NCBI RefSeq assembly: GCF_000973085.1
Contig: NZ_CP011280.1
Location: 212,642-276,641, forward strand
From: Sneathia vaginalis
Lineage (GTDB): Bacteria > Fusobacteriota > Fusobacteriia > Fusobacteriales > Leptotrichiaceae
Length of the DNA stretch: 64,000 nt
Reading direction: 5' to 3'
Part shown: positions 1 through 64,000 of the stretch, piece by piece
Layout of the letters: every line of letters starts with the position of its first letter
How positions within the stretch are numbered: the stretch's first letter is position 1
The notes under the pieces: model-generated
Databases searched by the model: none
What the model was told of the DNA's origin: nothing
The model's input: the letters and a program-made list of their open reading frames with translations, nothing else
Translations under genes and position numbers: made by a program

Positions 1-4
1 AAAG

Positions 5-110
5 CTTGGTGGTAAGCTACAGAGGTACACCTAGAAACATACCGAACCTAGAAGTTAAGCCTGTAAACGCCTACAATACTCAGTAATGGGGAAGATTGGT
101 AACTGCCAAG
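5..110 (+). rRNA. rrf: 5S ribosomal RNA, copy 1
   Basis: The sequence holds the conserved 5S core (ACCGAACCTAGAAGTTAAGC at about 41-60) and complementary ends: CTTGGTGGT at the 5' end pairs with ACTGCCAAG at 102-110, forming helix I. At about 106 nt it is a little shorter than the usual 115-120 nt. A 23S rRNA gene would be expected just upstream, outside the window. A second copy follows within 10 bp, and no terminator lies between them, so both are probably cut from one transcript. Confidence 0.93.
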
Positions 111-118
111 TTTTATTA

Positions 119-226
119 ATTTGGTGACTTAGCTACAGAGATACACCTAGTTACATACCGAACCTAGAAGTTAAGCCTGTAAACGTCGAAAATACTAGTA
201 ATTTGGGAAGATAGATAGTTGCCAAA
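119..226 (+). rRNA. rrf: 5S ribosomal RNA, copy 2 (diverged tandem copy)
   Basis: This second 5S gene has the same core (ACATACCGAACCTAGAAGTT) and complementary ends (ATTTGGTGACT with AGTTGCCAAAT). It differs from copy 1 at many places, chiefly in the helix IV/V region (AATACTAGTAATTTGGGAAG against AATACTCAGTAATGGGGAAG) and in both helix I strands, where changes are compensated. Preserved pairing argues for a functional RNA rather than a decaying copy. A T-run follows directly and probably ends the rRNA operon. Confidence 0.85.
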
Positions 227-236
227 TTTTTTTTTT
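225..236 (+). terminator. U-tract ending the rRNA transcript
   Basis: About a dozen T residues follow directly on helix I of the second 5S gene. The 5S terminal stem plus this T-run can act as an intrinsic terminator. The ribosome binding site of the next gene starts at 241. Confidence 0.55.
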
Positions 237-250
237 ATTTGGAGGTTTTT

Positions 251-706
251 ATGGATAAATTAAGCTCATATTTAAGTTTAGATTTAATAAAACTTCATCT
301 TAATGCGAATACAAAAGAAGAAATGTTAAAAGAAATGGCTTTACTTGTAAAGGATAAAGTTACTAATTTTGATAAATTTTATGAAGCTTTATTAGATCGT
401 GAAAGTGCAGGTTCAACTGCAATGGAAAATGGGTTATGTATACCGCATACAAGAAATAGTTATGTAAAAGAATTCTGTATAGCTGTAGGTACAAAAGAAG
501 AAGGAATAGATTGTAGTTCAATAGATGGTAAGAAATCAACAGTATTCTTTTTAATAATTAGTAATGATAAGACTAAGTTAGAACATTTAGATGCTCTAGT
601 AAAGATTAGTAGAGTAGTAAATGATGAGATAGCAACCATGGTATTATCTTCAACTAAGTCAAAAGAGGGATTTATAGAGTTAATAAAGAAATTAGAATTA
701 AGATGA
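251..706 (+). CDS. PTS EIIA-2 domain protein (PtsN/fructose-type)
   Basis: This 151-residue protein is a single PTS EIIA domain of the fructose/mannitol/PtsN class. The phosphorylatable histidine is His66 in the motif CIPHTR, preceded by the typical ESAGSTAMENG stretch. No EIIB, EIIC or HPr partner is nearby, so a stand-alone regulatory role like PtsN is as likely as sugar transport; this is inference. I chose ATG 251 because GGAGG at 241-245 fits it. An in-frame TTG at 239 would lie upstream of that site. It sits directly after the rRNA operon and ends in a strong terminator. Confidence 0.85.
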   Translation: MDKLSSYLSLDLIKLHLNANTKEEMLKEMALLVKDKVTNFDKFYEALLDRESAGSTAMENGLCIPHTRNSYVKEFCIAVGTKEEGIDCSSIDGKKSTVFFLIISNDKTKLEHLDALVKISRVVNDEIATMVLSSTKSKEGFIELIKKLELR

Positions 707-728
707 CAATTTTATTGTCATTTTTTTT
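703..728 (+). terminator. Intrinsic terminator after the EIIA gene
   Basis: A perfect 8-bp stem (ATGACAAT, 703-710, with ATTGTCAT, 714-721) and a 3-base loop are followed by eight T residues. The stem overlaps the TGA stop of the EIIA gene. Confidence 0.8.
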
Positions 729-739
729 AAAGGAGAGTT

Positions 740-1765
740 ATGTATTTACATTATGATATGGATTGTTTTTTTGCTTCAATTGAAATGAGAGATAACCCCA
801 AATTAAGAACAGTTCCTTTAGCAGTAGGAAATCATGTTGTAGCAACTTCAAACTATATTGCAAGAAAGTATGGAGTACATTCAGCAATGCCCATTAATAT
901 TGCTAAAAAAATGTGTCCAAATTTAGTTGTTGTTGATTCAAGAGTTGAGTACTATATCCAAGTAGCAAATTGCATGCAAAAGAAGATAAAGGAAAAATTT
1001 GGTAGTGCAGTATTTTTATCTTGTGATGAAGGATACATACAATTTTTTGATAAGGATATTGAAGGATTTTGCAAAAGATTTAAGGAATATATATACAATA
1101 ATTTTAAACTATCTGTATCAGTTGGTGTAGGGTTTAATAGGATAGTTTCAAAAATTGCAAGTGAGTGTAATAAGCCGAATGGGATCTTTATACTAAACAC
1201 TAAAGATAAATTTATAGACTACATTTATGATAAGAGTATAAGTATATTTCCAGGGATAGGTTCTAAGACATTTGAAATATTTTATCAATCTAGAATTGTA
1301 TATACAAAAGATATATATGAGAAATCGAAAGAACAACTACAAAAATTAGTTGGTAAGACAAGAGGCTCACAAATATTTGATATGGTTAGAGGTAATGATG
1401 ATAGCATATATGATATATGTAATATTGAAAGTTCTATTAGTAAAGAATCAACATATTATCCTTTTCTTTCTAGTGAGCATGAAAAACAAAAAGAATTAAA
1501 AATATTATGTGATGAAATTAAAGAAGAAATACGTAAGAAGAAAGAGTATCCATTGTGTATAACCTTGAAAGTAAGGAATCAGGATTATGAAACATTTACA
1601 AAAAGTAAGACATTTAATTCGCCAATTACGGAAAATAGTGATATACTATTAATAACTAGGGAAATGCTTAGAACACTTGATATATATAGGATAAGGTTGT
1701 TGGGAATTAGCATTTCTAACTTTAGTAGTGTAAAGTATGAATATCTTAAATTGTTTGGAGATTAG
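740..1765 (+). CDS. dinB: DNA polymerase IV (Y-family translesion polymerase)
   Basis: This is a 341-residue Y-family polymerase that copies damaged templates with low fidelity. The N-terminal palm motif is HYDMDCFFASIE with the metal-binding Asp and the aromatic steric-gate residue. The second metal site is SCDEGY near residue 93, against SxDEAY in most DinB proteins, so the acidic pair is kept. A helix-hairpin-helix region with the motif FPGIGSKT lies near residue 170, and a short little-finger domain closes the protein. AAGGAGAG lies 5 bp before the ATG. It is slightly shorter than the usual 350-400 residues. No LexA box was evident upstream. Confidence 0.93.
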   Translation: MYLHYDMDCFFASIEMRDNPKLRTVPLAVGNHVVATSNYIARKYGVHSAMPINIAKKMCPNLVVVDSRVEYYIQVANCMQKKIKEKFGSAVFLSCDEGYIQFFDKDIEGFCKRFKEYIYNNFKLSVSVGVGFNRIVSKIASECNKPNGIFILNTKDKFIDYIYDKSISIFPGIGSKTFEIFYQSRIVYTKDIYEKSKEQLQKLVGKTRGSQIFDMVRGNDDSIYDICNIESSISKESTYYPFLSSEHEKQKELKILCDEIKEEIRKKKEYPLCITLKVRNQDYETFTKSKTFNSPITENSDILLITREMLRTLDIYRIRLLGISISNFSSVKYEYLKLFGD

Positions 1766-1766
1766 T

Positions 1767-1913
1767 ATGGATTTTTACAGAAGATTAATAATTAAAATAT
1801 TAGATAAGAGCCTTGTTGGATGTGATGATAAAGTTTTAAAGAAATTAAAACAAGGCTATGATTTAAATCAAGAAGAGATGAGATATCTAGAAGAATTGTT
1901 AGATATATTATAG
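1767..1913 (+). CDS. Small conserved-looking protein of unknown function (48 aa)
   Basis: This short ORF runs from ATG 1767 to TAG 1911-1913 and encodes 48 residues with a mixed charged, helical character and a C-terminal stretch rich in Glu and Leu. It starts one base after the dinB stop and has a ribosome binding site (TTGGAG, 1755-1760) inside the dinB end. It ends just before AGGAGGAGAG, the site for pepD. The tight spacing on both sides supports real translation. I do not recognise the family; a small regulatory or adaptor protein is possible. Confidence 0.6.
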   Translation: MDFYRRLIIKILDKSLVGCDDKVLKKLKQGYDLNQEEMRYLEELLDIL

Positions 1914-1926
1914 GAGGAGAGAGAAT

Positions 1927-3393
1927 ATGAATATTGAAAAGCTATACCCTGAAAGAGTATTTCACTATTTCTTAGAAATTTCAAAAATACCAAGAGGATC
2001 AGGAAATGAAAAACAAGTTAGTGACTATTTAGTAGATTTTGCTAAAAAACACAATCTATTTGTTTATCAAGATGAAAACAACAATGTATTAATCAGAAAA
2101 CCTGCTACAAAGGGTTATGAAAAGTACAAGTCTATTTGTATACAAGGTCATATGGACATGGTTTGTGAAAAGAATAAGGATGTAGACTTTGACTTTGAAA
2201 AACAAGGTATAAATGTCATGGTTAAAGACGGATTTTTAACTGCTGATGGTACAACACTAGGAGCAGATAATGGAATTTCTATGGGTATGACATTGGCAAT
2301 ACTTGAATCTAATGAAATTAAACACCCAAAATTAGAAATATTAATTACAACTGATGAAGAAGTAAGCATGAAGGGTGCAGAAAACTTTGATGTTACAAAA
2401 TTAGAATCAGAAATTTTGGTGAATATAGACAGCGAAGAATATGGTTCAATTTATGTAAGCAGTGCTGGATGTTCAAGAGTTAGAACTTTCCTAGAATTAG
2501 AAAATGAAGAAATATCATTAAAAGATAATATATATGAAATAGAAGTAAAAGGTTTAAATGGTGGACATAGTGGTGCTGATATACATGAAAATAGGGCAAA
2601 TGCTATTAAGATATTAAATGAGTTAATAAGAAGGGTATCTGTAATGGCAGATGTTAGATACATTAGCATAGACTGTGGAAGCAAAAACAATACTATACCA
2701 AGAGAAGGTGTGGCATATATAGTAGCAGATACAAGCATAGAAAAAGTTAGAGAATATGTTAGCCTTGCAATGGACTCATTAAATTATCAATATGTAAAGA
2801 CAGATAATAATATGTGTGCCATAGTAGAAAAGAAGGAATATAGTGGGCAAAAGCAATTAACAGAAAAGGCTACTAGAAAGTTATTAAGATATATTGAAGG
2901 ATATTTAACAGGAGTTATACGTTTCTCAAAAGAAATAGAAGGATTAGTTCAAACATCACTTAATTTAGGTATAGTTGACACTAAAGAAGATGGAAGCAAG
3001 AAGATTGTTACAATTAATTCATTAGTTAGAAGTGGTGTAACATATGAACAACAAGAACTATGTAAATATTTAGTAAACTATGGTGAAAAATATGACAGTA
3101 AGTCTGTAATCGACGATAGTTGTAATCCATGGGAATACAAGAAAGATTCAAAGATCAGAGACTATTTTGCAAGAATTTTTGAAGAACAAACAGGTAAGAA
3201 ACCTAAAATTGCTGCAATACATGCGGGACTTGAATGTGGAATATTCTCAGAAAAGAACCCTAAATTAGATGTAATTTCTATAGGACCAGATATTAAAAAT
3301 CCACATACACCAGATGAAAGAATGAGCATAGATGCAGTTAAACAAACATATGAATACTTATTAAAAGCTTTAGAGGAATATACAATTGATTAA
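1927..3393 (+). CDS. pepD: Aminoacyl-histidine dipeptidase (M20/M28-type metallopeptidase)
   Basis: This 488-residue zinc peptidase of the PepD family cleaves dipeptides, including Xaa-His, in the cytoplasm. Metal-binding motifs visible are IQGHMDMVCEK near residue 75, TTLGADNGIS near 112, TTDEEVSMKGA near 142 and the NGGHSGADI signature of the dimerisation domain near 212. The C-terminal HAGLECGIF and GPDIKNPHTPDER supply the last ligands. No signal peptide is present. AGGAGGAGAG precedes the ATG. The gene overlaps the next one by 8 bp, which suggests translational coupling. It is one of several peptidases in this window. Confidence 0.95.
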   Translation: MNIEKLYPERVFHYFLEISKIPRGSGNEKQVSDYLVDFAKKHNLFVYQDENNNVLIRKPATKGYEKYKSICIQGHMDMVCEKNKDVDFDFEKQGINVMVKDGFLTADGTTLGADNGISMGMTLAILESNEIKHPKLEILITTDEEVSMKGAENFDVTKLESEILVNIDSEEYGSIYVSSAGCSRVRTFLELENEEISLKDNIYEIEVKGLNGGHSGADIHENRANAIKILNELIRRVSVMADVRYISIDCGSKNNTIPREGVAYIVADTSIEKVREYVSLAMDSLNYQYVKTDNNMCAIVEKKEYSGQKQLTEKATRKLLRYIEGYLTGVIRFSKEIEGLVQTSLNLGIVDTKEDGSKKIVTINSLVRSGVTYEQQELCKYLVNYGEKYDSKSVIDDSCNPWEYKKDSKIRDYFARIFEEQTGKKPKIAAIHAGLECGIFSEKNPKLDVISIGPDIKNPHTPDERMSIDAVKQTYEYLLKALEEYTID

Positions 3394-4453
3394 TATAGAT
3401 GGAATAGTTGTAGTAGAAGGTAAAGATGATAAAACAGCTGTAAGTCGGGTTATACAACCAGATAATATATATATATTAAATGGTATGAGTGGTGCAAATC
3501 AAAAGAAAATAGATGATTTGAAAAGACTAGCGAAGAATAACAAGATATATATATTAACAGATCCAGACTTTGCAGGTAAAAAGATAAGAGAAAAGATTAA
3601 AGAAAATATACCTACTGCAATTGATATATATGCAAGTAAGTATCTTGCAACAAAAAAAGGTAATGTTGGAATAGAGAATATGTCAGAAGATGATATATTA
3701 GACCTATTTCAAAATATACATGAAAAGAAGAATAATAAGGAATATATTTTTAGCTTAAATGATATACTAGATAATGGTTTGAATAATAGGGTGAAAAGAG
3801 AGCTATTAGGGGACTTGTTGTCTATAGGGTATTGTAACAACAAGAAATTGGTTAAGTTACTTAATATATTGAATATTTCAAAAAAAGATTTTGATGATGC
3901 AGTAAAAAAGACTAATGAAATGTATATTTTCAAGACAAAAAATGCAGCAATATTCGGTAAATTTTTCCCAGTACACAAAGGCCATGTTTGGTTCATTAAA
4001 CAAGTCGCAAGATATTGTAGGGAGCTATATGTCTTTGTGTGCGAAGAAACATTAAGGGATAAGGCATTAAATGAAAAGTCAAAATTACCTAATTTAAGCA
4101 TAAATGATAGAAGAAGATTTTTAGAACAAGAATTAAAGGGTTACAAAAACATACATATATTGAAGTTAAATGAAGATGGAATAGAACCATATCCCAACGG
4201 ATGGGAAAATTGGACTAAAAGGGTGTATGAAAAAATTAAAGAATGTAATATATCATTAGACTGTGTATTTACAAACGAAACACAAGATAAAGAAAATTAT
4301 GACAAATATTTTGATATACCAGCATACTTAATTGATCCTAAAAGAGAGGGCTATTCAATATCATCTACGATGATAAGAAATGATCCAACAAAATATATTG
4401 AATATATGCCCAATAGTGTGAAAAAGTGGTATACAAAGAATAAAGGGAGATAA
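3386..4453 (+). CDS. Fusion protein: ribonuclease M5 (TOPRIM) + NadR-type NMN adenylyltransferase
   Basis: The 355-residue protein joins two enzymes. Residues 1 to about 180 are RNase M5, which matures 5S rRNA in Bacillus: VVVEGKDD (E11 to D15) and LTDPDFAGKKIR (D59, D61) are the TOPRIM acidic motifs, followed by the M5 C-terminal region. Residues about 186-355 match the adenylyltransferase domain of NadR: GKFFPVHKGH (197-200 is the HxGH motif), the EPYPNGWENW stretch and ISSTMIR (325-331). The NadR kinase domain is absent. The reading frame is continuous. The start is TTG 3386 with AGAGGA upstream. The adjacent 5S genes are the expected M5 substrate. Each half is a confident call; the biological reason for joining them is unknown. 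Confidence 0.85.
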   Translation: MINIDGIVVVEGKDDKTAVSRVIQPDNIYILNGMSGANQKKIDDLKRLAKNNKIYILTDPDFAGKKIREKIKENIPTAIDIYASKYLATKKGNVGIENMSEDDILDLFQNIHEKKNNKEYIFSLNDILDNGLNNRVKRELLGDLLSIGYCNNKKLVKLLNILNISKKDFDDAVKKTNEMYIFKTKNAAIFGKFFPVHKGHVWFIKQVARYCRELYVFVCEETLRDKALNEKSKLPNLSINDRRRFLEQELKGYKNIHILKLNEDGIEPYPNGWENWTKRVYEKIKECNISLDCVFTNETQDKENYDKYFDIPAYLIDPKREGYSISSTMIRNDPTKYIEYMPNSVKKWYTKNKGR

Positions 4454-4454
4454 A

Positions 4455-6245
4455 ATGAAAAAATTACTTTTAGCTACATTAGCACTAACTAGTGTAATCA
4501 CATTTTCAGAAACTATTCACCAAATACAAGGTGTAACACATACATCACCATATAATCAAAAAATGGTTAAAAATGTAAGGGGTATAGTTACAGCTGTTGT
4601 AAAAGATGGATTCTATATGCAAAGCAGAAAATTTGATAGAAATATTAAGACATCAGAAGGAATTTATGTAGAAAGCAAGAATTTACCTAATGTTGGAGAA
4701 TATGTAAGTGTAAATGGTATGGTTTATGAAAAACAATTTGGTAGACCTAGTGAATCAGAATTAACAGTTACGAGTATAAAGGCGGGGGATGATATTAAGG
4801 TAATATCAAAAGGTAATAAGGTTAAGGCTGTTAGTATAGATCCAAGAAAAGTTCCTATGAAAGTATATGTAGGTAAATTTCATGAAAAGTTAAATCCTAA
4901 AAAGAATGCAATGGATTTTTATGAATCATTGGAAGGAATGTTAGTAAAAGTACATAAGCCATTAATTACAGGAGCAGATGAAGATAGAGGAGAAGTTTGT
5001 GTAGTTCCTGAATATGGAAAGTATGTTAAAGATAAGACAAATCATGGTGGTGTTAGATACACTTACAAAAACGAACAAACACAAAGAATTCTAATTAAGA
5101 GTGAATTATTCAAATTATCACAAGGTAAAAGATATGAAGGTAAATACATTGATCCTTCATTTACACCAAATCCTGGAGACAGATTTTCTAGAGATATACA
5201 AGGTGTACTTACATACGATAAGTCAAATTACAAATTAATAAATACTAGTCCTTTACCTAAGATAAAAGATGGAAAGATAAAAAGGGATAAATTAAATATT
5301 AAGTATGATAAGAATAAATTAAGTATTGTTTCATACAATATTGAAAACTTCACAATAGCAGACGGTGGACAAAAAAGAGTAGATGTACTTGCAAAACAAG
5401 TTCGTGACGATTTACATACGCCAGATATATTAGGACTTGCAGAAGTAGGTGACAATGATGGTGGTAATGTAACATCAAAAGTTGTAAGTGCTGATAAGGT
5501 ATTAGACGCAATAGTAGAAGGAATAAAGAAAGCTACAGGCGTAGAATACAAATGGTTAAGTGCTGATCCAGAAGATGGAAAAGATGGAGGTTGGCCTGCT
5601 ATGCATATTAGAAATGCCATCCTATACCGTACTGATAAATTAGAATTACCATACTTTAAACAAGGTGACTCTAAAGTTGATACGGAAATAAAGGAAGGGA
5701 AGCTAACATTTAATCCTGGAAGATTAGGTAACAACAAAGAATTCTATAAAGATGTTAGAAAATCATTAGTAGCACATCTAGTTTTAAAAGATAGTAAGAA
5801 GGATGTATTTATTGTAGTAAATCATTTGAAATCAAAGAGATTTGATGACAAGATTTATTCTAAAAATCAACCAGTTAAGAGAAAATCTGAAGACTTAAGA
5901 ATACCTGAAGGTAAATATGTTGGACAATTCTTGAAAGAAATTAATAAGCAAAAACCTAATGCAATAATATTATCAATGGGAGATATGAATGACTTTGAAT
6001 TTTCACCAACACTAAAGGCTATGAAAACAAACTTAATGGTAAGTGCTGTTGAAAGTTTACCTAAAAACCAAAGACACACATATGTTTATCAAGGAAATTC
6101 ACAAGTATTAGATAATCTATTAGTTAACAAAAAATATGCAAAAGGGATGAAAGTTGATATTTTAAATATTAATTCAGAGTTCACAATATCACAAGGATAC
6201 TTTAGTGATCATGATCCTGTATATATGCAAATTAATGTAAAATAG
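4455..6245 (+). CDS. Secreted endonuclease/exonuclease/phosphatase-family nuclease
   Basis: This 596-residue protein has an N-terminal signal peptide (KKLLLATLALTSVITFSE). Residues about 25-270 resemble the OB-fold region found in ExeM/NucH-type extracellular nucleases. The C-terminal EEP nuclease domain contains SIVSYNIENF near 293, LAEVGDNDG near 327, VVNHLKSKRFDD near 455, LSMGDMNDFEFSPT near 508 and FSDHDPVY near the end. These carry the metal-binding Glu, catalytic Asp and His residues. It probably degrades extracellular DNA for nucleotide scavenging or biofilm or NET escape, which is inference. GGGAG precedes ATG 4455, two bases after the previous stop. Confidence 0.88.
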   Translation: MKKLLLATLALTSVITFSETIHQIQGVTHTSPYNQKMVKNVRGIVTAVVKDGFYMQSRKFDRNIKTSEGIYVESKNLPNVGEYVSVNGMVYEKQFGRPSESELTVTSIKAGDDIKVISKGNKVKAVSIDPRKVPMKVYVGKFHEKLNPKKNAMDFYESLEGMLVKVHKPLITGADEDRGEVCVVPEYGKYVKDKTNHGGVRYTYKNEQTQRILIKSELFKLSQGKRYEGKYIDPSFTPNPGDRFSRDIQGVLTYDKSNYKLINTSPLPKIKDGKIKRDKLNIKYDKNKLSIVSYNIENFTIADGGQKRVDVLAKQVRDDLHTPDILGLAEVGDNDGGNVTSKVVSADKVLDAIVEGIKKATGVEYKWLSADPEDGKDGGWPAMHIRNAILYRTDKLELPYFKQGDSKVDTEIKEGKLTFNPGRLGNNKEFYKDVRKSLVAHLVLKDSKKDVFIVVNHLKSKRFDDKIYSKNQPVKRKSEDLRIPEGKYVGQFLKEINKQKPNAIILSMGDMNDFEFSPTLKAMKTNLMVSAVESLPKNQRHTYVYQGNSQVLDNLLVNKKYAKGMKVDILNINSEFTISQGYFSDHDPVYMQINVK

Positions 6246-6253
6246 GTAGAAAT

Positions 6254-7066
6254 ATGAAAAAGATAATTTTAATTTTAATTACATTTTGTTTTTTACTTTG
6301 TTCCTGTGATAGAATGAGTTTTGAACCAAATTCTTCATATATACAAACAGTAAAAAAAATACAAATTAATTCTAGAAGTATTGAAGATATATTACAATGT
6401 ATGTTTACTGAACTTACAACAGGTTCGGATGTTTTAATTGACAAAGATGCTATGAAGTGGGAAGTAGAAGGAAAAACTAAAACTGGAAGAGTTGTTGTTT
6501 GTAGTTATATGGGAATAAAGGTTGTAATACCAACAGAAATTGATGGAGACTATATTGAAGTTAATTCAAATAATGCTTATTACACAATTGATGGAGTAGA
6601 GAAGAAAGATATAAATATTCTTTTGTATAGATGGGATATAAGCAACAGAAAATATATTGATACTTTGAGAAAAATTAAAATTGACGGTAAGCCAATAGGA
6701 AAAATTGTGGTATTTCTATTTACCGAATTAACAACAAAATATCCTGATTGTAATCTAATTAATGAAAGAGATATAAAGTGGGAGGTAAAAGAAGTATCCA
6801 ATGAAGGAAGAACTGTTACTTGTACTTACAAGAATATACAAGTTGTAATACCATCATTACTTTCTAAAGATAATATTAATGTATCACCATGGGATGCGTA
6901 TTATACAATAAATGGTGAAAGACAAGACAATACAGAAACTTTGTCGTTTGAATGGGAGAAAGACCATTTAATAAGAGAAGGAACAAAAGAAATTTTAAAT
7001 GGATTAGGTCCAGATGATGAGATTAGTACTAGACCAAGTACAGTATATAACGGGGATTCTGAATAG
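6254..7066 (+). CDS. Lipoprotein with two tandem copies of an unknown ~95-residue domain
   Basis: This 270-residue protein has a lipoprotein signal (LITFCFLLCSC, lipobox cysteine near residue 17 or 19). Two copies of one domain follow, about residues 33-127 and 135-232. Shared landmarks in order are KIQI/KIKI, the motif FTELTT in both, MKWEVEG/IKWEVKE, TGRVVVCSY/EGRTVTCTY, KVVIP/QVVIP, NAYYTIDG/DAYYTING and YRWD/FEWE. Each copy has one conserved Cys in the CSY/CTY position. I do not recognise the domain. It starts 8 bp after the nuclease gene, so the two are probably cotranscribed and both envelope-located. A terminator follows at 7123. Confidence 0.75.
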   Translation: MKKIILILITFCFLLCSCDRMSFEPNSSYIQTVKKIQINSRSIEDILQCMFTELTTGSDVLIDKDAMKWEVEGKTKTGRVVVCSYMGIKVVIPTEIDGDYIEVNSNNAYYTIDGVEKKDINILLYRWDISNRKYIDTLRKIKIDGKPIGKIVVFLFTELTTKYPDCNLINERDIKWEVKEVSNEGRTVTCTYKNIQVVIPSLLSKDNINVSPWDAYYTINGERQDNTETLSFEWEKDHLIREGTKEILNGLGPDDEISTRPSTVYNGDSE

Positions 7067-7122
7067 AAAGGGTGCACTATTTAGATATCCAAACTAAGGA
7101 ATTTTCTAAGGATTGAAAAATT

Positions 7123-7157
7123 CGGCATAGTCGTTAAATATCGGCTATGCCGTTTTT
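7123..7157 (+). terminator. Intrinsic terminator after the lipoprotein gene
   Basis: CGGCATAG (7123-7130) pairs with CTATGCCG (7145-7152), followed by five T residues. It separates the housekeeping block from the decayed island that starts at about 7160. Confidence 0.85.
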
Positions 7158-7233
7158 GCAAAATAAAATAAAAAAATTCATAAATTTATACTATAATTTT
7201 GCTATATTTTTGAAAGTGATAAAGGAGATGCAA

Positions 7234-7392
7234 ATGATACTTCCAGAATAAATAAAAAGACTCAGAATACGCTGTTTTCTAACACAGGAAGATTTTGCTA
7301 AGAAATTAGGTGTGGCATTTTCTACTGTGAATCGTTGGGAACAAGGCAAATCAAAATCGAACCTTGTTGCGATAAAAAGAACGCATGGCTAG
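7234..7392 (+). pseudogene. XRE-family HTH regulator, nonsense-mutated and truncated
   Basis: A ribosome binding site (AAAGGAGATG) precedes ATG 7234. The frame encodes MILPE, then an in-frame TAA at 7249-7251, then a clear helix-turn-helix: LTQEDFAKKLGVAFSTVNRW, ending at a premature TAG 7390-7392. The TAA stands where related small XRE proteins have a Tyr or Phe codon, so one substitution explains it. The normal C-terminus is also missing. Such regulators often sit next to type I restriction genes, which agrees with the hsdM fragment that follows. The stretch 7158-7233 upstream holds only a TATAAT-like box near 7192 and the ribosome binding site. Confidence 0.75.
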
Positions 7393-7416
7393 ACTATAAA
7401 GTTGGAGGGAAAAATA

Positions 7417-8664
<1,248 letters not shown>

Positions 8665-8796
8665 TAGTTATTTTTATATTTCAGACCTATTAAAGGAAAT
8701 ATTAAGCAAATTTAGATTTAGAGATAATTTAAAACATAAGAAATATACTTATGGATATATTCTCACATACAACGCTTACTTAAAATATTAAAATTT

Positions 8797-8999
8797 ATGC
8801 ATACTGACCACTCAAGCCACGTTGAGACGGTGGCGTTATTGTCCAAACTAAACACTGAACATCATTTAGATATAGAAATAGCTGAAGATGAATTATCTGA
8901 AATTGACTTTTCAAAAGATGCAACTTATAGAGAAATTAAAAAGTATGTGTTAGATAAATATGGGTTAAAAGTTTCAAGCCTATATATTGCACAAGTAAA
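8797..8999 (+). pseudogene. 3' fragment of an RlmD/RumA-like 23S rRNA methyltransferase gene
   Basis: The frame starting at 8797 reads HSSHVETVALLSKL and then DELSEIDFSKDATYREIKKY followed by KVSSLYIAQVKRK. This matches the C-terminal end and extension seen in many Firmicutes RumA/RlmD-like proteins (HVETVxLLSK near the end of the catalytic domain). The catalytic part is absent. At about 9000 the sequence changes frame and identity to hsdR. The fragment therefore marks a recombination joint. The gap 8665-8796 upstream shows nothing recognisable. Confidence 0.7.
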
Positions 9000-9349
9000 A
9001 AGGAAATCCTTATTACAATCAACAAGGCTATTGATGCCAGTCCTGAACTTCGCAGCAAGAAAGCACTCATTGAAACTTTTATCTCAAGAATTAACGAAGT
9101 GGAAGATATCATGACTGAATGGCACGATTACGTGATGGCGACATCAAGATTACAGGAACTGACATTGATAAGTTGATGCCTCCTGTTTCACGATTCGGTG
9201 GTAGCAAATTAAAGACATTCTTTGAGAAGTATTTTGGTATTGGTGGATCTGCATCATTAACAGAGGAACCACAGCCATTTACTTATAACACAACATCTGG
9301 ACCTACCTTAATGGTTGCTGAGGATAAAGAGCCGTATAATACAAAATAA
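9000..9349 (+). pseudogene. hsdR: Type I restriction endonuclease, 3' fragment with internal deletion (hsdR remnant)
   Basis: In the frame beginning at 9000 the sequence reads ITINKAIDASPELRSKKALI and then RINEVEDIMTEWHDYVMA, the C-terminal helical region of HsdR. At about 9127-9135 homology continues only in a different frame: RDGDIKITGTDIDKLMPPVS, then FFEKYFGIG. In intact HsdR a few dozen residues separate these parts, so an internal deletion joined them out of frame. The last ~35 residues before TAA 9347-9349 are of unknown origin. No helicase or nuclease domain remains. Confidence 0.78.
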
Positions 9350-9394
9350 TAAATAGTTCTAAGGTCGCAAATCACGACTTTTTGAAAAATAAAA

Positions 9395-9443
9395 TGATCA
9401 CACCAGAGTAAATCAATACTCTAGTGTGGTCGTTCTTTTTTTT
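9395..9443 (+). terminator. Strong intrinsic terminator at the right edge of the island
   Basis: GATCACACCAGAGTA (9395-9409) pairs over 15 positions, two of them G-U, with TACTCTAGTGTGGTC (9416-9430), followed by a T-rich tail to 9443. It insulates the mevalonate operon from upstream reading. A weaker 6-bp hairpin (AGGTCG with CGACTT) lies just before it near 9361-9379. Confidence 0.85.
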
Positions 9444-9452
9444 GTACATATA

Positions 9453-9481
9453 TTTAACTAAATATTAAAATATGATATAAT
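9453..9481 (+). promoter_or_regulatory. Extended -10 promoter of the mevalonate operon
   Basis: TATAAT at 9476-9481 is preceded by TG at 9473-9474 (extended -10, TGaTATAAT). The -35 position 17 bp upstream is weak (TTTAAC, 9453-9458), as is usual for extended -10 promoters. The ribosome binding site AAAGGAAGGTGA follows at 9496-9507. Confidence 0.6.
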
Positions 9482-9517
9482 TAAAATGATTGTACAAAGG
9501 AAGGTGATATTTTAGTG

Positions 9518-10612
9518 ATGAAAAGAGTGGCAATAGTTTTAGCTAAAAGAACAGCAATAGGAGGTTACAAAAAAAGCTTTTTAGATAAAAATATTGTTGA
9601 TGTTGCAACGAAATTAGTAACAAAAAGTATAGATAAAAAAATATTAAATAAAGTGGATGAAGTAATAATGGGTATGGTAATGCAATCAGGATATGGTCAA
9701 AATGTTGCAAGGCAGATATCAATTAATTCAGGTATACCAATACAAGCTAGTTCATATACTGTAAATATGGTGTGTGGATCTGGTATGAAAGCTGTAGAAT
9801 TAGGTGCTAATTCAATACTTTTAGGTAAGAGTAAAATAGTTTTAGTTGGTGGACTAGAGAATATGAGTAATGTTGATTATTCTTTGTTACTTCGTGATGG
9901 ACTAACTGATGTATTCAATGATTATCATATGGGGAAAACAGCAGAAAATGTAGCTAAAAAATACAATATCACAAGAAAAGACTGTGATGAATTTTCATTA
10001 AATAGTACAAAAAAAGCTATAGAAAATATAGATAAACTAAAAGAAGAAATAGTAGAATTAGAATATATTAATAGTGACGAACATATACGTCTAGATCAAA
10101 GCATAGAAAAATTATCTAGACTAAAGCCAGCATTTTTGGAGAATGGAGTAGTTACAGCAGGTAATGCAACAGGTCTAAATGATGGTGTTGCAATACTTCT
10201 TTTAATGGAAGAAAAAACTGCAAAAGAGTTTAACTTAGAAATTTTAGGATATATTAAAAATATTAAAAGTGTAGGACTAGACCCAGCATATATGGGACTT
10301 GGTCCAGTAGAAGCTATAAAGAAGACACTAGAAGAAGAAAAATTATCTAGTTCTAGTATAGACTTATTCGAAATAAATGAGGCGTTTGCTAGTCAGGTAA
10401 TAGCATGTATAAGAGAATTAAAGATAGATGAGAAAAAGGTGAACGTAAATGGAGGTGCACTTGCTCTTGGACATCCTATAGGTGCAAGTGGTGCTAGAAT
10501 AATAGTAACATTAATAAATGAAATGAAGAGAAGAAATTCTAAAAGAGGAATAGCCAGTCTTTGTGTTGGTGGAGGACAAGGGTTATGTACATTAATTGAA
10601 AGGGATAATTAG
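9518..10612 (+). CDS. Acetyl-CoA acetyltransferase (thiolase), first step of mevalonate pathway
   Basis: This thiolase condenses two acetyl-CoA to acetoacetyl-CoA. The acylated cysteine is Cys86 in NMVCGSGMKAV. The C-terminal motifs GGALALGHPIGASGAR and CVGGGQG carry the catalytic His and the second Cys. At 364 residues it is shorter than the usual ~392. ATG 9518 fits the ribosome binding site; GTG 9515 is also possible. It heads the mevalonate operon and supplies the substrate of the next enzyme, HMG-CoA synthase. Confidence 0.93.
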   Translation: MKRVAIVLAKRTAIGGYKKSFLDKNIVDVATKLVTKSIDKKILNKVDEVIMGMVMQSGYGQNVARQISINSGIPIQASSYTVNMVCGSGMKAVELGANSILLGKSKIVLVGGLENMSNVDYSLLLRDGLTDVFNDYHMGKTAENVAKKYNITRKDCDEFSLNSTKKAIENIDKLKEEIVELEYINSDEHIRLDQSIEKLSRLKPAFLENGVVTAGNATGLNDGVAILLLMEEKTAKEFNLEILGYIKNIKSVGLDPAYMGLGPVEAIKKTLEEEKLSSSSIDLFEINEAFASQVIACIRELKIDEKKVNVNGGALALGHPIGASGARIIVTLINEMKRRNSKRGIASLCVGGGQGLCTLIERDN

Positions 10613-10613
10613 A

Positions 10614-11744
10614 ATGAAAATTGGTATTGATAAGATGGGTATATATATACCTAGATATTATTTGGATATAAGGGACTTGGCTAAAGAACGTAATATAGAT
10701 CCAGATAAGTTTGTAATAGGTCTTGGTCAAAGCAAGATGTCTGTTAATCCCATTAGTCAGGATATAGTGACATTTGGAGTTTTAGCAGCAGATAAGATAT
10801 TAACAGATGAAGATAAGAAAAAAATAGATATGTTAATAGTTGGAACGGAAACAGGAGTAGACCAATCAAAATCTGCTAGTGCATTTATGCATTCTATACT
10901 TGGTATAAACGAATATTGTAGAAGTATAGAAATAAAGCAAGCATGTTATGGTGCAACAGCTGCCCTACAAGTAGCAAAAAATCATATACTAGTAAATCCA
11001 GATAGTAAAGTTTTGGTAATAGCAAGTGATATTGCAAAATATGGAATAAATACTAGTGGTGAATCAACACAAGGATGTGGAGCTGTAGCTATGCTTGTAT
11101 CGAGAGATCCAAAGATGCTAGAAATATCTAATGAGTCTGTATGCTATACAAAAGATGTTATGGACTTTTTTAGACCAAATAATTCTACTTATGCCATAGC
11201 TAATGGTAAATTATCTACTAATACTTACCTTGAATCTTTAGAAAAAGTATATTATGAATTTTCTAATAGATTTGGTGAAAAGGATTTTAGTGCAATTTGT
11301 TTCCATATACCATATCCTAAATTAGGATTAAAGGGATTAAAAGAGATAAAAAGAGAAGACTTGTTGGAAGAATTTAATAATTCAATAATGTATAACAAAG
11401 AAATAGGGAATATTTATACAGGTTCACTATTCTTAAGTCTAATTTCATTATTAGAAAACAGTAAAAAAATTAAAGCTAACGACTTAATAGGTCTATATAG
11501 CTACGGTTCAGGAGCAGTCAGTGAATTTTTCACTATGAAGGTAGTTGAAGGATACGAAAAACACTTAAGTATAAAAGAAAATCAAAAGATGTTGGAAAAT
11601 AGGGTTAAACTTAGTGTTAGTGAATATGAAGAAATGTTTTTTTCTAAAATAGAGCATGAAAAAGAAATAGAAAATAAAGAAGGAGAAGATGTATACCTAA
11701 AGGGTATATTTAACAATGAAAGAACATATGCTAGAAAAATTTAA
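10614..11744 (+). CDS. mvaS: Hydroxymethylglutaryl-CoA synthase
   Basis: This 376-residue enzyme of the bacterial MvaS family joins acetyl-CoA and acetoacetyl-CoA to HMG-CoA. The catalytic cysteine is Cys111 in KQACYGATAALQ, the same position as in the staphylococcal enzyme. The conserved Glu near 79 is in VGTETGVDQSKS, and the catalytic His is in AICFHIPYPKLG near 226. YSYGSGAVSEFF is near 300. ATG 10614 is used because AAAGGG (10599-10604) precedes it and the alignment starts at MKIGIDKMG. It overlaps mvaA by 29 bp. Confidence 0.95.
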   Translation: MKIGIDKMGIYIPRYYLDIRDLAKERNIDPDKFVIGLGQSKMSVNPISQDIVTFGVLAADKILTDEDKKKIDMLIVGTETGVDQSKSASAFMHSILGINEYCRSIEIKQACYGATAALQVAKNHILVNPDSKVLVIASDIAKYGINTSGESTQGCGAVAMLVSRDPKMLEISNESVCYTKDVMDFFRPNNSTYAIANGKLSTNTYLESLEKVYYEFSNRFGEKDFSAICFHIPYPKLGLKGLKEIKREDLLEEFNNSIMYNKEIGNIYTGSLFLSLISLLENSKKIKANDLIGLYSYGSGAVSEFFTMKVVEGYEKHLSIKENQKMLENRVKLSVSEYEEMFFSKIEHEKEIENKEGEDVYLKGIFNNERTYARKI

Positions 11745-12951
11745 AAAATACTATAACAAATCAAGAGAAGAAAGAATAGATATTTTAAAAGACTTAGGTT
11801 TATGTGAAGAGTCATATAAAGATCTTTTGAATACTAAAGTTATGGATAATAGTCTTGCAACAAGGCTAGTAGAAAATCAAATAAGTATACTAGGGCTACC
11901 ATTGGGACTTGCAACAAACTTTGTAATTAACGGTAAAGAGTATGTAATACCTATGGCTATAGAAGAGCCATCAGTAATAGCAGCAGCTAGTAATGCAGCA
12001 AAAATACTTGGTAATATTACTTGTACATCATATGGCAGACAAACAATAGGACAAATTGCTCTATATGACGTAAAAAAAGATGAAAGTATAATATATGAGA
12101 ATAAAGATAAAATACTTGCGATTGCAAATAGTACTAATTTAAAATTAGTAGAACTTGGTGCAGGAGCAAAAGATTTAAAGGTAGAAAAAAAAGGTGAGTT
12201 TACTATACTCTACCTTTATGTAGATACATTAGATGCAATGGGAGCAAATACTGTAGATACCATGCTAGAAGCAATAGCACCAATAGTAGAAGCAATGTTA
12301 GAAGCTAAAAAATTAATGAGTATATTATCAAACTATGCAACAAGTGCGTTAATTAGTGCAAGAGTGAAGTTAGAAGTAGAAAAAGAATTTGGTGATAGAA
12401 TTAGTCTTGCTTGTAAGCTAGCAAATGTTGATGTGTACAGGGCTGTAACGAATAATAAGGGGATATTTAATGGAATAGATGCACTAGCTCTTGCAACTGG
12501 TAATGATACAAGAGCTATAGAAGCAGCAGGACATGCATATGCAACAAGAACAGGTAAGTATAGATCATTAACAAATTGGCATATGGAAGATAATATTTTA
12601 GTAGGTGAATTGACTATGCCAATGTCTATTGCAACATTTGGTGGGTCTATAGGGCTAAATCCAGCATCTAAGATTTCACTTGAAATACTTAATAATCCTA
12701 ATGCGATAGAGTTAGCAAAAATAGCAGTAGCATTGGGACTAGCACAAAACTTTGCAGCATTAAGAGCTTTAGTTACAGAAGGTATACAAAAAGGACATAT
12801 GAAGTTACAGGCAAATTCAGTTGCCATATTTGCTGGTGCAAATGATAGTGAAGTAGATATGGTAGTTGATCGTATGTTGAAAGCAAAAGAAATAAATATA
12901 CAAAAAGCAAAAGAAATATTAGGAGATATTAGAAATGCAAGCAATAGCTAA
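11716..12951 (+). CDS. mvaA: Hydroxymethylglutaryl-CoA reductase, class II
   Basis: This 411-residue enzyme reduces HMG-CoA to mevalonate. Class II (bacterial) features are the N-terminal EEPSVIAAASNAAK motif with the catalytic Glu near residue 77, then DTLDAMGANTVDTMLE, and NDTRAIEAAGHAYA near 260. The catalytic His is in EGIQKGHMKLQ near the C-terminus. The start at 11716 has AAAGGG 11 bp upstream; an alternative ATG at 11728 has none. It overlaps mvaS and mvk, so translation is probably coupled. The cofactor preference cannot be told from sequence alone. Confidence 0.94.
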   Translation: MKEHMLEKFKKYYNKSREERIDILKDLGLCEESYKDLLNTKVMDNSLATRLVENQISILGLPLGLATNFVINGKEYVIPMAIEEPSVIAAASNAAKILGNITCTSYGRQTIGQIALYDVKKDESIIYENKDKILAIANSTNLKLVELGAGAKDLKVEKKGEFTILYLYVDTLDAMGANTVDTMLEAIAPIVEAMLEAKKLMSILSNYATSALISARVKLEVEKEFGDRISLACKLANVDVYRAVTNNKGIFNGIDALALATGNDTRAIEAAGHAYATRTGKYRSLTNWHMEDNILVGELTMPMSIATFGGSIGLNPASKISLEILNNPNAIELAKIAVALGLAQNFAALRALVTEGIQKGHMKLQANSVAIFAGANDSEVDMVVDRMLKAKEINIQKAKEILGDIRNASNS

Positions 12952-13723
12952 GGTTATACTATTTGGTGAACATAGTGTAGTATATGGTAAAAAAGCATTA
13001 GCCATACCAATAAAGGAGCTAAAGTTAAGAGTAAAAAAACAAGAAGGAAAGTGTTATCAAGATGAGCATGTGGAATATATAAAGGGATTGGTAAATTTAA
13101 AGGGATACTTAAATGTACAGTCTAATATTCCAATATCACGAGGTCTTGGTTCATCAGCAGCACTGTCTATTGCAATAGCAAGATTAGCTGGTGCAGATGA
13201 GAAAATCATATCAACTTTAGCCGAAAAAAAAGCACATGGTAATCCAAGTGGTATAGATAGTGCCGTTATATCAACAGAAAAAGCATTGGTTTTTCAAAAA
13301 GGTAGAGAAAATATCTATATAGATAAAAAAATAGGTGCATATCTTCTAATTATGGATAGTGGTATACAGTCTAGTACAAAAGAGGCTGTTGAAAATGTAA
13401 AGAAATTAAATAGAATGGATTTAATAGATGAATTGGGAGATATTACAGAAAAAGCAATAGGTCACTTTATGCATGATAATGTATATAGTCTTGGGACTCT
13501 AATGAAAAAGGCACAAAATATCTTAGTTAAATTAAAATTAAGTAATGAAAAAATAGATAGGATAGTAAAAAAAGCCAATTACTATAGCCTAGGCTCTAAA
13601 ATTACAGGTTCTGGTTTAGGTGGTTGTGTAATTTCCTTATTCACATCTAAAAAAAAGGCGAATAAGTTGAGAAAGAAAATAAAAAAAGAAGGAGTAGTGA
13701 ATTCTTGGATAGTTTCAGTATAG
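12935..13723 (+). CDS. mvk: Mevalonate kinase
   Basis: This GHMP-family kinase phosphorylates mevalonate. The N-terminus has KVILFGEHSVVYGKKALAIP. The glycine-rich ATP-binding loop is PISRGLGSSAALSIAIAR near 68-85. AHGNPSGIDSAV near 104 holds the catalytic Asp, and KITGSGLGGCVISL near 226 is motif 3. At 262 residues it is somewhat short for the family. It overlaps mvaA by 17 bp and the decarboxylase by 19 bp. Confidence 0.93.
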   Translation: MQAIAKVILFGEHSVVYGKKALAIPIKELKLRVKKQEGKCYQDEHVEYIKGLVNLKGYLNVQSNIPISRGLGSSAALSIAIARLAGADEKIISTLAEKKAHGNPSGIDSAVISTEKALVFQKGRENIYIDKKIGAYLLIMDSGIQSSTKEAVENVKKLNRMDLIDELGDITEKAIGHFMHDNVYSLGTLMKKAQNILVKLKLSNEKIDRIVKKANYYSLGSKITGSGLGGCVISLFTSKKKANKLRKKIKKEGVVNSWIVSV

Positions 13724-14604
13724 CATTTATGAATATTGCAATGATAAAATATTGGTGCAAGGACAAGTATACACCATACCTTAGGCCATTAGTACCAAGT
13801 TTATCAATATTAGCAAAAAATATGTATACAAAGACAAAAATAGAAAAAAGTGACAAGGATATTTTTGTATTAAACGATGTAGTACAGGATGAGTTTGAGA
13901 CAAAAAAAGTTTTTTCATTTGTAGATAAGGTTGTAAATAGGAAAGAAAAATTAAAGATAAGTAGTATAAATACCATGCCAACAGCAGCAGGACTTGCATC
14001 AAGTTCATCAGCTTATGCGGCATTAACTATGGAACTTAATAGATACTTTGATTTAAAGTTAACTAGAAATATGATGGCAAAAATATCAAGTCAAGGTTCA
14101 GGATCTTCTGCACGTTCTTTTTACAACATCTGTGCTTATACAAAAGATTGTAACATATATGAAGTTCCTACAAATTTAGACCTATTAATGCTTGCGATAA
14201 TAGTGTCTAGTGAAAAGAAAAAGATAAGTAGTAGAGATGCTATGAATATATGCAAAAATACAAGTAGGGATATACGTAAATGGGAGAGAAAGAATAAGGT
14301 ATATTTCTTAAATGCCAAAAAAGCGTTAAAAGAAAATGACTTTGATAGTTTAGGTATAAATATGGAAAAGAGTACGGAATTTATGCATAAGACCATGTTA
14401 TCTTCAAAGCCAAGCTTTACATATTTAACTCCTAGATCAAAAGAGATAATATGGAAGATAAAAGAATTAAGAAAAAAAGGGCTTAATATATACTATACAA
14501 CAGATGCAGGGCCTAATGTTAAGGTACTATTACAATCAAAAGATAAAGATAAAGTTATTAATATACTAAAAAGTATATTTAAAGAAAAGGTAGTAGAATG
14601 TTAG
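13705..14604 (+). CDS. mvaD: Diphosphomevalonate decarboxylase
   Basis: This 299-residue GHMP-family enzyme converts diphosphomevalonate to isopentenyl diphosphate. NIAMIKYWCKDK corresponds to the usual NIALIKYWGKR, with Cys in place of Gly. MPTAAGLASSSSAYAALT is the phosphate-binding loop. SSQGSGSSARSFY matches the GSGSAxRS substrate site, and TTDAGPNVKVL the conserved DAGPNV. The start is TTG 13705 after GGAG at 13690-13693; the first ATG downstream (13729) would cut into the conserved N-terminal strand. It lies out of frame inside the end of mvk. Confidence 0.92.
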   Translation: MDSFSIAFMNIAMIKYWCKDKYTPYLRPLVPSLSILAKNMYTKTKIEKSDKDIFVLNDVVQDEFETKKVFSFVDKVVNRKEKLKISSINTMPTAAGLASSSSAYAALTMELNRYFDLKLTRNMMAKISSQGSGSSARSFYNICAYTKDCNIYEVPTNLDLLMLAIIVSSEKKKISSRDAMNICKNTSRDIRKWERKNKVYFLNAKKALKENDFDSLGINMEKSTEFMHKTMLSSKPSFTYLTPRSKEIIWKIKELRKKGLNIYYTTDAGPNVKVLLQSKDKDKVINILKSIFKEKVVEC

Positions 14605-15473
14605 TTAAAGCTATGTCTAAGGTGTATATTGCAGGGGAATATGCAATATTAAAAAAAGATGCTTATGCAATTTTAGCACCAGTAAAAAAATATACGTATG
14701 TAGAAGTAGAAAAATCAGATAGGTTAATAGTTAATAGTAGCGTGGAAGATAAGGACGATTTACTTAAATACGCAAGAGAACAAGCCTTTGGATATGTAGG
14801 TAAGACTTGTACATTAAAGTATACTTACAAAACAGACCTATACTCAGGTGGTATGAAATTGGGACTTGGTTCTTCAGCTAGTGTTGTAGTTGTGACAATA
14901 AAGGCAATATTAGAATACTTTAAAGTACCTTATACAAAAGATAATCTATTTTTACTAAGTGTTAGAGCCTTAAAAAAAGCAGGGAGCAATGGATCTATGG
15001 GTGATGTTGCTTGTATATGTTTTGAAGATTTGATAAGGTATAAGAGGATAGATGAAGATGAAAATTATGAAATAAAGGCTATAAAACCAAGGGGTAATTT
15101 AAAAATTAATTTACTTCATGCAGGGATTAGTGCAAGCACTACAAAACAAGTACAAAAGGTAGAAAAATATTTTAACACAAAGGAATATATAGACTTTACA
15201 AATTTATCAAATAAGTATACTTTAGACTTAGAAAAAGCTATTACAACAGGTGATAGCCTAAGGGTTAAAGAGGACATATACAAATTAAGAAACAATTTAA
15301 AATATTTAGAACAATTTACTAATTTAACTATACATAGCAAAGTGTTAGAAGAATTAATAGGGGATAAAAAAGAGCGTAAAACTAGTGGAGCAGGTTTAGG
15401 AGATTTTGTAATAGAAGTGAGGTTAGATTATGATGAAAAAAGATCAACATATGAAGTATGCTTTGGAATGTGA
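14598..15473 (+). CDS. mvaK2: Phosphomevalonate kinase
   Basis: This 291-residue GHMP kinase adds the second phosphate to mevalonate-5-phosphate. It has KVYIAGEYAIL at the N-terminus, MKLGLGSSASVVVVTIKAI as the ATP-binding loop near 96, and GSNGSMGDVACICF with the conserved Gly/Asp motif near 132. KTSGAGLGDFVIEV near the C-terminus is motif 3. The GEYAIL variant, and GSMGD in place of the GxPSGID of mevalonate kinase, separate it from Mvk. It overlaps both neighbours by a few bases. Confidence 0.92.
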   Translation: MLVKAMSKVYIAGEYAILKKDAYAILAPVKKYTYVEVEKSDRLIVNSSVEDKDDLLKYAREQAFGYVGKTCTLKYTYKTDLYSGGMKLGLGSSASVVVVTIKAILEYFKVPYTKDNLFLLSVRALKKAGSNGSMGDVACICFEDLIRYKRIDEDENYEIKAIKPRGNLKINLLHAGISASTTKQVQKVEKYFNTKEYIDFTNLSNKYTLDLEKAITTGDSLRVKEDIYKLRNNLKYLEQFTNLTIHSKVLEELIGDKKERKTSGAGLGDFVIEVRLDYDEKRSTYEVCFGM

Positions 15474-16374
15474 GTATTTAGACTCTCTTAATTCGGTAAA
15501 ATTACGTTATGTAAGTTTACCTAGTATTAATATACAAGATGTGGACATATCTACAAAATTCTGTGGTATGGATTTCAAGTATCCATTCTTTGTTAACGCT
15601 ATGACAGGTGGTAGTAAAAAGGCAGATGAGATAAACAAAAGGTTAGAAAATATTTGCACTACACTACATATTTTTCTTTTCACAGGTTCATTTAGTCCAG
15701 CCTTAAAAGAAGATACTTTCTATTACCCTAAGAATATGGGAGTAAACATTGGTGCAGATAAGAAGTTAGATGATATGCAAATTGCAATAGAAAAAACAAA
15801 TGCAAAAATACTACAAATACACTTAAATCCTATACAAGAATTTATGATGGAAAATGGAACAACTAATTTTAGTGATTGGTCAAATAATATTAAAGCAGCA
15901 ATAGATAATATTTCTATCCCTTTGATTATAAAAGAAACAGGATTTGGGATGTCTAGCTATACTATAGAAAAATTACTTAAGTTAGGTGTTAAAACAATAG
16001 ATATTAGCTCTAAGGGTGGAACAGATTTCTCATATATAGAAGACAGAAGAAGAAATACTAAAAGAGAATACCTATATGAGTTTGGATATACATTAAAGGA
16101 AAGTTTGTTAACATCTATACCATATATGGATAGATTAGAAGTAATAGCATCTGGTGGTATAAATAACCCTATGCAAATAGTAAAGTGTCTTGCTATGGGT
16201 GCAAAAGCTGTAGGTGTTACAGGCTTTATACTAAAACAATTAGAAGAAAAAAGTGATCATGAAATAATACGTATGTTACGTTCATGGATATCTGAAATAC
16301 AGGCAATTATCTGTATGACAGACTCAAAAAAATTAGAAGAATTAAAAGGTAAATGGGAGGATAAAAAATGTTAA
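15430..16374 (+). CDS. fni: Isopentenyl-diphosphate delta-isomerase, type 2 (FMN-dependent)
   Basis: This 314-residue type 2 isomerase interconverts IPP and DMAPP using reduced FMN. Motifs in order are KKDQHMKYAL (the RKxxH-like substrate site), VNAMTGGSKKADEIN, an IKETGFGMS strand, ISSKGGTDFSYIEDRR and VIASGGINNPMQIVKC with GAKAVGVTG (FMN phosphate site). It completes the route from acetyl-CoA to both C5 units in one operon. ATG 15430 has GAGGT upstream and overlaps mvaK2 by 44 bp. At 314 residues it is short against the usual ~340. Confidence 0.93.
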   Translation: MMKKDQHMKYALECEYLDSLNSVKLRYVSLPSINIQDVDISTKFCGMDFKYPFFVNAMTGGSKKADEINKRLENICTTLHIFLFTGSFSPALKEDTFYYPKNMGVNIGADKKLDDMQIAIEKTNAKILQIHLNPIQEFMMENGTTNFSDWSNNIKAAIDNISIPLIIKETGFGMSSYTIEKLLKLGVKTIDISSKGGTDFSYIEDRRRNTKREYLYEFGYTLKESLLTSIPYMDRLEVIASGGINNPMQIVKCLAMGAKAVGVTGFILKQLEEKSDHEIIRMLRSWISEIQAIICMTDSKKLEELKGKWEDKKC

Positions 16375-16628
16375 AACCTATGGGAGATAGAGTTTTAGTT
16401 ATACAATTAGATTATGAAACAAAGACAAAAAGTGGAATAATATTAAACGATACTACTAAAACAGAAATTACAAAGGCAAAGGTTGTAGAAACAAGTAATG
16501 ACAAAGAAAATATCAAAAAAGATGATATAGTATATTTTTCAAAGTACAAAGGTGAGGTCATAAAGTACGATGAAAAAGAATATATGTTGGTTGAAATAAA
16601 GGACATATTAGCAAAGGAGCAAAAGTAA
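16368..16628 (+). CDS. groES: Co-chaperonin GroES
   Basis: This 86-residue 10-kDa chaperonin forms the lid of GroEL. LKPMGDRVLVIQ is the N-terminal strand. TKTKSGIILND is the mobile loop that contacts GroEL. DDIVYFSKYKGEVIKYDEKE and YMLVEIKDILA close the beta barrel. GGGAGG precedes the ATG, and the gene overlaps the isomerase gene by 7 bp. I found no CIRCE-type inverted repeat upstream; the region is coding, so it seems to rely on the mevalonate operon promoter or an unseen internal one. Confidence 0.95.
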   Translation: MLKPMGDRVLVIQLDYETKTKSGIILNDTTKTEITKAKVVETSNDKENIKKDDIVYFSKYKGEVIKYDEKEYMLVEIKDILAKEQK

Positions 16629-18224
<1,596 letters not shown>

Positions 18225-18227
18225 AAC

Positions 18228-19433
18228 ATGAAAATTTCAAGTAGAGTAAAAAATATGCAATATTCTCCAGTGAGAAAATTAGTTCCATTAGCAGATAAAG
18301 CTAGAAAAGAAGGTGTTACTGTATATGGATTTCATATAGGGCAGCCAGATGTAAAAACGCCTGATTCATTCTTTAATGGAGTAGCAAATTATCAAGAAAA
18401 AATAGTTAAATATACTAATTCACAAGGATTACCAGAACTATTAGATGCATTTTATGAATCTTATGCTAAAAGTGGTATTAATATACAAAGAGATGATATA
18501 GTAATAACTAATGGTGGGAGTGAAGCATTACAATTTGCAATAACTGTAATATGTAACGAGTCAGATGAAGTGCTAGTGCCTGAGCCATATTACTCAAATT
18601 ATGATAGTTTCTTAAGAATAGCAGATGCTAAATTAGTTCCTATAGAAACTAAATTGGAAGATGGATATAGATTACCCAAAAAAGGTGAAATAACAAAGTT
18701 AATAAATTCAAAAACACGTGCTATACTTTTTTCTAATCCATGCAATCCAACAGGTGTAGTATTAAATGATGAAGAAATAGAAATGTTAAAGCAAATTGCT
18801 CTAGAATACGATTTATACTTGATATCTGATGAGGTATACAAGCAATTTATCTATGATAAATCATGTAAATTCACATCAATTATGAATGTAGAGGGGATAG
18901 AGGATAGAGCTATACTAGTAGATAGTATATCTAAACACTATAGTGCTTGTGGTGCTAGAATAGGTGTAGTTGCTTCAAGAAATAAGGAGTTTATGGCAGA
19001 AGTTCTAAAGTTATGCCAAGCAAGATTATCTGTTTCTACAATAGAACAGTATGCAACTACAAGTCTACTTAGTGGAATAGACTTATACATGAATGATGTT
19101 AGGAAGGAATATAGAAAAAGAAGGGATACCATGTGCTCTATTTTAAATAAAATAGAGGGTGTAAGTGTATGTAAACCAGATAGTGCTTTCTATGTTCTGG
19201 TAAAATTACCAGTTGATGATATAGAAAAGTTTGCTAAATGGTTACTAGAAGAGTTCAGATACAAAAATCAGACATTGATGTTTGCAACAGGGCCTGGATT
19301 TTATTCTAGAGAACATCACGATAAAGGTATACAAGAAGCAAGATTTTCATTTTGCTCATATAATCCAGATGAGATTATACGAGGAATTGATGTACTAAAA
19401 CAAGCGTTAAAGGAATATAAAGGAAGAATATGA
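18228..19433 (+). CDS. PLP-dependent aminotransferase, class I/II (aspartate aminotransferase-like)
   Basis: This 401-residue fold-type I aminotransferase is similar to AspB-type enzymes. Landmarks are FHIGQPDVKTP near 36, NGGSEALQFAI near 95, SNPCNPTGVVL (PLP O3' contact) near 171, ISDEVYKQFIYD near 203 and the Schiff-base Lys in DSISKHYSACGARIG near 237. The exact amino acid substrate cannot be read from sequence. It starts 3 bp after groEL and overlaps the next aminotransferase by 4 bp (ATGA), so they are cotranscribed. Confidence 0.88.
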   Translation: MKISSRVKNMQYSPVRKLVPLADKARKEGVTVYGFHIGQPDVKTPDSFFNGVANYQEKIVKYTNSQGLPELLDAFYESYAKSGINIQRDDIVITNGGSEALQFAITVICNESDEVLVPEPYYSNYDSFLRIADAKLVPIETKLEDGYRLPKKGEITKLINSKTRAILFSNPCNPTGVVLNDEEIEMLKQIALEYDLYLISDEVYKQFIYDKSCKFTSIMNVEGIEDRAILVDSISKHYSACGARIGVVASRNKEFMAEVLKLCQARLSVSTIEQYATTSLLSGIDLYMNDVRKEYRKRRDTMCSILNKIEGVSVCKPDSAFYVLVKLPVDDIEKFAKWLLEEFRYKNQTLMFATGPGFYSREHHDKGIQEARFSFCSYNPDEIIRGIDVLKQALKEYKGRI

Positions 19434-20566
19434 GAAGTAAAGCAAATAGTATAATAGAAAGTATAGAAATATCAAAAATAAGACAAATAGCATTGAAGAT
19501 GAATAAATATTCAGACGGGATAAATTTAACCATAGGTGAACCATCACAAGATGTCCCAGATTTAGTTAAAGAAGAAATGGCAAATAGAGTATTACATGAT
19601 AAGATAGGATACACACAAACAGGTGGTATGCCTGAATTAAAGCGTGCAATCGTCGCTTTCTATAACCAATACTTTGGTGGAGATTACAAGGAAGAAAATT
19701 GTCTAATAACAGTAGGATCAACAGAAGGTTTATCTACCTTTATTAGATCAATAGTAGATGAAGGCGATGAAGTAATTATGCCAACACCAACTTATCCAGG
19801 TTATGCACCAAATATTAAACTACAAAAAGGGATAGAAGTGTATCTTGATACTAGTAAGGACGATTTTAAATTAACAGCAAAGAATTTAGAAAGTGCTATA
19901 ACTCCTAAAACAAGAGCAATAATATTAACTTATCCTAACAATCCATCAGGAGTTTGTATAGATGAAGATGAAATGGATAAGATAGCAGATGTAATAAGAA
20001 GACATGATGTTTTTGTCTTAAGTGATGAAATATATGCATCACTTGCATTTGAAAAGTATCATTCATTAGCAAAGTATCATGATTTAATAGATAAAGTTGT
20101 TGTAATAAATGGCTTTTCAAAATCACACTCTATGACAGGTTATAGAGTAGGATATATGTTAGCATCTAAGTACTTTATTGATAATTTCATAAAAGTAAGT
20201 CAATATACAACAACAGGTATAGCTACAATCTCACAATATGGAGGAATAAAGGCATTAGAAGTTTATCCTACAAGAGAAGAAATAGTAAAAGAAAATAGAG
20301 AAAGAATGGAATTTTTTGCAAAAGGTTTAGAAAAAATAGGTTTTCGGGTTATAAAACCAGAAGGAGCATTCTACTTATTCGCTGACTACAGAAAATTGTC
20401 AAATAAAAAATCAATAGATTTTGTTAATGAAGTAGTTGAGAATTTACATATAGGAATTGTTCCAGGAGAATGCTTTATGGTAGAAGGTTATGTTAGATTT
20501 TCAGTAACAAAAGATATACCTGAATTGCAAAAGGCATTAGATAGAATGGAGAAATATTTTAAATGA
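19430..20566 (+). CDS. PLP-dependent aminotransferase, class I/II (PatA-like)
   Basis: This is a second fold-type I aminotransferase, 378 residues, only distantly similar to its neighbour. It has NLTIGEPSQDVP near 31, YTQTGGMPELKRAI near 61, the TYPNNPSGVCI motif near 165, LSDEIYASLAFEKYHS near 196 and the PLP Lys in INGFSKSHSMTGYRVGY near 227. It resembles aminotransferase A/PatA, which acts on aromatic or dibasic amino acids. The pairing of two different aminotransferases suggests a shared role in amino acid fermentation; that is inference. Confidence 0.87.
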   Translation: MRSKANSIIESIEISKIRQIALKMNKYSDGINLTIGEPSQDVPDLVKEEMANRVLHDKIGYTQTGGMPELKRAIVAFYNQYFGGDYKEENCLITVGSTEGLSTFIRSIVDEGDEVIMPTPTYPGYAPNIKLQKGIEVYLDTSKDDFKLTAKNLESAITPKTRAIILTYPNNPSGVCIDEDEMDKIADVIRRHDVFVLSDEIYASLAFEKYHSLAKYHDLIDKVVVINGFSKSHSMTGYRVGYMLASKYFIDNFIKVSQYTTTGIATISQYGGIKALEVYPTREEIVKENRERMEFFAKGLEKIGFRVIKPEGAFYLFADYRKLSNKKSIDFVNEVVENLHIGIVPGECFMVEGYVRFSVTKDIPELQKALDRMEKYFK

Positions 20567-21018
20567 GTAAGTATATATTGTTAATAATAATAGCGTTATT
20601 AAGCATATTTAGTAAGAATAAAATAATGCTTTATGCGACACTTACAGTTTTAATATTAGCACTACTTCCATATCATGAAAAAAATCTTAATATTGCAAAG
20701 ACTATGGGTATACGAATAGGGCTATACGTCATAACGGTTGCAATATTAGCACCTATTGCACTTGGTATGATAAGTTTTGATCAGTTAGGTAAGACTTTAG
20801 TTGGATATAAAGGGATAATAGCAATAATAGCAGGTATTGGTACTTCTATACTATCAACTAAAGGTATACAACTACAAGTAATTAATCCACAAATAGTAAT
20901 AGCAGTTAGTATAGGAACAATAGTAGGGTTAGTTGTGTTTAAAGGGACAGCATCTGGCCCTATTATCGCAAGTGGAGCAACTTATGCAATTTTTCAATTA
21001 ATAGATAAGTTTAAATAA
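20563..21018 (+). CDS. DUF441-family (UPF0756/YeaL) membrane protein
   Basis: This 151-residue protein has four to five predicted membrane segments and matches the DUF441 layout. It starts with a hydrophobic helix followed by SKNKIMLYATLTVLILALLP. A central GIRIGLYVITVAILAPIALG helix, the IAGIGTSILSTKGIQL loop and a GTASGPIIASGATYA C-terminal helix follow. The function of the family is unknown. It overlaps the upstream gene by 4 bp (ATGA). Confidence 0.8.
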   Translation: MSKYILLIIIALLSIFSKNKIMLYATLTVLILALLPYHEKNLNIAKTMGIRIGLYVITVAILAPIALGMISFDQLGKTLVGYKGIIAIIAGIGTSILSTKGIQLQVINPQIVIAVSIGTIVGLVVFKGTASGPIIASGATYAIFQLIDKFK

Positions 21019-21031
21019 AGAGGTAAAATAA

Positions 21032-22231
21032 ATGAAAATGGTTTTAATAATAGTAAGCAGTAGCATAGCTTGCTATAAGGCAGTTGATGTTTGTTCTAGC
21101 TTAAAAAAACTAGGGTATAACGTTAAGGTTATTATGACAAAGAATGCTACTAAGATGATAAGTCCATTAATATTTGAAACTTTAACTAAGAATAAGGTAT
21201 ATGTAGATATGTTTTGCGATAAGGACTCTAATTATGTATCGCATATACAATTAGTAAAAGAAGCAAGTAAAGTGATAGTATTGCCTGCAACAGCAAATTT
21301 GATAGCAAAAATGGCAAATGGAATAGCAGATGATTTTGCAAGCACAGCACTTTTGGTTGCAAAGCCTAAGGATATTATGGTGTTTCCTGCAATGAATACA
21401 AATATGTATGAAAATTGTATAACACAAAAAAATATATCTACATTAAGAAATTATGGAATGAGTATTATTGAACCAGTAACTGGTCATTTAGCCTGTGATG
21501 ATATAGGGAAAGGGAAGTTACCTGGTGTAGACTTTGTACTAGATAATATTGTATTTTTCTTAGAAAAAACAAATGAATATATGAATAAAAATATATTAAT
21601 TACAGCAGGTGGAACAAGAGAAAAAATTGATCCAGTTAGATATATTACTAATAACTCTAGTGGTAAAATGGGATATAGCTTAGCTAAGATGGCAAGTTTA
21701 ATGGGAGCTAATGTTACATTAGTTTCAACAAGAAGAAATTTAAAGTTACCTGTAAATTTAAAAGAAGTAATATACTGTGACAGTGCACAAGAAATGTATG
21801 ATATAGTAATGAGCAAGAAAAACAATATGGACTATATTATAAAATGTGCTGCTGTATCAGATTTTAAAGTGAAAAATGTATGCGATAAGAAGATAAAAAA
21901 AGATGATATGAAAGAATTTAAGATAGACTTAGAGTTAAATAAAGATATACTTTTAGAGCTATCTAAAACAGAAAATAGACATTTTACCTTAGTAGGATTT
22001 GCTGCAGAATCAAATAATATTATGGAAAATGCAAAAAAGAAATTAAAAAAGAAAAATCTAGATTATTTAATACTAAATGATATATCCGACAAGAGTATAG
22101 GCTTTAATTCGGACTATAACGAAGTATATGTATTAAGTAAGAATGATGAAGTAAAAAAGATACAAAAGGATACAAAAGATAATATAGCAAAGAAAATATT
22201 AGAAAGTATAAAGGAGAACAACTATGAATGA
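21032..22231 (+). CDS. coaBC: Bifunctional phosphopantothenoylcysteine decarboxylase/synthetase
   Basis: This 399-residue CoaBC carries out two steps of coenzyme A synthesis. The N-terminal CoaC flavoprotein half has ISSSIACYKAV-type start VSSSIACYKAVD, VLPATANLIAKMANGIADD and the PAMNTNMYEN motif. The C-terminal CoaB half (from about 187) has ITAGGTREKIDPVRYI and NNSSGKMGYSLAKMA, then KCAAVSDFKV and GFAAESNN. CoA supply fits with the acetyl-CoA-consuming mevalonate genes in the same operon. It overlaps pepT by 8 bp. Confidence 0.95.
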   Translation: MKMVLIIVSSSIACYKAVDVCSSLKKLGYNVKVIMTKNATKMISPLIFETLTKNKVYVDMFCDKDSNYVSHIQLVKEASKVIVLPATANLIAKMANGIADDFASTALLVAKPKDIMVFPAMNTNMYENCITQKNISTLRNYGMSIIEPVTGHLACDDIGKGKLPGVDFVLDNIVFFLEKTNEYMNKNILITAGGTREKIDPVRYITNNSSGKMGYSLAKMASLMGANVTLVSTRRNLKLPVNLKEVIYCDSAQEMYDIVMSKKNNMDYIIKCAAVSDFKVKNVCDKKIKKDDMKEFKIDLELNKDILLELSKTENRHFTLVGFAAESNNIMENAKKKLKKKNLDYLILNDISDKSIGFNSDYNEVYVLSKNDEVKKIQKDTKDNIAKKILESIKENNYE

Positions 22232-23444
22232 AACACTATTGGAAAGATTTATTCGTTATACAAAGATAAATACAAGATCAGATGAAAGAAGTAATACAAC
22301 ACCAACAACAAAGGTACAAGAAGACTTTTTGTTTATGCTAAAAAAAGAATTAGAAGATTTAGGATTAAAAGACATTCATATAACTCCTGGGTGGTTTTTA
22401 ACAGCAACATTGCCTGCTAATACAAAAAAGGACTATGCAAAAGTTGGATTTATCTCTCATGTGGATACAGCAGATTTTAATTCTATAGGAATAAACCCAC
22501 AAGTTATACAAAACTATGATGGTAGAGATATTGTGTTAAATAAGGAAAAGAATATATGTATGACTGTTGAAAAGTTCCCTAATTTAAAAAAATATGTAGG
22601 TAAGACTCTAGTTACAACAGATGGAACAACTCTATTAGGTTCTGATGATAAGTCAGGTATTGTTGCAATATTTGATGCTATTATCTATCTATTAAAACAT
22701 CCTGAAATAGAACATGGAGAAGTTAGAATAGCATTTGGACCAGATGAAGAAATAGGTAGAGGTGCAGATAGTTTTGATGTAAAGGACTTTAACTGTGATT
22801 ATGCATATACATTAGATGGAGGTCCTTTAGGAGAGCTAGAATATGAAAGTTTTAATGCTGCACAAATTGAGTATACAATAGAAGGAATATCAGTTCATCC
22901 AGGAACAGCTAAAGATCAAATGGTTAATGCTAATTTAATAGCAGCCAAAATTGCAGGAATGTTCCCAGAAAAAGAAGTTCCAGAAAAGACAGAAGGATAT
23001 GAAGGCTTTTATCTATTACACAATATGGAAACAAGAATAGAAGAAGCTAAGATGACATATATTATACGTGATCATGACAAACAAAAATTTGAAGCTAGAA
23101 AACAATTTTGTATAGATGTAGCAAAGAAAATAGAACAAGAATATGGTAATATTATACATTACAACCTATTTGATCAGTACTATAACATGGGAGATTTAAT
23201 TAAAGATGATATGAGAAGTGTGAATATAGCGAAAAAGGCTATGGAAAACTTAGGTATATCAGTTGAAGTTAAGCCAATAAGAGGAGGAACAGATGGTTCT
23301 AAGATAACATATATGGGATTAATGTGTCCTAATCTTTTTGTTGGTGGAGAAAATTTCCATGGTCAATATGAAATAGCTTGTGTTGAAGATATGTTGAAAG
23401 CAAGAGACACAGTCTTAGAAATAGTAAGATTATCTCAAAGATAG
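22224..23444 (+). CDS. pepT: Peptidase T (tripeptide aminopeptidase)
   Basis: This 406-residue M20B metallopeptidase removes N-terminal residues from tripeptides. Zinc ligands lie in VGFISHVDTADF near 78, TLLGSDDKSGIVAIF near 136, AFGPDEEIGRGADSFD near 175, and GGTDGSKITYMG and FVGGENFHGQYE near the end. TIEGISVHPGTAKDQMVNA is the dimerisation motif. No signal peptide is present. AAGGAG precedes the ATG. No terminator follows, so transcription may run into the fic/IS remnant and nagA. Confidence 0.96.
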   Translation: MNETLLERFIRYTKINTRSDERSNTTPTTKVQEDFLFMLKKELEDLGLKDIHITPGWFLTATLPANTKKDYAKVGFISHVDTADFNSIGINPQVIQNYDGRDIVLNKEKNICMTVEKFPNLKKYVGKTLVTTDGTTLLGSDDKSGIVAIFDAIIYLLKHPEIEHGEVRIAFGPDEEIGRGADSFDVKDFNCDYAYTLDGGPLGELEYESFNAAQIEYTIEGISVHPGTAKDQMVNANLIAAKIAGMFPEKEVPEKTEGYEGFYLLHNMETRIEEAKMTYIIRDHDKQKFEARKQFCIDVAKKIEQEYGNIIHYNLFDQYYNMGDLIKDDMRSVNIAKKAMENLGISVEVKPIRGGTDGSKITYMGLMCPNLFVGGENFHGQYEIACVEDMLKARDTVLEIVRLSQR

Positions 23445-23451
23445 AGGCAGT

Positions 23452-23574
23452 ATGGAAAATAGTTTAGTAAAGAATCTGATAGAAGAAAAGAGTATAAGGT
23501 TAAAAGGTAGAATTTATCATAAATTACAAGTAGATTTTACATATAATTCTAATCATATTGAAATCAAAGAATAG
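23452..23574 (+). pseudogene. Fic-family protein, 5' fragment
   Basis: The 40-codon frame starts with ATG 23452 (AGAGG upstream). It reads SLVKNLIEEKSIRLKGRIYH and then LQVDFTYNSNHIE, the N-terminal helix of Fic proteins that carry the FAYNSNxIEG motif. Directly after HIE the sequence becomes the start of an IS200/IS605 tnpA gene. The catalytic HPFxxGNGR motif is missing and no other part of fic is found on the far side of the IS. The gene was therefore lost by insertion plus deletion. Confidence 0.7.
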
Positions 23575-23824
23575 GCATAAGTATTTATTGCAGTATCACA
23601 TTATTTTTGTATGCAAGTATAGAAAGAAATTATTAGTGCCGAAATCAATGTCGGATGATATCAAGCAGTTTTCTTATGAGATATGCAAGAAGCATAATAT
23701 AATCATAAAATATATGGAAACAGACAAAGACCATATACAATTTTGGATTGATGGATATTTTGCTTGTAGTGTAGGCAATGTTTCTGAAGAAATATTAAAG
23801 CAATACATAGAAAATCAAGGGTAG
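23558..23824 (+). pseudogene. tnpA: IS200/IS605-family TnpA transposase with internal deletion (HUH motif lost)
   Basis: The 88-residue frame matches the Y1 transposase TnpA: LLQYHIIFVCKYRKKLL at the start and CKKHNIIIKYMETDKDHI in the middle. It then jumps from DHI to QFWIDGYFACSVGN and ends KQYIENQ. Full-length TnpA has about 45 more residues at the jump, beginning with the second His of the HUH pair (DHIH). The second His and the following region are deleted in frame, so single-strand cleavage should be abolished even though the C-terminal Tyr motif remains. The normal left end of the element is also absent. Confidence 0.8.
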
Positions 23825-23841
23825 AAAGGCAGGTAAGCTAA

Positions 23842-24945
23842 ATGTTAAAAGCATATAAATATCGGATTTATCCAAGTAAAGAGCAAGAAATACAGTTGGC
23901 AAAGACATTTGGCTGTTGCCGTTTTGTATATAATCAAACCCTTGCATATAGAAAAGATGCTTATGAAAAAGAAAAAAACTCTATCAGTAAAACAGACTGT
24001 AATAATTATTGCAATAGAGAGCTGAAAAAAGTTTATAAATGGCTGAAAGAAGTAGACAAATTTGCTTTAACAAATGCGATTTATCATATGGATAGTGCTT
24101 ATAAAAAGTTTTTCAAAGAGCATGCAGGTTACCCAAAGTTTAAGAGTAAACACGATAGGCATAAATCCTACACAACTAATTTTACAAATGGGAATATAAC
24201 TGTAGATTTTGATAGAGGAAGAATAAAGTTGCCAAAGTTAAAAAAGATAAAAGCAAAAATTCATAGGAATTTTGCAGGGCAAATAAAATCGGCAACTATA
24301 TCACAACTGCCGAGTGGAAAGTATTATGTAGCAATCTTAGTAGAAACAGAGAATGTAAAAAAGCAGGAGACAAGAGGTAAAATAGGTTTAGATTTGGGGA
24401 TAAAGGATTTGTGTATTACATCAGATGGGAGAAAATACGAAAATCCAAAGACAATAAAGAAGTATGAGAGAAATCTTACAAAATTTCAAAGACAGCTTGC
24501 ACATAAAATAAAAGGGAGCAGGAACTATCAGAAAAAAAGAAAGCAAATAGCATTATGCCATGAGAAAATAACAAATACCAGAAAAGATTATCTTCATAAG
24601 ATTTCAAGTGAAATAATAAGCGAAAACCAAGTGATTGTTTCAGAAAACTTGCAGATAAAAAATATGATAAAAAACCATAAATTGGCTAAGTCTATAAGTG
24701 ACGTTTCATGGTATGAGCTTACAAGACAGCTAGAGTATAAAGCAAAGTGGAACAATAGAATATATGTTAAGGTAGATAGTTTTTACGCAAGTAGTCAGTT
24801 ATGTTCTTGTTGTGGTTTCCAAAATAAGGAAATAAAAGATTTATCCGTAAGGCAATGGAAATGTCCAAATTGTGGGGAAATACACGATAGAGATGTCAAT
24901 GCCGCAAAGAATATATTAGCAGAAGGATTAAGACAAATAGCGTAA
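23842..24945 (+). CDS. tnpB: TnpB, IS605-family RNA-guided nuclease, apparently intact
   Basis: This 367-residue TnpB, related to Cas12, has an N-terminal OrfB helix-turn-helix region ([20 protein letters not shown]). The split RuvC nuclease has D184 in [10 protein letters not shown]268 in [12 protein letters not shown] and D351 in [10 protein letters not shown] zinc ribbon with CxxC pairs at 321/324 and 341/344 lies between the last two. All catalytic residues are present. AGGCAG lies 11 bp before the ATG. With TnpA disabled, TnpB is a stranded, possibly active nuclease whose guide RNA should come from the element right end just downstream. Confidence 0.93.
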
Positions 24946-25052
24946 TAAAAAAATATAGGGTAGGGACTACCCGAATTAACGCCTGTGGAGATAGTAGGTT
25001 ACGAGGTCAGCGAAGCAGGAAGCTCATAGGCTTTAGATTATGGGTAGTTCAC
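24946..25052 (+). ncRNA. Putative omega-RNA (reRNA) scaffold and IS605 right end
   Basis: The stretch after tnpB is non-coding and structured. GGGTAG (24958-24963) and CTACCC (24967-24972) form a tight hairpin, and a second GGGTAG at 25042-25047 can pair with the same CTACCC, giving alternative folds or a pseudoknot. The element end is taken as TTCAC at 25048-25052, the typical cleavage-site style of IS605 right ends. In TnpB systems the guide is the sequence just past the right end, here starting at about 25053. That would place the nagA ribosome binding site in the guide. The boundaries are inferred, not measured. Confidence 0.6.
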
Positions 25053-25073
25053 ATAGAATATGAGGAGTAAAAA

Positions 25074-26210
25074 ATGTTAATAAGAAGTAAAAGAATCTGG
25101 ATTGCAAATAACTTTATACCTGCAATAATAGAAGTTGAAGATAAAAAGATAAAAAGAATATTAGAGTATGATAAAGACATGAAAGTGGACTATGATTTTG
25201 AAAACAATAGAATAGTTCCAGGCTTTATTGATATACATACGCATGGAGCAGTAAATGTAGAAGCAAATGTATCAAGTTTAGAAGAAATACATAAGTGGGC
25301 AGATTACTTACCTAGTGAAGGTGTAACAGCTTTTTGTCCAACAACTGTAACTCAAACTGAGGAAGTACTAAAAAAAGCCTCAAAGACTATCTTAGAAGCT
25401 AAAGAAAGTCAAAAAAGTGGAGCTAAGATATTAGGGATAAACTTTGAGGGGCCATTTTTAGATGTAAATCATAAGGGAGCTCAACCACAAGATTGCATAG
25501 TAGAACCTGACTTAGAAAAGTTTAGTAGATTTCAAAGTGCATGTAAAGATTTAATATTAATAATGACAGTAGCAGTTGAAAAAGATAAGGATTATGCATT
25601 AACAAGACAATTATCAAGTAAAGGTGTAGTAGTTAGTGTTGGTCATAGTGGTGCAACATATGATGAAGCAATGCTAGGTATAGCAAATGGTGCTAAACTA
25701 TTAACTCATACATTTAATGGTATGACAGGATTGCATCATAGAAATCCAGGTCAAGTTGGAGCTGCACTAAGAATAAGGGATGTTTATTCTGAAATAATAT
25801 GTGATGGTATACATATTAGACCTGAGGTAATAAACATATTCTTTATGTCTAAAGGGCCTGATTATGCTGTTATGGTAAGTGATTCTATGTCAGCTAAAGC
25901 CTTTAAGGGTACAGACTTCTATTTAGGAGGAGAAAAGGTAATAGTTAGTGAAGATGGAAGTGCAAGAAGAGAGTCAGGAGCCTTAGCAGGGTCTATACTA
26001 AAAATAATAGACGGACTAAAAGTAGTTGTTGAAAGAGCACAAGTTCCATTTAATTATGCCATAAATGCTTGTACATCTAATCCAGCAAGACTTCTTAGAA
26101 TAGACGATAGAAAAGGATATATAAAGGCAAATTATGATGCAGATTTAGTTGCTATAACAGATGACTATAAAATAATAAATACTATGGTTGAAGGAGAATT
26201 TCAAATATAA
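25074..26210 (+). CDS. nagA: N-acetylglucosamine-6-phosphate deacetylase
   Basis: This 378-residue amidohydrolase removes acetate from GlcNAc-6-phosphate in amino sugar use and cell-wall recycling. The metal site is PGFIDIHTHGAVN near 57-69. GINFEGPFLDVNHKGAQP near 121 carries the metal-binding Glu. VSVGHSGATYDEA and LTHTFNGMTGLHHRNPG supply His ligands. VMVSDSMSAK near 265 has the catalytic Asp. GAGGAG precedes the ATG, and the IS right end lies only about 20 bp upstream, so the original promoter is gone. No nagB is in the window. Confidence 0.94.
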   Translation: MLIRSKRIWIANNFIPAIIEVEDKKIKRILEYDKDMKVDYDFENNRIVPGFIDIHTHGAVNVEANVSSLEEIHKWADYLPSEGVTAFCPTTVTQTEEVLKKASKTILEAKESQKSGAKILGINFEGPFLDVNHKGAQPQDCIVEPDLEKFSRFQSACKDLILIMTVAVEKDKDYALTRQLSSKGVVVSVGHSGATYDEAMLGIANGAKLLTHTFNGMTGLHHRNPGQVGAALRIRDVYSEIICDGIHIRPEVINIFFMSKGPDYAVMVSDSMSAKAFKGTDFYLGGEKVIVSEDGSARRESGALAGSILKIIDGLKVVVERAQVPFNYAINACTSNPARLLRIDDRKGYIKANYDADLVAITDDYKIINTMVEGEFQI

Positions 26211-27067
26211 TGAAAAAAATATACTTAGCAGCAGGTTGTTTTTGGGGAGCACAAGCATATTTTAAGAAAATAGATGGTGTAGTAAATACAAAGGTAGGTT
26301 ATGCAAATGGTAAAACAGAGGATACAGACTACACTAGAGTTTCAAATACAGATCATGCAGAAACATTAATGGTAGAATATGATGAAAAAAGAATAAATTT
26401 AAGAAAAATACTGTTACATTACTTTCGTATAATAGATCCAACTAGTGTTAATAGACAAGGTGAGGATGTTGGAAGGCAATATAGAACAGGAATATACTAT
26501 ACTGATGAAAATGATAAAGATATGATAGATAATGTCTATAGATATTATGAAGATAAATTTGGTGGTATAGTTGTAGAAGTAAAGCCATTACAAAACTTTA
26601 TACTAGCAGAAGACTATCATCAAGATTATCTAGATAAAAATCCTAATGGATATTGTCATGTTGATCTTAGTCTTTTAAATTTAGATGAAGAAAGCTATAG
26701 TATAATGAAGGAAAATAATACAGAAAGACCATTTTCAAGTGAGTTAAATAAGGAAAATAGGGATGGAATATATGTTGATAAACAAACAAAAGAACCTCTA
26801 TTTTCATCTAAAGATAAGTTCGATGCAGGTTGTGGATGGCCAAGCTTTAGAAAGCCCATTGGTGATAGTGTTGACTATTTAGAAGATCATTCATATGGAA
26901 TGGATAGAGTTGAGGTAAGAAGTAAAAGTGGAGATAACCACCTAGGTCATGTATTTAATGAAGAACAAGGACTTAGATACTGCATTAATGGTAAAAGCCT
27001 AGAATTTATACCATATGAGGACATGAAAAAAAGAGGATATGAGGAATATATGAAGTTTGTAAAATAA
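26210..27067 (+). CDS. msrAB: Fused peptide methionine sulfoxide reductase MsrA-MsrB
   Basis: This 285-residue bifunctional repair enzyme reduces both epimers of methionine sulfoxide. MsrA occupies residues 1 to about 155, with the catalytic Cys10 in AAGCFWGAQAYF and the DYHQDYLDKNP motif near 140. MsrB occupies about 168-285, with FDAGCGWPSFRKP near 205, HLGHVFNE near 244 and the catalytic Cys in GLRYCINGKSLEF near 256. No signal peptide or lipobox is present, so it acts in the cytoplasm. It overlaps nagA by one base and ends at a bidirectional terminator. Confidence 0.95.
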   Translation: MKKIYLAAGCFWGAQAYFKKIDGVVNTKVGYANGKTEDTDYTRVSNTDHAETLMVEYDEKRINLRKILLHYFRIIDPTSVNRQGEDVGRQYRTGIYYTDENDKDMIDNVYRYYEDKFGGIVVEVKPLQNFILAEDYHQDYLDKNPNGYCHVDLSLLNLDEESYSIMKENNTERPFSSELNKENRDGIYVDKQTKEPLFSSKDKFDAGCGWPSFRKPIGDSVDYLEDHSYGMDRVEVRSKSGDNHLGHVFNEEQGLRYCINGKSLEFIPYEDMKKRGYEEYMKFVK

Positions 27068-27086
27068 GGGGGTTGGACCCCCTTTT
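27068..27086. terminator. Bidirectional terminator between msrAB and the ABC operon
   Basis: GGGGG (27068-27072) and CCCCC (27078-27082) with loop TTGGA are flanked by A-rich and T-rich sides (AAAATAA and TTTTAT). It can end the msrAB transcript and the convergent minus-strand operon that stops at 27085. Confidence 0.8.
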
Positions 27087-28017
27087 ATCTTATCAACAAA
27101 TCTTTTGCATTTATTGGTTTTTTAATCATCTTGTTCTTAAACATAAAATCGGCAGTTTTTTGTAAGCCTTCAATGTCCTTGTCAGATACTTTAGAATTAA
27201 AGTCGTATTGACCAAACATGGTAGTATAAGCTACATCATCAAGTTTTAATGCTTTACATACTATTTGTTTTGTATCTTCAGGCTTATTTTCCATAAATTC
27301 AAGAATTTCTTTTTGTGCCTTTAAGAAGGCGTCTATTACATCTCTATGTTCATTGTAGTATTTTTGTGTAGTTGCAACACAGATAAGAGCTTCTATATAT
27401 CCTTCTCCATCAGTAATTTTATGTAATCCTGCTTTTTCTGCCTTGTATGCAGCAGGTCCACCAAGAAGTGCAACATCTATCTTTCCAGAAGAAAGTGCAG
27501 CTAGTGCATCAGGTATACTCATATTTACAAAGTTAACATCATTTGTTGTTAAGTTCTTACTCTTTAGGTATGAAACAAGTAATTCGTGTAAATTAGTTCC
27601 CATAGGACCTGCAATAGTTTTACCTTTTAAAGATTCAGGACTATTTAATGATGCATCTTTTGAAAATAGGGCAAATGCCTTTGGTGCACGTGAATATATG
27701 TCTAATATTTTAATATCAGCACCATTAGCAGCACTTGCTATTACAGAAGAACCACCAATAGCGTTTAATATTTGTACAGAACCAGATGCTAATGCTTGAC
27801 TTTGGTCAGCACCACTAGTAATTTCTGCATATTTAATATCTACACCATTTAAATGTTTTTTTAGAATAGAATTTTCTTTTTCAATAATAGAAGGTACATT
27901 TAAGGGAGCTGTAACATAAGTAACTGTTAAATCTTTTGTACTAAAGTTTGATTTTGTTTTATCAGAGCATGAAAACATAAATAATGATAAAACAAATATA
28001 GTTAAAATCTTTTTCAT
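27085..28017 (-). CDS. ABC importer substrate-binding lipoprotein (SsuA/TauA/NMT1-like)
   Basis: This 310-residue lipoprotein has signal LTIFVLSLFMFSCSDK with the lipobox Cys near 17. The mature part is a cluster F/NMT1-type binding protein: LTVTYVTAPLNVPSIIEKEN, then SGADQSQALASGSVQILNAI and FVNMSIPDALAALSSGKIDV. This family binds sulfonates, nitrate, thiamine precursors and similar small molecules. I chose ATG 28017, after GGAGGA; an ATG 12 bp upstream lies inside that site. It is the last gene of a four-gene operon that also encodes an H-cluster-like protein, so the ligand may be unusual. Confidence 0.85.
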   Translation of the reverse strand: MKKILTIFVLSLFMFSCSDKTKSNFSTKDLTVTYVTAPLNVPSIIEKENSILKKHLNGVDIKYAEITSGADQSQALASGSVQILNAIGGSSVIASAANGADIKILDIYSRAPKAFALFSKDASLNSPESLKGKTIAGPMGTNLHELLVSYLKSKNLTTNDVNFVNMSIPDALAALSSGKIDVALLGGPAAYKAEKAGLHKITDGEGYIEALICVATTQKYYNEHRDVIDAFLKAQKEILEFMENKPEDTKQIVCKALKLDDVAYTTMFGQYDFNSKVSDKDIEGLQKTADFMFKNKMIKKPINAKDLLIR

Positions 28018-28694
28018 TGAATCCTCCAAATATCATCACGGATTTTTCGTTTTAAAGTTGTAAACTCAAAATCCAATAAATCTCGTTTTTTGCTATTTAT
28101 ATTATATGAAGAATATATTTTTCCCTTTTTTAATACGATGATTTTATCTGCAATCGTCAACGCCTCATCTATATTATGTGTTACAAAAAGAATACCAACA
28201 TTCTCTTTGTTGTATAGTTTGAGCAATTCCTCTTGCATTTTTATCCTTGTAAAATCATCTAAATTAGAAAAAGGTTCATCCATAAGCAGAAAATTAGGCT
28301 TGTATGCAAAAGCACGAGCTAAACTAACTCTACTTTTCATACCACCAGACAATTCATCTGGATATGAATTACTAAATTTTTCTAAATCCACCATACGTAT
28401 CATCCTATATATTTCATCACTAGGTAAGTTGGTTATAGCTTGTATATTTTCAAAAACTGTCAACCAAGGGAATAGTCTTGGTTCTTGAAAAACATACGAA
28501 AACTTTAAGTTATTAGTATTAATACTTCCAGAATCATATTTTTCAAGGTTGCTAATAAGGCGAAGTAATGTTGTCTTACCACAACCAGATTTGCCTAGAA
28601 TAACAGTAATTTTATCACTTTCTATGTCTAAATTAAGGTTATTAAACACATAATGGTCATTAAATTTTTTAATTAAATCTCTTATTTCTATCAT
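28014..28694 (-). CDS. ABC importer ATP-binding protein (SsuB/TauB-like)
   Basis: This 226-residue ATPase has Walker A GKSGCGKTTLLRL near 33, the Q-loop FQEPRLFPWLTV near 68, signature LSGGMKSRVSLARA near 112, Walker B FLLMDEPFSNLDD near 136 and H-loop THNIDEAL near 168. Sequence style (SYVFQEPRLFPW, SGGMKSR) is that of the nitrate/sulfonate importer group. It overlaps the substrate-binding gene by 4 bp and the permease gene by 26 bp. Confidence 0.9.
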   Translation of the reverse strand: MIEIRDLIKKFNDHYVFNNLNLDIESDKITVILGKSGCGKTTLLRLISNLEKYDSGSINTNNLKFSYVFQEPRLFPWLTVFENIQAITNLPSDEIYRMIRMVDLEKFSNSYPDELSGGMKSRVSLARAFAYKPNFLLMDEPFSNLDDFTRIKMQEELLKLYNKENVGILFVTHNIDEALTIADKIIVLKKGKIYSSYNINSKKRDLLDFEFTTLKRKIRDDIWRIQ

Positions 28695-29415
28695 AAATAG
28701 TTAACCTCTTAAAAATGTAGTCACAAAGATAACCCAATAGCCCTATAATCACAACACCAACAATAACTATATCAATTCTAGCCATAGACTTTGCAAAATT
28801 GATCATATATCCTAATCCTTGACTTGCTGCAATTAGTTCAGCCCCTATTATCGCACGATAGCTATAGCCTAAACCTAGTCTTAATCCAACCAAGATATCG
28901 GGAACAGCATTAGGAAGAATAATTTTAAAAAATATCTTCTTTTTGCTAAACTTAAAAACTAATCCAACTTCAATTAATTTTTTATCACAACTTGATAATC
29001 CTTTTTGAAAATTAAGATACATTGGGAAAAAGGATGCAAGAATGATAATAAGGAGCTTTGGAGCTTCACCTATTCCAAACCAAAGAATTAAAAGTGGAAT
29101 AAGGCTAAGCGGTGGTATATTTCTCATAAATTGCAAGAACCAATCATAGTAAGATGAAATTCTCTTATTAATATATTCTAGTATTGTAATAGAGCATGCA
29201 AGTAAGAAAGAAATAGAAAAACCTAAAAACACTCTTTTAAGACTTATAGCTACATTAAAAAATATGCTTCTATCTTTTATGAGTTCTATAAGGCTAAAAA
29301 ATATATCTTTTAGTGGAGGTAGTACATAAGGGTTATATACCTTAAATACAGTTAATAAATGATATATTAGTAAAAGAGTAACTAAAGATAATATTCCCTT
29401 CATTTTCCTATGCAT
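28669..29415 (-). CDS. ABC importer permease (SsuC/TauC-like)
   Basis: This 248-residue membrane protein has about six hydrophobic segments. The binding-protein-dependent transport loop is KKIFFKIILPNAVPDILVG and then LRLGLGYSYRAIIGAELIAA near 170-200. FMRNIPPLSLIPLLILWFG near 103 is typical of the SsuC/TauC group. It overlaps both neighbours, so one transcript and coupled translation are likely. Confidence 0.9.
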   Translation of the reverse strand: MHRKMKGILSLVTLLLIYHLLTVFKVYNPYVLPPLKDIFFSLIELIKDRSIFFNVAISLKRVFLGFSISFLLACSITILEYINKRISSYYDWFLQFMRNIPPLSLIPLLILWFGIGEAPKLLIIILASFFPMYLNFQKGLSSCDKKLIEVGLVFKFSKKKIFFKIILPNAVPDILVGLRLGLGYSYRAIIGAELIAASQGLGYMINFAKSMARIDIVIVGVVIIGLLGYLCDYIFKRLTIYDRNKRFN

Positions 29416-30014
29416 TTTACACCATCTCCATTATGACAACCATTGTGACAATAAAGTCCTTCGATTAATCGTATATTTTTAATTTTTTCATTAGATATAT
29501 TTTTTAAGTCTTTTTCTTCTATTGAAATACAATTTTTTTCTATAGAAGAAAAAAATCCAAAAGGTATAGGGCTATTACTTAGTTTTTCTCCTTTTGTTTT
29601 AATAGAATACTCACTACAAAATTCGTCCCATGTTAGAAAGGACGTGTTTTTAAGATTAAGAGTATTACCATAGTTCTTTAAAGCAATACAGGGCGTAATT
29701 ATCCACTTGTATCCATCTTTAAGATCGATTCTACTAGATATTTCTCTTGCAATGTGAATTAAAATAGGCTCTATATTATGGAACTTAACGTTTAGACCAT
29801 TTTTCTTGAAATATTCTACAATTAGTGGGCAACGTTGATCGATTATAGTGCCTTTTTCTTTAAGCATTAATTCCTTATACTTATTCTTAACAATTTCAGT
29901 GTGATTTTTTTCGGGGAAGACTAGGATGAATCCTAATCTATTGATTTCTTTTTTTAGACTAGATAAATTATATGATTTAAGTATGACGGGATTAAGTAAA
30001 ATATATTTTTTCAT
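29400..30014 (-). CDS. Compact [FeFe]-hydrogenase-like protein with H-cluster-type cysteine motifs
   Basis: This 204-residue protein resembles the H-cluster domain of [FeFe]-hydrogenases. Three cysteine motifs stand in the family order: DQRCPLIVEYF (C62, like TSCCPxWVxY), IITPCIALKNYG (C109, like MPCxxK) and EGLYCHNGCHNGDG (C189, C193, like ExMxCxxGCxxGxG), with a further C201. LSSLKKEINRLGFILVFPEK near 18-37 and the following helix also match the domain. N-terminal ferredoxin-type clusters and maturases HydEFG are absent here. I chose ATG 30014 after GGAGGTTT; an upstream ATG at 30074 lacks a site. It is first in the operon with the importer. Its function is unknown. Confidence 0.65.
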   Translation of the reverse strand: MKKYILLNPVILKSYNLSSLKKEINRLGFILVFPEKNHTEIVKNKYKELMLKEKGTIIDQRCPLIVEYFKKNGLNVKFHNIEPILIHIAREISSRIDLKDGYKWIITPCIALKNYGNTLNLKNTSFLTWDEFCSEYSIKTKGEKLSNSPIPFGFFSSIEKNCISIEEKDLKNISNEKIKNIRLIEGLYCHNGCHNGDGVKCIGK

Positions 30015-30035
30015 AAACCTCCAAATAGTAAAGAA

Positions 30036-30064
30036 AGTATACCATAAGAAGATTTGTAAGTCAA
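30036..30064 (-). promoter_or_regulatory. Promoter of the hydrogenase-like/ABC operon
   Basis: Read on the minus strand, TTGACT (30064-30059) and TATACT (30041-30036) are separated by 17 bp, 22 bp before the ATG at 30014. Confidence 0.7.
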
Positions 30065-30141
30065 TGTATGTCAAATATATTTTACGTTAAATTAACCCTT
30101 GTTTTTAAAGGGACTGAGCATATTTTGGCACTTAATTTAGT

Positions 30142-30170
30142 TTGACAATAAAATTAATAAATTATATAAT
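30142..30170 (+). promoter_or_regulatory. Consensus sigma-70 promoter of the suf operon
   Basis: TTGACA (30142-30147) and TATAAT (30165-30170) are separated by exactly 17 bp, a perfect consensus promoter 35 bp before the sufC ATG. A short inverted repeat (CCCTT 30096-30100 with AAGGG 30108-30112) lies between this and the divergent promoter and could be an operator. No Fur or IscR site was recognisable with confidence. Confidence 0.85.
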
Positions 30171-30205
30171 TAATTGTAATATTACAAAAAGAAAGGAAGA
30201 TAAAT

Positions 30206-30940
30206 ATGAAATTGCTGGATATAAAGGATCTTCATGCTGAAGTTGAAGACAAAGAAATACTAAAAGGGATAAATCTAACAATTAATAAAGGTGAAATTCA
30301 TGTAATAATGGGACCTAATGGTGCAGGTAAGTCAACACTTGCAAGTGTATTAGTTGGTCACCCAAATTATACTGTTACTAAGGGTGAGGTTTATCTTGAA
30401 GGGGAAAATATACTAGATTTAAGTGTAGATAAAAGAGCACGTGCTGGAATTTTTTTGTCATTCCAATATCCTGAAGAAATTCCTGGACTTACATTAGAAG
30501 ACTTTTTAAGATCGGCTAAGGAAGCTGTTACAGGTAAAAAGCAATACTTTACATTTTTTCATAAATACTTAGTTGAAACAATGAAAAAATTAAACATTGA
30601 TCCTTCATACTGTTCAAGACATTTAAATGTTGGTTATTCTGGAGGAGAAAAGAAGAAAAATGAAATATTACAAATGGCGATACTAGAACCTAAAGTTGCA
30701 ATATTAGATGAAGCAGATTCAGGTCTTGATAGAGATGCTACAAAGACTGTATTTGAAGGTCTACGTACATTAAAAAATGATGATACATCAATGATAATAA
30801 TAACTCACTATGATAAAGTTTTAGAGTACTTACAACCAGACTTTGTACACATATTGGTTGATGGACAAATAAAGAAAAATGGTGGTAAGGAATTAATAAA
30901 ATATATTGAAGAAAATGGATTTGAAGAATTTAAGAAATAG
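30206..30940 (+). CDS. sufC: Fe-S cluster assembly ATPase SufC
   Basis: This 244-residue soluble ABC-type ATPase works with SufB and SufD in Fe-S cluster assembly. Walker A is MGPNGAGKSTLASVLVGHP near 36. The SufC-type FLSFQYPEEIPGL follows near 91. The signature is VGYSGGEKKKNEILQMA near 147, and Walker B AILDEADSGLDRDA near 171. AAAGGAAG precedes the ATG. It leads the operon sufC-B-D-S-U. Confidence 0.96.
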   Translation: MKLLDIKDLHAEVEDKEILKGINLTINKGEIHVIMGPNGAGKSTLASVLVGHPNYTVTKGEVYLEGENILDLSVDKRARAGIFLSFQYPEEIPGLTLEDFLRSAKEAVTGKKQYFTFFHKYLVETMKKLNIDPSYCSRHLNVGYSGGEKKKNEILQMAILEPKVAILDEADSGLDRDATKTVFEGLRTLKNDDTSMIIITHYDKVLEYLQPDFVHILVDGQIKKNGGKELIKYIEENGFEEFKK

Positions 30941-30948
30941 GGGCTAAT

Positions 30949-32358
30949 ATGGAAAGAAAAAGAACATATGTTGCTGATATACAAAGAGGGATATATGATA
31001 TTAAGGATAAGGTTGATGCAGGTTATACAACAGGTAAGGGACTTAATGAAGAAATTGTAAGAAAAATATCAAAGAAAAAAAATGAACCTCAATGGATGTT
31101 GGATATACGTCTTGAAGGGTTGAGAGTTTTTAATGAAAAGCCTATGCCTACATGGAGTGCAGACTTATCAGACCTTGATATTAACGATATCGTAAATTAT
31201 CTTGAACCTAATGCAAAGCAAATGTCAGACAACTGGGACGATGTCCCTTCGTATATAAAAAACACATTCGATAGATTGGGTATACCAGAAGCTGAAAAGA
31301 AATCCTTAGGTGGTGTTGGAGCACAATATGATTCATCAGTTGTATACCATAATCTAGAAAAAGAATTAGATAAAGATGGAGTAATTTATACAGATATAGA
31401 AACAGCGGTTAAAAAGTACCCAGAAATGATAAAATCACATTTCATGAAATTAATACCAGTGAATAATCATAAGTTTTCAGCACTTCATGCTGCTGTTTGG
31501 TCTGGTGGAACATTCCTTTATGTTCCTAAGGGTGTTAAGGTTAAAAAGCCAATACAATCATACTTTAGATTAAATGCTCCAGAAGCAGGACAATATGAAC
31601 ATACGATAATAATAGTAGAAGATGATGCAGATGTACACTTTATAGAAGGATGTTCTGCACCGAAGTATAACAAGAATGTTGTGCATGCAGGAGCTGTTGA
31701 ATTGTATGTAGGTAAACGTGCAAGACTTAGATATTCTAGTATAGAAAACTGGTCAAGAAATATGTATAACTTAAACACTAAAAAGGCTATAGTAGATGAT
31801 GATGGGGTTATAGAATGGATATCAGGTTCATTTGGATCAAAGGTATCTATGCTTTATCCTTTAAGTATTTTAAAGGGTGAAGGATCAAGATCTGAATATA
31901 CAGGTGTTACTTTTGCATCAGCAGGACAATATCTTGATTCAGGTTGTAAGGTAATACACGCAGCATCAAATACTAGTTCTAAAGTAAAGTCTAAGAGTAT
32001 ATCAAAAAATGGTGGTTGGGCTTGTTATAGAAGCTTACTTGAAGTTGTTCCAGGTGTTAAACATATTAAGGCTACAGCTGAATGTGAATCACTAATGTTA
32101 GATAACTTATCTAAATCTGATACTATACCCATGATAGTTTCAAATACAGATGATATAGATATAGGGCATGAAGCATCAATAGGAAGAATATCAGATGATG
32201 CAATATTTTATCTAATGCAAAGAGGTTTAACAAGTGATGAAGCAAGGGCTTTAATTATTCGTGGATTTGTTGAACCAATTTCAAAAGAATTACCATTAGA
32301 ATATGCAGTTGAATTAAATAGATTAATTGAAATAGAACTTGAAGGAACTATAGGTTAG
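30949..32358 (+). CDS. sufB: Fe-S cluster assembly scaffold SufB
   Basis: This 469-residue SufB forms the SufBC2D scaffold. Typical segments are YVADIQRGIYDIKDKVD near the start, SLGGVGAQYDSSVVYHNL near 121, AAVWSGGTFLYVPKGVKVKK near 181, HFIEGCSAPKYNKNVVHAG near 229 (containing the conserved Cys) and the C-terminal GHEASIGRISDDAIFYLMQR. The start lies 8 bp after sufC with AGGGG upstream. Confidence 0.96.
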   Translation: MERKRTYVADIQRGIYDIKDKVDAGYTTGKGLNEEIVRKISKKKNEPQWMLDIRLEGLRVFNEKPMPTWSADLSDLDINDIVNYLEPNAKQMSDNWDDVPSYIKNTFDRLGIPEAEKKSLGGVGAQYDSSVVYHNLEKELDKDGVIYTDIETAVKKYPEMIKSHFMKLIPVNNHKFSALHAAVWSGGTFLYVPKGVKVKKPIQSYFRLNAPEAGQYEHTIIIVEDDADVHFIEGCSAPKYNKNVVHAGAVELYVGKRARLRYSSIENWSRNMYNLNTKKAIVDDDGVIEWISGSFGSKVSMLYPLSILKGEGSRSEYTGVTFASAGQYLDSGCKVIHAASNTSSKVKSKSISKNGGWACYRSLLEVVPGVKHIKATAECESLMLDNLSKSDTIPMIVSNTDDIDIGHEASIGRISDDAIFYLMQRGLTSDEARALIIRGFVEPISKELPLEYAVELNRLIEIELEGTIG

Positions 32359-32367
32359 GAGGAAAAA

Positions 32368-33420
32368 ATGGAAAAATATGAAGAAATGAAAAGACCATAC
32401 TGGAAAAGATTAGACTACACTCCTAGTGAAACTATAGAACAAAAAGAATATATTTTAGATAACCTTAAGTTTTTGAATATGGATCAAGAAGGTATAACTA
32501 TTACAAAATATTCTGACGAAAGACCACAACCATATAGGGGCTTAGGTGAATATTATGAAGTAGAAAACAAGCAAAGATTAAATCATAGTTTGAGTATAGA
32601 TATATCTAAAAAAACAGAAAAGATGATAGCTATTAAGTTTGATATTTCAAAAGCATCTGACACCTTAATTAATGGTATAAATATTAATATCAAAGAAGAT
32701 GCTAGTGCAAAAATACTTTTACTATATGAATCAACTGATGGTTATAATCATTATCACAATGGATATGTAAGAGTTAATCTTTCAGATAATTCAAACTTAG
32801 AACTTATTAACCTACAAAATTTAAATGGAGAATCAAAGAATTTAACTCAAACTGATTTTGTTGTAAATAGCAATGTAAATTTAGAATATTATGATTTAGA
32901 ATTAGGATCAAAGGTAAATGCTGTTGCAGCAAAGGCTAGATTTTTAGGAGAAAATTCAAATGTACTTTTTGTACCAGCGTATCTTGTAGATGGGTACAGA
33001 AAAGCAGATTTTGAATACTCAATGTTATTTCATGGTAAGAAAAATGAAGGAAATATTGAAGGTAGGGGTGCAACAAAAGATCATGGTCTTAAGATATTTA
33101 GAGGTAATATATATTTCTATAGAGGATGTAGCAAATCACGTGCAAGTGAAGGGGAATTCTCTATATTATTAGATGATACTATTAAAATACACTCTATCCC
33201 TGCAATGTTATGCGATGAAGATGATGTGCTAGGAGCACATGCTGCATCTGTTGGTAAGGTTAATGAAGATAGACTATTTTATCTAATGTCAAGAGGTTTC
33301 AATTCTAAAGAAGCTAAGAAGATTATAGTAGAATCTTCATTTAGACCAATATTTGAAAGAATAGAATTTGAAGATATTAAAGAAAAAATGTTTAAAGAAA
33401 TTAATAATAGGATGTTATAA
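32368..33420 (+). CDS. sufD: Fe-S cluster assembly protein SufD
   Basis: This 350-residue SufD pairs with SufB. The C-terminal half holds the beta-helix core: VDGYRKADFEYSMLFHGKKN, RGATKDHGLKIFRGNIYFYR and then AHAASVGKVNEDRLFYLMSR, with the conserved His. AGGAGG lies just before the ATG, and sufS starts at the last base of the stop codon. Confidence 0.94.
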   Translation: MEKYEEMKRPYWKRLDYTPSETIEQKEYILDNLKFLNMDQEGITITKYSDERPQPYRGLGEYYEVENKQRLNHSLSIDISKKTEKMIAIKFDISKASDTLINGININIKEDASAKILLLYESTDGYNHYHNGYVRVNLSDNSNLELINLQNLNGESKNLTQTDFVVNSNVNLEYYDLELGSKVNAVAAKARFLGENSNVLFVPAYLVDGYRKADFEYSMLFHGKKNEGNIEGRGATKDHGLKIFRGNIYFYRGCSKSRASEGEFSILLDDTIKIHSIPAMLCDEDDVLGAHAASVGKVNEDRLFYLMSRGFNSKEAKKIIVESSFRPIFERIEFEDIKEKMFKEINNRML

Positions 33421-34622
33421 TGGAAAATTTAAGAGATGATTTCCCGATTTTTGATAAGAAGGATATACATTATTTGGACAGTAGTGCCACTACTCAAAGA
33501 CCTAGATGTGTTATTGATAATTTGAATGAATACTATACAACATTTAATGCTAATGCAGGTCGTGGATCATACGAATTATCTATGATAAATACATCAATAG
33601 TAGAAAATACAAGAAAAAAAGTAAAGGAGTTTATAGGATCAGGTGATAATGGAGAAGTAGTATTTACTAAAAATTGTACAGAAGCAATAAACTTGGTTGC
33701 ATATTCATATGGTTTATCATTTTTAAAGCCTGGTGATGAAATACTTTTATGTGTTTCAAACCACCATGCAAATATATTGCCATGGCAGTTTGTAAAAAAG
33801 GTTACTTCTTGTACTATAAAATACTTTTACTTGGATGAGTATGGACAAGTTGATATGGAAGATTTTAAGTATAAGGTTAATAAGAATACTAAAATAGTAG
33901 CACTTTCTTCTGTAGTGAATACAACAGGAATAATACAACCTTTTGAAGAAATTATTAATTATGCTCATAAATATGATGCGTTGGTATTACTTGACTGTGC
34001 TCAGTCTATACAACATTTTAAACATGAAGTTTTTAAATGGGATGTTGATTTTATGACTTTTTCTGGTCATAAGATGTATTCTAGTTTTGGTGTTGGAGTA
34101 CTTTATGCTAAAAAAGAACTATTAGAAAAGATGCCTCCTTTTATTTACGGTGGAGATATGATAGAATATGTTGAAGAACAATATTCAACATATGCAAAAG
34201 TTCCAACAAAATTTGAAGGTGGAACACTAGATAGTGCAGCAATATATTCATTATCACGTGCAATAGACTATATTAACCTAATAGGCTTTAAAAAGATAGA
34301 AGATATTGAGAATAAGCTACTAGTAGAACTCTTATTCAAACTAAAGACATTAGATTTTGTTGAGACATATTATACAGAAAATGTAGATAGAGTTCCAGTG
34401 GTTGCATTTAATGTTAAAGGTGTTCATTCGCATGATACAGCCTTTATACTAGATAAATACAAGGTGTCTGTGCGTTCTGGACAACATTGTACAGCACCAC
34501 TACATCAATTTATGAAGATAAATTCAACTTGTAGAGCTAGTCTTAATGTGTATAATACATCTAGTGATATAGACGCATTGATAGAAGGACTTGAAAAAGT
34601 AAAAGAGGTTTTTAAATTATGA
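33420..34622 (+). CDS. sufS: Cysteine desulfurase SufS
   Basis: This 400-residue PLP enzyme removes sulfur from cysteine for cluster assembly. YLDSSATTQRP is the N-terminal motif. The PLP lysine is in FMTFSGHKMYSSFGVGVLY near 222, and the persulfide Cys is in VRSGQHCTAPLH near 359. VVNTTGIIQP and LLDCAQSIQHF complete the PLP site. Overlaps by 1 and 4 bp with its neighbours show tight coupling. Confidence 0.95.
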   Translation: MENLRDDFPIFDKKDIHYLDSSATTQRPRCVIDNLNEYYTTFNANAGRGSYELSMINTSIVENTRKKVKEFIGSGDNGEVVFTKNCTEAINLVAYSYGLSFLKPGDEILLCVSNHHANILPWQFVKKVTSCTIKYFYLDEYGQVDMEDFKYKVNKNTKIVALSSVVNTTGIIQPFEEIINYAHKYDALVLLDCAQSIQHFKHEVFKWDVDFMTFSGHKMYSSFGVGVLYAKKELLEKMPPFIYGGDMIEYVEEQYSTYAKVPTKFEGGTLDSAAIYSLSRAIDYINLIGFKKIEDIENKLLVELLFKLKTLDFVETYYTENVDRVPVVAFNVKGVHSHDTAFILDKYKVSVRSGQHCTAPLHQFMKINSTCRASLNVYNTSSDIDALIEGLEKVKEVFKL

Positions 34623-35056
34623 TAGAAGATATAGACAAAATTTATCAGCAAACTATACTAGAATACAATAAAAGATCAGATTTAAAAAAAGAAATTGATA
34701 AACCTACTTATGTAGAAAGAGGTCATAATCCTAGTTGTGGAGATGACTTAACCTTATTAATCAAAATTAAAGATGATAAGATTTTAGATGCGTCGTTTAT
34801 AGGTTCAGGGTGTGCTATTTCAACAGCTTCTACAGCTATGTTGATAGAAGATATTAAGGGTAAGACATTAGTTGAAGCTAAGAAGATTATAGACAATTTC
34901 TTTTTAATGATGAAAGATCATAAAGATGGAGATGTTAGTCTTTTAAATGATGCAGTACTAATGGAATATGTTCGTGATATGCCAGCAAGAGTAAAATGTG
35001 CAACATTAAGTTGGCATAGTTTTGAGGTAATACTAGGAAAGGAAAATATTAAATGA
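34619..35056 (+). CDS. sufU: SufU-type sulfur transfer protein
   Basis: This 145-residue NifU-N-fold protein accepts persulfide from SufS through a zinc-swap mechanism. The three conserved cysteines are in HNPSCGDDLTLL near 41, IGSGCAISTASTAML near 66 and ARVKCATLSWHS near 127. It is the Gram-positive-type partner of SufS; a SufE gene is not present here. Confidence 0.94.
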   Translation: MIEDIDKIYQQTILEYNKRSDLKKEIDKPTYVERGHNPSCGDDLTLLIKIKDDKILDASFIGSGCAISTASTAMLIEDIKGKTLVEAKKIIDNFFLMMKDHKDGDVSLLNDAVLMEYVRDMPARVKCATLSWHSFEVILGKENIK

Positions 35057-35742
35057 CTGAAAAGGAAAAATCAGAAGAAATAATTTCTTTTATAGCAAAT
35101 GCTAAAAAGCAAACTCCATGTGAATTAATAACTGATGAAAATATTAGTAATACTTATTCATGTAAAGTAATAGGTAAAGACTTAAAATTTATCTATGGAG
35201 ATGTTGAAGAAATAGAAAAAATTATTAAAGAAAATAGTCTTAAGAATTATCATTTAAAAAATGATAGACGTAATTCAGGTGTACCTTTATTAGACATACG
35301 AAAGGTTAATGCAAGAATAGAACCAGGTGCAATAATCCGTGATAAAGTTACTATAGAAGATAGAGCTATTATCATGATGGGTGCTGTTGTGAATATAGGG
35401 GCAAAAATTGGAGAAGCTACCATGATAGATATGGGAGTAATAATTGGTGGTAGAGTTCAAGTAGGTAAAAATTGCCATATAGGAGCTGGTACAGTCTTAG
35501 CTGGTGTTATTGAACCACCTAGTGCAAAACCTGTTGTAATAGAAGATAATGTTGTAATAGGAGCTAATGCTGTTGTATTAGAAGGTGTTAGAGTAGGTAA
35601 AGGTTCTGTTGTAGCAGCAGGAGCAGTTGTTACTGAAGATGTTCCAGAAAATGTAGTTGTTGCTGGAATGCCTGCTAAAATATTAAAACAAAAAGATAAA
35701 AAAACTGAAAGTAAGACAGAATTAGTTGATAAGCTAAGATAG
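35053..35742 (+). CDS. dapH: Tetrahydrodipicolinate N-acetyltransferase
   Basis: This 229-residue left-handed beta-helix acyltransferase acts in the acetylase branch of diaminopimelate/lysine synthesis. The N-terminal ~75 residues match the DapH-specific domain. Hexapeptide repeats run from IEPGAIIRDKVTIEDRAIIM to GSVVAAGAVVTEDVPENVVV, with the NCHIGAGTVLAGVIEPPSAK loop that marks DapH. It overlaps sufU by 4 bp, an unusual place for a cell-wall precursor gene. Confidence 0.93.
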   Translation: MTEKEKSEEIISFIANAKKQTPCELITDENISNTYSCKVIGKDLKFIYGDVEEIEKIIKENSLKNYHLKNDRRNSGVPLLDIRKVNARIEPGAIIRDKVTIEDRAIIMMGAVVNIGAKIGEATMIDMGVIIGGRVQVGKNCHIGAGTVLAGVIEPPSAKPVVIEDNVVIGANAVVLEGVRVGKGSVVAAGAVVTEDVPENVVVAGMPAKILKQKDKKTESKTELVDKLR

Positions 35743-35757
35743 TATAGGAGAACAATC

Positions 35758-36207
35758 ATGACAAATTATGAAGAATATTTAAAATTTGGCAGTGATTCTG
35801 ACAAAGAAAAACAAGTACAAATGTTAAAAGAAATAAATATATCAAGCAAGTATACAGATATTATTAAAAGTATATCAAGCGAAAAAAATCTTTTAATATT
35901 TGCAGAACCATTTTGCCCAGATTGTAGGATATTGGTTGCAATAGTTGAAAGAATTAGAGCATTAAATCCCAATGGTATTAATGTTGAATACTTATCAAGA
36001 GAAAAGAACTTTGGAAAGTTGAATATGCTATCTAGTGATAATAGGATACCTTGTGTATTTAGGGTAGATGGTATAAAGATTAAAAAGATACTAGAAGAAT
36101 ATCCTAGTGAATTAGAAGTTACGGATGAAGTAAAAAAAGAGTATAGAGAAGGTAAATATACAGATTTAATAATCAAGGTATTATTAAATGCATTAAAAAG
36201 TGAATAA
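35758..36207 (+). CDS. Thioredoxin-fold protein with FCPDCR motif
   Basis: This 149-residue protein has a thioredoxin-like fold. LLIFAEPFCPDCRILVAIVE near 49-68 carries a CPDC motif in the place of the CGPC active site, and NRIPCVFRVDG near 98 gives the cis-Pro strand, with an extra Cys after Pro. Family relatives are annotated as thioredoxin-family proteins of unknown role. It ends the suf operon and could serve redox handling there; that is inference. A strong terminator follows. Confidence 0.75.
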   Translation: MTNYEEYLKFGSDSDKEKQVQMLKEINISSKYTDIIKSISSEKNLLIFAEPFCPDCRILVAIVERIRALNPNGINVEYLSREKNFGKLNMLSSDNRIPCVFRVDGIKIKKILEEYPSELEVTDEVKKEYREGKYTDLIIKVLLNALKSE

Positions 36208-36208
36208 G

Positions 36209-36232
36209 AGTGTCAAAAGATTTGACACTTTT
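36209..36232 (+). terminator. Intrinsic terminator of the suf operon
   Basis: GTGTCAAA (36210-36217) pairs perfectly with TTTGACAC (36221-36228), loop AGA, followed by a T-rich stretch. Confidence 0.85.
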
Positions 36233-36241
36233 ATTTTTACC

Positions 36242-36287
36242 TGCGTATTATCCTAAAAATTCATATTTCTTATAGTGCGTATTATCC
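36242..36287. repeat. Short direct repeat TGCGTATTATCC between two terminators
   Basis: TGCGTATTATCC occurs at 36242-36253 and 36276-36287, each followed by an A-rich run, in the non-coding stretch between the suf terminator and the autotransporter terminator. Its role is unknown; a small duplication is the simplest reading. Confidence 0.5.
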
Positions 36288-36305
36288 AAAAATTTAAAAT
36301 TTTAA

Positions 36306-36336
36306 GGGTGCAGTTTTTGTACTGCACCCCTTTTTT
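36306..36336. terminator. Bidirectional terminator at the 3' end of the autotransporter gene
   Basis: GGGTGCAG (36306-36313) pairs with CTGCACCC (36322-36329). T residues follow on the plus side and an AT-rich, T-containing stretch follows on the minus side. It lies directly after the minus-strand stop at 36335-36337. Confidence 0.75.
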
Positions 36337-39300
36337 AAAACTTATAATTAAATCCCAAACACTTATAATTAAATCTCAAACTATACTTCATAGATCTATC
36401 ATAAGTAGCTCCAAATGTTACGCCATATCTATCTTTTTTACCTATTTCAACTTCTCCTCCTACTTTTAAACCACTTCTTCTATAACCTGGTATAGATAAT
36501 TCATAGTAGTCTGTTACACTAGAGAATTTTGCCATATTTACTCTCTTATACAATTCATTAAGATCGTAATGATATTCTAGGTTTCCTTTAAGTGATATAT
36601 GCATATCATTTTTTAATTCTATATCATACTTAGCATCTATTCCTATTCTAGGTGTTATAACAAAGTATGAATTTGGTTTTATACTTAATTTAAGTGTAGG
36701 ATCTGTTAGAGCATCTTCATTAATACCAAATATCTTACCATAAGTAACATCTAAATTAGCATATGGAGTTATTCTAAAGTCTTTAGTTACATCTATATCA
36801 TAACTTAGTCTATTCTTCCAGTCTATGTTATAGCTCCAGTAATTAGCATTGTACTTATACTTCATACCATTAACATTACTTACTCTATTTGTAATATGCT
36901 TATTAACCCCTAGTTCAAGTCTTGTTAAGTATTTAAGATTATCTTTTGTTCTTTGGTAATGTAGTCCAAATTTACCTGAACGCATTTCTTCACTTGAACC
37001 TAGTGAAGTTGGTCCTGTAAAGTTAAACTTAGAACAAATTAATCCAACTGAGAATCCGTACTTATTAGCCCCGTTTTCTCTATCATTTAAGTAAAGTATT
37101 CCATATGAATCTTTATCGTATGAAGAAACACCAAGAGTTTCGTCAATGTGCTTATTCTTTGAATATATTACACTAAACTTATGTACTCTATCTGTTACAT
37201 TATGTGAATCTAATACCTCTTTATATGACTTATCAAATGTATTATCTACATCCAACATTCTTTCTTGTATATTAGAGTATATGTCACCCCTAATATTTGC
37301 TATTGTATCTGTAAGTTCTTTTTCTGTAGAAACATTATCTAAGTCTTTAAATATTTTAGAATATGTCGGTATAGTACTTCTTATCTCTTCTAAGCTTTTA
37401 CCTAATTGTGAGTTCTTTTCACCTTTAAACATAACTGTGTATGGAATACGAACCATCATAATATCGTATGTCTTTGTATCAGGCTCAGTTTTACTGATTT
37501 TTGCTATCCATGAAGCAGATTGTGATGTAACATCACCAGCGAATTTACCAAAACCATTTTCAGATCTAGGTCTGAATACATCTTGATACACTAGCTTATT
37601 AACACGATTACCCATAGAGAAATTAGAAGTTACAATAGCAGTACCTTTTATTGAATTTGCATCTATTATTGGCTTATTATCATGTTCAAAATCTAGGTAC
37701 ATATTGTTAATATCAACAGTTCCATTAACCTTTATTGTACCGCCATTAACAACTTCAATATTTTTAGGGAATTTAACCTCACCATTAAATTTAATATCTA
37801 TACCTGCTACATCAGCCTTTTTATTCAGTGTCTTTATTTTATCACTTGGAATATTACCAGACCCACTTATAGTAGAGTCAAATGAGTGGAATATACCTGT
37901 AGAATTAGCATCAATATTAAATGTTCCATTGTTTATTATTGTATTTTTACCATAAGCTGATATACCATATGATAGATTACTAATATTAAATGTAGCACCT
38001 TTTTCTATGGTAATTTTACCAGTTGAGTCATCATTAGTCATAATACCATAACTTCCATTTGAAACATTTATTGTACTACCATTTTCTATAGTTACATTTG
38101 AATTTCCCTTAGCAAATATACCTATAGTTTCAGGATTAGAAACATTTAAGATACCTTTGAATGTAACATCTGAATTATCAGCATAAATACCTGCAGAATT
38201 TTTCTTTTCTCCAACATTAATGTTACCAGTATATGTTAAATTACCATTTTTAGTATATATTCCTATGGCTTCACTACCAAGATTCATATTTTTGATATTA
38301 GCAGTAATAGTTCCTCTCTTATTAGAGTCGTTTAGATAATAAAGGGCATAACCTTTATCACCAACTTTAACATCTTTAGAAGTTATATTAACATTACCAC
38401 TACCTTCTTTAAATATTCCAACAGCATCTTTACCAACAGTAATATCTCCACTTTGAGTAATATCTTTAGTACCTTTAGAGTATATTCCTATACTATTAGA
38501 AGTAATTTTACCAGTAGATTTTACTTCTGCTTCGTCAGAGTAGATTCCAACTGCATCTTTACCTGTAACACTAATATCACCTGTAGAACTTATTTCACCA
38601 TTTTTACTTGCTAGACCTATAGCATTTTCTCCATTAATAGTTACAGTTCCATTTGAAGTAAGTTTATTATTTTCAACATAGATACCCTTAGCATTTTTAT
38701 TAGTTACATTTAAACTTCCAGCATTGTTTACTTCTGCACCCTTACTATATACTCCTATACCATTCTCCAAGATAGTGGTACTAGAACCATTAAGATTAAT
38801 TGTGCCTGTTCCACTCTTGTATACTCCAATAATGTCCTTATTAACTACTAAGTTGTTTTCAAAAGTAATATCTCCAGTTCCTTCAGAATATATTCCAGCA
38901 GCACCTTCTTTTCCGTTACTAATTGTCATAGCATTTGAAATAGTTACACTAGAATTTTTAGCCTTAACACCTATACCATCTTTATCACCTAATGAAATCT
39001 TAGAACCATTAAGTGTTACACTACCATCTTCAGAGTATATTCCTAGACCTTTACTAGTAATATCACCAGTTTGTGTGATATCACCTTTTATTGAATAAAC
39101 ACCTGCACTATTTTTACCAGTAACAGTAATCTTATCTACATTAATTTTTCCTTTACCAGTAGAATATATACCAAATGATTTAGAACCAGATATATTAAGA
39201 TCTTTTGTAGTTATATTTTGATCAGCCAAGTTATATATTCCATAACTATCTGAGCCTTTAATTTGTATATCCTTAACGTCTATTCCTTTACCTGTTTCTT

Positions 39301-42300
39301 TTGAATAAATATATATTTGGTTTGTTTTATCAAGAGTAATATTATCATTGACTTTAAATTCCTTATTTAAACTTTCTAAAACATATGCTTTAGAGTTATC
39401 ACCAGTTAGACTTACAGTAGGTAGAGTACCATTATATCCATTTTGTATGTATAGACCTAAACCTTTTTGAACATCTATTTTAAATTTGTCTATCTTACCA
39501 TCATTAATATATGCACCAGTTCCACCATTTACTGTAATTGTTGTTTCTTTATCTGCAGTAATAGTTGCATTGTCAGCTCCTAAACCTAGACCACCATTTA
39601 CAGTGAAATCAGCAAACTTATTTAAGGTTATATTAGCCTTATCTTTTGCATACACCCATTTTGAATTTTTACCAGCTTCAATTTTACCTTCAAAAGTTAC
39701 ATTTTTTTCTCCTTGTGCATAAAGGGCAAGAGAGTTTTCTTTTACAGTAATATTAGCTTTAACATTAGCTTTAGCATCCTTAAATGCTAAACCTGTACTC
39801 TTATCACCTACAGATATTTTAGAATCTCCATTTATTGTATAATTAGCATTTTGAAGTCCAACACCCTTAGAATTATTTTTTAAATTAATATCTAAATCTG
39901 AAAGGGTAATATTCTTGTTTTCATCATATTTTTCATTAAATATGAATAAACCAGTTTGATTATTTTTTTCGCCTGTAATCTTACCTACTGAATAATTTGA
40001 ACCATTAGAAATATTTTCTGAATAAATACCAACAGAGTTTTCACCATTTAAAGTAATTTCTGTATTTTTAAGATTTACTTTTTTAGTTAAGTAGATACCA
40101 ACACCTTTTTCCCCTATACTAATCTTATTACTTTCAACATTTACATTATCAGCATAAATACCTATATTATTTTTCATACCATCTGAAGTAATGATTTCTC
40201 CGTTATTTATTAATGTATTAGTACCAGTTCCAGTTGATTGTGCATATATTCCAGTAGCATTATCACTACCTAGAGTTATTTTACCACTAGAGGTAAATTT
40301 GTGGTCTTTATTATCTGTGTAATATAGTCCAACACCTAAAGAGTCGGTTTTAACAGAATATGAGATGTTTGAATCAACTTCTGCATTTCTAGAAATCAAT
40401 AGAGTACCCATACTATTTTCACCAAATTTTAGCTTATCTCCTAATTTAAGCTTACCACCATTTTGGTATATTGCAGTTGCTTTATTTGATAAGTTCATTA
40501 TAGTATTTTCATCAGTACCTATTTTTGCATCTGCAGTATTATCAACAAAAATACCTGTACCACCATCTATATTAAATGTACTATTCTTAGTAACCAAGGT
40601 ACCTTTTGTAAGAATACCTATAGAATCTTTACCTGTTGTAATATTACCTGAGTAATTAACTGTTGACCCTTCACTTACAGCAATACCAATAGTATTTTTA
40701 GCTGTATTTTCAATATTAACTTTTAAATCACCTTTATATTCACTATCAGCATAAATTCCTGTGTTGTAGCTAACACCATTTTTATCTTCATGACCTTCAG
40801 TTATTTTCACATAAGCATCATTAAATGAAACTTTATTGTCTTTTAAATAGATACCTATAGAATTTTTACCATTTGCTGTATAAATTTTGCTACTTATTTC
40901 TGTATTACCTGTAGCATAAAGTGATATTAGGTTATTAGGTAATTCTCCTTCTTTAACAGTTGGTTTTATTTCAAAATCAACTTTAGAATTATTTGCATAA
41001 ACGGCAACAGCATTGTCATTTGTTAGGGTTACAGAACCTAGTTTTTTAATATTACCTTTTTCTGTATTGTTTAAATATACCCCTATATTATCAGCACTAA
41101 TCTTACCAGTGTTAGTAAACAGTGTTTGGTTTCCATTTACATAAACACCTACTGAATCTTTCTTTTGTGCTACAATATCTTTCTTATTATTTCCTATAGC
41201 ACCATTATCTAAATACATTCCTATACTATTATTAGATACATTAATTTTACCATCATTAGTTAAAATAACCTTTTTACCAGTTTTCATACCTGCCATTGCT
41301 ACAGAAGGCTTATTATCTTTATTACCTTCATTATCTACAGTAATATTTCCTGTATTTTCTGCAATTCCATCATTTACATATATAGCATGACTATCAGAAC
41401 TAGTTAAGGTTAAATTGCCACTATTTGTAAATGTAGATCCATTAGCAACAAAGGCTAGAGTATTAGATGAACCTAAAGTTGCTTTAATTTCACCTTTATT
41501 TAAAACTTTAGCCTTATCTAGGTAAAGTCCTATTAGTTTTGTATCATTATCTATTGATATATTAGAAGTATTTTTACTAGATTTAGACTCTTTAAAGTAT
41601 ACACCAACAAGGCTATTATTCTTATCATTATCCTTATTTACAAGTTTAATACTACCCCCATTAAGGCTAGCTTCTTCTAAATATATACCTGTACCCTTAG
41701 AAGATAAATTTAGTGAATTATCACCTAAAAAAGTGATTTTACCTTTCTTACCATAAATACCTACAGCACTATTACTGCTAGATATATTTACGTTTTTTAA
41801 TCTATTACTTTTTTCACTATATATTCCAACTGTATCTTGACCATTAACTTCTATATTCTTAATCTCTACTGTATTATTATCCTTTGAATAAATACCTGTA
41901 GCTTTATCTGAAACTTTAATTTTTTCACCAGTTAATTTATTGCTTTCTCCTAAATATATACCAGTAAATCCTTTACTGCTATCTTCAGATTTAATTGAAA
42001 CTTCATTAGTACCTAAATTAATTTTGTTTTCACTAAGTGCAAAAATATATGTATTATGTTGTGTACCCTTAGATTTAAGTTCAGTAAAACTAGTATTATT
42101 AAATTTAGACTTATTAAATAGGTATGCAATACTATGATCTGAATTTTCTCCAAAAGTAATAGGTGTAGTTAATGTTAATTTAGTTGAATCTGTAACATTA
42201 GAGATATATGAACCTATTACATTTTTTGCATTTACATTAATATTTCCAGAAATATTTAAGTTTTTTTCACTAGAATCAAAGTATATACCTTTTCCTAATT

Positions 42301-45300
42301 CACTATCTAGTTGTATATTTCCATTAAGTGTAACATCACTATTATGACTTAAAATACCAAAAGATTCTTTAGAAACAGTCAAATTCTTACCTTGCTCATA
42401 AGTAATGCTACCATTATCACCATTAATACCTACACCATCTTCACTTGTAGTTATATCAGCATTAACAGTTAATGCTTTGGACTTAGTATAGTATGAGGTT
42501 ATCTTTTTACCTTTTGCATCTATAACAAGGTCAGTTTCTAAGTCATTTTCAGAATAAAGACCTACATTACCACTAAGATCACCATTATTTTCAATTGTAA
42601 GTTTTTTACCACTATCTATTGTTGAAGAACCTTTTACAAATATTGCTGTACTATTATTACTATTAAATTTTATAGTCCCCAAGTCTTTTATAATAGATGA
42701 ATCAGAATATATTCCTACATTTTTATCACCAAGTTCTATAATACCAGTATTAGAAACAGTTCCTTTATGTGAATAAATACCATTAGAATGTTCACCTAAT
42801 GCTTTGATTGTACCAGAGTTTACAACAGTATTATCAGTAATTTCTTTATCAATATTGTTAGCATATATACCTGTAGAATTAGCTTTTTTAATTTCTATTG
42901 TTCCAGCATTAGATATATTTATCTTTCCATCACCGAATTTATCGTTTTCAGTACTATTTGTAGCTTTTCTGTGATTTTCACCTAATATACCTACAGAATT
43001 AGAACTTCCAACAGTTATCTCACCTTTATTACTAACTTCTGAACCATTTACAGCATATATACCAACTGCTTGCTTATTATCTACACTATTCTCATTTTCA
43101 ACTGAAATTGTAGAAGTTTCATCTACATCTATTTTTCCATAGTTGATAAATAGACCTATTGCACCAGAACCTTTTTCAGTTCTATCAGCAATTATATTAG
43201 ACTTAACTATATTAATTTGAGTTTCAGCATTAGAAGTCGCAGAAGGTGATGAACTTAATTCAAGAGCAACTACTTGATTATTGAATTTACTAGCTGCCTT
43301 ATTATCTAAAATAGCAGAAATCGTACTATTGTCATGTGTAGTAGCTATTAATCTTTGTATATGTAGACGGTTATAGAATTGGAAACCGTCTTTTTTAGCT
43401 TTCTTTTCTTCTGTATCAGGCTCACCATTTATATCATCAGTAGAAACAGCAGACTTATCAAGACTACCTATTTTAATATTACCACCTTCCATAGCTGAGA
43501 CCTTGTAGAATTCTCCAGGTTCTCCAGCTTTAGGTTGAGTTACAAGTTGGGTTAAATTAATATCAGGATTAGTCTTTTTAAGTTTTGTTTCTATGCGAGA
43601 TATGATATGGTCTCTTATTCCACCTTTAGTATCTAAGTCACTTGAGTTTTTTAGGTTAAATAGAATTACATCATCAGATTCAGGTTTAATTCTTGTCATA
43701 TTATTTAATATTACATTTTGTTCACTATTTTCATCTTGATCTACATCAAAACCTATAGCTTTTCCTTTTAGTGTAATCTTTGCATCAGATAAATTAATTT
43801 TACCTTTTCCATCTGTGTAAATTGAGTAACCTTCACCATCATAATTTAGTGTTCCACCAGTAAAATCAATGTTAGAATTATCATCACTAGCAGAAAGCCC
43901 AGCTACTATATTTTTAATATCTATTTTAGCCTTTTTAGCTTCTATAACTCCACCTTTTTTAGCTACAAGAGCAGTACCATTAGAAGGAGCATCATTTGTT
44001 ATTTTAATTTTAGATTCATCTTTTAATTTAATCTTACCGTTATTTACAGCATAACCAGCAGCAACATTTTCACCACTTATATCAATATTCAAATCAGCCT
44101 TTGTTAAATCAATAGTACCAGTATCAGCATAAATAGAAACAGAGTCCTTTGATGTACTTGAAACCGTACCCTCAATTGAAATATTCTTGTTATCGGTATA
44201 CACTAATTTATTTTTCTTACCAGAAGCTGTAATATCACCAACATAAGAAATCTTTCCACCATTAGTGCCATTTTTTTGAGAAAGAAGACCAATATTATCT
44301 TCTCCATCAATATCTATTTTACCTTTTGATATATGAAGTTCTCCATCGGAAGCAAATATTGCCGTACTATTTTTAGCAAATTTACCCAACTTAATATCTG
44401 TAAGCCCTATATTAGCTTTATGAGAGTTTGCATAAAATAGACCAATACTGTAGTCTACATTGTCTACACTATTGCCTTCTGTATTTCCTACATTAGGTAT
44501 TACAATGTCTTTTGGTTCGGCATCTTCAGCATCATAATCTTCACCTTCTTCATTACCTGGAAATTCATCATTCCAAGTTACTTTTTCCTTATTATTCCCT
44601 TTTTCTCCAATATTAACTCTTAATTGTAGATTTTCTTCAGGAACTTTTGAAACATCACCAGGTAGAAAGACACCAACAGCTTCATCACCAAAAATATTTA
44701 TGGGTTTAAGTAAATATATACCACTTTTTGTACCTAGAGTCGCAGGTCTTTTAAGACTTACACCAGTACTATGGGCACCATAAATATTAAATTCACCGTT
44801 GTTAATAAAGGCAGTTGAAAGAGCATTTTGAAATCCATTTATTCCTGATTCAGTAAAATACATTCCAATAGCATTATTACTATATATATTTATTTTACCT
44901 TTTTGTCCATTTGAATATATATATCTTTGAAAATCACTATATTTAGGAGTAGCATCTGGAGTACTATAAAATATTATTTGATTTTTAATGTCATCATCAT
45001 CTTCATTTGTTGTATAATTTAGGGCTGAAATATTTCCGTTATTATTAAAAACACTTAATCTTTTATTAGAGCGCTCATCACTAAATTGGGTAGTTACTGT
45101 AACAAATTTAGCATAAGACCCTAACAGTTTTACATTAGCTTCAGAATTAAATAGAGTTATTCCAGTTGGAAAAATTTCTTTTTTAAATTCAAAAGTATCA
45201 TCATCTTTTAACTTACTAAGGTCTTTATACCCCTTAATTTCGTTATATAGCTCATCATTTACTACCTTATAATTATGCAAATTTTCTAAAGTTTGTGCTG

Positions 45301-46543
45301 AGTTACTGTCTGTTTCCATATATATGACGGTATTAGGGTTTTTGTTGGTATAAGAATTATTAGTAGTCTCCTTTCTTGCATTAGATATATATGATATATC
45401 AACATCTTTACCGAAATATCCATAAGCAGAACTGTTTAGTCCGTAAAAAGTTCTAAATCTTTCATCGTCATATTTAACATTATATATATCTTCAGAAACT
45501 AAATAATCATCAGGATCAGCTGAGTCAAATAAACCTAAATCAAATTGTTTAGGTTCTTTTAAATAGTTATCATCATTTAGTTTTATAGGATTTTTATAGG
45601 ATTCATAATCAGGATTAGAATAATAGTTAGGTATGCTATCATAATTCTTGTATGCAAAATAACATCCATCCTCATAAACATTATTAATTTTAAATGTCCC
45701 CTTAGTTATGCTAACTTGTCCAACTATACCTCTATTATATTCAGCTCTTTCACTACCAATATTCCTGTCAGGATCTAAAAGTTGATATGCTTCATTGTAT
45801 ATCACACTTTCAAATCCAGTATCTCCTAATTCTACTGGAGTTTTTGGTGTTGGTGGTGTAAAATCTTCAAGTTTTGGGGCTGCTACTATTCTTTTATCAA
45901 ATTTGATGTCAATGTTTTGCGGGAGTATATCATTTGATATTTTTGATGGTGATATATTTGTGTATGTTGGATTTTTTGGTGTAATCTGTTCAATTTTTTC
46001 AATATGTATATCCACGTTATTTTGTAGAGTTATTGTGTCAATTGGTTTTCTATCTATTTTTTGTATGTTAATAGGATCTTTTGTTTCTGGTTTATTTTCT
46101 GGTTTATTAATTTTTTCGTCATCTACTTTTGGGTTATCAAAAGTAATGTTATTTACAGCATTAATTTTTAAAGTACTGTTTTTAGGTTCTATTAAAAAAA
46201 TATTAGGTGCTTTTTTTGGAACTAAATCAGTTGAAAAGCTTACAAAATCCATATATTTTGTATTAATTTTTTTTACTCCATATGAACCAAAGTATTCATA
46301 TTTATCCTTATTATCCAATGTTTCTGGATAGTCAGGATGAGAAAAGTTCTTGAGAGTGTTATCAAAATTTACATTTCTATTAAAATCACCATTAAAAAAT
46401 ATTTGGTGTGAATATTCATTTGCATAAGTGTATATTCCTCCAGTAATTAAAAAAGAAATAAGTAAACCCATTGAAAAGCTAATTTTTCTATTACTTTTCA
46501 TACATCTTTTCAGATTTTTTTGCACGTTATATATTTTATCCAT
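36335..46543 (-). CDS. Giant autotransporter (type Va), 3402 residues
   Basis: This huge surface protein has a long basic signal peptide (about residues 1-41: LKRCMKSNRKISFSMGLLIS, cleavage after TYA). A proline-rich stretch near 145-245 follows. The passenger from about 530 to 2950 is made of irregular repeats of about 20-30 residues with the recurring core SxGIYxxN and NxGxIxxG, as expected for a beta-helix. A linker and a C-terminal beta-barrel of about 280 residues (from HKFSVIYSKN, near 3120) end in an aromatic residue, FNYKF. GGGGG precedes the ATG. It is almost Cys-free and reads without frameshift over 10.2 kb. The role is probably adhesion or cell contact, by analogy to fusobacterial autotransporters; the ligand is unknown. 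Confidence 0.93.
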   Translation of the reverse strand: MDKIYNVQKNLKRCMKSNRKISFSMGLLISFLITGGIYTYANEYSHQIFFNGDFNRNVNFDNTLKNFSHPDYPETLDNKDKYEYFGSYGVKKINTKYMDFVSFSTDLVPKKAPNIFLIEPKNSTLKINAVNNITFDNPKVDDEKINKPENKPETKDPINIQKIDRKPIDTITLQNNVDIHIEKIEQITPKNPTYTNISPSKISNDILPQNIDIKFDKRIVAAPKLEDFTPPTPKTPVELGDTGFESVIYNEAYQLLDPDRNIGSERAEYNRGIVGQVSITKGTFKINNVYEDGCYFAYKNYDSIPNYYSNPDYESYKNPIKLNDDNYLKEPKQFDLGLFDSADPDDYLVSEDIYNVKYDDERFRTFYGLNSSAYGYFGKDVDISYISNARKETTNNSYTNKNPNTVIYMETDSNSAQTLENLHNYKVVNDELYNEIKGYKDLSKLKDDDTFEFKKEIFPTGITLFNSEANVKLLGSYAKFVTVTTQFSDERSNKRLSVFNNNGNISALNYTTNEDDDDIKNQIIFYSTPDATPKYSDFQRYIYSNGQKGKINIYSNNAIGMYFTESGINGFQNALSTAFINNGEFNIYGAHSTGVSLKRPATLGTKSGIYLLKPINIFGDEAVGVFLPGDVSKVPEENLQLRVNIGEKGNNKEKVTWNDEFPGNEEGEDYDAEDAEPKDIVIPNVGNTEGNSVDNVDYSIGLFYANSHKANIGLTDIKLGKFAKNSTAIFASDGELHISKGKIDIDGEDNIGLLSQKNGTNGGKISYVGDITASGKKNKLVYTDNKNISIEGTVSSTSKDSVSIYADTGTIDLTKADLNIDISGENVAAGYAVNNGKIKLKDESKIKITNDAPSNGTALVAKKGGVIEAKKAKIDIKNIVAGLSASDDNSNIDFTGGTLNYDGEGYSIYTDGKGKINLSDAKITLKGKAIGFDVDQDENSEQNVILNNMTRIKPESDDVILFNLKNSSDLDTKGGIRDHIISRIETKLKKTNPDINLTQLVTQPKAGEPGEFYKVSAMEGGNIKIGSLDKSAVSTDDINGEPDTEEKKAKKDGFQFYNRLHIQRLIATTHDNSTISAILDNKAASKFNNQVVALELSSSPSATSNAETQINIVKSNIIADRTEKGSGAIGLFINYGKIDVDETSTISVENENSVDNKQAVGIYAVNGSEVSNKGEITVGSSNSVGILGENHRKATNSTENDKFGDGKINISNAGTIEIKKANSTGIYANNIDKEITDNTVVNSGTIKALGEHSNGIYSHKGTVSNTGIIELGDKNVGIYSDSSIIKDLGTIKFNSNNSTAIFVKGSSTIDSGKKLTIENNGDLSGNVGLYSENDLETDLVIDAKGKKITSYYTKSKALTVNADITTSEDGVGINGDNGSITYEQGKNLTVSKESFGILSHNSDVTLNGNIQLDSELGKGIYFDSSEKNLNISGNINVNAKNVIGSYISNVTDSTKLTLTTPITFGENSDHSIAYLFNKSKFNNTSFTELKSKGTQHNTYIFALSENKINLGTNEVSIKSEDSSKGFTGIYLGESNKLTGEKIKVSDKATGIYSKDNNTVEIKNIEVNGQDTVGIYSEKSNRLKNVNISSSNSAVGIYGKKGKITFLGDNSLNLSSKGTGIYLEEASLNGGSIKLVNKDNDKNNSLVGVYFKESKSSKNTSNISIDNDTKLIGLYLDKAKVLNKGEIKATLGSSNTLAFVANGSTFTNSGNLTLTSSDSHAIYVNDGIAENTGNITVDNEGNKDNKPSVAMAGMKTGKKVILTNDGKINVSNNSIGMYLDNGAIGNNKKDIVAQKKDSVGVYVNGNQTLFTNTGKISADNIGVYLNNTEKGNIKKLGSVTLTNDNAVAVYANNSKVDFEIKPTVKEGELPNNLISLYATGNTEISSKIYTANGKNSIGIYLKDNKVSFNDAYVKITEGHEDKNGVSYNTGIYADSEYKGDLKVNIENTAKNTIGIAVSEGSTVNYSGNITTGKDSIGILTKGTLVTKNSTFNIDGGTGIFVDNTADAKIGTDENTIMNLSNKATAIYQNGGKLKLGDKLKFGENSMGTLLISRNAEVDSNISYSVKTDSLGVGLYYTDNKDHKFTSSGKITLGSDNATGIYAQSTGTGTNTLINNGEIITSDGMKNNIGIYADNVNVESNKISIGEKGVGIYLTKKVNLKNTEITLNGENSVGIYSENISNGSNYSVGKITGEKNNQTGLFIFNEKYDENKNITLSDLDINLKNNSKGVGLQNANYTINGDSKISVGDKSTGLAFKDAKANVKANITVKENSLALYAQGEKNVTFEGKIEAGKNSKWVYAKDKANITLNKFADFTVNGGLGLGADNATITADKETTITVNGGTGAYINDGKIDKFKIDVQKGLGLYIQNGYNGTLPTVSLTGDNSKAYVLESLNKEFKVNDNITLDKTNQIYIYSKETGKGIDVKDIQIKGSDSYGIYNLADQNITTKDLNISGSKSFGIYSTGKGKINVDKITVTGKNSAGVYSIKGDITQTGDITSKGLGIYSEDGSVTLNGSKISLGDKDGIGVKAKNSSVTISNAMTISNGKEGAAGIYSEGTGDITFENNLVVNKDIIGVYKSGTGTINLNGSSTTILENGIGVYSKGAEVNNAGSLNVTNKNAKGIYVENNKLTSNGTVTINGENAIGLASKNGEISSTGDISVTGKDAVGIYSDEAEVKSTGKITSNSIGIYSKGTKDITQSGDITVGKDAVGIFKEGSGNVNITSKDVKVGDKGYALYYLNDSNKRGTITANIKNMNLGSEAIGIYTKNGNLTYTGNINVGEKKNSAGIYADNSDVTFKGILNVSNPETIGIFAKGNSNVTIENGSTINVSNGSYGIMTNDDSTGKITIEKGATFNISNLSYGISAYGKNTIINNGTFNIDANSTGIFHSFDSTISGSGNIPSDKIKTLNKKADVAGIDIKFNGEVKFPKNIEVVNGGTIKVNGTVDINNMYLDFEHDNKPIIDANSIKGTAIVTSNFSMGNRVNKLVYQDVFRPRSENGFGKFAGDVTSQSASWIAKISKTEPDTKTYDIMMVRIPYTVMFKGEKNSQLGKSLEEIRSTIPTYSKIFKDLDNVSTEKELTDTIANIRGDIYSNIQERMLDVDNTFDKSYKEVLDSHNVTDRVHKFSVIYSKNKHIDETLGVSSYDKDSYGILYLNDRENGANKYGFSVGLICSKFNFTGPTSLGSSEEMRSGKFGLHYQRTKDNLKYLTRLELGVNKHITNRVSNVNGMKYKYNANYWSYNIDWKNRLSYDIDVTKDFRITPYANLDVTYGKIFGINEDALTDPTLKLSIKPNSYFVITPRIGIDAKYDIELKNDMHISLKGNLEYHYDLNELYKRVNMAKFSSVTDYYELSIPGYRRSGLKVGGEVEIGKKDRYGVTFGATYDRSMKYSLRFNYKCLGFNYKF
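36340..36381 (-). repeat. 21-bp tandem duplication at the autotransporter C-terminus
   Basis: ACTTATAATTAAATCCCAAAC (36340-36360) is repeated at 36361-36381 with a single base change. On the protein level this gives RFNYKCL followed by GFNYKF. Removing one copy would leave a normal barrel end, SLRFNYKF. Confidence 0.85.
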
Positions 46544-46575
46544 AATTCCCCCTTTTAAACGACATAGTACTTACA

Positions 46576-46604
46576 ATATTAACATTGACAAATAAAAAAG
46601 TCAA
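46576..46604 (-). promoter_or_regulatory. Promoter of the giant autotransporter gene
   Basis: On the minus strand TTGACT (46604-46599) and TAATAT (46581-46576) are 17 bp apart, 33 bp before the ATG. An inverted repeat ATTGAC/GTCAAT (46584-46589 and 46600-46605) overlaps the -35 box and spacer and could be an operator. A 20-base homopolymer lies 9 bp upstream of the -35 box. Confidence 0.65.
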
Positions 46605-46613
46605 TAAATATCG

Positions 46614-46633
46614 TTTTTTTTTTTTTTTTTTTT
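46614..46633. repeat. 20-bp homopolymer tract (poly-A on the autotransporter strand)
   Basis: An unbroken run of 20 T on the plus strand is poly-A on the minus strand, ending 9 bp before the -35 box of the autotransporter promoter. It sits where an UP element would contact RNA polymerase. Runs of this length slip during replication. No other run this long was seen in the window. Confidence 0.9.
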
Positions 46634-46655
46634 GGAGAAATTTTCTACACAAAGA

Positions 46656-47042
46656 TTAAAATATATTTGAAATAAAAAAATTGAAAAGATTGAATACTAT
46701 GTGTAAGAAGATGCAGTAATATATTCCATATTTTTTTTGTATGTTACCTAGATAATATCCTAATATGAAGGTGTATGCCATTTGAATGGGATTGATGTGT
46801 AATAGTGAAAAAAGTAGTGCTTGTAATATATTTGCATACTTTGTTTTTGTTTGCAGAAATGAAAAAATATAGCCTCTAAATAGGTATTCTTCAAAAATGG
46901 GGGCTAGTATTAATATATATATTAAAGGTATGTTTTTTGTAAGTTCATACATATGATATATATATGTACTACTATTAATTGTTTTTAAGATAAAAAAAAC
47001 AATTATTGAAAAAAATATAGTTTTAAAAAATTCTTTTATCAT
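46656..47042 (-). CDS. CPBP-family intramembrane metalloprotease, short form
   Basis: This 128-residue membrane protein has the three CPBP/Rce1-like motifs: EEYLFRGYIFSF (Glu-Glu and Arg), LLHINPIQMAYTFILGYYLG (first His) and FLHIVFN (second His). Three to four hydrophobic segments are visible. It is shorter than typical CPBP proteins (200-300 residues), but the catalytic core is complete. It has its own promoter and is transcribed toward the giant autotransporter. I saw no terminator between them, so it may contribute readthrough into that gene. Substrate unknown. Confidence 0.78.
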   Translation of the reverse strand: MIKEFFKTIFFSIIVFFILKTINSSTYIYHMYELTKNIPLIYILILAPIFEEYLFRGYIFSFLQTKTKYANILQALLFSLLHINPIQMAYTFILGYYLGNIQKKYGIYYCIFLHIVFNLFNFFISNIF

Positions 47043-47057
47043 TTTATCACCTAAGAT

Positions 47058-47086
47058 AGTATACTATATTACTGTACTTATGCCAA
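47058..47086 (-). promoter_or_regulatory. Promoter of the CPBP protease gene
   Basis: On the minus strand TTGGCA (47086-47081) and TATACT (47063-47058) are 17 bp apart, 15 bp before the ATG, so the leader is very short. Confidence 0.6.
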
Positions 47087-47088
47087 GG

Positions 47089-47117
47089 TTGATTTTTAAA
47101 TGAAAAAATAGTAAAAT
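47089..47117 (+). promoter_or_regulatory. Promoter of the mnmG operon
   Basis: TTGATT (47089-47094) and TAAAAT (47112-47117) are 17 bp apart. AGAAAGGA and ATG 47145 follow. Confidence 0.6.
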
Positions 47118-47144
47118 TTAAAAGTGAAATAGAAAGGAATATTT

Positions 47145-49007
47145 ATGAATAAATATGATGTAATTGTTGTAGGAGCAGGTCATGCAGGAATAGAAGCAAG
47201 TCTTGCTTGTGCAAGGTTAGGACTTAAGACGGGTCTTTTTACAATATATCTTAATACCATTGCTCTTATGAGTTGTAATCCATCAATAGGTGGACCTGGT
47301 AAGAGCCATCTAGTATCTGAAATAGGGATGCTAGGGGGGCAAATGGCAAAGCACATAGATAAGTACAATCTACAATTAAAAAACTTAAATCATACAAAAG
47401 GACTTGCGGCTAGAATAATACGGGCTCAAGCAGATAAGTATGACTACAGGGTTAAAATGAGAGAAGTAGTTGAGAAACAAGAAAACTTAGATGTAGTGCA
47501 AGCTCATGTAATAGATTTAATAATACAAGATGGTAAAGTTTGTGGAGTAGTAGATAATTTAGGAGTAAGCTACAGTGCAAAAGCTGTAATATTGTGTACA
47601 GGAACATTTTTAGATGGGAAGTATATAATAGGGGATGTTAAGTATAGCTCAGGTAGAGCTGGTGAAGTTTCATCTGTTAGATTAGCTAGATCACTTGAAA
47701 AAGCAGGTGTAGTTCTTGATAGATATCAAACAGCAACACCACCTAGATTGCTAGAATCGTCTATAGACTTTTCAAAGATGGAAAAATTAGAAGGTCAAGT
47801 TAAACCAAAATATTTTTCTTATGAAACTAAAGAAATACAAAAAGAAATGCAACCAACTTATCTTACATATACAACAAAAAAGACTATTGAAGTTGCAAAA
47901 GAACTATTAAAATACTCGCCTATAGTAACAGGTATAGTAAGTACAAAAGGTCCAAGACATTGTCCTTCATTAGACAGAAAGGTAATGAATTTTCCAGATA
48001 AATATGATCATCAAATATTTTTAGAAAAAGAATCAAATGAGAGTGATGAAATATATATTAATGGATTTACAACAGCGATGCCACCTTTTGCACAAGAAAA
48101 GATGCTAAAGACTATATCAGGACTTGAAAATGCAAAGATAGTAAGATATGGTTATGCAGTAGAATATGACTATATCCCAGCAAATCAAGCTAAATACACA
48201 CTAGAGTCTAGAGTAGTAGAAGGCTTATACACAGCAGGGACTATAAACGGGACAAGTGGGTATGAAGAAGCAGCAGCACAAGGTCTTATAGCTGGAATAA
48301 ATGCAGCAAGAAAAATACAAGGTAAAAGTCCAATAATATTAAACAGGAATGATGCGTATATAGGGGTTATGATAGATGATATTATAACAAAGACAACACC
48401 AGAACCATATAGGGTTTTACCATCAAGAGCAGAGTATAGACTAACATTAAGACAAGATAATACTTTCTTACGTTTACTTGAGGTATCAAAAGAAATAGGG
48501 TTATTACCCCAAGAAACTCTAGACTATTTAACAAAGTGTAAGGACTTAATAAATGAGGAAATATCAAGACTTAAGAGTATAAAGATATATCCAACTAAAG
48601 AAGTTAATGAAAAGTTAGATAATATTAAACATGGTGTAAGTATGTCATCACCTATGGATGCATTTTCATTTTTAGCAAGACAAGAAATAGATTATGCTAA
48701 TCTTTGTCAGTTCATAGATACCAAAGACTTAGATGATATAGTTATAGAGCAAGTAGAGATAAATGCTAAGTACAGTGTCTTTATAGATCGTGAAAAAAAA
48801 CAAATAGAAGAGTATAAGAAGCTAGAAAATATGAAAATACCTGAAGATATAGACTATACTAATATACAAGGATTGAGTAATATAGCAAAATCAAATCTTA
48901 ATTATCAAAAACCTTCTAGTATAGCAAAAGCAACACGTATTAGTGGGGTGACATATAACGATATAGCAATACTTGTGGGGTATATTAATGGAATATTTAA
49001 AAACTAA
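47145..49007 (+). CDS. mnmG: tRNA uridine-5-carboxymethylaminomethyl synthesis enzyme MnmG (GidA)
   Basis: This 620-residue FAD protein, with MnmE, modifies the wobble uridine of several tRNAs. [21 protein letters not shown] is the FAD-binding fold (GxGxxG) at the N-terminus. [19 protein letters not shown] follows near 43, then the [20 protein letters not shown] motif with the catalytic Cys near 277, and [20 protein letters not shown] near 369. The C-terminal helical MnmE/tRNA-binding region is present. Length is normal. No mnmE lies in the window. Confidence 0.97.
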
Positions 49008-50655
49008 ATATGTTTTAAAATACAATATTAAGGATGTATATATAAATATATTAAAAACAAGAAAAGAAATAGTTTTTAGAAATAGTAGACTAATAGAAGT
49101 GTACTTAAAAGAAGATAAGTATAATAAGATATCGTACTTTATGGAAGATAGATACAAAAAGATAACAGTTGAGGTATTTTTAAAAGCAATTGATGATTTT
49201 ACCACAAGTGTTGAGATAGCTTGTGAGTATAAAAGAAGATCGGTAGTATTAGATGTATTTTCGTTTTTAACAATAAATGTAAAAAATGAAATAGATGAAT
49301 ATATATTAAAACTAAAAAAGGAGTTGAAGTCAATGAAATTTGATTACAAATATACTAAAAATGAAATAGTAGAACATGAAATTGATGCATTAAGACCATT
49401 TGCTAAAACAGCTATGGAGATATTAGAAGAAGGTAAAGGACAAGGGAATGACTTTTTAGGTTGGATAGACTTACCTAAAGATTATGACAAAGAAGAATTT
49501 GAAAGAATAAAAAAAGCTAGTGAAAAGATAAGAAGCGATAGTCAAGCATTAGTTGTAATAGGTATAGGAGGATCATATTTAGGTGCAAGAGCAGCTATTG
49601 AATTTCTATTACCAACTTACTACAATCAAGTTAAAAAACCTGAAATATACTTTGTTGGAACAAGCATAAGTCCTAACTATTTACATGATATAGTAGAATT
49701 GGTAAAAGATAAAGACTTCTCAGTAAATGTAATATCTAAATCAGGAACAACAACAGAACCAGCAATTGCATTTAGAGTATTTAAGAAAATGTTGGAAGAA
49801 AAATATGGATTAGAAGGAGCTGCAAAGAGGATATATGCAACAACAGATAAGAAAAAAGGTGCATTAAAAACATTAGCAGACAAGAAAGGTTATGAAACAT
49901 TTGTTGTACCAGATAATGTAGGTGGAAGATTTTCAGTATTAACAGCAGTTGGTCTATTACCTATTGCAGCAGCTGGTATAGATATAGATATGTTAATGAA
50001 GGGTGCATATGATGCAAGTGTTGATTACAAGAAAGAAAATAACGATGCAATGACTTATGCAATAATTAGAAACATCCTATATAGAAAAGGTAAGACTATG
50101 GAAATATTTGTAAACTATGAACCAAGATTACACTATGTTTCTGAATGGTTAAAACAATTATTTGCAGAATCAGAAGGTAAGGACTTTAAAGGAATTTACC
50201 CAACATCAGCAGACTTTTCTACTGACTTACACTCAATAGGACAATCTATACAAGAAGGTAGAAGACAAATGTTTGAAACTGTAATTTCAATTAATACACC
50301 TGAACATGATGTGTTAATTGAAAAAGATGAAGAAGACTTAGATGGATTAAACTATTTAGCAGGTAAATCTATGGACTATGTTAATAAGATGGCATGTAAA
50401 GGAGTTACATTAGCACACTTTGACGGAGATGTACCAGTAATAGATATACAAATAGAAAAAGCAGATGCATATAACCTAGGATATTTATTCTACTTCTTTG
50501 AAAAAGCAGTTGGAATTTCAGGATACATGAATGGTATAAATCCATTTAATCAACCTGGTGTAGAAGCGTATAAGAGAAATATGTTTGCATTACTAAAAAA
50601 ACCAGGATATGAAGAACAAACTAATGCAATATTTAAAAGATTAGACGAGGAGTAA
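48988..50655 (+). CDS. pgi: Glucose-6-phosphate isomerase with in-frame N-terminal SRPBCC/DUF3284-like domain
   Basis: The frame from ATG 48988 encodes 555 residues. Residues about 116-555 are a normal bacterial Pgi: [50 protein letters not shown] and [20 protein letters not shown], with the signature [18 protein letters not shown]. Residues 1-115 form a separate small domain, rich in beta strands, with a C-terminal helix, resembling the DUF3284/SRPBCC type. No stop separates them. However, AAAAGGAG at 49316-49323 with ATG 49333 gives a full-length 440-residue Pgi on its own. Both a fusion and a free Pgi may be made. The start overlaps the end of mnmG by 20 bp. Confidence 0.85.
49316..49335 (+). 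promoter_or_regulatory. Internal ribosome binding site and start codon of Pgi
   Basis: AAAAGGAG (49316-49323) is 9 bp before ATG 49333, which begins [10 protein letters not shown], exactly where normal Pgi proteins start. This signal is stronger than the one before ATG 48988 (GGGGT). Confidence 0.7.
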
Positions 50656-50659
50656 ATTA

Positions 50660-53641
50660 ATGCAGTTGTACATTCTAAAGGAAAATAAGCCGTATAAGCA
50701 AATAGAGCTAAAGGGTAATAATGGAATATATGTGTATAAGGCTGAAAAAATTGAGGGAGGATCATATTCATTTTACATTAATGATGGAATGAAAACTTTA
50801 AGTGTGGTTTATTCTCACACTGCTCCATTTGTAAATATATTTGAAGCATATCTACAAGAAAATACAAGACCTAAACCAATAACAGGGTTTTGGCGTGGTA
50901 TGGATGTATTGATAACAATAGATATAAATAATTTAAAGTTCAAATTAAAAAAGACTAAATTTACACGGTTTGTAACAAAGTTTGGTGAAAAGATAAACGA
51001 TGTAGCAATAGCTGGTACTTTTAATAATTGGACACCAGAAACAAATTCCAGTGTTATTAAAAGTGATACAGAGGTAGAAACTGTACTAGATTTAGATAAC
51101 GGATATTATGAGTATAAGTTCTTAATTAATGGAAAATTTGAAAGTGGTGATAATAGAAAATTAATAGTTGGAGAAAATGGTAATCTTTTCCCTAAAGGAC
51201 AATTAGGAACAGGTGTTTTCTCATTCTTACCTATAGAAAATATTTCCAATATTAAAGCTATTTCTTATGATATTAACAAGATATCAAATATTGAATATGA
51301 ATTTACTCTAAGAACACAGTTAATGGATGTACAAAGAGCATATATATGCTTAAAAGATAAAGAAACTAAGTTAGAACTAGTAAAAGAGTTAGAAAGATTT
51401 AGTGATTACACAAATCATTTTGACTTCTTTAAAAGACTAATAACTTTTAGTGATGATCTATTTAAGTATGATCTAGTTTTTATACTAGAAGATGGGCCTA
51501 AAAAAGCCTACTTTGATGGTAAAACATTAGAGTATAAAAGAAAAGAAGAAAATATATTATTCACTAAAAATACTGTAACTAATTTTTTCTATATCCCATC
51601 ATGGACGAAAGAAGCTATATGGTATAACATATTCCCAGAAAGATTCTATAATGGTGATACCTATAACGACCCAATATTTAATGAGTTGGGTCCAGAAAGT
51701 TTTTCTATAAACAATCTGCATGAGTATAAGTTTGAAAAGGAATATAAGTGGAGAAAAAATAACATACAATTATCTAAGTTTGATAGAAATAGATGGACTT
51801 CAGACTTTAGTGATAAAACAAGATGGGAAAAAATAGGAGAGCAAGACTTATCATATGATTTAAAATATGCTCGTATGTATGGTGGAGATTTACAAGGAAT
51901 AAAAGAAAAGATACCGTATTTAAAAGATTTAGGTATAAATGCTATTTGGTTAAATCCAGTATTTTATTCATATCAAAATCATAAATATGGAGCAAATGAT
52001 TTTAGACATATATCACCTGATTTTGGAACAATTAGAACTACTGGATCAAAACATGGTGTGTTTGTTAGTGATAATCAAAAAACATATGTTGAAATCTTAG
52101 GAATAAACGCAAAACACAATTCAGAATTAAAATTACTTGAAGTAAATTTAGTTGGTGAGAATAAAGGTATGAATGGATATCTTGAAACAGATGATCCATC
52201 AAGTTGGGTCTGGACAGAGTCAGACTTAATAATGGTAGATTTAATAAAAGAATTACATAAAAATGGAATCAGAGTAATATTTGATGGTGTATTTAATCAT
52301 AGTAGTGAAAGGCACTGGAGTTTTAATTTAGCTATGGCACAAGGACCTGATTCAAAGTATGCTAAGTGGTATAAGAATATTGACTTTACAAACTATAAAC
52401 CCATAACAGATGATATGAGTGAAGAAGAAGCATACAAGACATTGATGTATAATAAGGATAATTTATCATACACTTGTTGGGCAGGATTTAAAACTTTACC
52501 AGAATTTGATTCATTTAATGTTGAATACAAAGAATACATATTCAATATTGTAATGAAGTGGATGCTAGGACCTGATGGAAAGGCTGATGATGACTTTACA
52601 GTTGATGATGGTATAGATGGATTTAGATTAGATGTACCAGGTTGCCTTGAAAATCAAGACTTTTGGAAGGAATTTAGACAAGTAGTTAAGGGTTGTAAAA
52701 AAGATTCATACATTACTGGAGAAGTTTGGAATAATGCAGGAGATGATGTGTCTAGTGGTGAAAAATTTGATGCTGTAATGAACTATGAATGGTTAAAAGC
52801 AGTTATTGGATTTTTCATAAATCAATCAGATGTAGGTGGTCCAAGTTATAGACTAAAACCTACAGACTTTTTCAATGAATTAAGAGAAAAAAGAACATGG
52901 TATCCATATCAAGCATTACAAGCTATGCAAAATTTAAATGGTTCTCATGATACTGATAGACTTTATTCAAGAATTGTAAATGATAGAATAGGACGTGACC
53001 TTGAAGAAGGAAAACAACTAGAAAAAGGATATAATGGTATAAGACCAGACTTGGCATCTAATTATCATCCTAATACGACTATAGATTGGTTGCATTCTAA
53101 AATTAAACCAAAACAAATACTAAAATTAATCTCAGTATTCCAAATGACTTATGTTGGAGCTCCAATGATATATTATGGAGATGAAGTTGGAATGTGGGGA
53201 GCTACAGACCCTTATTGTAGAAAGCCTATGTTATGGGATGAATATATGTATGATGATGAAAAGAATCCTTCATATATTAATAAGGGTGAAGTATATGAAC
53301 AAAAACCAGACTTAGAGTTATTTGGTTGGTATAAGAAGATTATTGCAATAAGAAATAATAATAAGGTTTTAGTTTATGGTAAGTTTAAGGAACTTTTAGT
53401 TCTAGATGAACAAAATATAATAGGCTATGAAAGATATGATAAAAAAGTTTCTATTATAACAGTAATAAATAATTCATTTGAAAAGCAAAAAGTAGAATTT
53501 AAAACTTATCACAAAAATCAAGAATTTTTAGACTTACTAACAAATAATAAGATAAAGACAAAACTAGAAGGTGAAATGGAATTAGAACTTCTTCCAAAAA
53601 CAGCTGTAATACTTAAATTAAATAAGGAGTTAAATATATGA
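50660..53641 (+). CDS. Large intracellular GH13 alpha-glucan hydrolase (amylase/neopullulanase-like)
   Basis: This 993-residue GH13 enzyme lacks a signal peptide. An E-set/CBM48-like glycan-binding stretch (VAIAGTFNNWTPETN) lies near residue 114. The catalytic barrel starts near 325 (EAIWYNIFPERFYNGD). Catalytic residues are Asp in DGFRLDVPGC near 655, Glu in ITGEVWNNAGDD near 686 and Asp in LNGSHDTDRLYS near 763; VIFDGVFNHSSERHW is region I. An insertion near 455-500 separates YGANDFRHISPDFGT from the usual following strand. It probably degrades glycogen or imported maltodextrins in the cytoplasm. It starts 4 bp after pgi, which links it to hexose-phosphate metabolism. Confidence 0.88.
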   Translation: MQLYILKENKPYKQIELKGNNGIYVYKAEKIEGGSYSFYINDGMKTLSVVYSHTAPFVNIFEAYLQENTRPKPITGFWRGMDVLITIDINNLKFKLKKTKFTRFVTKFGEKINDVAIAGTFNNWTPETNSSVIKSDTEVETVLDLDNGYYEYKFLINGKFESGDNRKLIVGENGNLFPKGQLGTGVFSFLPIENISNIKAISYDINKISNIEYEFTLRTQLMDVQRAYICLKDKETKLELVKELERFSDYTNHFDFFKRLITFSDDLFKYDLVFILEDGPKKAYFDGKTLEYKRKEENILFTKNTVTNFFYIPSWTKEAIWYNIFPERFYNGDTYNDPIFNELGPESFSINNLHEYKFEKEYKWRKNNIQLSKFDRNRWTSDFSDKTRWEKIGEQDLSYDLKYARMYGGDLQGIKEKIPYLKDLGINAIWLNPVFYSYQNHKYGANDFRHISPDFGTIRTTGSKHGVFVSDNQKTYVEILGINAKHNSELKLLEVNLVGENKGMNGYLETDDPSSWVWTESDLIMVDLIKELHKNGIRVIFDGVFNHSSERHWSFNLAMAQGPDSKYAKWYKNIDFTNYKPITDDMSEEEAYKTLMYNKDNLSYTCWAGFKTLPEFDSFNVEYKEYIFNIVMKWMLGPDGKADDDFTVDDGIDGFRLDVPGCLENQDFWKEFRQVVKGCKKDSYITGEVWNNAGDDVSSGEKFDAVMNYEWLKAVIGFFINQSDVGGPSYRLKPTDFFNELREKRTWYPYQALQAMQNLNGSHDTDRLYSRIVNDRIGRDLEEGKQLEKGYNGIRPDLASNYHPNTTIDWLHSKIKPKQILKLISVFQMTYVGAPMIYYGDEVGMWGATDPYCRKPMLWDEYMYDDEKNPSYINKGEVYEQKPDLELFGWYKKIIAIRNNNKVLVYGKFKELLVLDEQNIIGYERYDKKVSIITVINNSFEKQKVEFKTYHKNQEFLDLLTNNKIKTKLEGEMELELLPKTAVILKLNKELNI

Positions 53642-55524
53642 TAAATAAACAAGAAATAAGAAATGATCTATATCACGCAGTAAACGGACAATGGTTAAAA
53701 ACAGCCAAAATACCTAATGATAGACCAACTACAGGTGGATTTATGGATTTAGTTTTAGATATAGAAGACAAATTAATAAAAGATTTTGATAATCTTCAAC
53801 CTAAAACAAAGGGTATGGAACAATTTATAAAATACTATAACATGACAAAAGATTTTGAAACACGTAATAAAAATGGTATAAGTGATGTAAAAAAATATAT
53901 AGAAAAACTAGAAAGCATAAAGAACTTAAAAGATTTAGAAAATATAAACAAAGAATGGATTTTTAAAGGTTTACCTCTACCATATTCATTTTACGTTACA
54001 GCCGATATGGCAGATGCTACAAGAAATGTACTTTGGCTTGATATACCAAGTATAATATTACCTGAAAAGGGATATTATGAAGAAGGTAATGAAGAAGCAA
54101 AAAGATTATTAGACATATATGGTAAAATGCTATATAAGTTACTAGATATATTTGGTTATTCTAAAGAAGAACAAGATAAATTAGTAGATGATACATTTAA
54201 ATTCGATAGAATGATGGCACAATATATTAAAACTTCTGTAGAATTAGCTGATTATCCAAAGAGTAATAATCCAAGAACACAAGAAGAAGTAAATAAGTAT
54301 TCTGAATTTTTAAATTTTGAAAAGATTGTTAATGATATTATAGGTCAAACACCAGATAAAATAGTAGTTTGTGAACCTAAATTCTATGAAAACTATAATC
54401 TTTTCTTAAATGAACAAAATATTGAACTAATAAGAAGCTGGTTAATAACAAGATTAATAGTTTCACTTAAGTCTTATCTGACAGAAGATATACGTCAAAT
54501 AGGAGGTATGTATAAGAGGGCCTTATCAGGAACTAAGGAAGAAATGAGTGTTGCTAAATATGCATATTATCTATCAACAGATATGTTCTCAGAAATAGTA
54601 AGTGTATACTATGGTGAAAAATACTTTGGTAAAAAAGCCAAAGAAGATGTATACAATATGGTTAAAAGTATGATATCTGTATATGAAAAAAGACTTAAAG
54701 AAAATACATGGTTAGAAGACGAAACAAAAAAATATGCAGTTAAGAAGTTAGAAACATTAAATATATTAGTAGGATACCCAGATAAATATGATGAAGTTTA
54801 TGATAAATTAGTTGTAGATGAAAAAGAAAGTTTCTTTAGTAATACAATGAGATTTTCAAAAATTATGGCAGAGCATGAATATGCTAAGTGGAATACAACT
54901 GTTAAAAAACTAGAATGGGGTATGAGTTCTAATACTGTAAATGCATACTATAACCCATCTGTAAATCATATATGTTTCCCAGCAGCAATACTTCAAGCCC
55001 CATTTTATAGCCTAACTCAAACAAAGAGTGAAAATTATGGTGGTATAGGTGCTGTTATAGGTCATGAAATATCACATGCTTTTGATAATAACGGAAGTCA
55101 ATTTGATGAAAATGGTAATTTAAAGAATTGGTGGACAAAAAAAGACTATGAAACTTTTGATAAAAAAGCAAAAGCAATGATAGACTTATTTGATGGAATA
55201 GAGTTTTCTGGTGGTAAGATAAATGGTAAGTTAACTGTATCTGAAAATATAGCAGATGCAGGAGGGTTAAGCTGTGCATTAGAAGCTTTAAAAAATGGTG
55301 GAGAGTATAACTTGGAAGAATTTTTCATAAATTGGGCTAAAATATGGAGAATAAAGGCTAAAAAAGAATACTTAGACTATGTTATAAAAGTAGATGTACA
55401 TGCACCAGGAGAATTAAGAGCTAATATACAACCTAGAAATTTAGATGACTTTTATAAGACATTTAATGTAGAAGAAAATGATAAAATGTATTTAGATAAG
55501 AAAAAAAGAGTTAATATTTGGTAA
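53638..55524 (+). CDS. pepO: M13-family zinc endopeptidase PepO
   Basis: This 628-residue neprilysin-like peptidase cuts oligopeptides. The zinc motif is IGHEISHAFDNNGSQFD near 476, the third ligand is in SENIADAGGLSCALEA near 533, and substrate-binding NAYYNPSVNHICFPAAILQ is near 437. HAPGELRANIQPRN near 588 is the conserved C-terminal motif. No signal peptide is present, so it is likely cytoplasmic, working on peptides imported by the Opp-type system. ATGA overlap with the upstream gene. Confidence 0.94.
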   Translation: MINKQEIRNDLYHAVNGQWLKTAKIPNDRPTTGGFMDLVLDIEDKLIKDFDNLQPKTKGMEQFIKYYNMTKDFETRNKNGISDVKKYIEKLESIKNLKDLENINKEWIFKGLPLPYSFYVTADMADATRNVLWLDIPSIILPEKGYYEEGNEEAKRLLDIYGKMLYKLLDIFGYSKEEQDKLVDDTFKFDRMMAQYIKTSVELADYPKSNNPRTQEEVNKYSEFLNFEKIVNDIIGQTPDKIVVCEPKFYENYNLFLNEQNIELIRSWLITRLIVSLKSYLTEDIRQIGGMYKRALSGTKEEMSVAKYAYYLSTDMFSEIVSVYYGEKYFGKKAKEDVYNMVKSMISVYEKRLKENTWLEDETKKYAVKKLETLNILVGYPDKYDEVYDKLVVDEKESFFSNTMRFSKIMAEHEYAKWNTTVKKLEWGMSSNTVNAYYNPSVNHICFPAAILQAPFYSLTQTKSENYGGIGAVIGHEISHAFDNNGSQFDENGNLKNWWTKKDYETFDKKAKAMIDLFDGIEFSGGKINGKLTVSENIADAGGLSCALEALKNGGEYNLEEFFINWAKIWRIKAKKEYLDYVIKVDVHAPGELRANIQPRNLDDFYKTFNVEENDKMYLDKKKRVNIW

Positions 55525-55532
55525 GGAGATGT

Positions 55533-56216
55533 ATGGATTTATTAGAAGCTATTAAAAATAGGAAGTCTATAAGAAAGTTTACTGATGAGAGTATAAAAAA
55601 AGAAGATTTAGAAGAAATAATAGAAGTAGCAAGAAGAGCTCCAAGTTCAGTTAATGGACAACAAATAAGCTTGGTATATACTACTGATAAAAATATAATA
55701 GAAAAAATTGCACATTTAAGTGGAGGTCAAGCACAAATAAGAGACTGTTCGTGCTTTATAACCCTAATAGGGGATTACTATAGAGACAAAGTTTATCTAG
55801 AATCTGTTGGCAAAGAATTAACAGAGGATATACAAAGATTACGTGAAGTTGCTATGGTAGATGCAGGTATTATGGCTTTAACAATTAACTATGTTGCGAT
55901 GGCAAAGGGTTATGGTTGCACTATTATAGGTGGAGTTAAAGATAATCCTGAACAAATTGCAGAGTTGTTAAATTTACCTAAAAATACTATAGTAGCATTA
56001 GGTATAACAATAGGTGTACCAACAAAAGAAAGTTTAGAAGGTACATTAAAACCAAGAATAAAAAAAGAAGCTTTTGCTATGGAAGATAAGTATAATAAAG
56101 AAGTACAAGTAAATGCTGTTAAAGATTATGAAAAAGTTTTAGATAAATGGTTTAAGGATATAAATGTTGAACAACCACTTTTTGGTGATGTAATTAGTAG
56201 ATTTTATTCTAAATAG
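55533..56216 (+). CDS. Nitroreductase-family flavoprotein
   Basis: This 227-residue FMN enzyme starts at ATG 55533 (AAGGAG 55523-55528). [14 protein letters not shown] is the N-terminal FMN phosphate-binding motif. [19 protein letters not shown] and the C-terminal [20 protein letters not shown] with ALGITIGVP are typical of NfsA/FRP-like nitroreductases. It may use NAD(P)H to reduce quinones, nitro compounds or flavin; the natural substrate is not evident. Confidence 0.88.
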
Positions 56217-56227
56217 AAAGGTTTAAA

Positions 56228-57100
56228 ATGCAAGAAAGATACGAATTGAACAAAAATTTAGCACAAATGCTAAAGGGTGGAGTAATAATGGATGTATCTA
56301 CTCCAGAACAAGCAAAAATTGCAGAAAGGGCTGGAGCTTGTGCTGTAATGGCATTAGAAAGAATACCAGCAGATATACGTGCAGTTGGTGGAGTAGCTCG
56401 TATGAGTGATCCATATATGATAAAAGGGATTCAAGAAGCCGTTTCAATACCTGTAATGGCTAAGGCTAGAATTGGACATTTTGTAGAAGCACAAATATTA
56501 GAAGCAATAGAAATAGACTATATTGATGAAAGTGAAGTTCTATCACCAGCAGATGATAGATTGCATATAAACAAGAGAAAGTTTAATGTTCCTTTTGTTT
56601 GTGGTGCAAAAGATTTAGGTGAAGCATTAAGAAGAATAAATGAAGGTGCTTCAATGATAAGAACTAAAGGAGAACCTGGTACAGGAGATGTTATACAAGC
56701 TGTAAGACATATGAGAAAGATGAATGAAGATATAAGAAGAATACAAGGTATGACAGAAGATGAACTATACTTTGCAGCAAAAGAATTAGAAGTGCCATAT
56801 GACTTAGTAGAATACGTACATAAAAATGGTAAGTTACCAGTAGTAAACTTTGCTGCAGGTGGAATAGCAACACCAGCAGATGCTGCACTTATGATGCAAT
56901 TAGGAGCAGAAGGTGTCTTTGTTGGATCAGGAATATTTAAATCAGGAGATCCAGAAAAAAGAGCTAAGGCTATAGTTGAAGCTGTTACAAATTATGATAA
57001 ACCAGAGATATTAGCTAAAATATCTGAAAATTTAGGACAAGCAATGGTAGGTATAAACGAAGAAGAAATAAAGGTATTAATGGCTGAAAGAGGTAAATAG
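56228..57100 (+). CDS. pdxS: Pyridoxal 5'-phosphate synthase subunit PdxS
   Basis: This 290-residue PdxS makes PLP from ribose-5-phosphate, glyceraldehyde-3-phosphate and ammonia. The substrate Lys is in [32 protein letters not shown] near 78. [20 protein letters not shown] near 142 has the second catalytic Lys. [20 protein letters not shown] and [14 protein letters not shown] form the phosphate site. PLP is needed by the aminotransferases and SufS in this window. It is followed one base later by pdxT. Confidence 0.98.
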
Positions 57101-57101
57101 A

Positions 57102-57695
57102 ATGGTAATAGCAGTATTAAGCCTTCAAGGTGCATTTATAGAACATGAAAATATGTTAAAAAAAATAGGTGTAGATTGTTTTGAAATAAGAAACAAGCAA
57201 GACCTATCAAGACATTTTGATGGCTTAATTTTACCTGGTGGTGAAAGCACTACCATGGGTAAATTATTACATGATTTAGATTTATTTGATACATTGAAAA
57301 AAAGAATAGAAGATGGATTATGTGTTTTTGGAACTTGTGCTGGAATGATACTTTTAGCTAGAAAGATAAATAATGATACAAGAGTTCATTTTGGCTTAAT
57401 GGATATTGAAGTTAAAAGAAATGCATACGGTAGACAATTAGGTAGCTTTAAAACAGTTGAAGAATTTAAAGGTATAGGTAAGGTACCTATGGTATTTATC
57501 AGAGGACCGTATGTAGAAAGAGTTAGTGAAAATGTAGAAGTTTTATCTACAGTTAATAATAATATTGTTGCAGTTAAGCAAAACAATATGTTAGTAACTG
57601 CATATCATCCAGAATTAACAGATGATACAAGAGTACACGAGTACTTTATTTCTATGATTAAGAAAACAAAAAATGGAGATGAAAAATTAAAATGA
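57102..57695 (+). CDS. pdxT: Pyridoxal 5'-phosphate synthase glutaminase subunit PdxT
   Basis: This 197-residue class I glutaminase supplies ammonia to PdxS. The nucleophile is in CVFGTCAGMILLA near 79, the oxyanion GGESTTMGKLL near 46, and the catalytic His/Glu in TAYHPELTDDTRVHEYF near 171. ATGA overlap with the next gene. Confidence 0.97.
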   Translation: MVIAVLSLQGAFIEHENMLKKIGVDCFEIRNKQDLSRHFDGLILPGGESTTMGKLLHDLDLFDTLKKRIEDGLCVFGTCAGMILLARKINNDTRVHFGLMDIEVKRNAYGRQLGSFKTVEEFKGIGKVPMVFIRGPYVERVSENVEVLSTVNNNIVAVKQNNMLVTAYHPELTDDTRVHEYFISMIKKTKNGDEKLK

Positions 57696-58450
57696 AGAAG
57701 TTTATTTTAGCTTTGTTTTTAGCTTTTCAAATTTTTTCATATTCAAAAGAATTTAGAATTATGACATATAACATATATGGAGGGAGATTAACTAATCCTA
57801 AGGAAATATCAGATGGTATAAAAAAATATGAACCAGACTATATTGCACTGCAAGAAGTTGATAAAAATACTATAAGAAGTAGCTTTAAAGATTTTACTAA
57901 AGAAATGGCAGATAATTTGGGGTATAAGTATTACTATTTCCAAAAAGCATTGGATTATCAAAATGGAGAATTTGGAATATCAGTTATTTCAAAGTACCCT
58001 ATAAAAAATCTATATATTCATGAATTACCATCAACTGGAGCTGAAAAAAGACAAGTGATAGTTACTAAACTTAATGATTCATTATGTATAGTAAATACAC
58101 ATTTGGGCTTTGGTGATGATAATAAGAAACAAGTTTTAGACTTATTAAAAGTAATAGACTATGTTCCTGGTGAAGAAAAGATTGTATGTGGTGATTTCAA
58201 TTTAACACCAGATACACAGGAGTATAATGAAATCTGCAAGGAATATATTGACACATATAATGAAAAATCTGAAAAAAGAATAGACTATATTTTTCTAAAA
58301 AAAGGTGAAAATATAAGCATAGATGAAGCAAAATTTGTGAATGTAAAAAATGACAAAGGAGAAGAATTATCAGACCACAGACCATATATCGTTAAGTTAG
58401 ATATGAAACAAGATATTGATAAAAAATCAACAGAAATAAACAAACACTAA
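57692..58450 (+). CDS. Exported endonuclease/exonuclease/phosphatase-family protein
   Basis: This 252-residue protein has a signal peptide (KKFILALFLAFQIFSYSKE) and a compact EEP domain: FRIMTYNIYGG near 22, IALQEVDKNT near 52 (metal Glu), SLCIVNTHLGFGDDN near 128, EKIVCGDFNLTPDTQEYN near 160 and LSDHRPYIV near the end. It is a second EEP-family exported protein in this window, without the extra N-terminal domain of the one at 4455. The substrate could be nucleic acid or a phosphodiester/lipid. Confidence 0.85.
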   Translation: MKKFILALFLAFQIFSYSKEFRIMTYNIYGGRLTNPKEISDGIKKYEPDYIALQEVDKNTIRSSFKDFTKEMADNLGYKYYYFQKALDYQNGEFGISVISKYPIKNLYIHELPSTGAEKRQVIVTKLNDSLCIVNTHLGFGDDNKKQVLDLLKVIDYVPGEEKIVCGDFNLTPDTQEYNEICKEYIDTYNEKSEKRIDYIFLKKGENISIDEAKFVNVKNDKGEELSDHRPYIVKLDMKQDIDKKSTEINKH

Positions 58451-58471
58451 AAAAAATATAAAAAAATACTA

Positions 58472-58501
58472 TTGAAATACCATACACTTTTATGCTAAAA
58501 T
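58472..58501 (+). promoter_or_regulatory. Extended -10 promoter of the first OppA-type gene
   Basis: TTGAAA (58472-58477) and TAAAAT (58496-58501) are 18 bp apart, with TG at 58493-58494 as extended -10. An in-frame ATG at 58492 falls inside this box, which supports TTG 58534 as the real start of the gene. Confidence 0.6.
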
Positions 58502-58533
58502 TATCTCACATAACTAAATTAGGGGGTAATGAT

Positions 58534-60321
58534 TTGAAAAAGTTTTTTAAAAGTGCTATGGTATTTTCTTTAATAACATTAGCAATATCATGTGGACCTG
58601 GTAAGAGAAGATCAGAATTAGGTCTACAAAAACAAGAATTTAAGTTCCCACAAATTTATGAGTCTAAAGAAAAGGCAATAAAAGGTGGAACATATAAAGT
58701 GGCAGTAGTTAGCCAATCGCCTATGAATGGAATATTCTATGGTCTATTAATTGATTATGTTACAGATTCATATTTTGAAGGACCTATGGCAGCACCTTTA
58801 TTCGTAAATGACCATGACTTTATGACAGGAGATAGAGGACTTGCTAAAACTAATATTGATGTGGATAATAAGGTGGTTACAGTCACTTTAAGAGATAATT
58901 TAAAGTGGGATGATGGACAACCATTAACTATTGATGACTACATTTTCACATATGAAGTTATAGGTAGCAAAGAATATACTGGTACAAGATATGATGATAG
59001 TTTAAGACAAGTAATAGGTATGGAAGAATATCACCAAGGTAAGGCAGATAAAATTTCTGGATTAGAAAAAGTTAATGATACAACTTTAAAAATTCACTTA
59101 AAGGAAGTAAGTCCATCTGTATACTATAGTGGTGGAGGTATATTACAAGGTATTATGCCAAAACATCATTTACAAGATGTAGCAGTAAAAGATTTAATGA
59201 AGTCTGAAAAAGTTAGATTACATCCAGTTGGAGCAGGACAATACAAGGTTAAACAAGTAATACCTGGTGAAAGTGTTGAATACGTTCCAAATGAAAATTA
59301 CTATAAAAAAGAGGATATACCTCAAGTTAATAATATGATAATTAAAATATTACCTGATTCAGCAGTATTAGCATCAATGAAAGCAGGAGAATATGATTCA
59401 TATATTCAAGTATCACCAGATCTATATACAGAATACAAAGATTTAAACAATCTAGTTATTTTAGGTAGACCAGCTATATCTTATTCATATTTAGGATTTA
59501 ATTTAGGACATTTTGATCCTAAAAAAGGTGAAAATATAACTAATACAAATGCTAAGTTATATGATATTAATTTAAGAAAAGCTATAGGATATTCTATTAA
59601 TGCAGAAGAAATTATATCAAGCTTCTATAATGGACTAAAAGAACGTGCAAACGGTGTAATACCTCCAGCATTTGAAAAAGTATATGAAAAGAAAGCAAGA
59701 TATACATACAATCCAGAAAAGGCAAAAGAAATACTAGATAAAGCAGGATACAAAGATGTTGATGGAGATGGAATTAGAGAAGATAAGAATGGTAAACCAT
59801 TAGAAATACACCTAGCAATGGCAGCAAGTGGTGAAATAGCAGAACCATTAGCACAAAAAGTTATACAAGACTGGAAAAAAGTAGGATTAAACGTTACTTT
59901 ATCTGGAGGAAGATTAATAGAAGGAAATAGCTTCTTTGAAAAGATTAAGGCTAATGATAAAGATATAGATATGTGGCTTGCAGGATGGTCAGTAGGAACA
60001 ACATTAGACTTAAATGGAATATATTCAAGAAAATCACCATTTAATGTTGCTCGTATATCAACACCTGAGAATGATGAATTAATCTTAAAGACAAATTCAT
60101 TACAAGCAACAAAAGATCCTAACTTTAGAATACAAGCTATAAGAGAATGGGAAGAAAATTATATGAACAATGTATTAGGATATTTCCCATTATGGGTAGG
60201 ATATGAATTATTCCCAATTAATAAGAGAGTTAAATATTCAAATTGTCTATATGATGATAGTGGAATAAAAACACCTCATCCAACAGCACTAACAACAATG
60301 GAAACTATCTCAGCAAAATAA
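58534..60321 (+). CDS. Oligopeptide ABC transporter substrate-binding lipoprotein (OppA-type), copy 1
   Basis: This ~595-residue family 5 binding lipoprotein has signal KSAMVFSLITLAISC with the lipobox Cys near 20. It shows the SBP_bac_5 landmarks LKWDDGQPLTIDDYIFTYE near 115, VRLHPVGAGQYKV near 222 and NAEEIISSFYNGLKERANGV, with a DVDGDGIREDKNGKP loop. The start TTG 58534 fits AGGGGG at 58521-58526. No permease or ATPase genes accompany it here, so it uses a transporter encoded elsewhere. A terminator follows, and a paralogue lies downstream. Confidence 0.9.
   Translation: MKKFFKSAMVFSLITLAISCGPGKRRSELGLQKQEFKFPQIYESKEKAIKGGTYKVAVVSQSPMNGIFYGLLIDYVTDSYFEGPMAAPLFVNDHDFMTGDRGLAKTNIDVDNKVVTVTLRDNLKWDDGQPLTIDDYIFTYEVIGSKEYTGTRYDDSLRQVIGMEEYHQGKADKISGLEKVNDTTLKIHLKEVSPSVYYSGGGILQGIMPKHHLQDVAVKDLMKSEKVRLHPVGAGQYKVKQVIPGESVEYVPNENYYKKEDIPQVNNMIIKILPDSAVLASMKAGEYDSYIQVSPDLYTEYKDLNNLVILGRPAISYSYLGFNLGHFDPKKGENITNTNAKLYDINLRKAIGYSINAEEIISSFYNGLKERANGVIPPAFEKVYEKKARYTYNPEKAKEILDKAGYKDVDGDGIREDKNGKPLEIHLAMAASGEIAEPLAQKVIQDWKKVGLNVTLSGGRLIEGNSFFEKIKANDKDIDMWLAGWSVGTTLDLNGIYSRKSPFNVARISTPENDELILKTNSLQATKDPNFRIQAIREWEENYMNNVLGYFPLWVGYELFPINKRVKYSNCLYDDSGIKTPHPTALTTMETISAK
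59716..59939 (+). repeat. Segments nearly identical to the paralogue at 61635-61858
   Basis: 59716-59808 matches 61635-61727 at 90 of 93 bases, and 59899-59939 matches 61818-61858 at all 41 bases. Similarity outside these blocks is visibly lower, so gene conversion or strong constraint is likely. Confidence 0.75.
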
Positions 60322-60345
60322 GCATCAAATTGATGCTTTTTTTTT
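60321..60345 (+). terminator. Intrinsic terminator after the first OppA-type gene
   Basis: AGCATCA (60321-60327) pairs with TGATGCT (60331-60337), followed by eight T residues. The two oppA-like genes are therefore separate transcription units. Confidence 0.85.
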
Positions 60346-60385
60346 ATACATTAATTTTACTTATGTAAACATAAAAAAAATATAT

Positions 60386-60413
60386 TTTACAAAAATAAAA
60401 AAAGGTGTATAAT
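60386..60413 (+). promoter_or_regulatory. Promoter of the second OppA-type gene
   Basis: TTTACA (60386-60391) and TATAAT (60408-60413) are 16 bp apart. AGGAGGAAG and ATG 60444 follow. Confidence 0.7.
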
Positions 60414-60443
60414 GGTTCTATATAAGCATTAGGAGGAAGATAT

Positions 60444-62240
60444 ATGAATAAGAGAGGTTTTAAATTAGCAGCAGCGATGCTTGCGTGTATATTAAGTGTG
60501 GTAGCATGTGGACCAGGTCAAAGAAAATCAGATAAAGCTTTTAATGGACCAGATGAATCTAAATTTCCATTAACGTATGAATCAAAGGATAAAGAAATTA
60601 AAGGTGGAGTATATAAAGTTGGTGTATCAAATCCAAATCCTATTAAAGGAATATTCTCACCAGTATTGCAAAATGATGAAGTTGACTTTTATTTTTCAAC
60701 ATACTTTGATGCACCGTTATTTGAAAATGACGAAAACTTTGATGTAACAGATAAAGGATTAGCAAAATTAGATATTGATACAGATAATAAGACAGTTACT
60801 GTAACTTTAAAAGACAATTTAAAATGGGATGACGGACAACCTATGACTATAGATGACTATATTTACACTTATGAAGTAGTAGGTAATAAAGACTATACAG
60901 GTGTTAGATACGATAATGGTATGGCAAAGATTGTAGGTATGGAAGATTACCATGAAGGTAAGGCAGACTCTATAAAAGGATTAGAAAAACTAAGCGATAC
61001 AGCTGTTAAAATACATTTTGAAGAAATGTCACCAGTTATGAGAAAAGGTCTAGGTGGATTATGTAGTAATATTATACCAAAACATATATTAAGTAAAATA
61101 CCAATAAAAGACTTAGAAAAATCAGATCCTGTAAGATTACACCCAGTTGGTGCAGGTCCATTTAAGGTAGTTAATGTAGTTCCAGGTGAAAGTATAGAAT
61201 GTGTACCAAATCCATACTACTACAGAAAAGATGATATGCCAAAAGTTGACAAATTAATAGTTAAAGTTGTTCCAACTTCATCAGTATTATCATCAATGAA
61301 AAATGGTGAATATGATCAATATAAGGGAGTAACTGAAGATATATATACAGAATATAAAGACTTTGATAACCTAGTAACTTTAGGTAGACCAGCTCTATAT
61401 TATCAATACTTAGGATTCAACCTTGGAACATGGGATAAACAAAAAGGTGAATGTGTTCCAGATAAGAATGCAAAGATGTATGATATTAATTTAAGAAAAG
61501 CTATGGCTTATGCACTAGATATGGATACAGTAACAAAGAGCTTCTATAATGGTCTAAGAACAAGAGCAAATGGTGTTATCCCACCTATATTTAAAGATGT
61601 TTATGATCCAACTCCTACATATACATATAACCCTGAAAAGGCAAAAGAAATACTAGATAAAGCAGGATATAAAGATGTAAATGGAGATGGAATTAGAGAA
61701 GATAAGAATGGTAAACCATTAGAAATATTCTTTGGTATGCCAGCAAGTAGTGATTCTGCAGAACCTATGGCACAAAAATATATCCAAGACTGGAAAGCAG
61801 TTGGACTTAAAGTTAGCTTATCTGGAGGAAGATTAATAGAAGGAAATAGCTTCTTTGATAGATTACAAGCAAACGATAAGGGTATCGATATATGGCTTGC
61901 AGCATGGGGAGTTGGAACAGCAATGGACTTAAATGGTACATATAGTATTAAATCACAATTTAACTTCTCACGTTATTCAACACCTGAAAATGAAGAATTA
62001 ATAAATAAGGTAAGCTCATTAGAAGGACTAAAAGACCCAGAATATAGAGTTAAATCTATTAGAGAATGGCATAAAAACTACATGAATAATGTATTAGGAT
62101 TCTTACCAGTAGCATTTAAGTTTGAATTAACTCCATATAATAAGAGAGTTAAGTTTGCTACTATGTCAATAGACCCTAAGGTATCTGAAGGTAAAGTAAT
62201 GGCAGTAACAGCACAACAACCATATAAATCAACTAAATAA
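60444..62240 (+). CDS. Oligopeptide ABC transporter substrate-binding lipoprotein (OppA-type), copy 2
   Basis: This 598-residue paralogue of the preceding gene has a lipoprotein signal (AAAMLACILSVVAC, Cys near 22, then GPGQRKS like the GPGKRRS of copy 1). Landmarks are LKWDDGQPMTIDDYIYTYE, VRLHPVGAGPFKV and KAMAYALDMDTVTKSFYNG. The two differ most in the ligand-facing middle part. It has a consensus-like promoter and a strong AGGAGGAAG site, suggesting high expression. Tandem copies probably widen the range of peptides bound; this is inference. Confidence 0.92.
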   Translation: MNKRGFKLAAAMLACILSVVACGPGQRKSDKAFNGPDESKFPLTYESKDKEIKGGVYKVGVSNPNPIKGIFSPVLQNDEVDFYFSTYFDAPLFENDENFDVTDKGLAKLDIDTDNKTVTVTLKDNLKWDDGQPMTIDDYIYTYEVVGNKDYTGVRYDNGMAKIVGMEDYHEGKADSIKGLEKLSDTAVKIHFEEMSPVMRKGLGGLCSNIIPKHILSKIPIKDLEKSDPVRLHPVGAGPFKVVNVVPGESIECVPNPYYYRKDDMPKVDKLIVKVVPTSSVLSSMKNGEYDQYKGVTEDIYTEYKDFDNLVTLGRPALYYQYLGFNLGTWDKQKGECVPDKNAKMYDINLRKAMAYALDMDTVTKSFYNGLRTRANGVIPPIFKDVYDPTPTYTYNPEKAKEILDKAGYKDVNGDGIREDKNGKPLEIFFGMPASSDSAEPMAQKYIQDWKAVGLKVSLSGGRLIEGNSFFDRLQANDKGIDIWLAAWGVGTAMDLNGTYSIKSQFNFSRYSTPENEELINKVSSLEGLKDPEYRVKSIREWHKNYMNNVLGFLPVAFKFELTPYNKRVKFATMSIDPKVSEGKVMAVTAQQPYKSTK

Positions 62241-62248
62241 GCTAAAAA

Positions 62249-62274
62249 AATGTGGAGTTTATCCACATTTTTTT
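62249..62274 (+). terminator. Intrinsic terminator after the second OppA-type gene
   Basis: AATGTGGA (62249-62256) pairs with TCCACATT (62262-62269), loop GTTTA, followed by a T-run to 62274. Confidence 0.85.
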
Positions 62275-62275
62275 G

Positions 62276-62304
62276 TAGACAAAACTTTTTAATTGTGTTA
62301 TCAT
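62276..62304 (+). promoter_or_regulatory. Promoter of the lysine riboswitch transcript
   Basis: TAGACA (62276-62281) and TATCAT (62299-62304) are 17 bp apart, placing the start of transcription at about 62311, just before the aptamer. Confidence 0.6.
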
Positions 62305-62312
62305 TAATGTAA

Positions 62313-62450
62313 TTAGATAGAGGCGCACTTTTTATAAGTATACTGTGGAGATGGCAATCAATGAAGTAGTAAAAAGGAAACGGTGCCGAAACACTAGTAA
62401 GGCATTACTAGGAGTTGGGTATATAGAGAATATCTATGTAACTGTCATAA
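62313..62450 (+). promoter_or_regulatory. Lysine riboswitch (L-box) aptamer
   Basis: The conserved L-box core is present in order: AGATAGAGGCGCAC, AAGTATACTGTGGAGATGGC, AAAAGGAAACGGTGCCGAAA, AGTTGGGTAT and ACTGTCAT. GGCGC and GGTGCC can pair as in the family, and the hairpin GTTGGGT-stem follows. It controls the transporter gene 80 bp downstream, which identifies lysine as the likely substrate. The dapH gene in this window belongs to the same pathway but has no such leader. Confidence 0.9.
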
Positions 62451-62461
62451 TATTATGATGT

Positions 62462-62513
62462 GCTATCAGTATATATAAAATATACCACTGATAGCTAATC
62501 TATCAGTTTTTTT
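62462..62513 (+). terminator. Riboswitch-controlled terminator/antiterminator
   Basis: ACTGATAG (62487-62494) pairs with CTATCAGT (62500-62507) and is followed by T residues: the terminator. GCTATCAGT (62462-62470) can instead pair with ACTGATAGC (62487-62495), blocking it: the antiterminator. The shared strand makes the two folds mutually exclusive, as expected for lysine-dependent attenuation. Confidence 0.85.
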
Positions 62514-62529
62514 ATAGGAGATGATTAGC

Positions 62530-63996
62530 TTGAAAAAAATTATTTTAAGTTTTCTTTTATTCCTTGCTACTTTATCATGTGGTACAGATAATAGAAAAGT
62601 TTTAAAAGTAGGAATGGAAGTAGGGTACGCACCTTTTAACTGGTTTCAAGAATCAGGTGAAAATGGTGCAGTAAAGATATCTTCAGGATATGCTGGAGGA
62701 TATGACGTAGAAATTGCAAAGATAATTGCAGATAAACTTGATATGAAATTAGAAATTGTACCAAGTGACTGGGATTCATTATTAGGGCCAGCAGTTAATT
62801 CTGGTAAAGTCGATCTTGTTATAGCTGGTATGTCACCAACTGATGAAAGAAAGAAAAGTCTAGATTTTACAAAATCATATTATGATTCAGATATAGTGGT
62901 TGTAGTAAAAAAAGATGGTAAATTTAAAGATGCAAAGACATTAAATGATTTCAAAGGAGCTAGAATAACAGGACAATTAAATACTATACACTATGACTTG
63001 ATTAATCAATTAAATGGTGTAAAGAAAATGCCAGCAATGGATAATTTTCCTAGCATGGTTGTAGCATTGAATTCAGATAAGATAGACGGATATATGGCTG
63101 AAAAACCAAGTGCATTATCTGCAAAGTTTTCTGATCCATCAATTACATATGCTAATGTTGAAGGATTTAAGTACAATAAAGATGAAGTTAATGTTGCTAT
63201 TGGTATAAAAAAGGGTAATAAAGAACTTGTAAATAAGGTTAATGAAGCATTAGATGGAATAAGTAAAGAAAAAAGAGAAAAATTAATGGAATTTGCTATT
63301 AAGCATCAACCTTTAGGTAAAGATGTAAAGAGAAGCTTTATTGGTTGGATAGTAGAAATATTAACTACATACAGCAGTAAGTTTTTAATGGGTACATTGG
63401 TTACAATATTCTTAGCAATATTTGGAACTTTTGTAGGTGGACTAATAGGTATGATAGTAGCATTAGTTAATACAAGTAAGAAAAATAGGGTACTAAAGGT
63501 TATAAACTACATTTATGTGTTGGTATTTAGGGGAACACCGATGATAGTACAAGCAATGATATTTTACTATGGATTAGGGCAAATATTTGGTATTAACTTA
63601 AAACCATTAGTTGCTGCTATGATAATAATCTCAATAAATACAGGTGCATATTTATCAGAAATATTCAGAGGTGGAATAATTTCTATAGATACAGGTCAGT
63701 ATGAAGCAGCAATATCATTAGGATTTACTCACAGACAAGCTATGGAATATGTAGTTTTACCACAAGCATTTAGAAATGTATTGCCAGCAATAGGAAATGA
63801 ATTTATAGTAAATATAAAGGACTCATCAGTTCTTTTTGCGATAGGTGTAACAGAACTATATACAGTATCAAAACAAATTGCAGGAACAAACTTTAGATAT
63901 TATGAAGTATTTATCATTACTTGTGTAATATACTTCATATTAACAACTGTATTTAGTCGTTTAGTAGCATATATGGAACAAAGATTAGATGGGTGA
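62530..63996 (+). CDS. Lysine ABC transporter: fused substrate-binding protein and permease
   Basis: This ~488-residue protein joins an N-terminal lipoprotein-type signal (LSFLLFLATLSCG) and a family 3 amino acid-binding domain (VGMEVGYAPFNWF, then VDLVIAGMSPTDERKKSLDF). A HisM/ArtQ-type permease domain follows from about 280, with FRGTPMIVQAMIFYYGLGQI and the coupling loop EAAISLGFTHRQAMEYVVLP. The start is TTG 62530, 9 bp after GGAG; ATG 62521 touches that site and is unlikely. The lysine riboswitch upstream gives the substrate. The ATPase partner is expected just past the window end. Confidence 0.93.
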   Translation: MKKIILSFLLFLATLSCGTDNRKVLKVGMEVGYAPFNWFQESGENGAVKISSGYAGGYDVEIAKIIADKLDMKLEIVPSDWDSLLGPAVNSGKVDLVIAGMSPTDERKKSLDFTKSYYDSDIVVVVKKDGKFKDAKTLNDFKGARITGQLNTIHYDLINQLNGVKKMPAMDNFPSMVVALNSDKIDGYMAEKPSALSAKFSDPSITYANVEGFKYNKDEVNVAIGIKKGNKELVNKVNEALDGISKEKREKLMEFAIKHQPLGKDVKRSFIGWIVEILTTYSSKFLMGTLVTIFLAIFGTFVGGLIGMIVALVNTSKKNRVLKVINYIYVLVFRGTPMIVQAMIFYYGLGQIFGINLKPLVAAMIIISINTGAYLSEIFRGGIISIDTGQYEAAISLGFTHRQAMEYVVLPQAFRNVLPAIGNEFIVNIKDSSVLFAIGVTELYTVSKQIAGTNFRYYEVFIITCVIYFILTTVFSRLVAYMEQRLDG

Positions 63997-64000
63997 TAAA

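Follow-up and report, generated by a model that had tools for sequence, protein, structure and literature searches.

The window, a stretch of 64,000 nucleotides from Sneathia vaginalis (contig NZ_CP011280.1), contains near its beginning a gene that encodes two enzymes in one chain. This gene (3386..4453, + strand) is a single continuous open reading frame of 355 codons, and the chance that a frame of this length would stay open at the base composition of the window is about 3e-15. The genes that surround it, together with the domains and motifs of its product, are listed in Table 1.

Table 1. Features of the fusion gene and its surroundings (positions in the window)
Feature	Positions	Strand	Remarks
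5S rRNA copy 1, possible substrate	5..111	+	
5S rRNA copy 2, tandem	120..227	+	
pepD-like M20 dipeptidase	1927..3393	+	last 8 nt overlap the start of the fusion gene; ancestral neighbour of rnmV
M5::NMNAT fusion gene	3386..4453	+	355 aa, TTG start, TAA stop; same fusion in nine genomes
RNase M5 part, residues 4-173 (Toprim + DUF4093)	3395..3904	+	profile and structure matches
Toprim motif EGKDD, residues 11-15	3416..3430	+	E11, D14, D15 invariant in nine fusions
Toprim motif DPD, residues 59-61	3560..3568	+	invariant in nine fusions; aligned with TDPAF in 6tpq (M5 bound to 50S)
16-residue junction, residues 173-188	3902..3949	+	same length in nine genomes; predicted helix (AF2)
NadR-type NMN adenylyltransferase domain, residues 185-351	3938..4438	+	profiles; 8x7f rmsd 1.2, 1lw7 rmsd 1.4
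Nucleotidyltransferase motif GKFFPVHKGH, residues 191-200	3956..3985	+	catalytic positions invariant in nine fusions
Motif ISSTMIR, residues 325-331	4358..4378	+	catalytic positions invariant in nine fusions
ORF with weak EEP-fold match, below Pfam cut-off	4455..6245	+	1 nt 3' of the fusion gene

An earlier note on this DNA had claimed that one frame joins RNase M5 to a NadR-type NMN adenylyltransferase (NMNAT) from which the kinase domain is missing, and had pointed to the motifs EGKDD, DPD, HKGH and ISSTMIR. All of this was borne out: the joined frame by the open reading frame itself, by Pfam and NCBIfam matches and by its recurrence in nine genomes; the four motifs are all in place, and the protein does stop at the NMNAT boundary. 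In Pfam, the chain matches Toprim (residues 7-76), DUF4093 (93-173) and CTP_transf_like (190-332), each above the curated cut-off, and the NadR NMNAT models of NCBIfam (PRK08099, TIGR01526) match residues 183-351. The NadR models score far below their cut-offs, in line with the absent kinase domain, and the N-terminal HTH repressor domain of the E. coli type is also lacking, the N-terminus being that of RNase M5. The Toprim acids E11, D59 and D61 are present, and both sets of active-site motifs are intact. At the second aspartate of DPD, the construct in 6tpq appears to carry an alanine, judging from TDPAF there versus TDPDF in the fusions.

Against the NCBIfam model of RNase M5 (TIGR00334), the window protein aligns over the full length with 107.4 bits, about 3 bits short of the cut-off of 110.65, while the fused orthologues of a Caviibacter-like genome (L003; 112.7 bits) and of Streptobacillus (L006; 126.4 bits) exceed it. 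An unfused Leptotrichia M5 reaches 160 bits, more than the fused forms, which suggests that the M5 half of the fusion has drifted somewhat. The score just below the equivalog cut-off would fit a reading in which one half is no longer catalytic, with M5 serving as a passive tag or NMNAT as a passive domain. We regard this as very improbable, as all metal- and nucleotide-binding motifs are kept in the nine sequences, no replacement for the NMNAT was found, and every fused genome has a single M5 match. Moreover, NG86 dN/dS in congeneric pairs is as low as 0.09-0.16 in both halves, with synonymous sites near saturation in the Sneathia pair, and this pattern indicates purifying selection on both.

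The overlap of the TTG start with pepD is found in all five fused genomes outside Streptobacillus, in which the fusion gene starts with ATG. The frame on the 3' side is probably cotranscribed with the fusion gene; it is not a neighbour common to the other fused genera. Elsewhere in the window, mevalonate pathway genes for thiolase, HMG-CoA synthase and HMG-CoA reductase stand in a row (9515-12951), and a lysine riboswitch is located at 62310-62473.

When the same domain order was sought in other genomes, a check that the earlier note had proposed, the fusion was found in 9 of 98 Fusobacteriota genomes, one copy in each. The carriers belong to four genera of one family, which we infer to be Sneathia, Streptobacillus and two others, Caviibacter-like and Oceanivirga-like. 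Streptobacillus notomytis, one of the matches listed in a scan of genome contigs, is a fusion carrier; among the 80 matches listed in that scan, M5 occurred only in this species and in an unfused Leptotrichia, and rare fusions elsewhere may still exist. An earlier scan of genome contigs, with a single protein as the query, gave no match. Outside Leptotrichiaceae, the fusion was seen neither among the listed contig matches nor in phages and plasmids, of which no record reached 80% coverage. The possibility that an assembly or frameshift artefact joins two genes is practically negligible and was rejected, since the same junction is present in nine separate assemblies. A stop or frameshift at this site, named in the earlier note as grounds for doubt, occurs in none of the nine genomes. 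Separate genes in close relatives, the other ground named, do exist in the sister Leptotrichia-like genera, where the two-gene state is ancestral, but in no member of the fused clade.

Phylogenetic trees of the two domains point to a single origin of the fusion. The nine fusions form one clade in the M5 domain tree (support 100/99) and in the NMNAT domain tree (97/96), and in the latter they group with NadR1 of Leptotrichia-like genera, apart from NadR2. Derivation of the fused NMNAT from this second NadR paralogue was considered and is disfavoured by the NMNAT tree.

The two parental loci can be recognised in the unfused genera. In these, rnmV lies directly 3' of pepD and ends at its own natural stop, and nadR1 lies upstream of tRNA-Trp, secE, nusG and rplK (in G066, G082, G085 and G068), with rpmG preceding tRNA-Trp in some of them. 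The gene order in Streptobacillus is pepD, fusion gene, tRNA-Trp, secE, nusG and rplK; thus, the fusion gene retains there the neighbour of M5 on its left and those of nadR1 on its right, which shows how the fusion arose. In Sneathia and in the Oceanivirga-like and Caviibacter-like genomes, the tRNA-Trp-secE-nusG cluster is located elsewhere and has no nadR1 beside it. The simplest history, with a direction of events that we infer, would involve juxtaposition, stop loss, kinase loss and relocation. In an ancestor of the Sneathia, Caviibacter-, Oceanivirga- and Streptobacillus-like bacteria, pepD-rnmV would have been placed, once, directly upstream of nadR1-tRNA-Trp-secE-nusG, the stop codon separating rnmV from nadR1 would have been lost, the ribosylnicotinamide kinase half of NadR1 would have been deleted, and pepD with the fusion gene would later have moved in three genera.

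Several further observations concern nadR genes in unfused genomes. In three Leptotrichia-like genomes (G080, G069 and G075; loci L167, L168 and L169), nadR1 precedes a 16S gene of the same strand by approximately 300-500 nt; in G068, nadR has a 5S gene just upstream of it. Chance synteny or a shared growth-rate control may underlie this association between nadR1 and translation genes. G068 also encodes a NadR whose kinase half is decayed, with Walker A lost (L064, contig C33), as well as NadD; no M5 was found in this assembly, which is 88% complete.

A separate problem is the vicinity of 5S rRNA genes, which, according to the earlier note, lie about 3 kb away and hint at a link with the fusion. 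The two copies in the window are 8 nt apart and differ in sequence, the second being directly followed by a terminator-like T run. This proximity holds in the two Sneathia genomes, the only ones with 5S genes within 3-4 kb of the fusion gene, and there an rrn operon precedes the region as a whole; in Streptobacillus and in one Oceanivirga-like genome, the distance amounts to tens of kb or more. As it is conserved only within Sneathia, we rejected the proximity as evidence of a functional link. Tandem 5S genes are also present in further genomes (L174, L175, L176 and L177): in the second Sneathia-like genome (G092), in Caviibacter-like G065 and Oceanivirga-like G083, and, on either side of a tRNA-like spacer, in Streptobacillus G094. 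The predicted folds of pre-5S RNA are AU-rich and uninformative on M5 dependence.

The earlier note had overlooked that no NMNAT other than the fused one was found in these genomes. Family-profile searches, at the sensitivity of HMMs, revealed no NadD over the cut-off, no PnuC above background and, for the NAD synthetase NadE, only weak matches in other frames in the nine fused genomes. Nor was a NadR kinase (PF13521) found in the nine: it gave no match over the cut-off in the window's genome and one borderline match, in an unrelated frame of 198 aa, in the second Sneathia genome. On the other hand, a NAMPT-type NadV of about 475 residues is present in all nine (typed for four genera), and its closest structures are nicotinamide phosphoribosyltransferases (E about 4e-124). 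NCBIfam NF006629 (PRK09198) labels these proteins (L063 and its orthologues) as nicotinate phosphoribosyltransferase, at odds with their structural relatives. The other CTP_transf_like proteins of the window's genome are CoaD and RibF only. With NadD and NadE of the deamidating route, PnuC and the NadR kinase not found, NadV present, and only CoaD and RibF sharing the fold in the window's genome, the fusion is predicted to serve as the only NMNAT of a two-step route from nicotinamide through NMN to NAD. It is likewise predicted to be the sole RNase M5, and its NMNAT half should be essential.

The arrangement of the two domains was approached by structure prediction. A model from nine sequences (AF2) was of low confidence in the M5 loop, and one built from 25 sequences was used instead (mean pLDDT 88.5, pTM 0.65, a value that does not define how the two domains face each other). 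In Foldseek searches, the NMNAT half of this model matched 8x7f at 1.2 A and 1lw7 at 1.4 A, and the M5 half matched the Mg-bound M5 Toprim 6z2b (TM 0.89 on target). A continuous helix (residues 166-184) is predicted to connect the end of the M5 domain with the first strand of the NMNAT domain. The junction of 16 residues is free of indels in all nine proteins, and loops elsewhere differ in length.

Such a junction, together with the retention of the fusion in four genera and its position as the sole NMNAT found, would fit a coupling of the two activities, in which NMN, ATP or NAD on the NMNAT domain altered RNase M5, or binding of pre-5S or of the 50S subunit altered NAD synthesis, and ribosome maturation tracked coenzyme supply. 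The earlier note had suggested such a tuning of 5S processing by NMN or NAD. We consider this coupling unlikely: no allosteric site was seen, each half also works alone in relatives, and nine sequences are too few for coevolution analysis. Its most specific form, in which sensing of NMN, NAD or ATP by the NMNAT half gates RNase M5 (or 50S gates NAD synthesis) through a rigid junction helix and makes 5S maturation a coenzyme-supply checkpoint in host-dependent bacteria, is a little more doubtful still.

It may also be imagined, along the lines of the tethering raised in the earlier note, that M5 docks the only NMNAT on the assembling 50S subunit, where NAD would be made beside the translation machinery or the enzyme would be stabilised by the ribosome. 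M5 does bind 50S with pre-5S (PDB 6tpq), relatives have nadR1 close to translation genes, and for a vertebrate an NMNAT fusion has been described as lending localisation (PMC4664474). However, M5 should bind only transiently and in numbers below those of the ribosomes, and the gene neighbourhood accounts for the fusion without any tethering, which makes this possibility distinctly improbable.

The explanation that we favour, with a probability of about 0.78, is a bifunctional RNase M5 and NMNAT of single origin by the route described above, acting with NadV as the sole NMNAT, whose domains most likely work independently. The NMNAT half would convert NMN and ATP into NAD, which would be made only from nicotinamide, through NMN produced by the NAMPT-type NadV. 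Were the fused NMNAT the only route to NAD, rnmV would have become inseparable from an essential gene. RNase M5 itself is not known to be essential in B. subtilis. Gene order would have brought the domains together, and the fusion would have persisted since the loss of either half would take the other with it, 1:1 co-expression being the main consequence. On the other hand, the indel-free junction, modelled as a continuous helix, indicates that geometry could matter, contrary to independence of the domains. The M5 half would trim 5S precursors on the 50S subunit. Precise processing of 5S depends on RNase M5 in B. subtilis, as does its 5' processing in Listeria, and L18 is required (PMC12774634).

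In human and animal pathogens, Sneathia and the Streptobacillus of rat-bite fever, one gene locks an rRNA maturase to the sole predicted NMNAT, and both the maturation of ribosomes and an essential coenzyme pathway would depend on it. The fusion supplies the NMNAT step in a reduced NAD pathway that could be overlooked when genes are annotated one by one, as the protein may be named RNase M5 or NadR only, and it makes a coupling between NAD metabolism and ribosome maturation testable. It also offers an unusually clear record of the birth of a gene fusion, with both parental neighbourhoods visible in one genus.

Neither domain is new, and no paper naming both RNase M5 and NadR was found in the openly licensed literature searched, in which the combination, the role as sole NMNAT and the traceable birth are not described. 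The fusion resembles RNase M5 (RnmV, TIGR00334; 6tpq, 6z2b) in its full-length Toprim and DUF4093 domains, its conserved catalytic acids and the pepD-rnmV locus of the family, but differs in carrying a C-terminal NMNAT. With NadR (NMNAT and ribosylnicotinamide kinase, with or without HTH; 1lw7, 8x7f) it shares the NMNAT domain, which aligns from end to end (rmsd 1.2-1.4 A in the model); unlike NadR, it has neither kinase nor HTH, stands behind RNase M5, and has NadV rather than PnuC as its predicted partner. Another fusion of NMNAT to an unrelated protein is Nmnat1-Rbp7 of a zebrafish study, proposed to lend localisation (PMC4664474), although that one is eukaryotic and involves a different partner and another NMNAT family. 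The pathway is most like that of V-factor-independent Pasteurellaceae such as Haemophilus ducreyi, in which NMN is the product of a NAMPT-type NadV, a separate NMNAT has to complete NAD, and nadR is eroded (PMC4081464). In H. ducreyi, where nadR is a pseudogene, the NMNAT was called unidentified (PMC4081464), whereas in the fused genomes it is identified by sequence, as part of RNase M5.
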